From: a virus | Strand: one strand, 5' to 3' | Length of the DNA stretch: 31,580 nucleotides | Virus record (IMG/VR): IMGVR_UViG_3300027608_000097 | Location: 1-31,580 of that record | Part shown: positions 1 to 31,580 of the stretch, in pieces | How positions within the stretch are numbered: the first letter of the stretch is position 1 | Layout: each line of letters opens with the position of its first letter | Made by a program: the position numbers and the translations under genes | Notes under the pieces: generated by a model | Seen by the model: only the letters and a program-made list of their open reading frames with translations | Database searches by the model: none | What the model was told of the DNA's origin: nothing

Positions 1-2
1 AA

Positions 3-2357
3 GAGCAAGCAGAACGTATTGCAAAGTTAATGGACATATCGCTCCAAAAACGATTCGCTAAAGCTCAAGAGGAAGCGGCGGCATCCATTGCAAAAACAAT
101 TCTAGGAGGCATCAAGCCAGAATCAAACAGAGGATTCGTAGCATTGATCCAAGCAATCCGCGCTCAAGTTTTAAACCCCGGCAGTAATGTTGCAAAGGAG
201 TTTGGCAAATCACTGGGATGGAAGGGATTCACATCAGAGCAACTGAAAGCTCTGAATGAATTGGATTCCAAGATAAACGATGAAACTATCACTGATGCAG
301 AGAAAGCAGTAGCACTTGAGGGAATCAAAAAGATCATTGATAAAGTTGCGCTACCGACAAGAGTGAGAGATTCACTTTCAGCGTTCTATATTGGTCAAGC
401 ACTTGGTAGATTTACTACTGCAACAGTACAGGTTATTGATCCTATCTTTTTTTCTGCATGGGATGCAGCGGTTGCGAGCGCACGAAATGTAACAAGCCCA
501 TCGCAAGTCATGCAAATATGGGAAAATTTTGGTTCCTCCCTGATAAATGCTGCAAAAGAATTTGCTTTTTCATTCAAGAATGATGTTACCAGAAGTGGTA
601 GATTGGTTGATTATCTTGAGACTCAAGACAGAAAACTAAAGCGTCTTAACAATGACGCTAATAACTTGTGGAAAAATGGTCAGTATAAACAAGCTATTAA
701 GAAATATCTTTTTGGTTATCCCGAAATAACATCCAGAGTTTTGAAGGCACTCGATGACGCTTCATTCTCTCTTCTACAGCAGAATGCTTTGAATCAATAC
801 ATGATTTCAGCGATGAACATGGCTAAGATTCCCAAGAGCAAACAGCTTGGTGCTTTAAGAATGATAGCTCAAGCGAGGCAGATGGACATTGCTAACATGA
901 TGGCTGATGGAATCAGCAAGAATGACGCTACTATCTACGCTAATGAGCGGATGAAGGCTGAAATTTCAAGGGTCATGTCTGGATTGAACCTTAATTCTAA
1001 TGAGATTATTGATTCTGCTATCAACGATTCATTATCTCGTATTGGTAAGACGAGATTCACAGAACAACTATCAACCGAGTCTGAAACAAAAGATAAGGGA
1101 ACATTATCTTATCCTTTTATCAAGGTGTATGAATTGATTTCTCAAGCGACCTCTGGTGTAAAAGGAACGGAGGGTGAAGTTATGCGTGTCTTCCAAAGAA
1201 TGTTCTTGGGATTCCCATTGATTGTGGCGCGAGTAGCAAATGTTGCTTATGGTTACACTCCGCTTTCGCTTTATCGTCACCTTATAACAGGCAGATACCC
1301 TCTTACCTACGGAACAGCAATCCAACAACGGAAGCGTTTGGTAGAACAATTAACTGGACTTGCTGTGCTTGCTCCTCTTTTATTTTTGCGATCAATGTCA
1401 TTTGATGATGACGAAGAAAAGCCAGTTCGCATTGTCTTCACGGGATTCGGCCCAGTTAAATCGAAAGACCCAGAGACATACAACCAGTGGCATAAGAAAC
1501 ACAATCCGGGTTCGATTGAATTATTTATCGGTGATACTAAATATGCTATCGACTCGAAATCAGCGGGGCCATTAAAACCTATGATTGAAATCTTGGGTGC
1601 TATTGATGACTGGCAAGTGAGAAGTTACCAAGACAAAGTAAAAATAAAGAAAAGCGATCTAACAAATGCACAAGAAAACGCAGGGTTGCTTTCAACGCTC
1701 AGTCAAATTGCTGGCTCATTTGCGTTGACTGCTGCAAGGCGCGGCCCAGCTACTGGATTGATGCAGGGATTGATTGACTTCCGTAGATATCCAGATGATC
1801 CAATTGCAGCTATAGCGCAAGAAGCCTCATTTTCTTTAATTCCATTTGTTCCTCTGGTTGGTTATGGCGCGACCAAAAACTTCTCGGACTTTTTATCTGA
1901 TCCGATAGATACAAGAACCAAAGAAGGCGCGATCTTAAACAACATCCCAATCGTTGGCCCTATGTTTGGTAAGCCAGCAATCAATGCTTTCGGTCAACCA
2001 TTAGGTGATGTTCAAATCTCAGAAAAGATCAAGAAGTCAATCGGAATCCCAGTCACAGTGGTTTCTGTAGGCACAGAGGATGAGCAAAAGCTAACTAAAA
2101 TAACGCTCAAAAATGGTGATGGGCCACAACCATTGAATAGGGGCGAGTTCGATAAGAAGCTAGGCAGTCCATTAACTGATGAGGAGTGGAGAACAGCCAC
2201 TGAGACGTATGCTAGAGAAAACAGAAAAACAGTTTTGACTGACTACAAAGTTCTCAATGACCTCGATCCAGAAACTTACAGGACAGCAATATCAACTATA
2301 AGTACAAGCTCCAAGAACGAAGCGTTGTTCAATATTGATAAACAAAGAAAGAAATAG
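3..2357 (+). CDS. Large virion/polyvalent protein, C-terminal part (5' truncated)
   Basis: The reading frame is already open at the first complete codon (base 3), nine codons before the first ATG at 30, so the gene almost certainly begins outside the window. About 785 residues are visible. The protein is mostly helical and rich in Ala, Lys and Ser. It has a moderately hydrophobic stretch near residue 450 (LTGLAVLAPLLFL) followed by an acidic DDDEE patch. No catalytic motif is recognised. Its size, position after the virion module and composition resemble the C-terminal part of podoviral internal virion proteins or 'large polyvalent proteins', which are made with the particle and enter the cell with the DNA. 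That role is inferred from family resemblance and context. It ends with TAG immediately before a hairpin, followed by a terminator at 2433. Confidence 0.6.
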   Translation, partial: EQAERIAKLMDISLQKRFAKAQEEAAASIAKTILGGIKPESNRGFVALIQAIRAQVLNPGSNVAKEFGKSLGWKGFTSEQLKALNELDSKINDETITDAEKAVALEGIKKIIDKVALPTRVRDSLSAFYIGQALGRFTTATVQVIDPIFFSAWDAAVASARNVTSPSQVMQIWENFGSSLINAAKEFAFSFKNDVTRSGRLVDYLETQDRKLKRLNNDANNLWKNGQYKQAIKKYLFGYPEITSRVLKALDDASFSLLQQNALNQYMISAMNMAKIPKSKQLGALRMIAQARQMDIANMMADGISKNDATIYANERMKAEISRVMSGLNLNSNEIIDSAINDSLSRIGKTRFTEQLSTESETKDKGTLSYPFIKVYELISQATSGVKGTEGEVMRVFQRMFLGFPLIVARVANVAYGYTPLSLYRHLITGRYPLTYGTAIQQRKRLVEQLTGLAVLAPLLFLRSMSFDDDEEKPVRIVFTGFGPVKSKDPETYNQWHKKHNPGSIELFIGDTKYAIDSKSAGPLKPMIEILGAIDDWQVRSYQDKVKIKKSDLTNAQENAGLLSTLSQIAGSFALTAARRGPATGLMQGLIDFRRYPDDPIAAIAQEASFSLIPFVPLVGYGATKNFSDFLSDPIDTRTKEGAILNNIPIVGPMFGKPAINAFGQPLGDVQISEKIKKSIGIPVTVVSVGTEDEQKLTKITLKNGDGPQPLNRGEFDKKLGSPLTDEEWRTATETYARENRKTVLTDYKVLNDLDPETYRTAISTISTSSKNEALFNIDKQRKK

Positions 2358-2386
2358 ATTGACATCTGAGAACGCAGATGTAATCT
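2356..2386 (+). other. Hairpin directly after the stop codon, with promoter-like boxes
   Basis: AGATT-G-ACATCTG and CAGATGT-AATCT form a 12-bp stem with one bulged G around a 6-base loop, starting inside the stop codon. No T-run follows, so it is not a simple terminator. The same bases contain TTGACA (2359-2364) and TAATCT (2381-2386) spaced by 16, a possible promoter facing the terminator at 2433. Confidence 0.4.
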
Positions 2387-2432
2387 AGTTCCGCAGCTTG
2401 TTGCTGTTTTCATTCGTGTTCATTCATTAGTG

Positions 2433-2470
2433 GCGCACCTTGGAGAAATCTGAGGTGCGCTTCTTTTTTT
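2433..2470 (+). terminator. Rho-independent terminator
   Basis: GCGCACCT (2433-2440) pairs perfectly with AGGTGCGC (2453-2460) around a 12-base loop, followed by TTCTTTTTTT. It separates the virion-protein gene from the early block. Its T-run shares two bases with the palindrome at 2469. Confidence 0.85.
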
Positions 2471-2484
2471 ATCGTTACCGATAA
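2469..2484. promoter_or_regulatory. Palindromic site 1 (TTATCGTTACCGATAA)
   Basis: This is one of eleven copies of a 16-bp palindrome with arms TTATCG and CGATAA. It is intergenic, 17 bp upstream of the -35 box at 2502. Its centre is about 60 bp upstream of the predicted transcription start, a spacing typical of class I activator sites. Confidence 0.75.
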
Positions 2485-2501
2485 TTTCTAAAAATAATCT
2501 A

Positions 2502-2529
2502 TTGACACTAGAATTATGTGTTGTAGATT
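2502..2529 (+). promoter_or_regulatory. Sigma70-like promoter of the recombination block
   Basis: TTGACA (2502-2507) is followed after 16 bp by TAGATT (2524-2529), giving a start near 2536. The upstream module AAAATAATCT-N-TTGACAC (2491-2508) recurs at the capsid promoter (27987-28004), so it is probably a phage-specific extended promoter. A start near 2536 rules out the ATG at 2516 and favours 2570 for the first gene. Confidence 0.7.
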
Positions 2530-2569
2530 TGCCCTTGTGAACGGCACAACACCCGTCCACAAAAAACTA

Positions 2570-2788
2570 ATGAAAGACAAACCAACAACAACAGAACCAG
2601 AAGTGAAAACAGAAGTAAAACCAGCGATAGATTTCGCACTCAAGCGTGAGATTTATCTTCGCTTAGTTTCAGCATCAGCGGCGGACGGAAAGTTCGACCT
2701 CGGCAAGCTCCCGAATGCAAAGGCAGTAGTTAATCAGGGAGATCACCTTCGTGGCGTAGCCGAACTGCTGACCCAATGTCTCAAATGA
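2570..2788 (+). CDS. Small hypothetical protein, first gene of the block
   Basis: 72 residues, Lys/Glu-rich N-terminus (KPTTTEPEVKTEVKP) and a helical C-terminal half ending in a predicted amphipathic helix. An in-frame ATG at 2516 would lie upstream of the predicted transcription start, so 2570 is chosen; its context AAACTAATG matches the starts at 3774 and 4622. The TGA overlaps the next gene's ATG (ATGA at 2785). Family not recognised. Its place ahead of a nuclease and an SSB suggests an accessory early protein, which is inference only. Confidence 0.6.
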   Translation: MKDKPTTTEPEVKTEVKPAIDFALKREIYLRLVSASAADGKFDLGKLPNAKAVVNQGDHLRGVAELLTQCLK

Positions 2789-2928
2789 GCGAACGAGACT
2801 GGGACGAAACGGATGTATCGGGAGAAGTAGAAGAAGCAAGGCACGAAGCATTCATTCACGCTTGCGCTATGCGTGACATGGATCAAGGCATCGACCCCAA
2901 CTTATTTTCTGATGACGATAACGAATAA
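2785..2928 (+). CDS. Tiny acidic protein (47 aa)
   Basis: Begins at ATG 2785, overlapping the previous stop in the ATGA arrangement used throughout this genome; an in-frame ATG at 2776 is the alternative. The 47 residues are strongly acidic, running from MSERDWDETD to the C-terminal FSDDDNE, with one Cys. No family is recognised. Overlap on both sides supports it as a coupled gene rather than spacer. Possible roles such as DNA mimic or adaptor are speculation from charge alone. Confidence 0.5.
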   Translation: MSERDWDETDVSGEVEEARHEAFIHACAMRDMDQGIDPNLFSDDDNE

Positions 2929-3781
2929 TCACGGGCTTCCGGCCCCAATGTATAGAGCATTGTCGCACGATGGGTATATGGCTGGCACAAGACAAGCCAA
3001 TATCTCGGTGACAAGTTTAATCGGGCCACCGAAAATCAACCAACTCAAGAAGCGTTATTCTGAGCAGATCGTAGAAGACGCAGCAGACAGAGTGTGGGCA
3101 TTGCTCGGTCAGTCCGTACATAAAGTAGTCGAACTGGCTGGCGGTGAGACTGAGATGACAGAGAAGCGTCTCTACATGGAGATCAATGACTGGACAATAA
3201 CTGGTCAGACTGATCTCTACGAGACAGAGAACCATACTATCTCAGACTTCAAGGTGACATCGGTCTTCTCGTTCCTTCTTGGAACCAAGCAAGAGTGGGA
3301 AGCACAGATCAACTTGAACGCTATGCTCTGGAGAGAGTACGGATACGAAGTCAAGAAAGGTCAGATCGTAGCTATCCTTCGGGACTGGCAAGCGAGCAAG
3401 GCTGAGTTTGACAAAGAGTATCCTCAATGTGCAGTCCACATCGTTGACATTCCACTCTGGGATAATGAAGAAGTTATCCGCTACGCTACTGAGCGTGTTA
3501 AGATGCACCAAGCAGCAGCGGCAATGGCAGATGACCACATCCCGGCTTGTGATCCAAGTGAACGCTGGGCTAAAGCAGATACCTACGCCATCAAGAAAAA
3601 CGGAAACAAGAGAGCAGCAAAAGTGTGTGAGTCCAAGGAAGAGGCAGAGAACCTTCTACCTACCTACGGGGCTAACCATTCGATAGAGAAACGAAACGGT
3701 GGAGATATGCGGTGTGAGCGTTATTGCTCCGTAGCACCCTTCTGCCACTACTACCAAGCAAACTATAAAACTAATGAGTAA
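2912..3781 (+). CDS. PD-(D/E)XK nuclease, Cas4/RecB-like exonuclease
   Basis: About 289 residues. The active-site series of the RecB-like PD-(D/E)XK family is visible: His70 in GQSVH, Asp101 in GQTDLYE, Asp112-x-Lys114 in ISDFKVT, and Gln132 in WEAQINLN. The C-terminus has a Cys cluster (C268, C272, C278), with C226 as a possible fourth ligand, as in Cas4/AddB-type nucleases that hold a 4Fe-4S cluster. Such phage enzymes resect DNA ends for recombination or replication. A GTG at 2873 extends the frame by 13 codons, but ATG 2912 is more natural; ATG 2948 is also possible. It is followed, with an 8-bp overlap, by an SSB-like gene, forming a recombination pair. Confidence 0.82.
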   Translation: MTITNNHGLPAPMYRALSHDGYMAGTRQANISVTSLIGPPKINQLKKRYSEQIVEDAADRVWALLGQSVHKVVELAGGETEMTEKRLYMEINDWTITGQTDLYETENHTISDFKVTSVFSFLLGTKQEWEAQINLNAMLWREYGYEVKKGQIVAILRDWQASKAEFDKEYPQCAVHIVDIPLWDNEEVIRYATERVKMHQAAAAMADDHIPACDPSERWAKADTYAIKKNGNKRAAKVCESKEEAENLLPTYGANHSIEKRNGGDMRCERYCSVAPFCHYYQANYKTNE

Positions 3782-4580
3782 TCAACTAGACGGAATCGAA
3801 CAGAAAGACATCATCAAACGAGTGACTGGTAAGGTCACTAAATTGTGGGAACCTAAGACATTCAACGGCCCCAAGGGTGAGTTTGTCATCCAAGGCGGTG
3901 AGATTGAGATTGATGGACAAACCTACGGGTTGAAGTTCTTCAATAACAATCAAGAACAGAGCATCAAGAACAACGTAGTCACCCTGTCCTCCGTACGAGG
4001 CAAGCATGGGCTAACTGGCGTTACCTTGGAGCATGAGTCCTACGAAGGTAAGAATGGAAAGGTAGATCGTGACATCATCAAGGTAACGGCTACTGGTAAG
4101 ATTGAGTTTGAGAGTGAAGAACCAGCTAGAGTTACTTCAACACCCAAAGTTATCGTTACCGATAATCCTACGGAGGCATTGGATAAGATCGTTGAACTAC
4201 ACAAGTATGTAGATTCACTCGTCCGCCATGCCTACAAGGGAGTGGAAGACGAAGAAACCCTGCGAGCCTACGTCTCCTCGGTCTTCATCGAAGCCAATCG
4301 CAAGGGGATCGCATTCAAGTCTGAGGTTAAAGCTGAACCCAAAGCGGAGCCAAAGGTAGTAGAACAAGAGCTAGACCCTGCTGACTGGGCATCTGCTGTA
4401 GTCCCTAGTGGATCGCAGAAAGGCAAGAAGCTCGCTGAGATCGGTAAGCCAGCACTCACTAAACTCTATGAGTTCTACTTGGAGAAGGGGTTCAGTACTC
4501 CATTCGCTAAGTGCGTTGAGCAAGCCGCCGCTGACCTCGACCTCGATGCGCCAGTAGAAACTGACGACATCCCCTACTAA
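3774..4580 (+). CDS. Single-stranded DNA-binding protein with acidic C-terminal tip
   Basis: 268 residues. The N-terminal 110 residues are beta-rich, with many short Gly/Asn turns, consistent with an OB-fold, although no signature was matched. A charged linker (KAEPKAEPKVVEQE) leads to a helical C-terminal domain. The chain ends in ETDDIPY, a close copy of the conserved acidic tip of bacterial SSB (DDIPF in E. coli), which docks partner proteins on SSB. Together with the overlapping Cas4-like nuclease this supports an SSB-type role in replication or recombination. The domain between OB-fold and tip is unusual for SSB. A copy of the 16-bp palindrome lies inside the gene at 4150. Confidence 0.65.
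   Translation: MSNQLDGIEQKDIIKRVTGKVTKLWEPKTFNGPKGEFVIQGGEIEIDGQTYGLKFFNNNQEQSIKNNVVTLSSVRGKHGLTGVTLEHESYEGKNGKVDRDIIKVTATGKIEFESEEPARVTSTPKVIVTDNPTEALDKIVELHKYVDSLVRHAYKGVEDEETLRAYVSSVFIEANRKGIAFKSEVKAEPKAEPKVVEQELDPADWASAVVPSGSQKGKKLAEIGKPALTKLYEFYLEKGFSTPFAKCVEQAAADLDLDAPVETDDIPY
4150..4165. promoter_or_regulatory. Palindromic site 2 (TTATCGTTACCGATAA)
   Basis: Identical to site 1 but inside the SSB-like gene, where it encodes VIVTDN. A copy within a coding region, far from a start, is more like a stoperator or structural site than a promoter operator. Confidence 0.7.
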
Positions 4581-4621
4581 TCCCCCTCGGTTCCTCCCAG
4601 AACTAACCTTAACTAACACTA

Positions 4622-5584
4622 ATGAAAAAAGAACTAGAACTATTCAGTCCAACACAAGAAGGAATCCTTGTATCAGTAACAACCTACCTCCGCCAGATGG
4701 TGGAGTTCGCAAAAACAGAATGGCGCGGGATTACTATTAACGAAACCCATATCAAGAAGGCATGGGCCAAGCTCCAGAAGAACGAGTACCTTGAAGATGA
4801 CGCTCCAGATGAGATGCTAGAGATGTACGAAAAGATGTCCGCTGACTGGGATATGGCAATCGAAATGGAAGAAGAGAGGATTAACCTAGCTAATATGCCA
4901 GTAGTAGAAGAAGAACCAGAGAACGAATCCTTGGCCCTAGTGGAGAGTGTCAAACAAGGATTAGAGTTGTCTTCCTTCACCAAGAAGTTCGACATCGGCG
5001 CGGGGATGACCCAATGCGTACCCCGTGGTAAGGTAGAGATGAAAGACTGGGTAGCAGCATTTGCTTTCGGTCTTACTTTAGAATCAGGCGCACAATGGAT
5101 CATCGGTGATGCAGTGGTGGCATTGGATAACGCCGGACATGATGATGTAGTGAACCAACTTTGCGCTAACTTTAAGAAGAGTTACAGCACAGTTTCGGGA
5201 TACGCGAGGGCTTGTAGGGCTTTCCCTGCTGCTAAACGTGACGCTGCATTGCCATTTACGGTCTATCGTGAGATCGGAAACGCCAACTTCGGTGATGAAA
5301 AGACCAACGCTAAGAAGCAACAAGCCATGCTAGAGGTAGCTAAAGCTGAAGGCTTGTCCTCTACTGAGGTCAGGAACAGGGTCAGGAACGAGCAAGGTAA
5401 GGATGATAAGTCTGTCCTACCACATCGTTATCTAGTCTTGAACGTAGGAAACTACGGAAACTCTGAAGTCAAACGCTCAGTCCCAGATAAACTAGAAGCC
5501 CATCACTTCCTCATCGACCGACAAGATATGTCATGGTTCGACGCAGCACAAGGTGAGTGGGTCAAATTCTCAAAGGAACAATAA
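4622..5584 (+). CDS. Putative DNA-binding protein, unknown family
   Basis: 320 residues. Residues 1-90 are helical and acidic. Residues 135-260 hold a pattern like the helix-rich domain of LmbU-type and plasmid DNA-binding proteins: a WIIGDAVV segment, then YSTVSGYARACRAFP, then LPFTVYREI, then GLSSTEVRNRVR, which could form a helix-turn-helix. The resemblance is from memory of the motif order, so the assignment is tentative. It starts at AACACTAATG with no SD sequence, 41 bp after the SSB-like gene and 3 bp before the next one, so it belongs to the same transcript. A regulator or recombination partner is possible. Confidence 0.5.
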   Translation: MKKELELFSPTQEGILVSVTTYLRQMVEFAKTEWRGITINETHIKKAWAKLQKNEYLEDDAPDEMLEMYEKMSADWDMAIEMEEERINLANMPVVEEEPENESLALVESVKQGLELSSFTKKFDIGAGMTQCVPRGKVEMKDWVAAFAFGLTLESGAQWIIGDAVVALDNAGHDDVVNQLCANFKKSYSTVSGYARACRAFPAAKRDAALPFTVYREIGNANFGDEKTNAKKQQAMLEVAKAEGLSSTEVRNRVRNEQGKDDKSVLPHRYLVLNVGNYGNSEVKRSVPDKLEAHHFLIDRQDMSWFDAAQGEWVKFSKEQ

Positions 5585-5587
5585 TTT

Positions 5588-5869
5588 ATGTCAGAAAAAA
5601 ACCAACAAAACGAAACATCCAAAACAATTCTTGAGGCTTTTAGCTTCATTAAATGCGACGATGAGAAACTAAACGAACGAGTACACGCCTTTGCCAGCCT
5701 CTTGCATACCGCAAGCATGATGGTGATCAAGTCTGAATCCCGCAAGGGTGAAGGGTTTGAAGCGATCAAGCACATGGAATTGGCGTTTTTTTACTACCGT
5801 GAATCACAATTCCGTAAGCGGTTTGATACGGAAGAGAAAGAAGAAGAAGCTCCTCGTATCATAACGTAA
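5588..5869 (+). CDS. Small helical protein, possible Acb2/Tad1-like cyclic-nucleotide sponge
   Basis: 93 residues, nearly all helical. Residues 30-75 give two helices joined by a short polar turn (SESRKGEG), the second reading EAIKHMELAFFYYRES. This recalls the helical hairpin of phage Acb2/Tad1-type proteins, where a ...SRE..LA...LE.A..W... helix pairs with a preceding helix to bind cyclic oligonucleotides and block CBASS or Thoeris defence. Size (about 90 residues) and placement at the end of an accessory block also fit. The similarity is visual only; it could equally be an unrelated helical protein. It is last in its operon, followed by a terminator at 5886. Confidence 0.4.
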   Translation: MSEKNQQNETSKTILEAFSFIKCDDEKLNERVHAFASLLHTASMMVIKSESRKGEGFEAIKHMELAFFYYRESQFRKRFDTEEKEEEAPRIIT

Positions 5870-5885
5870 TAGATAGAAACAATCA

Positions 5886-5919
5886 AAGGCCCACAGGTTA
5901 ATTCTTGTGGGTCTTTTTT
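5886..5919 (+). terminator. Rho-independent terminator ending the recombination block
   Basis: AGGCCCACA pairs with TGTGGGTCT (one G-T pair) around a 10-base loop and is followed by six T residues. It sits 16 bp after the stop at 5869. Confidence 0.85.
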
Positions 5920-5934
5920 GCGTCATAAAATAAC

Positions 5935-5962
5935 TTGACCTTCAGATTCATTCATTTATCTT
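5935..5962 (+). promoter_or_regulatory. Promoter of the structured leader and HNH gene
   Basis: TTGACC (5935-5940) and TATCTT (5957-5962) are spaced by 16 bp and preceded by AAAATAA, as at the other phage promoters. The predicted start near 5969 coincides with the first base of the structured RNA described next. Confidence 0.55.
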
Positions 5963-5968
5963 CTGATT

Positions 5969-6100
5969 AGCGAAAGCTCATTGGCGTGAAACCCCAATGT
6001 AAATACAAGATTAAATTTGAACTCTAACTATATCATCCTACCTATGCGGTAAAGGTTTCACCTGTCATTCAGACAGTCTTGTAGCCGTATAGGGGGGGTG
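5969..6100 (+). ncRNA. Pseudoknotted leader RNA, copy A (candidate new class)
   Basis: Noncoding between a promoter and an ATG at 6111. Visible pairings: H1 AGC-GAAA-GCT (5969-5978); H2 CATTGG (5979-5984) with CCAATG (5994-5999); the H2 loop GTGAAACC (5986-5993) with GGTTTCAC (6054-6061), 8 bp; H3 TACAAGA (6004-6010) with TCTTGTA (6077-6083), 7 bp; H4 CCTATGCGG (6041-6049) with CCGTATAGG (6085-6093), 9 bp with one G-U; H5 CTGTC (6062-6066) with GACAG (6072-6076). H3 crosses H4, and the H2 loop crosses both, giving two pseudoknots. A seven-G run (6092-6098) follows. The same plan with different sequence recurs at 19421-19553 on the minus strand. Function is unknown: a cis antiterminator, riboswitch, 5' stabiliser or translation-control element are candidates. 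Confidence 0.7.
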
Positions 6101-6110
6101 GCCTTCTAAT

Positions 6111-6731
6111 ATGAGTAAATATGGAAACCTAAAACAAGGTGATACACGAAGCGATGGTAAAGTTTTTTTTAGATACGATGTTAATGGACGCGAGTATTGG
6201 TATGAGAAAAGCAAGTATAAAGAACTTGTTAAAAAGAAGAAAAAAAACAAAAGCATATACTATCACGTCAACCAAAAGCAACAAAATGAAAGACTAATAA
6301 TTTGGAGAAATGATAACAGAAATAAGATAAGGGAATATTCAAGAACAAAGTATTCTAAAAATAAAAAACAATACGCAATTTTGTTTAAAGAAAAATGCGC
6401 TAAAGAACCAAAATTTAAATTGAAAGTTGCAATAAGAAATTTGATTGGACAATGTTTTAAAAGAAAATCATTTAAAAAGAATGAAAAAACAACGCAAATA
6501 CTTGGATGTTCTTTCGATGAATTTAAATCACACATTGAGTCGCAATTCAAACATGGTATGTCATGGGATAACAGAGGCGAATGGCACATAGATCATATTA
6601 TGCCAGTTTCAATGGCTAAAACAGAAGATGAAGTTATTCGACTTAATCACTACAGAAACCTTCGCCCACTTTGGGCACATGAAAATCTATCTAAGTCAGA
6701 TAAGACTCCAGAGATATTAGTTTTATTTTAG
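6111..6731 (+). CDS. HNH homing endonuclease (free-standing)
   Basis: 206 residues. Residues 7-40 form a short module (GDTRSDGKVFFRY...GREYWYEKSKYKE) that also begins the second HNH protein at 23272. A long Lys/Asn-rich, AT-rich stretch follows, then an HNH catalytic segment near residue 160 (WHIDHIMPVS) and LNHYRNLRPLWAHENLSKSD, typical of phage HNH nucleases. Such enzymes cut DNA at cognate sites and spread by gene conversion. Start ATG 6111 has no SD and lies 17 bp after the leader RNA, which may hold translation in check as known for other free-standing homing endonuclease genes. The poly-Lys, AT-rich composition unlike its neighbours suggests recent arrival. Confidence 0.85.
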   Translation: MSKYGNLKQGDTRSDGKVFFRYDVNGREYWYEKSKYKELVKKKKKNKSIYYHVNQKQQNERLIIWRNDNRNKIREYSRTKYSKNKKQYAILFKEKCAKEPKFKLKVAIRNLIGQCFKRKSFKKNEKTTQILGCSFDEFKSHIESQFKHGMSWDNRGEWHIDHIMPVSMAKTEDEVIRLNHYRNLRPLWAHENLSKSDKTPEILVLF

Positions 6732-6734
6732 AAA

Positions 6735-6771
6735 ACAAAAAAACCAGAAAGGAATTTCTTCCAATCTGGTT
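6735..6771 (-). terminator. Terminator of the leftward helicase unit
   Basis: AACCAGA (6742-6748) and TCTGGTT (6765-6771) form a 7-bp stem. Read leftward, the stem is followed by a run of T residues (the A-run at 6737-6743). It lies between convergent genes and serves mainly the minus strand; on the plus strand only a weak T-tract follows. Confidence 0.7.
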
Positions 6772-6792
6772 CTAAGTTTTGTGAAACTAGTT

Positions 6793-8424
6793 TTAAATTA
6801 GATTCTCTTCTTCTTCTTTAGGAAGAAAGGAAATAGTTGGGTCTATAGCTCCATCACTTAGGAGATCAAGTCTCTTCAACTTTTCATCTAACTTTGAACA
6901 AATGTTTTCTTCGATAGGAACGCCAGCGGCGTAAACGAGGTATTGGACAGAACGGGATTTTCCGCCAGCGCGGTGAACTCGTCCCAATACTTGGCGTGTA
7001 TCAAAAATACTAGGAGTCGGCATGATTAGCGCAACTCTCGGATGATTCCCGTTAATATCATGAAGGTTCAATCCTTCGCGGGTAGCTTGGATGATACCAA
7101 TGATGACTCGTGACTGATCGCGCTGGAACGAATCAATATTGCCTCTTCGATTAATATCTGACTGACCGCCGTGAATGGAGCAGGTTGTTTTTAACTCTTC
7201 CATCAACCATTGGCGACTCTCAGTATAATTCACGGCAATGAAGAGACTATTACCCTCTTCGATTAAATCACGCGCCATTGCTGCTACAGCAGGGCATTTC
7301 AATAACTCAATTTTTTGTCTCGCTCTAGTTTGTTCTGCCAAAACATTTGCACTGAAATTCTCAGCCATCCGCAACTCTTCGATTCGATTGCAAAGTTCAT
7401 CATATTCACCAGCGATCTTCTTGGCATTGTCCATGTCAAAGGCTTTTGCTTTGATTAAAGTCTCAGGGAACGCATCACCAAGGTCAGAGTGTCGAAGGCG
7501 ATTTCCTCGCTCTGGATAAATACGAGAGTGCAACTTCTTCAACACCGAATGACCACCAGTGAACTCCATACCGAATCGGGTTTTTCTGCATCCGTTCTGT
7601 GATAAGAAACGGAAATAGTCTTTCCCGCCTTGGTGCAAGCCTAAAAACTGACCGATTGCCCATAGCTTAGTTGGATCATCTGCAATGGTAGCAGATAGAG
7701 CAATGGCAGGGATATTTTGGACTACTGCATCCCTAACAAGGTATGAGTTCTGGGAAGAACCCTCTGCCTTTCCTCGATGAACCTCGTCCAGTATAAGTAG
7801 AACATCATCAGGCAAATAATAACGAAATTCTTTTTTCGTATCATTTGTCCATCTGCCCATTTTAGATTTGCCAGTTCTAACCCATTCCCAATTTGTAACT
7901 TCAAATGTTTCAACGCCCATCATCTTAGCGGCCCGATGCCAATCGCTGAGGATGGCCTTGGGAGCCATCACCGCGATCCGTTTACCTAACTCTCTAGCAA
8001 TACCCAAAGCACAGAATGTCTTCCCTACACCCGTAGAGTGACCTAAGAGCACTCGGTTATATTTAGCCATAGAAGCAACGCCCATTTGAACGGAGGTCTG
8101 CTGATACTCAAACAAACCTTCGGGATGCAGTAGAGGGATTAGATTAAGTTCCTCTACTTTCTCCTCAACATTATCGGAACCGATAACGGACTTGAACTTG
8201 AGCTGATCATCTGACCACCAAGCCAACGCCCACTCGTCTCGGAACTTACCCATAGAGATGCCAGCCTTAGCCAACTGCTCTTTGAATGTCTCTCGGTCTT
8301 CTTTATAGACCTTCCAGAAAGCATCCTCTATCGGAGCTTTGCGTAGGAGTCTGACCCCTCGTTTAGTATTTAGCTGAATGGGATGTGACCATTCAACCGT
8401 TGCCAGTAGATCGTGGACGTTCAT
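6793..8424 (-). CDS. Superfamily 2 DNA helicase/translocase (SNF2-like)
   Basis: 543 residues. Motif I (GHSTGVGKT) is at 128-136, motif Ia-like VMAPKAILSDW at 152-162, a DEVH motif II at 213-216, SAT motif III at 244-246, and motif VI (QVLGRVHRAGGKS) at 478-490. This is a complete SF2 helicase resembling phage DEAD/SNF2 types that remodel DNA during replication or recombination. The first ~100 residues are family-specific. The start at 8424 overlaps the upstream stop as ATGA, so the gene is translationally coupled, and it ends before the terminator at 6735. A copy of the 16-bp palindrome lies within it at 8171. The exact substrate cannot be read from sequence. Confidence 0.88.
   Translation of the reverse strand: MNVHDLLATVEWSHPIQLNTKRGVRLLRKAPIEDAFWKVYKEDRETFKEQLAKAGISMGKFRDEWALAWWSDDQLKFKSVIGSDNVEEKVEELNLIPLLHPEGLFEYQQTSVQMGVASMAKYNRVLLGHSTGVGKTFCALGIARELGKRIAVMAPKAILSDWHRAAKMMGVETFEVTNWEWVRTGKSKMGRWTNDTKKEFRYYLPDDVLLILDEVHRGKAEGSSQNSYLVRDAVVQNIPAIALSATIADDPTKLWAIGQFLGLHQGGKDYFRFLSQNGCRKTRFGMEFTGGHSVLKKLHSRIYPERGNRLRHSDLGDAFPETLIKAKAFDMDNAKKIAGEYDELCNRIEELRMAENFSANVLAEQTRARQKIELLKCPAVAAMARDLIEEGNSLFIAVNYTESRQWLMEELKTTCSIHGGQSDINRRGNIDSFQRDQSRVIIGIIQATREGLNLHDINGNHPRVALIMPTPSIFDTRQVLGRVHRAGGKSRSVQYLVYAAGVPIEENICSKLDEKLKRLDLLSDGAIDPTISFLPKEEEENLI
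8171..8186. promoter_or_regulatory. Palindromic site 3 (TTATCGGAACCGATAA)
   Basis: Inside the helicase gene, encoding VIGSDN in the leftward frame. The arms are perfect and the centre is GAAC. Confidence 0.65.
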
Positions 8425-8786
8425 AATTTCGCTTTAAGTAGGGCTGACCTGCATTGGAGGGCTAGGAGAGAGTCGGAATCTCCGAATGTATCGACTACCG
8501 CTTGCAGGGCATCGACGATCTCTCTACGAACTGGGTCAGCGAGGTAAGTATCCTTAACTCGGAATGGCTTCTGTTTGTGGAGTGTGTGGGTTCTCATTTC
8601 TCGAATTTGATAGAGGTGATCTTTCTGTCTGGGTAGACGGTTGATTTGAACTTTGGCATCTCTTGTGACTTGGAAGAGGTTTGCCAGAGTCGGATATAGG
8701 CTTCTGGTGGAAGGCACGTTGCTTGGTTTTTTTCGGTGTAGCTCATAGTAGGACAGATTTGAGGGCTGTAAGTTCGTTTTCATCAA
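8421..8786 (-). CDS. Hypothetical basic protein upstream of the helicase
   Basis: 121 residues, rich in Arg, Lys and His in the first two thirds (HRKKPSNV, INRLPRQKDHLYQIREMRTHTLHKQKPFRVK), then an acidic helical C-terminus. The basic N-terminal part suggests nucleic-acid binding. Two adjacent ATG codons (8786 and 8783) are possible; both overlap the upstream gene by more than 40 bp, more than elsewhere in this genome. It is coupled to the helicase gene by an ATGA overlap. No family recognised; a helicase cofactor is an inference from the operon only. Confidence 0.6.
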   Translation of the reverse strand: MMKTNLQPSNLSYYELHRKKPSNVPSTRSLYPTLANLFQVTRDAKVQINRLPRQKDHLYQIREMRTHTLHKQKPFRVKDTYLADPVRREIVDALQAVVDTFGDSDSLLALQCRSALLKAKL

Positions 8787-8970
8787 TGTGCGTGGTCGTT
8801 ATCTTATTATCATATGACTGGATAATGCACATATCTCCGCATTCCTGATCTAACAGGATGCAAGTCTCGTAACCATCTAGGCAATTTGTCAGCCTGATAG
8901 TGTGGCGTGTTTCTGTTCCGCGTATTTGGTCTATGATTGCTTTGTCTATTGTTCTCATTGTATTTTTCAT
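8743..8970 (-). CDS. Small hypothetical protein, first gene of the helicase unit
   Basis: 75 residues with beta-like alternation (HTIRLTNCLDGYETCILLD, DMCIIQSYDNKITTTHI) and three cysteines. ATG 8970 is preceded by an unusual CA-repeat leader (ACACAACAACACAACACAACA) without any SD sequence; a second ATG at 8958 is possible. Divergent from the small-terminase-like gene at 9043 with only 72 bp between. No family recognised. Confidence 0.55.
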   Translation of the reverse strand: MKNTMRTIDKAIIDQIRGTETRHTIRLTNCLDGYETCILLDQECGDMCIIQSYDNKITTTHIDENELTALKSVLL

Positions 8971-9007
8971 TGTTGTGTTGTGTTGTTGTGTTGTGGAGGG
9001 AAATCTG

Positions 9008-9036
9008 TTGACAATCTGGCATATTCTTGTGAATAG
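9008..9036 (+). promoter_or_regulatory. Possible promoter of the small-terminase-like gene
   Basis: TTGACA (9008-9013), then 17 bp, then GAATAG (9031-9036) with an upstream TGT that could act as an extended -10. The -10 is weak. If correct, the transcript starts at or next to the ATG at 9043, so the mRNA would be leaderless or nearly so. Confidence 0.4.
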
Positions 9037-9042
9037 TAAAGT

Positions 9043-9618
9043 ATGAACAAAACGCCAGAGTTAGATGCAAAAACGCTCGGTAGGGGACAGCGTAAAAAGT
9101 GGGACATGGATAAGATTGAGAGCCTATTCATGGGAGGGGCTGAGATGTCGGACATTCTGAAACTGCCTGAGTTTAGCCTCATGTCCAAGTTCTACCTCAA
9201 AAACTGCATGGTCAAAGGAAAATGGATCGACAAGCGGAAAAGGCTGAGGGAAGAAGTGGCAAACGTAGTCGCTCCTAAGTTGGAGGACGCAATGGCAAGC
9301 GAAACTATTGCCCATTATGCGTTTATGCTGAGAGAGATTGCAGCGGAGAGGGTGCAGATTGAGACGAGACACAAATCGGGAAACATTAAAGATCAGGCGC
9401 AACGCCTCGATGTGCTGGCTGAATATGAGAAAATTGCAACCCGTGCGTTGGGATTGGATGAGAATAATATGCACGACAAAAAGGGTTTATCTGTGAACGC
9501 TATGATTTCGCTGCACGTTTCCGGCCCAACGAAAGCGGATAAGGTAGAAATTGTATCCACGCAATATGTCGATGCAGCGGAGGGCTTGGAAAATGACGGG
9601 AAATCGGATACAGAGTGA
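9043..9618 (+). CDS. Terminase small subunit-like DNA-binding protein
   Basis: 191 residues. Residues 12-65 (GRGQRKKWDMDKIESLFMGG, then LPEFSLMSKFYLKNCMVKGKW) match the helix-turn-helix layout of phage small terminase subunits, in which a basic motif precedes the recognition helix. A central helical part (90-145) resembles the oligomerisation region, and the tail is acidic. Small terminases bind the packaging site and feed DNA to the large subunit. The large subunit gene lies 11 kb away on the other strand, which is unusual, so a non-terminase HTH regulator is the main alternative. It is a single-gene unit between divergent and convergent neighbours. Confidence 0.6.
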   Translation: MNKTPELDAKTLGRGQRKKWDMDKIESLFMGGAEMSDILKLPEFSLMSKFYLKNCMVKGKWIDKRKRLREEVANVVAPKLEDAMASETIAHYAFMLREIAAERVQIETRHKSGNIKDQAQRLDVLAEYEKIATRALGLDENNMHDKKGLSVNAMISLHVSGPTKADKVEIVSTQYVDAAEGLENDGKSDTE

Positions 9619-9632
9619 CATGAGTGGAAAGG

Positions 9633-9660
9633 AGCGGGAAAGGATCGGACTTGTCCCGCT
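9633..9660. terminator. Hairpin between convergent genes
   Basis: AGCGGGA (9633-9639) pairs with TCCCGCT (9654-9660). No strong T-run is present on either side, so this is a weak or Rho-assisted terminator for the converging genes ending at 9618 and 9667. Confidence 0.4.
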
Positions 9661-9666
9661 TGTGGA

Positions 9667-9879
9667 TTAGATTTGGCCTCGCTCAGATAATCGTAGCTTA
9701 TGCGCTACGCTTTCCCGCAATGTGGAGCCATATGGTAAAGCATTAAGCACATTCAAAGCACCCTGCCAGCGCGGCGGAGGGATTTTCGCATCATTCCAAT
9801 ACTCCAGATAATCGACGCAATCTGCGAAGCCGGAATCACGCAATAATTGATAATGTGGATGGACTGTTTTTGGATTCAT
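9667..9879 (-). CDS. Small hypothetical protein (70 aa)
   Basis: Starts at ATG 9879 (context AACACAATG, like other starts here). Upstream in-frame codons continue to 10002 but read as low-complexity noncoding G/C-rich DNA. The protein has aromatic and Pro residues (DYLEYWNDAKIPPPRWQGALNVLNALPYGS) and a basic C-terminus. No family recognised; the balanced composition supports a real gene. Confidence 0.5.
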   Translation of the reverse strand: MNPKTVHPHYQLLRDSGFADCVDYLEYWNDAKIPPPRWQGALNVLNALPYGSTLRESVAHKLRLSERGQI

Positions 9880-10204
9880 TGTGTTTTTTGGTTTGCTTTG
9901 GAGGGAAAGATTATCGTTTTGGAACGTGGTAAATATATTTGCTGGAAGGCGCGGAGCCGAGCCAAACGGCCCAAGTGCGCGGAGCCAAGCGAACATATTC
10001 ACCCGGTATCATGGTGGAATGTGGAACGGGGTGAGTGCCCCAGCGAAGCATTGTCGCGGATCGTGGAGTGTCGAATGTGTAGATATTGTATGTTTTCATA
10101 TAATCGGAACCGATAAAACCGCGCAAAGGTGGAGCGGAGGAATCGGAGGGTGAATGATAGGGTGAAGGGCTGAAAAGGGCTAGGATTGGCTTTTAAGAGG
10201 AAAA
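9880..10204. other. Gene-free G-rich spacer with a 28-bp spaced direct repeat
   Basis: No convincing gene is seen. The plus strand is G-rich with scattered TGTGGA words. GCGCGGAGCC-G/A-AGC occurs at 9949-9962 and again at 9977-9990, 28 bp apart. Palindromic site 4 lies at 10101. Open frames here look like chance. Confidence 0.45.
10101..10116. promoter_or_regulatory. Palindromic site 4 (TAATCGGAACCGATAA)
   Basis: Intergenic copy with one changed base in the left arm (TAATCG) and centre GAAC. No promoter is obvious at the -60 spacing seen for sites 1 and 7. Confidence 0.6.
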
Positions 10205-10229
10205 GCGGGGAGGGATTGAACCGCCCCGC
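10201..10229 (-). terminator. Terminator of the leftward small-gene operon
   Basis: Read leftward, GCGGGG (10229-10224) pairs with CCCCGC (10210-10205) and is followed by TTTTCC. It lies 13 bp beyond the stop at 10242. The loop contains a GGTTCAATCCC sequence resembling a tRNA T-arm, but no tRNA can be built around it. Confidence 0.65.
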
Positions 10230-10241
10230 AATGTGGAGGGA

Positions 10242-10439
10242 TTAGATTTTCTCTAGGATGGAATCAATGTCATGCCGTTCACTTTTCCAGAGGTGAAACT
10301 CATTCCATGTGGAATCGCCACAAGTGCAAGACCTGATTTTTTTATCAAGAGCAATCCAACGCTTTTCCAGTAAATCCAGAAATTCAAAGCATGACAAAGA
10401 ACCCAAGGCGTGGAGGTCTTTTATTTTTTCTACGCTCAT
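10242..10439 (-). CDS. Small hypothetical protein (65 aa)
   Basis: A helical protein with a CTC motif near its middle and a basic/acidic mix (LLEKRWIALDKKIRSCTCGD). Its ATG overlaps the stop of the membrane-peptide gene upstream (ATGA), so the two are coupled. Last gene of the leftward group that starts at 11504, followed by a terminator. Function unknown. Confidence 0.6.
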   Translation of the reverse strand: MSVEKIKDLHALGSLSCFEFLDLLEKRWIALDKKIRSCTCGDSTWNEFHLWKSERHDIDSILEKI

Positions 10440-10546
10440 AGTCCGAACCTTTCTACATAGGAAGCGAACGCCATAAACAGGGAAAAGACCCCATAGGCGA
10501 ACACAAGACAGATTGAGAACACAGCTATTTTATCGAAGGTAGTCAT
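10436..10546 (-). CDS. Single-span membrane peptide (36 aa)
   Basis: MTTFDKIAVF followed by a hydrophobic helix (SICLVFAYGVFSLFMAFA) and a short polar end (SYVERFGL). One transmembrane segment of about 20 residues is clear. It starts at ATG 10546, 4 bp after the 121-residue gene upstream, and is coupled to the next gene by ATGA. Small phage membrane peptides can be holin-like, lysis-accessory or superinfection-exclusion proteins; the sequence does not decide which. Confidence 0.6.
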   Translation of the reverse strand: MTTFDKIAVFSICLVFAYGVFSLFMAFASYVERFGL

Positions 10547-10550
10547 AGGA

Positions 10551-10916
10551 TTAAAACGAGGAAACGATGATTCCGCCTTCAAACTCAATGAGTGTACCGT
10601 GGTCTTCGATGTACGCTTTGATCTTAGCGTCAATCTCGTCTGAATCTTCCAAATCATCAAACTCAATGTCAGCCAACTCCAAAGCGAACAAGAGGGATTT
10701 TGCGCCGAAATGTTCAATCAGCCAATCTTGTAAGCTGGTCGTTTCGGAGAAATCACACCTGATAGAGCACAAGTCCAACTCCATCTGCTCACCTGTGCCA
10801 TCTTCGTATTCTTCCAAGTATTCCGCAAGGGCAAGTGATCCGTTATAAGACCAGCTTGCATTAGTGTCGCGTTTCAATTCATCTGCTATTTGATAGGTAT
10901 TAAGTGTTATTTTCAT
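10551..10916 (-). CDS. Conserved acidic phage protein of unknown function
   Basis: 121 residues, strongly acidic, beginning MKITLNTYQIADELKRDTNA, with a central LDLCSIRCDFSET segment and a C-terminal amphipathic helix plus beta hairpin (TLIEFEGGIIVSSF). This pattern (an SIRCDFSE-like strand within an acidic protein that starts with a helix and a D-N-A-x-W motif) recurs in many phage hypothetical proteins. Acidity could suit a DNA-mimic role, but that is speculation. Start context GAAAATG without SD. It is 85 bp downstream of the 94-residue gene, with no promoter seen. Confidence 0.65.
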   Translation of the reverse strand: MKITLNTYQIADELKRDTNASWSYNGSLALAEYLEEYEDGTGEQMELDLCSIRCDFSETTSLQDWLIEHFGAKSLLFALELADIEFDDLEDSDEIDAKIKAYIEDHGTLIEFEGGIIVSSF

Positions 10917-11001
10917 TTTCGTATTATTCTATTTAGTTTTTGGCGTTCTCATCAGTTCGCACGTGCCAAGGTGCAAAGACGGGCCGGAACCCGTTTCGAT
11001 T

Positions 11002-11286
11002 TTACATCCTTTCATTGCAAACGATACGGGAAACATATTGCGCCCCGTCCCGATAGTAAACCTCCAGATCGGAATGTAACTCTTGCAACGTCTCACCCAA
11101 CGTCTCACCATCTTCCCGCAAGATGTAGCCGGATTCTAAAAAGCCCGCATTCGTTGCACCACCGAAAACGAGCTTAGTTTCTGTTTCTATTACGTCGAAA
11201 TACTCCCCGCTTTCAATTTCAAGTGTGCCAAGATTACCAGCGTATCGAATATCAGAGACGCTCCATTGTGTGTGTGTTTTTGTCAT
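11002..11286 (-). CDS. Conserved small phage protein, unknown function
   Basis: 94 residues from ATG 11286, chosen because it follows the upstream stop by one base (TAATATG). Rich in Gly, Glu and aromatic residues, with a GYILREDGETLGETLQELHSDLEVYYRDG stretch typical of a family often found next to the acidic protein encoded at 10551-10916. Function unknown. Confidence 0.65.
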   Translation of the reverse strand: MTKTHTQWSVSDIRYAGNLGTLEIESGEYFDVIETETKLVFGGATNAGFLESGYILREDGETLGETLQELHSDLEVYYRDGAQYVSRIVCNERM

Positions 11287-11287
11287 A

Positions 11288-11386
11288 TTATTTGAGAGAG
11301 ATTGCATAATTGAAATAGATTAATGCGCCACCCATCAAAAGAGCAGCAACGATTGAAACGATTTTATCTAGTGTCTGTTCGTTCAT
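11288..11386 (-). CDS. Single-span membrane peptide (32 aa)
   Basis: MNEQTLDKIVS, then a hydrophobic helix IVAALLMGGALIYF, ending NYAISLK. The stop and the next ATG form TAATATG, and the same junction joins it to the upstream peptide gene, indicating tight coupling. With its neighbour it makes a pair of tiny membrane proteins at the head of the operon. Possible holin-like or host-membrane-interacting role; not provable here. Confidence 0.6.
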   Translation of the reverse strand: MNEQTLDKIVSIVAALLMGGALIYFNYAISLK

Positions 11387-11387
11387 A

Positions 11388-11504
11388 TTAGCGCGATACC
11401 TCCACAATATAAGAGCAGATGATAAGAGCAGGAACCGATGCACCCAAAGCGATGCAACCGACCAAGTGAAGGATTGTGTTAACGATTGAGAATAGTTTTT
11501 CCAT
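11388..11504 (-). CDS. Membrane peptide (38 aa), first gene of the leftward operon
   Basis: MEKLFSIVNTILHL followed by VGCIALGASVPALIICSYIV and a short EVSR tail, so most of the peptide is one long hydrophobic segment. It starts at ATG 11504 with an upstream leader of about 160 bases from the consensus promoter at 11675. It is joined to the next gene by TAATATG. Confidence 0.6.
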   Translation of the reverse strand: MEKLFSIVNTILHLVGCIALGASVPALIICSYIVEVSR

Positions 11505-11526
11505 GATGATTTTCTAATGTGATCAA

Positions 11527-11668
11527 ATATCGCTGTGTAGCGATATAGTGTTTTAGTTATGTTTCCCTAGTGCTATCATCTGACAGCATTAGATTTATTT
11601 TTAATCAAAGATCAATTTGCGGATTCACTCGCCAACCCTGTATTTCAAAGGCTCTGACGACTGCCACG
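11527..11668 (-). other. Structured leader of the membrane-peptide operon
   Basis: The predicted transcript runs from about 11668 to the ATG at 11504. It contains several hairpins when read leftward: GGGTT with AATCC around a loop GGCGAGTG, TGCTGTC with GATAGCA (one G-U) around AGAT, and ATATCGCT with AGCGATAT (11546-11527) around a 4-base loop. The order of a 5' hairpin with an open loop resembles copies A and B, but the other pairings of that class are not evident. Confidence 0.4.
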
Positions 11669-11674
11669 CTTTTT

Positions 11675-11702
11675 ATTATATAGAGCATTCACGCTATGTC
11701 AA
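11675..11702 (-). promoter_or_regulatory. Consensus sigma70-like promoter
   Basis: Read leftward: TTGACA (11702-11697), 16 bp, then TATAAT (11680-11675), the best match to consensus in the window. It drives the small-gene operon from 11504 leftward. Confidence 0.8.
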
Positions 11703-11718
11703 CTCAATATCTTGAGTT
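11701..11718. promoter_or_regulatory. Palindromic operator overlapping the -35 box
   Basis: AACTCAA-TATC-TTGAGTT has two perfect 7-bp arms and overlaps the end of the -35 box of the leftward promoter. Its position suits a repressor that blocks polymerase, separate from the TTATCG family of sites. Confidence 0.55.
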
Positions 11719-12086
11719 TTTTTCGTAGTATTTTACAACATGGCGAGCATTTCCCATGCCAAGCTGTCAACATAGTTTATTAGCAAGAGCCATGCCAACA
11801 TGATTCGAGATAAAGCGCGAAAATCCCCCATGCCACTAATGCGCTCCACTCAAACAAAGCCCTACACGGCCAACCTCGCGCAATGTTTTTTGCCCTGTCT
11901 CGCCATATACAGCAAAGCAGCCTTTTTCCCATCATGCTGTGAAATCACGGCATCGCTCTACTAAATAGCAAAGTGCATTTTCTGCCAATATCGCGCCCCA
12001 TTCTCTCATGCCTCACATTGACACAATTCCACCCCAAGCATGCGAGCCAATCCGGTGACAAGCTCGATGATCTAGTGACACTATAA
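11719..12086. other. Gene-free stretch with recurring CATGCC words
   Basis: No credible coding frame on either strand. The plus strand is C/A-rich and G-poor. CATGCC appears at about 11754, 11790, 11828 and 12008, usually followed by A, plus related GCGCG and GCCA words. It could be part of a replication origin or packaging region; nothing here proves that. Confidence 0.4.
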
Positions 12087-12106
12087 GCCAGCCAGCCAGC
12101 CAGCCA
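12087..12106 (+). repeat. Five tandem GCCA units
   Basis: A perfect (GCCA)5 tract, followed by GTCA. The same GCCAGCCA core recurs in the two longer repeats just downstream, so the tract probably shares their origin. Confidence 0.85.
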
Positions 12107-12125
12107 GTCAATGATCCAATGATAC

Positions 12126-12170
12126 GCAATCCCGCCAGCCAATGACAAGCGATGCAATCCCGCCAGCCAA
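12126..12170 (+). repeat. Iteron-like direct repeats
   Basis: GCAATCCCGCCAGCCAA occurs at 12126-12142 and 12154-12170, 28 bp apart. Between them TGACAAGCGATG echoes TGACAAGC-T-CGATG at 12056-12068. Short directly repeated blocks in a gene-free region are typical of initiator-binding iterons, although that role is inferred. Confidence 0.6.
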
Positions 12171-12361
12171 GATCAGGACAGATCAATATCACCAGCGACA
12201 ACGACAGCGAGCGATTGCACCTGACAAGGCAGCAGCAGCGCACAGCATGGCACACAGGGACTCAAAGGAATCTCTTTTCTAATGGAGCGGCCGATGGCAT
12301 GGGGGGACACCCGGCACACCCCAAACTCGCGCGACTCCAAAATCCAGATACTCCTCTTTAT
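12171..12361. other. Gene-free stretch
   Basis: No convincing gene. A 135-codon rightward frame crosses it but has no start context, family match or sensible composition. AGATA and TATCT near 12346-12363 could form a small hairpin. Otherwise nothing recognisable. Confidence 0.35.
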
Positions 12362-12470
12362 CTAGAGAAACCAGTTATTTGGCCCCTATACCAGTGTCAA
12401 TACTGGGATGTAACCATCCTTTGTTTTTGTGTTAACGATAGCGGTTCTCTAGTAGGAGGCAGACTACTAG
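12362..12470. other. Multi-branched inverted-repeat element
   Basis: CTAGAGAA-A-CC (12362-12372) pairs with GGTTCTCTAG (12443-12452), with one bulged A. It encloses CCAGT/ACTGG and GGATG-TAAC-CATCC hairpins. CTAGTAG (12449-12455) and CTACTAG (12464-12470) form a further, partly competing stem. GTTAACGATA at 12431 is a half-match to the TTATCG palindrome. It lies just beyond the stop of the 17-gene leftward operon, so it may be its 3' end structure, a transcribed RNA or part of an origin. Confidence 0.45.
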
Positions 12471-12493
12471 GGTTAACCAAGCTAGGAATAGGA

Positions 12494-12670
12494 CTAGGGT
12501 TTGGTAGGACATTTCTTATTTTTCTGGAAGAAGGATGGTTTGACTCCACGGGAGTCTAGGAATTTGTCACAGGCTTTGTTTATCTCGTCTGTCCTTCTTG
12601 GAGTCTTGTAACCAGCGCGAGCGTCATCTTGGGATACGTTAGATTCTAGGTTGAGGTTATTGTGTTTCAT
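12494..12670 (-). CDS. Small basic hypothetical protein (58 aa), last gene of the operon
   Basis: Its ATG overlaps the dCMP deaminase stop as ATGA. The protein has an acidic N-terminal half (NVSQDDARAG) and a basic C-terminus ending FFQKNKKCPTKP, with an EINKACDKFLDSRG helix between. No family recognised. The coupling and the codon use like its neighbours support a real gene. Confidence 0.6.
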   Translation of the reverse strand: MKHNNLNLESNVSQDDARAGYKTPRRTDEINKACDKFLDSRGVKPSFFQKNKKCPTKP

Positions 12671-13056
12671 AGTTTGATTAAGGTGACTCCCATTTTTTCT
12701 GCTGTTACTAGGGCGGATGGGTCAGTTTGGTAGATGTCCTTATAGATAACTCTTTTTATCTTATAGGCGGCTATGGTCTTTAAGCAGTCTGAGCAAGGGA
12801 GTAATGTTGAGCAGAGTGTCTTTCCTTCGCCGGGTTGGGTGTATCTGAGGGCGTTCTGTTCTGCGTGGATGACGTACTTTCTTCTCTCTTCTCTGTCTGA
12901 CCAGTCCTCTTCTATACCTTGGGGGAATCCGTTGTACCCTACTGAGGCTATGGAATTATCTTCTCTTAGTATGACTGCCCCGACTTGTCTCCATGGGTCT
13001 TTACTTTTCTTAGCTACTACCTCAGCTATACTCATAGCGTATTCGTCCCAGTTCAT
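12667..13056 (-). CDS. Deoxycytidylate (dCMP) deaminase
   Basis: 129 residues with both zinc-site motifs of the cytidine/deoxycytidylate deaminase family: H64-A-E66 (HAEQNA) and P87-C88-S-D-C91 (PCSDC). The GYNGFPQG loop at 40-47 is also typical of dCMP deaminases. The enzyme converts dCMP to dUMP, feeding thymidylate synthesis in the cytoplasm. No thymidylate synthase is seen in the window, so the host enzyme or a phage gene elsewhere would use the product. Coupled by 4-bp overlaps to both neighbours in the operon. Confidence 0.93.
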   Translation of the reverse strand: MNWDEYAMSIAEVVAKKSKDPWRQVGAVILREDNSIASVGYNGFPQGIEEDWSDREERRKYVIHAEQNALRYTQPGEGKTLCSTLLPCSDCLKTIAAYKIKRVIYKDIYQTDPSALVTAEKMGVTLIKL

Positions 13057-13595
13057 ACTATATTGTAGTAGGCTTTTCCGTAGCAGCCTGATCTTGCTAG
13101 TTGCACTGTACCACCTTCTTTACCTAACCATCGGTCTAGGTTTTCTTTTGTGAGTTCTATGGGATGCCCTTCGTGGGGTGGGATGTCTACCCATTCAAAG
13201 AGTCTGACTATCTTAGCTGCGCGTTTTGCGTTGTTAATAATCAGTTCTGGGTCATCTGTGTGTTGGAGACAATTGTAAATCCACGCTTCATCGAATTTAT
13301 CGTTACCGATAAAATCTTCCCCACGGATGACTAAGCAATCTATTTTCTTAGCATCGTACCTAGCGTAAGTCCATTGTGGGTATAATAACGGATCGACAAC
13401 CAACCCTTTTTCTAGGTTAGTTGTTTTCAGTAACATCGAAGTTGGCCCTCCCCCTATATCTACTACCGACTTCCCTGACATAGAGAAGGAATATCCTACG
13501 GTATGTAGTCCCATGTATTGTGCATAGACGTAGTGTTTCTGATCCTCGTCGAAGGTATTACAGCAGTCTCCCCAGTATTCTGATTCAAAGCTCAT
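13053..13595 (-). CDS. SAM-dependent methyltransferase-like protein
   Basis: 180 residues. Motif I (VVDIGGGPTS) at 44-53 is the SAM-binding loop of a Rossmann-type methyltransferase. Downstream VVDPLLYPQW may hold the acidic motif II residue, and FDEAWIYNCLQHTDDPELII fits motif IV and the following helix. This type is common in phage genomes directly beside a glycosyltransferase. Its acceptor is unknown: a sugar, a virion protein or DNA are all possible. Overlaps the glycosyltransferase gene by 4 bp. A palindromic site lies inside at 13297. Confidence 0.75.
   Translation of the reverse strand: MSFESEYWGDCCNTFDEDQKHYVYAQYMGLHTVGYSFSMSGKSVVDIGGGPTSMLLKTTNLEKGLVVDPLLYPQWTYARYDAKKIDCLVIRGEDFIGNDKFDEAWIYNCLQHTDDPELIINNAKRAAKIVRLFEWVDIPPHEGHPIELTKENLDRWLGKEGGTVQLARSGCYGKAYYNIV
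13297..13312. promoter_or_regulatory. Palindromic site 5 (TTATCGTTACCGATAA)
   Basis: Identical to sites 1 and 2; inside the methyltransferase gene, where the leftward frame reads FIGNDK. Confidence 0.7.
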
Positions 13596-14698
13596 GGATA
13601 GTATTTGTAGAGTGAGTTAAGTCCATTTCCGTCTGCGTACCATCCCCGACCCGTGTATATATCAAGGATGTCATTGAAGTACTTCTCGTACATTGGTGCT
13701 ACCTTATCTAAGGTGAAGTTCTTACCGAAGGCTAGGCAGTCCGCTGGTCTGATCTTCTTGATGTTATGCATGGCATCTATGAAGTCACCCATAGTCCTGC
13801 ATCGGTATCCTGTAATACCATGTGGGTTGTTTTCTGCGAAGCAGCCCCAGTCTGTAGTTAGGGTGGGAGTACCAGAGAGTAAGTTCTCTACTTGTACACC
13901 ACCGAAGGGTTCTACATACATCGAAGGAATAAAGGAAGCTGTTGCGTTGGACATTAACTTCTTTCTTTTGTTAACGTCTGCGTACCCCACATACTCAACG
14001 TGATCTGGGAGTTTGTAACCTTCTTCTTTTTGCCCAGCTATGACTAGTTTTTTGCCGAGGATTTCAGTCGCTTGAATAGCGATTTCCACTCCCTTACCAG
14101 AATATACCCGACCAAGGTAAAGATAGTAATCCTCTTTTTTCTCGTTATAATCGAAATCATCAATATCAAAATAGTTGGGTATGACCACTTCATACCAGTC
14201 TTGTTTACAGGAACCTACACCTTGCATACCAGCATAAGCATGGTAGATGGCATAGGATTCAAACACTTTAAATCTAGCCCAGTGACCACCAGCATATCCA
14301 ATGCCCGGCTCAACTACAATCATATCTGGATGGGCATCGCATATCGGTCTGACTCCTGATCCCCAAAAAGGTAGCAGGAAGTCGTTCTTTTGTTTTCTCT
14401 TACCTACTTCTTTAATAGCGTTTTTGTAGAAGGTTTGATAAGCATGATCGTTAGTATCAAACTTAAAAAATGTCTTACGCCAGTCATGGCTACCATAGGA
14501 TTTTTTAAAGTCATCATTGGTTAATACAGTAACGTGTTCAGTGCATGGTAAGTCAGAATCTTCATGCCCGTAGTGGATGACTTCATGCCCACGTTCGGTC
14601 ATCATCTTTCCGAATTTAACTACTTTCTGTGTGTAAGCACAGGCGTTAAATTGTTTAGATGAAACGGTATGAGGAAGCCCTAAGATGTGGAACCTCAT
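13592..14698 (-). CDS. GT-B glycosyltransferase (GT4-like)
   Basis: 368 residues. YLYLGRVYSGKGVEIAIQA at 193-210 marks the start of the second Rossmann domain. E263-PFGGVQV-E271 is the E-x7-E motif of GT4-type retaining glycosyltransferases, followed by LLSGTPTLTTDWGC. These enzymes move a sugar from a nucleotide-sugar to an acceptor. With the methyltransferase next door it probably decorates a glycan, a virion protein or modified DNA; the sequence does not show which. The 4-bp overlaps on both sides place it within the replication operon. Confidence 0.85.
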   Translation of the reverse strand: MRFHILGLPHTVSSKQFNACAYTQKVVKFGKMMTERGHEVIHYGHEDSDLPCTEHVTVLTNDDFKKSYGSHDWRKTFFKFDTNDHAYQTFYKNAIKEVGKRKQKNDFLLPFWGSGVRPICDAHPDMIVVEPGIGYAGGHWARFKVFESYAIYHAYAGMQGVGSCKQDWYEVVIPNYFDIDDFDYNEKKEDYYLYLGRVYSGKGVEIAIQATEILGKKLVIAGQKEEGYKLPDHVEYVGYADVNKRKKLMSNATASFIPSMYVEPFGGVQVENLLSGTPTLTTDWGCFAENNPHGITGYRCRTMGDFIDAMHNIKKIRPADCLAFGKNFTLDKVAPMYEKYFNDILDIYTGRGWYADGNGLNSLYKYYP

Positions 14699-14901
14699 AG
14701 TGTAATCATAAATGTTTTAAGTTGTTTAATCTTCTCATGTAGGTCTTCTATATGTTTAATATAAGAAGAATCTACTTCATAGGTTGTCCAACTTGTTCTG
14801 CAACCAAGTTTACTACAATCGCGTTTTCTCATGATCTTGTTTCCTTTTTCTCTGGAATCACAGACGTTTGAGTTTGAACCACACTTAGGGCATCTTTTCA
14901 T
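14695..14901 (-). CDS. Zinc-ribbon protein (NrdR-like ribbon)
   Basis: 68 residues. C4-x2-C7 and C29-x4-C34 form a zinc ribbon. The order CPKCGSNS...DSRE...RKRDC...WTTYE closely follows the N-terminal ribbon of NrdR, the repressor of ribonucleotide reductase genes (…DSR…RRRxC…FTTYE). The ATP-cone domain of NrdR is absent and is replaced by a short helix, so this is a free-standing ribbon that may bind DNA or RNA. Coupled by ATGA to the upstream gene and 4-bp overlapped with the glycosyltransferase. Confidence 0.7.
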   Translation of the reverse strand: MKRCPKCGSNSNVCDSREKGNKIMRKRDCSKLGCRTSWTTYEVDSSYIKHIEDLHEKIKQLKTFMITL

Positions 14902-15140
14902 TTAGTTGATTTGCTTCCCTTACACTTCCACTTTTTACGGGATAGGTTATTCGGGCTATTTGGGTCTGACTTCCAATCTCCTTTGATCTTAGCTGAACGA
15001 GCGCAGTAAGCGTCTCCTTTAGCTGTGCCGGGGCGGATACGATCTCCACCATCCTTAGCCTTCCCAGCTTGCCCAAACTTGACAGTCTTAGTCCTGCCAG
15101 TAGCTGGGTTCTTTACTACTTTAGCAAATCTCTTTTCCAT
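14898..15140 (-). CDS. Conserved small basic phage protein
   Basis: 80 residues, highly basic. The C-terminal half (RIRPGTAKGDAYCARS, then NSPNNLSRKKWKCKGSKS) is a motif seen in many phage and giant-virus hypothetical proteins. Two Cys and many Lys/Arg residues suggest nucleic-acid binding. Start ATG 15140 follows an AT-rich leader (TTATAATATATG) with no SD. Function unknown. Confidence 0.65.
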   Translation of the reverse strand: MEKRFAKVVKNPATGRTKTVKFGQAGKAKDGGDRIRPGTAKGDAYCARSAKIKGDWKSDPNSPNNLSRKKWKCKGSKSTK

Positions 15141-15180
15141 ATATTATAAGTTTTTTGTAAACTCACTAAACTTGTTATAA

Positions 15181-15303
15181 CTAGGATTTCTTGCCACGCT
15201 TACGTTCCATATTCTTCATGGCTTTAGATTCCATCTTTTCGTGCATCTTCTTGCTGCATCCTTTTTTCATGCCACAACATTTCTTTCCGTTTTCTTTTTT
15301 CAT
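15181..15303 (-). CDS. Tiny Lys/Met/Cys-rich protein (40 aa)
   Basis: MKKENGKKCCGMKKGCSKKMHEKMESKAMKNMERKRGKKS in outline: CC and C plus many Lys and Met residues. It starts at ATG 15303, one base after the stop of the upstream gene (TAATATG-type junction). Similar tiny Lys-rich peptides are common near the DUF6496-like gene in phages. The Cys and His could bind metal. Function unknown. Confidence 0.5.
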   Translation of the reverse strand: MKKENGKKCCGMKKGCSKKMHEKMESKAMKNMERKRGKKS

Positions 15304-15304
15304 A

Positions 15305-15646
15305 TTATTTTTTCTTTTTCTTCATTCCTGCTTCACTCATTGCAATTGCCACTGCTTGCGCACGGCTCTTTGCTAGTGGTGCTTTCTTCGGGCCTTTAGG
15401 GTTGATACCAGCGTGGAGTGTCCCACGTTTGTACTCACTTATGACCTTAGCTACCTTCGCGGCCTTACCTGCTTTAGTTGTTGGTTTTTCCATAAATCCT
15501 AAAAATTTTCCTTTTGGAGTATTAATATTATTTTCTTTGCAAATTGTATTAATAATTTTGCTTATTGAGTTTTCTTTTGAAATATTTATAATATATTGAT
15601 ATACGCGATACTGATCGTCAATTGTTATTGTAAATTCGTGCATCAT
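15305..15646 (-). CDS. DUF6496-like protein with an extra AT-rich N-terminal half
   Basis: 113 residues. The C-terminal 62 residues (from MEKPTTKAGK, start 15493) match the small phage family with KVISEYKRGTLHAG, a KAPLAKSRAQAVAIAMSEAG segment and a Lys-rich end, known as DUF6496-like. The first 51 residues are Ile/Asn/Lys-rich and encoded by distinctly AT-rich DNA, as if a separate sequence had been fused in front. The full-length start is coupled to the upstream stop (ATGATG at 15641-15646). An internal start at 15493, preceded by AGGA, could make the short form as well. Confidence 0.6.
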   Translation of the reverse strand: MMHEFTITIDDQYRVYQYIINISKENSISKIINTICKENNINTPKGKFLGFMEKPTTKAGKAAKVAKVISEYKRGTLHAGINPKGPKKAPLAKSRAQAVAIAMSEAGMKKKKK

Positions 15647-15972
15647 AGTCCGTCTACTCCATCTCTTAATAGTTTAAAGAACGTGGAGGCAGAGATTGTA
15701 ACCTTCCAGTCTTTGTTGTTTTTCTTGGACGCGACCGCCCACGCAATGCCATTAGCATCACGCTCTGCTTGTTCGCAAGCCTTATCTAAATTTAAATTTT
15801 GAACACACTTAACTTCCCAGTGGAGTTTACCTTTAAGTTCTTCGCATACTACGTCTGGGGAGTCTTGTCCTCCTGCGTGTTGTTGTCCACGTTTAGCGGT
15901 GTAACCTTCGGCGCGGAGTTGGTCACGCCACATTCTTTCTCCTCTTGCTCCTTTAGCTCTTGAGTTTATCAT
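15643..15972 (-). CDS. Hjc/VRR-NUC-like Holliday junction resolvase
   Basis: 109 residues. An N-terminal SRAKGARGE helix with E12, then GGQDSPD40 and WE53-V-K55 form the PD-(D/E)XK core used by archaeal-type Hjc and VRR-NUC resolvases. C-terminal helices complete the small fold. Such phage enzymes resolve branched DNA made during replication and recombination before packaging. ATG 15972 overlaps the previous stop (ATGA). Its place in the replication operon fits. A general endonuclease role remains possible. Confidence 0.75.
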   Translation of the reverse strand: MINSRAKGARGERMWRDQLRAEGYTAKRGQQHAGGQDSPDVVCEELKGKLHWEVKCVQNLNLDKACEQAERDANGIAWAVASKKNNKDWKVTISASTFFKLLRDGVDGL

Positions 15973-16175
15973 GATACATCCTTTTTAATTAAGTCTAAAA
16001 TTACCTTCAATCGTTTGATTTCCTCCCGCGCCTCGTCACGCTCGTTGCAAAGTTTATTAACTGCCAGCATATGTTCGGTTGCCTCGGTTGCGTATTTCTC
16101 CCGCGCCTCGTCGCGCTCTTTCAAAGCATTTGCCAATGCGTATGCTAACTGATCTTTATCATAGTCTATTCTCAT
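15969..16175 (-). CDS. Short coiled-coil protein with ERDEAR motifs
   Basis: 68 residues, almost entirely one amphipathic helix. ERDEARE occurs twice (LKERDEAREKYA and LCNERDEAREEI), encoded by near-identical 17-bp repeats at 16027 and 16102. It starts one base after the stop of the next coiled-coil gene. Such ERDEAR-bearing coiled coils are frequent in uncultured phage genomes, role unknown. Confidence 0.6.
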   Translation of the reverse strand: MRIDYDKDQLAYALANALKERDEAREKYATEATEHMLAVNKLCNERDEAREEIKRLKVILDLIKKDVS

Positions 16176-16176
16176 T

Positions 16177-16383
16177 TTAATCCGTGTTCTCCTTCATTGT
16201 TTTAATCCATCCACCTACCTCTAAATGTATTGCGTCTAACGAAGATTGCGCTTGTTTGAGTAAAAACCGCGCCTCGTCGCGCTCGCGTTCTAGTCTTTTA
16301 GCGAACTCAGCGGAGACAACTTTACATAAAATTCCCTCAGAAGAATCTGACCATGTATTTGCATCTGTATCTGGTGTATTCAT
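16177..16383 (-). CDS. Second coiled-coil protein with an ERDEAR motif
   Basis: 68 residues from ATG 16383, chosen because it overlaps the upstream stop as ATGA; an ATG at 16389 adds two residues. The N-terminus is Asp/Ser/Thr-rich, then a helix with LERERDEARFLLKQAQSS, encoded by a third copy of the 17-bp repeat (16268-16284). It is a likely paralogue of its neighbour through the shared helix. Confidence 0.55.
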   Translation of the reverse strand: MNTPDTDANTWSDSSEGILCKVVSAEFAKRLERERDEARFLLKQAQSSLDAIHLEVGGWIKTMKENTD

Positions 16384-16568
16384 ATCCATTTACCATCTCC
16401 AATTTCTTTGATTGAAATTTGAATATCCCAAAGGTGTACCCAAACTGATTGCTCTCTTAGCCATGCTAAAAACGTATCCATCGCTTGTGGCGAAGATTCA
16501 GCATCAGTAAACACTTCTCCTTTAAATATATTGGATGGAGAGTTGTAATTTATTTTGTATGTTTTCAT
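16380..16568 (-). CDS. Small hypothetical protein (62 aa)
   Basis: From ATG 16568, 10 bp after the stop of the upstream gene; an in-frame alternative start at 16601 would overlap that gene by 23 bp. The protein runs MKTYKINYNSPSNIFKGEVF with beta-like strands, then AWLREQSVWVHLWDIQISI, with three Trp. It looks like a small alpha/beta protein. Family not recognised. Confidence 0.5.
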   Translation of the reverse strand: MKTYKINYNSPSNIFKGEVFTDAESSPQAMDTFLAWLREQSVWVHLWDIQISIKEIGDGKWI

Positions 16569-16578
16569 ATTCGGTGTG

Positions 16579-16809
16579 TCACTTGTAGTCACGGCACTCA
16601 TTTATCATTTGGTCGATTGCTGCTCGCAATGTAGGCCATTCAGATTTTTCAATTGAAATCTTACCTTCATTGCTATCGTTGCACTGAGTTACTTCAAGAA
16701 ACTCACCAGCAGCTTCGTCTACAATTTCTATGCTTGTTACTCCATTGTGGAATATCGGTTCTCCTTTCGGAGCGACTGATACTTTGATTGTTCTTGTTTC
16801 GTAATTCAT
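16579..16809 (-). CDS. Small hypothetical protein (76 aa)
   Basis: Beta-rich N-terminal two thirds (TRTIKVSVAPKGEPIF, TSIEIVDEAAGEFLEVTQ) and a C-terminal helix (LRAAIDQMINECRDYK). Coupled by ATGA to the upstream gene. The layout of strands then a helix resembles small phage proteins of unknown role. No function assigned. Confidence 0.55.
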   Translation of the reverse strand: MNYETRTIKVSVAPKGEPIFHNGVTSIEIVDEAAGEFLEVTQCNDSNEGKISIEKSEWPTLRAAIDQMINECRDYK

Positions 16810-17000
16810 GGAAGCAAACTATCAATATCTTGTAACTCTGTCAATACTTTTCTCTGAATAAAGTATTCGTTGTAGATTTTCATCCCTTCGTTCCAGTAGT
16901 TCTCCGCTATACAATATCTTTCTTTGTCTTGTGACTCCCAGATAGTAAGTGCAGCATCCATGAATCTGGATGCCTTCCCGTATGCTTTATCTGTTGACAT
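16806..17000 (-). CDS. Small hypothetical protein (64 aa)
   Basis: Helical, rich in Tyr, Trp and Glu (ASRFMDAALTIWESQDKERYCIAENYWNEGMKIY). It starts at ATG 17000, overlapping the last base of the DnaB-like gene stop. Function unknown. Confidence 0.55.
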   Translation of the reverse strand: MSTDKAYGKASRFMDAALTIWESQDKERYCIAENYWNEGMKIYNEYFIQRKVLTELQDIDSLLP

Positions 17001-18250
17001 TAGAATACCTCCTCGATGCGTGAAGTCTCCCCGTGCATGATAATATCTATTCTGAAATCTTTCGGGCCGCGCCTGTTCTTCTTCACGGTCACTTGGCTTT
17101 TAGTTTTCAGATGCTCAACGTAAATAATCTGATTACTGTGCATCCCAATCGCCCGGCTCTCTCGTAACCTTCCTTCATCATTTAACTGGGAGGCTGTTAG
17201 CATTACAAGTTTGTTAACAGATGCGGATACCTTTAACCTTCTTGTTATCTCAGAGATAGCATTCTCGCGGTTATCTACACCTTCAATGGATACGATCTGG
17301 AGGTAGTCTACGATAACTACATCTGCGCGATTTTCTCCCACATATCGGTTAATATTGGCCTCAATATCGTTAATATCACTTATTGCATCTATGATTTGGA
17401 GTGGCATACCATGCAATTTGGTGAGTGCATTGGTGATTGCGTCTAGTTCTACCTTGTTTGCGTTGAGATATTCTGCTCTTTCGCGGATCGGATAGCCAGC
17501 CATGTTGCAAGCCATACGAGTTAGGATGTCTTTGGCGTTCATTTCTAATGAAAAGAAGATAACTGACTTGTTGTTGAGTAGATTTGCTACTGCTGCTTGG
17601 ACGAGGAAGATGGATTTTCCTCCACCAGTCTCTGAAGCTACCGTCAAAAGCTCTCCATGATGCAGTCCGCCCCTCAATGTTCTGTCTAATCGGATCATTC
17701 CTGTGGTAAAACACTCTTCTTTGGACTTTCCTTCCATCTCGTCGATGATTTCCAAGATAATATCTTTGACTGGCTTTACTTTTACACTCCGATCCTCCGA
17801 ACATCTCATTATCGTTTCCGATAATTTCTTCAAATCGGACTTTCCTACTCGGATATTCGGTTCTTCTTCCTCGATAACCTTGATGACATCGCGGTATCCT
17901 TTGTTTCTGACTAGCTGCTTGCGGTAATCGTCCGCCATATCCTGACAAACCTTTCCAGAAGCGATCTTCATGGTAGAAAGAATCTCATGGACTTCGTTCT
18001 CTCCTCCCGCCGCTTCGATTTCGCCTGTAGCTTCTAACTCAGCAATGGCAGAAAACGGGCAGCAAGCCCCTGTTCGCTGGTGAACCCCTTGGAGTGCTGT
18101 AAAAACCTTCCTGTGGGGCGGCAGAGCGAAATAATCCACATCCCACGTTTGTTGCGCGAGGATGTTTCTGTCTATTGCAATTAAAGCTAACGCTGCTGCC
18201 TCGCTTTTGGTTGCCATTGGGACTACTTTCATTAGTGGTATTTTTTTCAT
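17000..18250 (-). CDS. DnaB-type replicative helicase
   Basis: 416 residues. An N-terminal helical domain (about 12-110) is followed by a RecA-like motor domain: Walker A SETGGGKS at 206-213, FFSLEM after it, Walker B VVIVDYLQ at 311-318, and TASQLND plus RESRAIGMHSNQI with the arginine-rich end. This order is that of DnaB and phage replicative helicases, hexamers that unwind DNA at the fork. The length is slightly short because the N-domain is reduced. The gene follows its likely loader, sharing one base with its stop (TAATG). A palindromic site lies inside at 17809. Confidence 0.92.
   Translation of the reverse strand: MKKIPLMKVVPMATKSEAAALALIAIDRNILAQQTWDVDYFALPPHRKVFTALQGVHQRTGACCPFSAIAELEATGEIEAAGGENEVHEILSTMKIASGKVCQDMADDYRKQLVRNKGYRDVIKVIEEEEPNIRVGKSDLKKLSETIMRCSEDRSVKVKPVKDIILEIIDEMEGKSKEECFTTGMIRLDRTLRGGLHHGELLTVASETGGGKSIFLVQAAVANLLNNKSVIFFSLEMNAKDILTRMACNMAGYPIRERAEYLNANKVELDAITNALTKLHGMPLQIIDAISDINDIEANINRYVGENRADVVIVDYLQIVSIEGVDNRENAISEITRRLKVSASVNKLVMLTASQLNDEGRLRESRAIGMHSNQIIYVEHLKTKSQVTVKKNRRGPKDFRIDIIMHGETSRIEEVF
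17809..17824. promoter_or_regulatory. Palindromic site 6 (TTATCGTTTCCGATAA)
   Basis: Inside the DnaB-like gene in a different reading frame from the other coding copies (reads LSETIM), which argues for a DNA-level rather than a protein-level signal. Confidence 0.65.
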
Positions 18251-19137
18251 TAGAAGGATTGCTTGTAGGGATTGTAACTTTGCGTTTGTTTTTCTTTAGG
18301 TTGGAATACTCCCTGATACCCACTCTCCATAGATGCATTTAGGGATGCTATTGCGTCTTCCTTTCCCCAAGAGACTAGCTTCTTCAAAAGTTTTGCTCTC
18401 CAGATTTCGACTGTCTTCCATTTGTTCTGTTTTCTGAACTCAAGATATTCTTCCCATACTTCACGAAAATCTGGTGAATCCAATTCCGCTGGAAAATTAT
18501 TTTCTGGGGGGGCTTCGCAACGGGGGGAAACATTTTTGCCTTTGGCAATTTTCTCAGTCGGGAATAAATCAGTTTTTTTATCTAAAGGGATTATAGGGTT
18601 TTCTTCTTTGTATGTAATCTTTGTTATAGTCTCTGGTATTGCTCCGTCAGAATGATCAACCGAAGCGTCATTTTGACGGATCGGAGCGACACCTTTGTTT
18701 ATTCTTTCTACACATTCTTCAATTATTGAATATCCACTTAAAGGCATATTCTTAGCGTTTAATTGAGAAATTATTTCTACAAAATTGACTCTATAGTGAT
18801 AAGTTTTATCAAACCTATACCGTGGATTTGGATTAACTCTTCTATGAAGAAAATTCTTTTTTACTAATCTATCAAGAACCCTATTCATCGTTTTTTCGCT
18901 GATAGCTCCGAACATTTCTTCAACTAATTGTGAAGCTGATTTATAAATCCATCCATGAGATAGTACTGGAACGTGATCTACTAGCATTGTGTATTCTTCT
19001 TCTAAGAATTTATCTATGTCTTCAATTCGCTCAGACCAATAACACATCTGATTTAAAATCATTGCTTCTTCCATGCATTGAGTGATGCAAAAAAACTCTT
19101 CTCTAAGTACGATTCTCCCTAGTTTTCTTGGTTTCAT
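18250..19137 (-). CDS. Replication initiation protein / helicase loader
   Basis: 295 residues. Residues 5-125 resemble the winged-helix N-domain of phage replication proteins (IVLREEFFCITQCMEEAMILNQMCYW, then WIYKSASQLVEEMFGAISEKTMNRVLDRLVKKNFL, then YHYRVNF), followed by an unstructured middle and a C-terminal helical part (EVWEEYLEFRKQNKWKTVEIW) like DnaD/O-type C-domains. Such proteins bind the origin and recruit the helicase encoded next. The order initiator-helicase matches lambda O-P and many phages. ATGA overlap with the upstream gene. Where it binds is unknown; the repeats at 12126 are one candidate. Confidence 0.75.
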   Translation of the reverse strand: MKPRKLGRIVLREEFFCITQCMEEAMILNQMCYWSERIEDIDKFLEEEYTMLVDHVPVLSHGWIYKSASQLVEEMFGAISEKTMNRVLDRLVKKNFLHRRVNPNPRYRFDKTYHYRVNFVEIISQLNAKNMPLSGYSIIEECVERINKGVAPIRQNDASVDHSDGAIPETITKITYKEENPIIPLDKKTDLFPTEKIAKGKNVSPRCEAPPENNFPAELDSPDFREVWEEYLEFRKQNKWKTVEIWRAKLLKKLVSWGKEDAIASLNASMESGYQGVFQPKEKQTQSYNPYKQSF

Positions 19138-19406
19138 CTTTTAGCAAGTGATTTGATTGAATCCATTTCGTCCTCTTGGAAGAAATTGTGGATAATATTT
19201 TCTTTTAAAAGCTCTATGTATCCTACTGCTGCACATTTATCATGATGGCACATATCATAGATTTCATCTAATATCTCTGCTGTATTAAGATTATCATCCG
19301 TCCATCTTGAAATATGAGCTAATAATCCAATTCCGCATACAGATAATTTAATGTTATCCAAACTTCGTGTATCAACTAACGTGAATGCTTTGCTTTTAAT
19401 AATCAT
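19134..19406 (-). CDS. Small HTH-like protein, first gene of the replication operon
   Basis: 90 residues. KLSVCGIGLLAHISRWTDDNLNTAEILDEI resembles the GLLAYL-x-x-PD-type winged-helix start of phage replication proteins, but the rest is short and helical. ATG 19406 is 14 bp downstream of leader RNA copy B. An in-frame start at 19457 would lie within the folded leader, so 19406 is preferred. It is coupled to the initiator gene by ATGA. It may regulate or assist initiation; unproven. Confidence 0.6.
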   Translation of the reverse strand: MIIKSKAFTLVDTRSLDNIKLSVCGIGLLAHISRWTDDNLNTAEILDEIYDMCHHDKCAAVGYIELLKENIIHNFFQEDEMDSIKSLAKR

Positions 19407-19420
19407 GTTAAAAAGGCGAC

Positions 19421-19553
19421 CCCTTGTGATGGCGACAGGAAGCGGCAACTGACGCATGAGAGTGGTTTACCACCACAAGGGATCATATATTTTATTTGTT
19501 AATTTAATTCCTGACCTTTCTTCGGCTCTCACCCCGAAGGCACGATTGCTCGC
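19421..19553 (-). ncRNA. Pseudoknotted leader RNA, copy B (same class as 5969-6100)
   Basis: Read leftward: H1 GCGA-GCAA-TCGT (19553-19542); H2 CTTCGG (19539-19534) with CCGAAG (19525-19520); the H2 loop GTGAGAG (19532-19526) with CTCTCAT (19462-19456), 7 bp with one G-U; H3 CAGGAA (19513-19508) with TTCCTG (19441-19436); H4 CCCTTGTGGTGG (19481-19470) with CCATCACAAGGG (19432-19421), 12 bp with one G-U; H5 GCG (19455-19453) with CGC (19444-19442). H3 crosses H4, and the kissing pairing crosses both, exactly as in copy A. Shared bases are few: a GNRA loop in H1, TTAAATT right after H3, TAAA right after H4, and GGGGT-S-GCCTT before the ATG. The predicted transcript start (about 19556) is at H1. 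Confidence 0.7.
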
Positions 19554-19562
19554 ACAAGAAAG

Positions 19563-19590
19563 ACACTACTACATCTAGTGATAGTGTCAA
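19563..19590 (-). promoter_or_regulatory. Promoter of the 17-gene replication operon, with inverted repeat
   Basis: Read leftward: TTGACA (19590-19585), 16 bp, TAGTGT (19568-19563). GACACTA (19562-19568) and TAGTGTC (19582-19588) make a 7-bp inverted repeat spanning the promoter, a possible operator. Palindromic site 7 is centred about 60 bp upstream of the start. Confidence 0.6.
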
Positions 19591-19608
19591 ATGTTTTTTA
19601 CAATATTT

Positions 19609-19624
19609 TTATCGGTAACGATAG
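19609..19624. promoter_or_regulatory. Palindromic site 7 (TTATCGGTAACGATAG)
   Basis: Intergenic copy, reverse complement of the common TTATCGTTACCGATAA form with one changed end base. It abuts the stop of the gene at 19625 and lies 18 bp upstream of the -35 box, matching site 1. Confidence 0.7.
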
Positions 19625-20005
19625 TCACTCTAGACTAACAGACTTAATTTCATTCCTCGACCATTGATACATCTGGTCATTGATCTTGTCCCAGATTTCA
19701 TCAGCGTTATCTTCATTCTCAAATTTGTAGATGTAGCGGTGTTCTCCAATTTCATCATTATCACTTATAAAAAAGTTAGACTGGTAAATTGTTAGTCCAC
19801 TTGCAGCGGTGATTGCAACAACAGCAGTATTGTTGGGTTTGAGTGCCATGTTGCATATGCCCTCTTCAGATTCATATTGTGCAATGAAACCAGTATTTAG
19901 TGCAGTAGCTAGAGACATATTTGTAACTAGAACTGTTTGTTTGATTGCGGCAAGCATACGTTCTGCATCTTTATTTACTGCGTTGTTTTCGTTAGTGTTA
20001 TCCAT
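19625..20005 (-). CDS. Hypothetical protein divergent from the XRE regulator
   Basis: 126 residues from ATG 20005; further upstream codons would precede the predicted transcript start. N-terminal helix (NKDAERMLAAIKQTVLVTNMSLATALNTGF), then beta strands (AVVAITAASGLTIYQSNFFI) and an acidic helical C-terminus ending VSLE. Family not recognised. It is transcribed from its own promoter at 20014, facing away from the XRE gene, in the layout of an immunity or switch region. Being next to the repressor-like gene, a regulatory or immunity role is possible. Confidence 0.55.
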   Translation of the reverse strand: MDNTNENNAVNKDAERMLAAIKQTVLVTNMSLATALNTGFIAQYESEEGICNMALKPNNTAVVAITAASGLTIYQSNFFISDNDEIGEHRYIYKFENEDNADEIWDKINDQMYQWSRNEIKSVSLE

Positions 20006-20013
20006 AAGCAAAT

Positions 20014-20059
20014 AGACTATCAAAAAAGTGTTGACTTGTCAATAGGATTGGTTTACTTT
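20014..20059. promoter_or_regulatory. Interlocked divergent promoters with palindromic core
   Basis: TTGACT-TGTCAA (20031-20042) is a palindrome whose halves serve as the two -35 boxes. Rightward: TTGACT, 17 bp, TACTTT (20054-20059), start about 20066. Leftward: TTGACA, 17 bp, TAGTCT (20019-20014), start about 20007. Each start falls 2 bases or so before the ATG at 20068 or 20005, so both mRNAs would be leaderless or nearly so. Confidence 0.7.
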
Positions 20060-20067
20060 TAATTGAA

Positions 20068-20475
20068 ATGAAGCATCCACTATACGAAGCCTATGAATCT
20101 TGCATGACTGCATACGAGCAGTCTCGCTACATTCGTTCTATTGGACGCAAGACCTTTGCGAATCAGCTTCGGGAAACCCGCAAGCGACTAGGAATGACAG
20201 TCAGGGAACTAGGTGACAAGATCGGCGTAACTGGATCGTTAATCAACCAGATTGAAGTAAACTCCAAGAGCATTCTGAAGAAAGAACAAGTAGATAAAGT
20301 GATCGAACTATGCACACCTTCCTCGAAATCGAAAACGGCAAGTACTACGTCCGAGTCAGTCCCTACGCTGCAAGCAACCCCGGCCCTATGCACGAACGAG
20401 GAAAGCCTTTCCCAGACAGCCTCAGACCAGAGTACGACTCATTGGAGTTGGCCTCCATCGGACTTCAAGAGCTAA
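20068..20475 (+). CDS. XRE/Cro-type helix-turn-helix regulator with extended tail
   Basis: 135 residues. FANQLRETRKRLGMTVRELGDKIGVTGSLINQIE (30-63) is a clear XRE/Cro HTH with the usual Q/G/I spacing, and KSILKKEQVDKVIEL closes the fold near residue 81. From residue 83 the tail becomes Ser/Thr-rich and low in structure, exactly where another gene starts in a different frame (20310). The bases CTATGCAC at the junction would give a stop overlapping an ATG if C were A, so the tail may be a lost-stop read-through. It is a candidate binder of the TTATCG palindromes or of the promoter palindrome at 20031. Confidence 0.75.
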   Translation: MKHPLYEAYESCMTAYEQSRYIRSIGRKTFANQLRETRKRLGMTVRELGDKIGVTGSLINQIEVNSKSILKKEQVDKVIELCTPSSKSKTASTTSESVPTLQATPALCTNEESLSQTASDQSTTHWSWPPSDFKS

Positions 20476-20534
20476 CAAACTACTATCAATGCTTAGTAGA
20501 AAAAAAGGTTTCAAAAAAACGGGGGCAAGATTAA
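20310..20534 (+). CDS. Small hypothetical protein overlapping the regulator gene
   Basis: 74 residues from ATG 20310 in another frame from the regulator; 166 bp overlap. Sequence MHTFLEIENGKYYVRVSPYAAS, then SLELASIGLQELTNYYQCLVE reads like a folded alpha/beta domain, more natural than the regulator tail over the same bases. Family not recognised. Overlaps the HNH gene start by 46 bp. Confidence 0.5.
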   Translation: MHTFLEIENGKYYVRVSPYAASNPGPMHERGKPFPDSLRPEYDSLELASIGLQELTNYYQCLVEKKVSKKRGQD

Positions 20535-20788
20535 AGCCTGTTTCAGATAAGCGTAAGGTTCTTAACAAAGAATACTCTGAAGCAAGAAAGGAATACTTTG
20601 AAAAAGTTCAAGGAAATTGCGAAGTCTGTGGAGCGCAAGCAACGGATATACATCACAAAAGTAAAAGAGGAAAAAACTTATCTTCACAACAAACTTTTAT
20701 GGCGGTATGCAGAAATTGCCACACCAGAATCCACGATAATCCTGCGTGGGCAAGAGAATTAGGATATTTAATATATGAGTTCAAATAA
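20489..20788 (+). CDS. HNH endonuclease of the terminase-linked type
   Basis: 99 residues. Basic N-terminus (SRKKGFKKTGARLKPVSDKRK), then C44-x2-C47 (CEVCG), H55-H56 (DIHHKSKRG), and C74-x2-C77-H78 (CRNCHTRIHDNPAWAR). This is the small HNH family with a structural zinc that is often encoded next to phage large terminases and can be needed for packaging-linked cleavage. Its position just before the large terminase gene, on the opposite strand, fits. Overlaps both neighbours (20534 and 20775). Confidence 0.88.
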   Translation: MLSRKKGFKKTGARLKPVSDKRKVLNKEYSEARKEYFEKVQGNCEVCGAQATDIHHKSKRGKNLSSQQTFMAVCRNCHTRIHDNPAWARELGYLIYEFK

Positions 20789-21002
20789 TACATTCGTTTC
20801 AATGATCATCTGCGAGGGATACCATGTAGATGAAAACCAAGTTAAGATTCTTTTCCAACAGCAATTCAATCAATGCTGGGTAAAGAAATCAGACATTAGA
20901 ACCATTGAAACACTAGGGTTCCACGATGGACGCAAGTTCGTTCGTATTGTAATACCAGAGGAAGTAGCGAACACGCTAGAGCTTCAAGGTATTCTGGATT
21001 AA
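20775..21002 (+). CDS. Small hypothetical protein (75 aa)
   Basis: MSSNNTFVSMIICEGYHVDENQVKILFQQQFNQCW start with a likely strand, then a helix and a second alternation (KFVRIVIPEEVANTLELQGILD). Compact and soluble. It shares its last four bases (TTAA) with the end of the leftward terminase gene, so each strand uses the same TAA. Function unknown. Confidence 0.6.
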   Translation: MSSNNTFVSMIICEGYHVDENQVKILFQQQFNQCWVKKSDIRTIETLGFHDGRKFVRIVIPEEVANTLELQGILD

Positions 21003-22849
21003 TCCTCTCCCCAGTCATCGGTAGAGTAGTCATCATCCATAGTAGATTCGACTGGCTTTTCTTCTCTAGCCCAGAATCGGTTAGTCGGAACCGCTTTATC
21101 GTTTCCGATAAAAACCAATCCAAACCTACGAGACATTTCGAGGCAGTAAAGAAAGCTATCCGCCAAATCGGGCGAGTATCCAGTGCGGCCTTTGAAGTCA
21201 TCCTTAGTCTCTACGGAAATCTTCTTAGATTTAATTGTGTACCTACGGATACAAAGTTCTCGCGCCAACTCAGACGCTGCGCCAACACCATAGATCACTC
21301 GACTCTTAAAGCCATGATAGGCTGAGTACCAATATTCCGAGACAAGTCTATCATAAACATCCTTACACGGGCGTTTATCAACCTCTGCTGCCATACGCTC
21401 AGTAGGTTTACCCATAGAAGAAATGAGGGCGATAGAGTGGCCACTAGCATCATATCTCAACCACTCGCGGATGATAGCTTGTGCAACTCGACCACCATCA
21501 CCAGACACGTCCATACCAAATTTGGTAGGCTGAACTCCAGCAGCCCGGCATAGCTCAACTACTTCCTTAGCCAGACCAACTTCAAACTCAGCAGCTTCAC
21601 GGGCAGATAGCTGAATGACTTTCTGTTTCTCCAACCACATAACACGATTGCGAGTCCCGCGAATGTAACCCAGTTTAGCTACAGTAAGCACACACCTATC
21701 TCCACCCACTGTAAAGGCCGTATCAAAGCCAGCAATCTTATGGAATCCTTCTGAATCCCAGAGTGGTTCTTCGTCGGTATCAGCGTTACGAATCAGATCA
21801 GCGGTTAGAATGGTCTGTGCAAATCCAGATTTGGGCCACCAACCAATAGCGTTACGAACATAATCAATTGCATTCTCATCACCATAACACTGCTTGAGCA
21901 TGACTTGTTGTTTCTTACGATCCATCAAGAACGGGAACGGGGATGGTTCATGCTCTGGAGCAGCGAAGTTTGGCGACCTCATGCCATTGTAGAACAAACA
22001 AACACCAGTCTCCGTCTCCCACTTATCCATCTCTGGACTGACAGTATCGAAGTTAGAAGCACCCTTAGGCATAGCCCAGCGGGTATGAGGATTGTCACCA
22101 GCAGATGGGTTTCCAATACCGATAAAGACTACATCATTGTTAGCTGATAAGTTAACACGGGCAGTAATCGCGCCTAGTTCCATTTCGGGCAACTCATCAA
22201 GGGCCAATCTAATCCGATCATTCTTACGTCCACGGGTAGTATCAATAGCCTTCTGACCCTCATTACCTGACTGGAATGCCAGAGCTTTGATAGCGTTGCG
22301 ATAGTCCTTATCCTCATCGTTCGACCCACCGCCCCAAACAATCATGTGGCGATAGTCGATTAGCTTACCAAACTGGACAGCAGCGGATTTCCACAACTTA
22401 GAAATGATACCCCAGATACGATCTTCGGACGCACCAAGAGTAGTTGTGGCAACCCAAGATGAAGTGCAATGCGGTGCAGAACACCAGTCAAGGTAGACCC
22501 AAAGTCCAACTGGAAACGACTTTCCCATCGAGGCCGCGCCAGCCAAACAGATATCATCATTATTGCAGAGTTCTTCCAGAGTTCTCAACAACTGAGTATT
22601 TGTATAGCCTCTGTTGACAATAGAAACTTCAGTAGGCCATTGGAGTTTTACTGCCTTCAAGAAATGTTCGTATGGAGTGAGTAATTTAAAATCTGAAAGA
22701 TTTATATTGTGCTTATTGCAGTAATCCTTTCCGTATTCACCCTTACTAATAGCGTAGCAGTATAGCTCTACACCAAGCTCGTCCATGTTTTCAGGGAATT
22801 TGATACCGTACTTTTGGATGCCTGTGTTTCCAGAAAAAATTCTTGACAT
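20999..22849 (-). CDS. Terminase large subunit
   Basis: 616 residues from ATG 22849; TTG 22873 could extend it by 8. Walker A GAASMGKS at about 104-111, Walker B LALDELPE at about 215-222 and ATTTLGASED in between make the ATPase. The nuclease part has FDTAFTVGGDRC near 375, an MDVSGDGGRVAQ strand, and SPDLADSFLYCLEM at the end, the third acidic site of the RNase H fold. This motor cuts and pumps phage DNA into the head. It is transcribed against the portal and scaffold genes, which is not the usual order. A palindromic site lies at 21096. Confidence 0.9.
   Translation of the reverse strand: MSRIFSGNTGIQKYGIKFPENMDELGVELYCYAISKGEYGKDYCNKHNINLSDFKLLTPYEHFLKAVKLQWPTEVSIVNRGYTNTQLLRTLEELCNNDDICLAGAASMGKSFPVGLWVYLDWCSAPHCTSSWVATTTLGASEDRIWGIISKLWKSAAVQFGKLIDYRHMIVWGGGSNDEDKDYRNAIKALAFQSGNEGQKAIDTTRGRKNDRIRLALDELPEMELGAITARVNLSANNDVVFIGIGNPSAGDNPHTRWAMPKGASNFDTVSPEMDKWETETGVCLFYNGMRSPNFAAPEHEPSPFPFLMDRKKQQVMLKQCYGDENAIDYVRNAIGWWPKSGFAQTILTADLIRNADTDEEPLWDSEGFHKIAGFDTAFTVGGDRCVLTVAKLGYIRGTRNRVMWLEKQKVIQLSAREAAEFEVGLAKEVVELCRAAGVQPTKFGMDVSGDGGRVAQAIIREWLRYDASGHSIALISSMGKPTERMAAEVDKRPCKDVYDRLVSEYWYSAYHGFKSRVIYGVGAASELARELCIRRYTIKSKKISVETKDDFKGRTGYSPDLADSFLYCLEMSRRFGLVFIGNDKAVPTNRFWAREEKPVESTMDDDYSTDDWGED
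21096..21111. promoter_or_regulatory. Palindromic site 8 (TTATCGTTTCCGATAA)
   Basis: Inside the terminase gene, encoding FIGNDK. A nearby CGGAACCG (21086-21093) is a partial echo of the centre of sites 3 and 4. Confidence 0.65.
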
Positions 22850-22885
22850 ATCAATAATAAAATATATTTTCAAACAAAAGGCAAG

Positions 22886-23263
22886 ATGAAACTCAAAAAT
22901 AGAAACCTAGCTCCAGTCGGTGGGTGGTACTACAAATACGAGATCAAGCGTGATAAACTCACCTTCCCAGCGATTGTGTATGGAAGCACATGGAGCAGTC
23001 TGATTTCAAACATCCAAAAAGATTGCCGTTCTAATGGAGTTACCATTCCAGAAAACATTGAGCAAATTGTAGAGGATCAAATCTGCCAACGCCAACCAAG
23101 TGATCGTTGCTGGTACGCTGATGGATTGGGAGATAATATAGCCCAAGCAATTCATACTGTAGCGAGAGTAGCTGACAAGGTTCTTGGAACTAAATTTGAA
23201 CATAAAGCAAGGGGATGCAGTTCATGTAATAGAAGAAGGAACGCATTAAACTCATTATCGTAA
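22886..23263 (+). CDS. Conserved phage protein with C-terminal Cys motif
   Basis: 125 residues. The C-terminus ARGCSSCNRRRNALN contains the C-x2-C-x-RRR-x-LN signature found at the end of many small phage proteins encoded near structural or terminase genes. N-terminal residues (GGWYYKYEIKRDKLTFPAIVYGSTW) look like beta strands; then a helical middle (DNIAQAIHTVARVADKVLG). Start ATG 22886 has a weak AGG nearby, one of the few SD-like sequences here. Its last bases overlap palindromic site 9. Divergent from the terminase by 36 bp. Confidence 0.6.
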   Translation: MKLKNRNLAPVGGWYYKYEIKRDKLTFPAIVYGSTWSSLISNIQKDCRSNGVTIPENIEQIVEDQICQRQPSDRCWYADGLGDNIAQAIHTVARVADKVLGTKFEHKARGCSSCNRRRNALNSLS

Positions 23264-23270
23264 CCGATAA
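23255..23270. promoter_or_regulatory. Palindromic site 9 (TTATCGTAACCGATAA)
   Basis: It covers the stop codon of the gene ending at 23263 and ends one base before the ATG of the HNH gene at 23272, so a bound protein could also affect its transcription or the message start region. Confidence 0.7.
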
Positions 23271-23271
23271 A

Positions 23272-23922
23272 ATGGAAACTATCACAAAACATAAACGAGG
23301 AGATGTCCGCGAAGATGGGAAAGTGTTTTGGAAATATGCATCTTCTTGCAAGGATGGCGAGTATTGGCTTTCAAAAGAAAAGTTTGAGGAAAAGAAAAAA
23401 CGCGAATCTGAAAGGAATTCTAAATACTACAGCAAAAACGAAAATTCTCACAGAGAATACGTAAAAGATAGATATGCTAAAAACAGGATTGCAATACGTG
23501 AACAATTGAGAGTTTCTCGATTAAAGAATATTGATCGCTATAGAGAAAAAGGGAAAGAAAGTTCAAGGTTATGGAGGAAAAAAAATCCAACAAAGTATAA
23601 AGAAAATTTAAAAAATTGGATAAAAGAAAATCCAGACAAGTATAAATTGATTATAGCAAAAGGAAACTCAAAGCGTAGGGCAGCCGAAAAAAACAACACG
23701 CCTGATTTAACTTCAGAGCAGAATCTGATTATAGAAACCATATACTTGCAAAGAATAAGACTTGAAAAAAGATTTGGTTTGCAGTTTCATGTAGATCACA
23801 TAATCCCAATATCAAAAGGTGGATTGCATATACCTTCAAATCTACAGGTATTACCAGCAAAACTAAACCTACAAAAAAATTCAAGAAACTCACTAAGGTG
23901 GGAAGAACTTCAACTTATTTAA
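23272..23922 (+). CDS. HNH homing endonuclease with shared N-terminal module
   Basis: 216 residues. Residues 7-38 (KRGDVREDGKVFWKY...GEYWLSKEKFEEKK) match the N-module of the HNH protein at 6111. A Lys/Asn-rich middle has repeated KxNPxKYKEN-like segments, and the HNH site near residue 172 reads FHVDHIIPISKGG, then SNLQVLPAKLNLQKN. This catalytic end differs from that of the 6111 protein, so the same module is joined to two nuclease types. It is inserted between a small gene and the portal gene. The AT-rich, Lys-rich coding sequence marks it as a mobile insertion. Confidence 0.85.
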   Translation: METITKHKRGDVREDGKVFWKYASSCKDGEYWLSKEKFEEKKKRESERNSKYYSKNENSHREYVKDRYAKNRIAIREQLRVSRLKNIDRYREKGKESSRLWRKKNPTKYKENLKNWIKENPDKYKLIIAKGNSKRRAAEKNNTPDLTSEQNLIIETIYLQRIRLEKRFGLQFHVDHIIPISKGGLHIPSNLQVLPAKLNLQKNSRNSLRWEELQLI

Positions 23923-23925
23923 TAT

Positions 23926-26388
23926 ATGTCTTTAAGCATCGGCAATGATAACTTCAGTTTAGCAACTCTAGATCAAGATGGCAAGCCGCCAGCAACACGA
24001 ATCTCCAACGCCAATCACGCTTGGAATATCGCCAACCACTTGAGGCAAGCAAACATCGGGCGCGAGAATAAACGCATTCGTATTTACAAGGCATACAAAA
24101 TGTTTCCCCCGACAGGGTACAGCAGGCTTGCCGAAAAGCGATTACCTTGGCAATCAGATGTTAACTATGGACAACTTGGATTTATCGTTGATAACCAAAA
24201 GTCCAGTTACTACGATGTAATTACTGAGCGTCAGGCTTGCTGCACAATCAAAAGCAAGTTTGGTAATGAAAAGGAACGCCTTGTCAACTCTGAGAACATT
24301 GCAACGGCATTCGACCAAGCAATCCGCGAGTGGCCCGGCTACCTTTATAATACAGAGCAAGACCTAGAAGAAATGCTCTTGTACGGAAAAGGTATTGGAA
24401 TGTGGGATAGTCCGCTAGGATGGATGCCAGAACACGTTTTCTTATCTGATCTCCTTTTCCCAGATGATATTCGTATCGACTTCTGTAACCTTGAAGAGTT
24501 TGTGCGCCGTGTCCGCCTGACTCCTTATGAGTTGTACAAGAAGATCGAAAACCGCGCCGCTGCTGAAGCGATGGGCTGGAATGTAGATGCAGCTATTGAC
24601 GCTATCCGTTTCCACCGTTCATTCAATAACCACAGGAAGACCCGTGAAGACTTCTTCCGCACCATCAGCGAATCAGGATTCAACTGGTCACTTTCGGTTA
24701 ACCAAAAGATTGATCTCTACGAAGTATTCTGGAGAGAGTTTGATGGTAAGATCAGTAAGGCTATTGTTCTTCAAGATTACCAACCAATCTGTGACTACAT
24801 TAACTCTAATGTAAAAGGAGCAGGAAAGATCAGCGAAGATGACATCAGAACCCAACATGGCTTTATGATGCTTAAAGTTGGATTGTTTAACTCATGGGAT
24901 GAGATCATGTATATGCTAACTGATTCAGTTGGTTCTGGTCTATTCCAAGACATTAAGAGCCAAGCCGAATCCGCTTTCGTTGCTTGCCGTCAGTATGACT
25001 TCACAATGAATAGCCTTGTTGATGCTGTTCGTCTTAACTCCATGTTGATGATCGAAGGACAAGGGCCAGATGCAACTAAAATGCTGAAACAAATGGAATG
25101 GTTGCCAATCAGCGTATTGCCAGATGGGGCTAAGTTCATTCAGAACCGATTCCAACTCCCAGTAGCAGAAAGTATGAGTTTCATGCAATTCTTCATGGGA
25201 GATATGTATAGGGGCATGGGTCAGTATCGTATCAATGCACCTACTGGCGGTGGCAAACAACGCACCAAAGGAGAAGCAGAACTCGATGCTGCTGAATCAG
25301 CCAAACTCTCTGGAACACAGATTCGTCGTTTCAATGAGTGTCAAACATTGTACTTCAAACAACTCTACAAGAGGTTTGTAAACGCTAAGTCTAGCGATGA
25401 TGGATATGAATACGTTAAGAAGTTCTACGAAATCCTAGAAGAACTGGGAACACCTAAAGAAGCCGCTGCTTGGAAGAATATCACTAGCATCCGCTCTAAC
25501 CTAATCAATGGTGCTGGTAGCCCGTCATTCAAGCTAATCACCGCTGAGAAGCTACTCCAGATCACAGCTATCACACCAGCCAACGAAGGGCAAGAGAACG
25601 CCGTTAAGGACGCTATTGCTGCCCTATCTGGACGTGACAACGTATCTAGGTATCGTAATACAAAGATACCTAAGATTACTGACGTTAATCGTGTGATTGG
25701 ATTTGAAAATGCAGGAATGACTGATGCGTTTGTCAATCCGCAGAACTTCCCTGTATTGCCAACTGATCCTCATATCGAACACGCTGTTGGTCACTTGCAG
25801 GATATGATGATGCAATTGCAGATGAACGCACAATCTATCCAAGAAGGTCAACCAGACATTGCTGATCTATCATTGGCAATGCGTTCGGTTAAATTCAAAG
25901 GTGGTCACATCATGGCTCACGTTGAGTACATCAGTAAGGATGAGTCTAAAAAGGATTTCCTCAAGCAATTCATGCAGGGAATGCAAGAAGCTCAAGGGAT
26001 GGCAGATCAAATTCAGTCTGTGTACCAAGAAATGGCTCAAGCCGAAGCTCAGAAGCAAGGTCAGCCAAATTCCGAAGAAGACATCAAACTTCAATACCTC
26101 GCTGCCAAATCTGGTATCGACATCGATACCAAACAACAACTTGCCGACATTGCGATTGGCAAGTCTTCCATCAGCCACGCTCAACGTACAGAGCAGCGCA
26201 AGGAACAAGGTATTACTCAACTTGCCCTACAGAAAGCCAAAGCTCGCCAAGAAATCCAAAAGGAAAAAGCGAAGATGGCAGCTATGCAGGGCGAGACTCC
26301 AGAACAACCAGAGACTCCCGGCCAGCCAGAAGCTACCGAAGTTGAGGAAGTTGAGATGGAGACTAACATAACACCAATGCAACAATGA
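23926..26388 (+). CDS. Portal protein
   Basis: 820 residues. The large size, the early LPWQSDVNYGQLGFIVDNQKSSYYDVIT region, WMPEHVFLSDLLFPDDIRIDF, then a long alpha-helical mid part and a Gln/Ala/Glu-rich coiled C-terminus (from about 640, with EVEEVEMETNITPMQQ at the end) match podovirus-type portals. Portals form the dodecameric gate at one vertex of the head and bind the terminase. Position before the scaffold and capsid genes agrees. The start ATG follows AATAT with no SD. Assigned from layout and general features, not from a specific motif. Confidence 0.75.
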   Translation: MSLSIGNDNFSLATLDQDGKPPATRISNANHAWNIANHLRQANIGRENKRIRIYKAYKMFPPTGYSRLAEKRLPWQSDVNYGQLGFIVDNQKSSYYDVITERQACCTIKSKFGNEKERLVNSENIATAFDQAIREWPGYLYNTEQDLEEMLLYGKGIGMWDSPLGWMPEHVFLSDLLFPDDIRIDFCNLEEFVRRVRLTPYELYKKIENRAAAEAMGWNVDAAIDAIRFHRSFNNHRKTREDFFRTISESGFNWSLSVNQKIDLYEVFWREFDGKISKAIVLQDYQPICDYINSNVKGAGKISEDDIRTQHGFMMLKVGLFNSWDEIMYMLTDSVGSGLFQDIKSQAESAFVACRQYDFTMNSLVDAVRLNSMLMIEGQGPDATKMLKQMEWLPISVLPDGAKFIQNRFQLPVAESMSFMQFFMGDMYRGMGQYRINAPTGGGKQRTKGEAELDAAESAKLSGTQIRRFNECQTLYFKQLYKRFVNAKSSDDGYEYVKKFYEILEELGTPKEAAAWKNITSIRSNLINGAGSPSFKLITAEKLLQITAITPANEGQENAVKDAIAALSGRDNVSRYRNTKIPKITDVNRVIGFENAGMTDAFVNPQNFPVLPTDPHIEHAVGHLQDMMMQLQMNAQSIQEGQPDIADLSLAMRSVKFKGGHIMAHVEYISKDESKKDFLKQFMQGMQEAQGMADQIQSVYQEMAQAEAQKQGQPNSEEDIKLQYLAAKSGIDIDTKQQLADIAIGKSSISHAQRTEQRKEQGITQLALQKAKARQEIQKEKAKMAAMQGETPEQPETPGQPEATEVEEVEMETNITPMQQ

Positions 26389-26630
26389 CCACAGAAAAAG
26401 TAAAATCACTATGCGCTGCCATTACAGCACACGAAGATTGGAACAAACTACAAGCATACCTACTGCTAAACGTAAACCCACCAGACGGAGTAACCACGCT
26501 AATCCATGCAATCAAAACTATTGATGCTATTGGAACAGAGGAACAAGGAGAATTTAAAAAAACAAAATCTTCTTCAAGAAATAAAGAGACAAAAGACAGT
26601 ACGATTGACCCAGACCTCGACGAAAACTAA
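26385..26630 (+). CDS. Small hypothetical protein between portal and scaffold
   Basis: 81 residues, coupled to the portal stop (ATGA). Helical N-terminal 50 residues (VKSLCAAITAHEDWNKLQAYLLLNVNPPDGV) and a charged, disordered tail (KKTKSSSRNKETKDSTIDPDLDEN). No family recognised. Its place suggests a head-assembly accessory. Confidence 0.6.
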   Translation: MTTEKVKSLCAAITAHEDWNKLQAYLLLNVNPPDGVTTLIHAIKTIDAIGTEEQGEFKKTKSSSRNKETKDSTIDPDLDEN

Positions 26631-26633
26631 TTT

Positions 26634-27920
26634 ATGGCAGACACAAACGACACAGCAGCAGTAATCAAGGAACTACAGGATAAACCCCAAGTTCCGATCA
26701 AAGGTAATACATCTGACTTCCTAAAGAAGTTCAGCAAACAACAAACCGACGATGGAAAACCTAGTGGAACAAACATGGGTGATCCAATGCTGGGAATGCA
26801 AAGACACAATGAAGAAGAACCACCAGAAGAACCGACAGGAGTCACCGAAGCTGAAATCACATCCGATAGAACGGGTAAGAAAAAAGGTTTCGTTGAAAGG
26901 CAAATCGAAGAGAACCGCAAGCTCAAAGAAGAACTTGAAAAGTACAAGCGAGACGAGGTTCCAAAGTTTGAAACCAAAATCCAAGAACTTGAGCGATTGG
27001 TTGCCGAATCAACATCAACAAAAGAAACCAACCACTACCAAGAACAGCTTAACAAAGCGAGCCAAGAGAAGAATGAGGTTGAACAACAACTCTCAGAACA
27101 GATCAAAGACTTACGTAGTAAGTTGGACTTCCATGATATTACGAGCAACCCAGACTTCAAAAAGACTTATCTTGAACCCATCAAGAGCACTTATGATACT
27201 GCGAGGCAGTTGCTATCGAATGATCCAACACTTCTTTCAACATTCTCCCGTGCGGTTAATGCAAACGCCTCCATCTTCAATGCGACATCCGAAGAAGATC
27301 GTAGAGCAGCAGAAACAGATCGAGATCAGGCGTTTGAAGAAATCACGAACTCGCTCTCGCAATTCAAGCAGTACCAGTTCGCAGAACAAGTCAACAGCTT
27401 CATCAAAGCAACTCAAGGGCATCACGCCGCTCTTGTCAACTTTGAAGAAACCAAGCAGAACATCATTCACACCACTAAACAAAAAGAGCAAGAGGGTCGG
27501 AACAAGTATCTGAACCAGTGGCGCGAAAGCTACAAGAATACCCAACAAGAGATCGACAATGCTACATCAGTGCCAGACGCTATTGCTGATTACATGAAAG
27601 AAAAAGGTATCAAGTATGATATGAGCCGCGATGAGGCTATTGCACTTTCAGCAACACAGCAGAGCAGTGAGCAAGCATCTGTAGAAGATATGAACCGCTT
27701 GATTCATCAAGGCCGGGCATATCAGAAGATTCAAGCTCAGTTAAAAGCCTACCAAGAGATGGTGAAAGAAAAGGATGATTACATTGCCCAGTTAAAAGGA
27801 TCATCCCGCATGACTTCATCTCCTAGTACATCGGATTCCCAGAAGCCAAGAATGAGCATGACAGAGGGACTGGCAGCGAAGATCGCGAGGTTCTCGCCGC
27901 AAAATCGGTTGACAGCATAG
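26634..27920 (+). CDS. Scaffolding-like protein
   Basis: 428 residues, very rich in Glu, Lys and Gln. A long coiled coil from about 75 to 160 (ERQIEENRKLKEELEKYKRDE, then KNEVEQQLSEQIKDLRSKLDF), helical middle, and a Ser/Pro-rich C-terminus ending KIARFSPQNRLTA, which has the basic tail typical of scaffolds that bind the capsid shell. Located between portal and major capsid genes and followed by a strong terminator. Scaffolds guide procapsid assembly and then leave. An internal-protein role is a weaker alternative. Confidence 0.75.
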   Translation: MADTNDTAAVIKELQDKPQVPIKGNTSDFLKKFSKQQTDDGKPSGTNMGDPMLGMQRHNEEEPPEEPTGVTEAEITSDRTGKKKGFVERQIEENRKLKEELEKYKRDEVPKFETKIQELERLVAESTSTKETNHYQEQLNKASQEKNEVEQQLSEQIKDLRSKLDFHDITSNPDFKKTYLEPIKSTYDTARQLLSNDPTLLSTFSRAVNANASIFNATSEEDRRAAETDRDQAFEEITNSLSQFKQYQFAEQVNSFIKATQGHHAALVNFEETKQNIIHTTKQKEQEGRNKYLNQWRESYKNTQQEIDNATSVPDAIADYMKEKGIKYDMSRDEAIALSATQQSSEQASVEDMNRLIHQGRAYQKIQAQLKAYQEMVKEKDDYIAQLKGSSRMTSSPSTSDSQKPRMSMTEGLAAKIARFSPQNRLTA

Positions 27921-27948
27921 CCCACATTCCTAATTCTGGTTGTCATAA

Positions 27949-27986
27949 GGGGGAGGTAGATTGCGCTACCTCCCCCAACTTTTTTT
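27949..27986 (+). terminator. Strong terminator between scaffold and capsid genes
   Basis: GGGGGAGGTAG (27949-27959) pairs perfectly with CTACCTCCCCC (27966-27976), 11 bp, followed by AACTTTTTTT. It isolates the capsid gene as its own unit. Confidence 0.93.
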
Positions 27987-27997
27987 AAAATAATCTC

Positions 27998-28025
27998 TTG
28001 ACACATTAATTAAGATCATTATTGT
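27998..28025 (+). promoter_or_regulatory. Capsid promoter
   Basis: TTGACA (27998-28003), 16 bp, TATTGT (28020-28025), start near 28032. It shares AAAATAATCT-N-TTGACAC with the promoter at 2502. The moderately weak -10 contrasts with the high expression expected of a capsid gene. Confidence 0.6.
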
Positions 28026-28031
28026 GCGTGT

Positions 28032-28237
28032 AAGAGATAGCCGAAATTATCGTTTACGATAATATTAGGGATTCAACCGCACTCTGGTTGGCGAGTTATC
28101 GACCTCGCATTAAAAACGATTTCTGGACAGAAAAATCTCTGGGTCGGTTCCAGCAGAGGAAACCAAGCACTCGCTTGCTATTCCTCATGGTTTAGTTTGC
28201 GGTGCAAAACCAAACCAAACTAAATAAAATAAAATCA
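28032..28237 (+). other. Long structured leader of the capsid gene
   Basis: About 200 noncoding bases with many hairpins: CAACC/GGTTG, GCGAG with CTCGC around a TTATCGAC loop, CTGG with CCAG around a GTCGGTT loop, GAGGAA with TTCCTC (28156-28186) and TTTAGTTTG with CAAACTAAA (28191-28224). The loop ATCGAC could pair with GTCGGT as a 6-bp kissing contact. Palindromic site 10 lies near the start. An A-rich tract ends at ATG 28238; a GTG at 28202 in frame is unlikely as start. Confidence 0.5.
28047..28062. promoter_or_regulatory. Palindromic site 10 (TTATCGTTTACGATAA)
   Basis: Intergenic copy lying 15 to 30 bases downstream of the predicted capsid transcript start, where a bound protein would act as a roadblock rather than as an activator. 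Confidence 0.7.
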
Positions 28238-29647
28238 ATGAGCGATCAACTCTACTTCAATAGTTGTGCTGAGATTGACAGTTTCTTCCGCGAGGGCCGC
28301 GAATATTTCAACGACCTCTATGTTAAGAAACTCGTAACGAACTCTGCATATTTCACCCGTTTCGAGGAGCAAGCATGGCCTCTTAACCATACAACTGAAC
28401 AGAAAGCATTCCGTTTCGGACGTGGATTCCACGATCCTTGCACACCTTTCCGTCAGATCACTGACACCTACTGCGAGACTGATTCTTGCGATAGCAAACC
28501 AGAAGTGATTCAACGCCCCGGCACTGAGTCCTACACTTTTGAATTGCTCCGTAAGGAAATGACCACTGACTGGATTTGCGTTGAGAGCTTGCTCTACCGC
28601 TTGTTCCCTGCTGAAGAAATCCTTCAGTTTGAAGAGTCGAATGCTCGTATCACCAAGAACGTTCACGAAGAGTTCCTTCGTTCCAACTACATCGGTGGTT
28701 CTGGACACAAATGGATGGGCATCACTACGGATGACGGAACCTATTGCGGCCTCGTCGATGACGGCGCATGGTTCGTTCCTGAGCATACCATCAACAACGA
28801 AGCTGGTTACGACCTCTGCGCTCTTCGCGTTAAGATCGCCACTGCTGACCTTGGTAAGATCGCTTATCTCTCGCTTGATATGCTCGACGATGCACTCGTT
28901 GACCTCCAAGACGAAGATGACGCTTTCCGCCTTGATCTCCAAGACGCGACTGGTCAGCCTTTGCTCGACATCGTTATCCCTGACCCACAAGTTGGCCGTG
29001 CGCTTTACTTCCAAGCCAAGCGTAACAACGGTTACTGGGATGCAAACACCGATTTCGACGAGCGTCTTACTCGTTTGAAACTCGGCATCAATCGTATCAT
29101 CGGCGACTACGCCTTTGGTTACGACATCAACTCCGCTCGTTTCAACGCTGACTCGGCATTCAACGCCTCGCTTCCAGCTTTCAACGAAGCTGATCCTGCA
29201 ACATGGCCTCGCCTCGTTCGCGTTCCTCGCTACATCAAGACTGTTCTTGAGCAAGGTTGCGCTTACATTCCTAACCGCGCTTATCGCAATGCCGATTTCG
29301 GTATCTCGGTTGCTATGGTTAACAAAGCCATGGTGAAATGGACGATGCCTTCCAATAGTGGATACGGCCAAGCCCAACAAATGACCCAGAACTACGCTGG
29401 TGATTGGGAATGGAAGAACCCAGATTGGGAGTGCAACCGCTGGCGCAAAACGGGCTTCTATCAAGCCCAGTTCCGTCTTGCCGCACAGGTTAAAGACCCA
29501 ACCATCATGCACAGCTTCTTGCATCGTATGCCTAAGAGCAAGAACCTCTACGGTTCCTGCTGCGAAGTGCAGACCTATATCGTTCCTGAGAATAATCAGG
29601 ATTGCTATAGCTGCGCTGGTGTAGGTGACATTGTTGTGCCTTCCTAA
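28238..29647 (+). CDS. Major capsid protein
   Basis: 469 residues beginning MSDQLYFNSCAEIDSFF. Position after the scaffold, its own promoter and long leader, and a codon use visibly more biased toward C-ending codons than its neighbours all fit the most abundant virion protein. The mixed alpha/beta composition with frequent aromatic and acidic residues is consistent with an HK97-like fold, which is not directly provable from sequence. Many Cys (for example NQDCYSCAGVG at the end) are unusual for a capsid protein. A long open frame also exists on the opposite strand but is a codon-bias artefact. Confidence 0.75.
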   Translation: MSDQLYFNSCAEIDSFFREGREYFNDLYVKKLVTNSAYFTRFEEQAWPLNHTTEQKAFRFGRGFHDPCTPFRQITDTYCETDSCDSKPEVIQRPGTESYTFELLRKEMTTDWICVESLLYRLFPAEEILQFEESNARITKNVHEEFLRSNYIGGSGHKWMGITTDDGTYCGLVDDGAWFVPEHTINNEAGYDLCALRVKIATADLGKIAYLSLDMLDDALVDLQDEDDAFRLDLQDATGQPLLDIVIPDPQVGRALYFQAKRNNGYWDANTDFDERLTRLKLGINRIIGDYAFGYDINSARFNADSAFNASLPAFNEADPATWPRLVRVPRYIKTVLEQGCAYIPNRAYRNADFGISVAMVNKAMVKWTMPSNSGYGQAQQMTQNYAGDWEWKNPDWECNRWRKTGFYQAQFRLAAQVKDPTIMHSFLHRMPKSKNLYGSCCEVQTYIVPENNQDCYSCAGVGDIVVPS

Positions 29648-29655
29648 GTTAAACA

Positions 29656-29679
29656 GGGGAGGGGCGAAAGCCTCTCCCC
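29656..29679 (+). terminator. Hairpin after the capsid gene
   Basis: GGGGAG-GGGC and GCCT-CTCCCC pair (10 bp with one G-T) around GAAA. No T-run follows, so it is more likely an mRNA-stabilising or attenuating hairpin that leaves the decoration gene transcribed at a lower level. Confidence 0.55.
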
Positions 29680-29699
29680 ACAACCTTAAATAAAATAAT

Positions 29700-30314
29700 A
29701 TGTCTAATTCACGACCACTCGCTTATGATCGGGTTAACCTTTTTGGCCCGATTGCCGTTAACCTTCTCGCTACTGGAGACGCTGATCTTCTTGTTCTTAA
29801 TGACCAAGATACTAAGTTCTTTCCAACAAGCATCGTATTGGAGACTGCTTATGCTCGCGGAACCACTGCCACCGATCCAATTGTGATCGTTGACAACGGA
29901 ACCACTGGCGAAAACATCACAGCTTCACTCACCGTCACTGACGCTCTTGATAATCAAGGACGCTACAATCCACTTGCGATTGCCGCTAACCCTTACGTTA
30001 TCACTGGTTCTAGCAAACTCCGTTTGTTGAAATCAACTGTTGGTGCTGGACAAGCTACTGCAACTCGTTCCCGTACTTCGGGCGTTGCTACAATCGTAAC
30101 TGGTGCTGTTCATGGTTTCTCCACGGGCGACACGATCACGATTGCCAGCATGACCGACACTACGTTCAATGACGTTCAAGCGGAAATCACCGTTACTAGC
30201 ACAACTGCATTCACCTACGCAAACGCTGGTGTTGACGTTGTTTCTGGTGCAGATACTGCCGGACGTGTTGGCGCACTTTATGTGAACGCCTACGTTGTTG
30301 GTATCTACTACTAA
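29700..30314 (+). CDS. Head decoration-like protein with inserted beta domain
   Basis: 204 residues. Residues about 1-120 (DRVNLFGPIAVNLLATGDADLLVLND..., ALDNQGRYNPLAI) and the last 15 (RVGALYVNAYVVGIYY) resemble a small capsid-decorating protein. Between them, residues 122-190 form a separate domain (SGVATIVTGAVHGFSTGDTITIASM, then FNDVQAEITVTSTTAFTY) of the beta-rich type found in many phage structural proteins and fibres. Start ATG follows AAATAAAATAAT with no SD. It follows the capsid gene by 53 bp with a hairpin in between. Confidence 0.55.
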   Translation: MSNSRPLAYDRVNLFGPIAVNLLATGDADLLVLNDQDTKFFPTSIVLETAYARGTTATDPIVIVDNGTTGENITASLTVTDALDNQGRYNPLAIAANPYVITGSSKLRLLKSTVGAGQATATRSRTSGVATIVTGAVHGFSTGDTITIASMTDTTFNDVQAEITVTSTTAFTYANAGVDVVSGADTAGRVGALYVNAYVVGIYY

Positions 30315-30330
30315 CCCATTCCCCATTATT

Positions 30331-30360
30331 GGGTAGGGAGGTCTTTAACCCTCCCTGCCC
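30331..30360 (+). terminator. Stable hairpin after the decoration gene
   Basis: GGGTAGGGAGG (30331-30341) pairs with CCTCCCTGCCC (30350-30360), 11 bp with one T-G pair, followed by ATAACCTTTT. A weak terminator or attenuator. Confidence 0.6.
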
Positions 30361-30377
30361 ATAACCTTTTCTAAATT

Positions 30378-30641
30378 ATGGCTTGCTTTACATCCTTACC
30401 TTACCACAATAAATTCTACCCACTTCTGATTACGGTGTCTGCTGCTGCTGGTATTACTCCAATTTCTTTCGGTTGCTTTGATGCAGCCAGTGATGCCTCT
30501 AGGCTCTATCAATTCTATCTAGCTTTTGCTACAATCGGTGAAGTTACTATTGTATCTGAAAACTGCTTTGTGCAAACAACGGAAGACCAACAACTCTTTG
30601 TTCTTAACGAAGCTGTTGCTGCTGCGCTTCCTGTTACCTAA
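30378..30641 (+). CDS. Small structural-type protein (87 aa)
   Basis: MACFTSLPYHNKFYPLLITVSAAAGITPISFG followed by Ala/Val-rich strands (YLAFATIGEVTIVSENCFVQTTEDQQLFVLNEAVAAALPVT). Hydrophobic and beta-rich with no charge clusters, consistent with a small virion or head-completion protein. No family recognised. Part of the same set as the genes on either side. Confidence 0.55.
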   Translation: MACFTSLPYHNKFYPLLITVSAAAGITPISFGCFDAASDASRLYQFYLAFATIGEVTIVSENCFVQTTEDQQLFVLNEAVAAALPVT

Positions 30642-30657
30642 TTATCGTTAACGATAA
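30642..30657. promoter_or_regulatory. Palindromic site 11 (TTATCGTTAACGATAA)
   Basis: The only perfectly symmetrical copy, all 16 bases. It fills the 23-bp gap between two virion genes, starting right after the upstream stop and ending seven bases before the next ATG. Confidence 0.75.
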
Positions 30658-30664
30658 CAATCTT

Positions 30665-30940
30665 ATGGCTACTCCAGCACTATCACAACCCTGCTTTGTT
30701 GATCTAACACCAGATCAGCAGAACTTTAATGTCTACGATTCCCTAAAACAGATCGCAGGATTTGATATTCCTGCCTACGATCAGATTGACATTTCGTACT
30801 ATGGTTCTACAAATAATATTGCAACAGTCCAGTATCTTAACGCTGGAGATGTTGTAGCAACACTAACCCTCACTTACGCCGTTCAGCCTCCGACAACTAG
30901 TGACGCGAATCTGACTGGTGTAACTGTAGCCTACCCATAA
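30665..30940 (+). CDS. Small structural-type protein (91 aa)
   Basis: MATPALSQPCFVDLTPDQQNFNVYDSLKQIAGFDIPAYDQIDISYYG then strands (IATVQYLNAGDVVATLTLTYA). The DQIDISYYGSTNN pattern suggests a beta-sandwich domain like those in phage neck or fibre-anchor proteins. It ends three bases before the ATG of the collagen-like gene, so the two are probably translated together. Confidence 0.55.
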   Translation: MATPALSQPCFVDLTPDQQNFNVYDSLKQIAGFDIPAYDQIDISYYGSTNNIATVQYLNAGDVVATLTLTYAVQPPTTSDANLTGVTVAYP

Positions 30941-30943
30941 AAC

Positions 30944-31580
30944 ATGGCCCTTACATTCAATCCCTTCACTGGTAAACTAGACTTTGTTGGATCAGGAGCA
31001 TCCGCTATCGGATCAACTGGAGCTACAGGCCCATCTGGTGGCCCAACGGGAGCCACTGGCGCATCTGGTAGCACGGGTGCAACAGGGATTGGAGCAAGCG
31101 GCGCGACAGGCGCAACAGGGTTAATCGGATCGAACGGTGCTACTGGTTCCACAGGAGCCACTGGGATTACTGGTAGTAATGGGGCCACTGGTTCTACAGG
31201 AGCTACAGGAACCGCTGGAAGCAATGGAGCAACAGGCTCAACTGGAGCTACTGGCGTTGCAGGAACCAACGGAACAGATGGAGCAACGGGATCGACTGGG
31301 GCTACAGGTGTAGCAGGAAGTAACGGATCGACGGGCGCGACTGGCCCAGCAGGATCGGGGGCTACTGGTGCAACGGGTATTGGAGCAACGGGGGCAACGG
31401 GTATTCAAGGCCCACAAGGATTTAGTTCTGGTGCGGTGTATTATTTTAACCCCTCCGATTCTTCAAGTATCCTTGGATATTATGAAATGAATCGCAATTT
31501 GGTGATTGGAGTCGGAACAACACTTACTGCTTCTGGTGCAGGAGCGCAATTAGTTGGATCATTTGCAACAATTCCAAGTG
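30944..31580 (+). CDS. Collagen-like fibre protein (3' truncated)
   Basis: Starts [18 protein letters not shown] and runs to the window end (about 212 codons, no stop). From about residue 25 to 160 it is a Gly-X-Thr repeat ([10 protein letters not shown] and variants), forming a collagen-like triple helix as in phage fibres and head spikes, with a 15-residue unit seen three times (31130-31264). The following part ([18 protein letters not shown], then [19 protein letters not shown]) starts a non-repetitive C-terminal domain, cut by the window. Likely exposed on the virion and used to bind the host or mediate adhesion. Confidence 0.8.

Follow-up and report, generated by a model that had tools for sequence, protein, structure and literature searches.

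A pseudoknotted leader RNA upstream of replication-initiation genes in a group of freshwater phages

The window analysed here, an IMG/VR virus record taken at its full length of 31,580 bases, contains two leaders, copy A and copy B, which can be drawn as pseudoknotted RNAs with the same order of elements. A preliminary description of the two copies had recognised no known class in them. The locus raises three questions: whether the fold is maintained by selection, whether it belongs to an RNA family already described, and what such an RNA may do directly in front of a start codon. All evidence concerning the fold and the role of the leader is comparative, and covariation was judged by shuffles, slides and permutations.

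Fold and covariation of the leaders

Direct reading of the window located both leaders where the preliminary description had placed them. Each element could be assigned, all helices that had been drawn are real, and the kinds of element and their order were correct. Reading from 5′ to 3′, the first half of the leader consists of hairpin H1, hairpin H2 with a kissing loop, the 5′ strand of H3, a single strand (UAAAU ... AUAU) and the 5′ strand of H4. The second half comprises a short linker, the kissing strand, hairpin P5, the 3′ strand of H3, about one base and the 3′ strand of H4, after which follow GCC, a pyrimidine/A-rich spacer and the AUG.

Copy A (5969-6110, plus strand) extends from H1 to the base preceding the start codon of an HNH gene. 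Its H1, a GNRA hairpin with a GC-GAAA-GC core (5969-5978), is where the transcript is predicted to begin. H2 is a 6-bp hairpin (5979-5999), whose loop carries the kissing strand GTGAAACC at 5986-5993; the partner strand, GGTTTCAC, is at 6054-6061 (this pairing is referred to as K). The 5′ strand of H3, TACAAGA (6004-6010), pairs with TCTTGTA (6077-6083). The single strand TTAAATT ... ATAT between H3 and H4 (6011-6033) stands out by column conservation. The 5′ strand of H4 (6034-6049) pairs with 6085-6100, and P5, a short hairpin with a conserved loop, occupies 6062-6076. The 3′ strand of H4 is followed by the conserved GCC (6101-6103, within GCCTT), the spacer and the ATG at 6111.

Copy B (19407-19555, minus strand) is the whole predicted 5′ UTR of a replication operon. 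Here H1 is a GNRA hairpin with a GCAA loop (19540-19555), and the loop of H2 (19520-19539) carries GTGAGAG (19532-19526), the partner of the kissing strand CTCTCAT (19456-19462). The H3 strands are at 19508-19515 and 19434-19441 (TTCCTGTC), the P5 hairpin GCGTCAGTTGCCGC is at 19442-19455, and H4 is formed by GATCCCTTGTGGTGG (19470-19484) and CCATCACAAGGGGTC (19418-19432), followed by GCC (19417-19415) and the ATG at 19406. Two details of the preliminary description had to be corrected. H4, drawn there with 9 bp, spans 16 positions in copy A, one of them mismatched, and has 15 bp in copy B, and the TAAA said to follow its 5′ strand is no general feature of the family when leader types are compared.

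Each of the helices K, H3 and H4 crosses the other two, and three types of bracket are therefore needed to write the structure. Such a topology is beyond nested folding programs: nested minimum-energy folds recovered H1, H2, P5 and H4, and missed K and most or all of H3. H1 is closed by GAAA, GCAA, GAGA or GGAA loops. Two A-type leaders (L003 and L124) lack the GNRA hairpin, which is therefore not absolutely required. The kissing loop occurs in at least seven variants across the family. Near-invariant unpaired residues, as measured by column conservation, are the UAAAU, the A-U of the AUAU stretch, the P5 loop and the GCC.

Three simpler interpretations of the 3′ part were rejected. GGGGT cannot, as a general reading, be a conserved Shine-Dalgarno sequence: its bases pair in H4 and covary (GGGACC, GGAACC, GGGATC). 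An intrinsic terminator composed of H4 and a T-run fails in several types without a T-run (GCCCCTTCTC, GCCCTACCC), and a local GGTGG/CCACC hairpin after H4 is confined to some B types.

The homologues were collected from IMG/VR phage contigs. Relatives of the genes behind both leaders carry recognisable leaders with differing helices, and DNA patterns placed on the conserved single-stranded parts found dozens more in viral contigs. A covariance model (R1) was built from 20 leaders, copies A and B among them, using the nested helices only. It recovered these two training members with 80.3 bits (copy A, E = 3e-16) and 162.9 bits (copy B, E = 1.5e-34), and C-type leaders, which were outside the training set, with 63-79 bits. 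A second model (R2) aligned 101 leaders, nearly all distinct. The covarying homologues whose absence would have refuted the preliminary description were thus found. A 16.5-bit match in another record (G060) was not credible, as it was gone with model R2.

In a first alignment of 20 rows 94.9% of the cells were paired and 30 of the 45 pairs had double-sided changes. With 79 distinct leaders the values rose to 95.2% and 39 of 45, with 512 double-change cells observed against 124 expected. None of 500 shuffles equalled either alignment, and sliding the partner by 1-3 columns in the 79 rows lowered pairing to 40-50%. Double changes were present in all six pairs of H1, four of the six pairs of H2 and 14 of the 15 pairs of H4, and P5 covaries as GCG/CGC and CYG/CRG (same 79 rows). 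The compensatory change proposed earlier from two copies is borne out by these counts.

Because the nested helices H1, H2, H4 and P5 had guided the alignments, counts in these helices are biased towards the structure. K and H3 had been left out of the fit, yet they covary. The pairing was also assessed by an alignment-free permutation of partner strands. For K the cognate value was −9.6 kcal/mol, compared with a shuffled-partner mean of −5.9 and −7.7 for the best of 300 shuffles. The corresponding values were −7.8, −3.1 and −3.7 kcal/mol for H3 (72 distinct strand pairs) and −25.4, −12.8 and −15.4 kcal/mol for H4. In H1, H2, H4 and P5 there were 287 G-U cells and a single A-C cell. The asymmetry indicates that the selected molecule is the coding-sense RNA, and rules out a DNA cruciform or an antisense RNA in that role.

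Genomic setting of the leaders

Promoter-like sequences precede both copies: TTGACA ... TAGTGT (19563-19590, minus strand), about 7 nt upstream of H1 of copy B, and TTGACC ... TATCTT (5935-5962, plus strand), about 6 nt upstream of H1 of copy A. Across the family a TTGA motif starts 32-33 nt upstream of the model start in 90 of the 101 leaders. Given a standard promoter, we infer that the transcript begins at or near H1, in which case the RNA would be essentially the entire 5′ UTR; normally, the leader is predicted to be the whole 5′ UTR of a replication-initiation operon. An ATG follows all 101 leaders; counted from the G of GCC it is 9-15 nt away, and in 91 leaders 11-13 nt.

The placement of H1 at the predicted 5′ end and the closeness to the promoter would suit an element in which hairpin and knot block decay from the 5′ end, or which acts on the polymerase like the HK022 put RNA. 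Neither role requires a fixed spacing to the AUG, and put-like antitermination elements are simple hairpins, which makes this explanation the most remote of those we considered.

Behind copy B lies an operon of three genes (17000-19406, minus strand). The first is a small ORF of 89-90 aa, the second (18250-19137) encodes an O-like replication initiation protein (PHROG 678, E = 8.9e-19), and the third (17000-18250) a helicase with DnaB-type matches. An acidic protein of about 130 aa and no known family, a possible regulator, is encoded at 19625-20023 (minus strand); in relatives its gene commonly ends just upstream of the leader.

The genes downstream of the 101 leaders have more than 40 different N-termini and match O-like initiators, DnaD-like helicase loaders or HNH endonucleases. 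One gene was found behind several leader types, and one leader type before several genes. Since leader type is independent of the gene, leader and gene are swapped as modules, and the leader is a generic module, independent of what the first gene encodes. Autogenous control by the downstream protein is, for the same reasons, unlikely.

Copy number was assessed in records retrieved by their capsid gene alone, that is, without bias for the leader. Of 12 such records with a length of 44 kb or more, 11 had exactly one copy. The twelfth (G049) has its helicase at 40.2 kb; as the leader follows about 11.5-12 kb after the helicase in other records, its expected place is beyond the end of this one. 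The leader is single-copy wherever a capsid-collected phage record covers the locus.

The 481-aa capsid-like protein of the window (28202-29647, plus strand) had 204 relatives and was 92-99% identical in 80 contigs, and contigs with a near-identical capsid-like protein differ strongly in their replication modules. The group defined by this protein consists of abundant freshwater phages without a cultured match for terminase or portal.

Beyond this phage group the leader was not found in the cultured phages and bacterial genomes searched. Cultured phages gave no match to the leader, the terminase or the portal, 296 genomes of one bacterial phylum contained no leader, and a pattern scan of 84,980 genomes for bacterial or prophage copies returned 11 matches, attributable to chance. 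These results bear on a further explanation, a metabolite- or ion-sensing riboswitch that gates the start of replication to host physiology. A compact multi-pseudoknot fold with an invariant unpaired core adjoining the AUG is compatible with it. The restriction to one phage group, with no copy in the 296 genomes and only chance matches in the large scan, and the absence of a conserved alternative fold or terminator make it very improbable.

Few genes of the window have a Shine-Dalgarno sequence. The same holds for Bacteroidota, in which initiation is tuned by mRNA structure and by the bases around the AUG (PMC6847099). That the host belongs to the Bacteroidota is no more than a guess based on these traits.

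Relation to known RNAs and possible function

At the gathering threshold Rfam 15 gave no match in the window, and in eight relatives only an unrelated abiF RNA far from the leader. A search with four leaders of different types at E ≤ 10 returned chance-level matches only, with no pistol and no ribozyme family among them. The statement that the class is undescribed can thus be upheld, and the pseudoknotted 5′-UTR RNA of about 145 nt is, as far as comparison of sequences can tell, a new structured-RNA family of a freshwater phage group. The abiF RNA (44.4 bits) lies at 6613-6649 on the minus strand of a leader-carrying phage contig (L330).

The fold, selection at the RNA level, single copy, operon position, fixed spacing and independence from the downstream gene are established, within the limits of comparative data. 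From these features we favour, on balance and without great confidence, a cis-acting RNA that would control translation at the start of replication; the mechanism is inferred, and there are no expression, probing or translation data. Transcription would start at or just upstream of H1. The H2 loop kisses the strand beyond H4; H3 and H4 interlock as a second pseudoknot, with room for H3 to stack on H4. The fold ends at the conserved GCC, with the AUG, after a pyrimidine/A-rich stretch, about 11 nt on. The folded RNA may then influence in cis how translation of the first replication gene is initiated: as a compact body beside the 30S mRNA path it would set access to the AUG or, when switched, block it. 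HNH cassettes have apparently taken copies of the leader as a ready-made expression signal.

The action on translation is inferred because the RNA fills the leader, the distance to the AUG is constant and few genes have a Shine-Dalgarno sequence; the transcription start, the direction of the action and any trigger are inferences as well. Three points weigh against translational control. The fixed spacing may represent the minimal unstructured room that any ribosome needs, the conserved unpaired residues could just as well belong to a catalytic or ligand-binding core, and no trigger has been identified.

The main rival is self-cleavage, for which there are no cleavage data. A cut would remove or loosen the structured leader and leave a translatable mRNA with a short 5′ part. 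The near-invariance of the single-stranded residues and the GNRA hairpin, which suggests tertiary docking, are in keeping with catalysis, and the order of H2, kissing loop, H4, kissing strand and P5 is that of the pistol ribozyme. In pistol, which is common in phages, a hairpin loop base-pairs with the left junction that joins two other stems (PMC4604425). P1 would correspond to H2, the pseudoknot to K, P2 to H4 and P3 to P5, all in the same order and covarying in the leader; the A-rich joining strand and the association with phages are further likenesses. The right-shoulder junction of pistol is strictly conserved at 2 nt, a GU dinucleotide that is the cleavage site (PMC4604425). All leader types have an 8-9 nt H3 strand between the P5 and H4 3′ strands in its place, and the defining feature of pistol therefore fails. 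The extra helix, of 8 bp, crosses both other pseudoknot helices, and the leader is about twice as long as pistol, has no Rfam match and always stands before an AUG. The catalytic G of pistol follows the pseudoknot strand, and this residue has no conserved counterpart in the leader. Pistol had been considered and dismissed in the preliminary description. Membership was correctly denied; what had been missed is that the layout is that of pistol with the crossing helix H3 added. A self-cleaving RNA would have no need of a fixed distance to the AUG, and no ribozyme family of Rfam was matched even at E ≤ 10. We regard self-cleavage as unlikely.

HDV-like and theta ribozymes also have crossing pseudoknot helices. 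The helix order and the joining lengths of the leader differ from theirs, and the absence of matches to the HDV-family models of Rfam agrees with the earlier judgement that an HDV-like layout does not fit. Theta ribozymes occur in phages, and those described so far adjoin tRNAs (PMC10879173).

Pistol is the strongest structural parallel; in function, the strongest parallels are the leaders of T4 gene 32 and ColIb-P9 repZ. The T4 gene 32 leader contains a pseudoknot and UUAAA/UAAA elements (PMC535899). Likenesses to it are the phage replication gene, the leader pseudoknot, the UUAAA/UAAA motifs and a structure kept as the sequence diverges (PMC535899). The T4 operator is a simple pseudoknot of about 28 nt, followed by more than 40 nt with the Shine-Dalgarno sequence (PMC535899), whereas the leader has about 145 nt, three mutually crossing helices, an end near the AUG and no single downstream protein. 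Of the features of a T4-type operator, pseudoknots and UAAAU are thus present, and topology and spacing differ; protein-binding data are lacking.

An operator of this kind would bind an excess of a phage ssDNA-binding or similar protein through the pseudoknot and UUAAA, and shut the replication operon. The almost invariant UAAAU of the leader would suit such binding. That the downstream genes belong to several protein families speaks against direct autogenous control of the T4 gene 32 kind; as leader types do not track the downstream gene, the binding protein would have to be one that the phages have in common. One recombination-operon protein, encoded at window 3774-4580 and without a known family, was present in all 15 records tested. 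This 268-aa protein has no family match, and its ssDNA-binding nature is a guess. No RNA-binding partner has been identified, and the kissing-loop variants, at least seven, argue against recognition of those bases. An operator of this type seems to us distinctly improbable.

In the IncI alpha plasmid ColIb-P9 a leader pseudoknot upstream of the replication initiator gene repZ controls its translation (PMC8383071). The repZ system has a two-element pseudoknot and antisense-RNA control; the new leader offers no sign of an antisense partner, its G-U/A-C asymmetry showing selection on the sense strand only.

The newness lies in the RNA family, with about 100 diverged members and a single copy in each genome of an abundant group of freshwater phages, and in its topology. 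If the leader functioned as a protein-bound operator, its role would count as a variation on a type already known. Its position at the genes that start phage DNA replication could reveal either a new ribozyme or a new mode of translation start or gating in hosts where Shine-Dalgarno pairing is seldom used. It is conceivable, though rather doubtful, that the RNA itself docks on the small subunit and places the AUG some 11 nt beyond its base, in an IRES-like manner and in a setting poor in Shine-Dalgarno sequences, or else represents a new class of ribozyme built on the pistol plan.

Copy A at an insertion hot spot

The gene behind copy A (6111-6731, plus strand) encodes an HNH/endonuclease VII-like protein (PHROG 1035, endonuclease VII, E = 5.4e-12). 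It sits between convergent genes, one at 5588-5869 (93 aa) and the other encoding a 543-aa helicase. The gap between them (5870-6792) was compared with that of five relatives (L379, L384, L390, L381 and L386). In three relatives the HNH gene is absent and only about 70 bp with a terminator-like hairpin remain; others have a different 227-aa gene, or the HNH gene without a leader. The variable content identifies the gap as an insertion hot spot.

A second leader copy was found only where a record has an A-type leader linked to an HNH gene (the window, G001, G017 and G022), and a C-type leader likewise stands upstream of an HNH-like gene (L333). In view of this linkage and of the empty or alternative states of the gap, copy A is best read as a second leader that was captured by a mobile HNH homing-type endonuclease cassette. 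On this reading, homing-type endonucleases have taken over an expression leader from the phage that carries them. No leader was found at HNH genes outside this phage group.

The window encodes another HNH/endonuclease VII-like protein at 23272-23922 (plus strand), whose gene has no leader RNA. A palindrome close to ATCGNNANCGAT was observed with 27 strand matches against 6.9 expected (0 of 100 shuffles), at positions 2471, 4152, 8173, 10103, 13299, 17811, 19611, 21098, 23257, 26116, 28049 and 30644. The set looks like a series of operators, possibly for the HTH protein encoded at 20068-20475. One palindrome lies immediately upstream of the copy B promoter, and another directly before the HNH gene at 23272.
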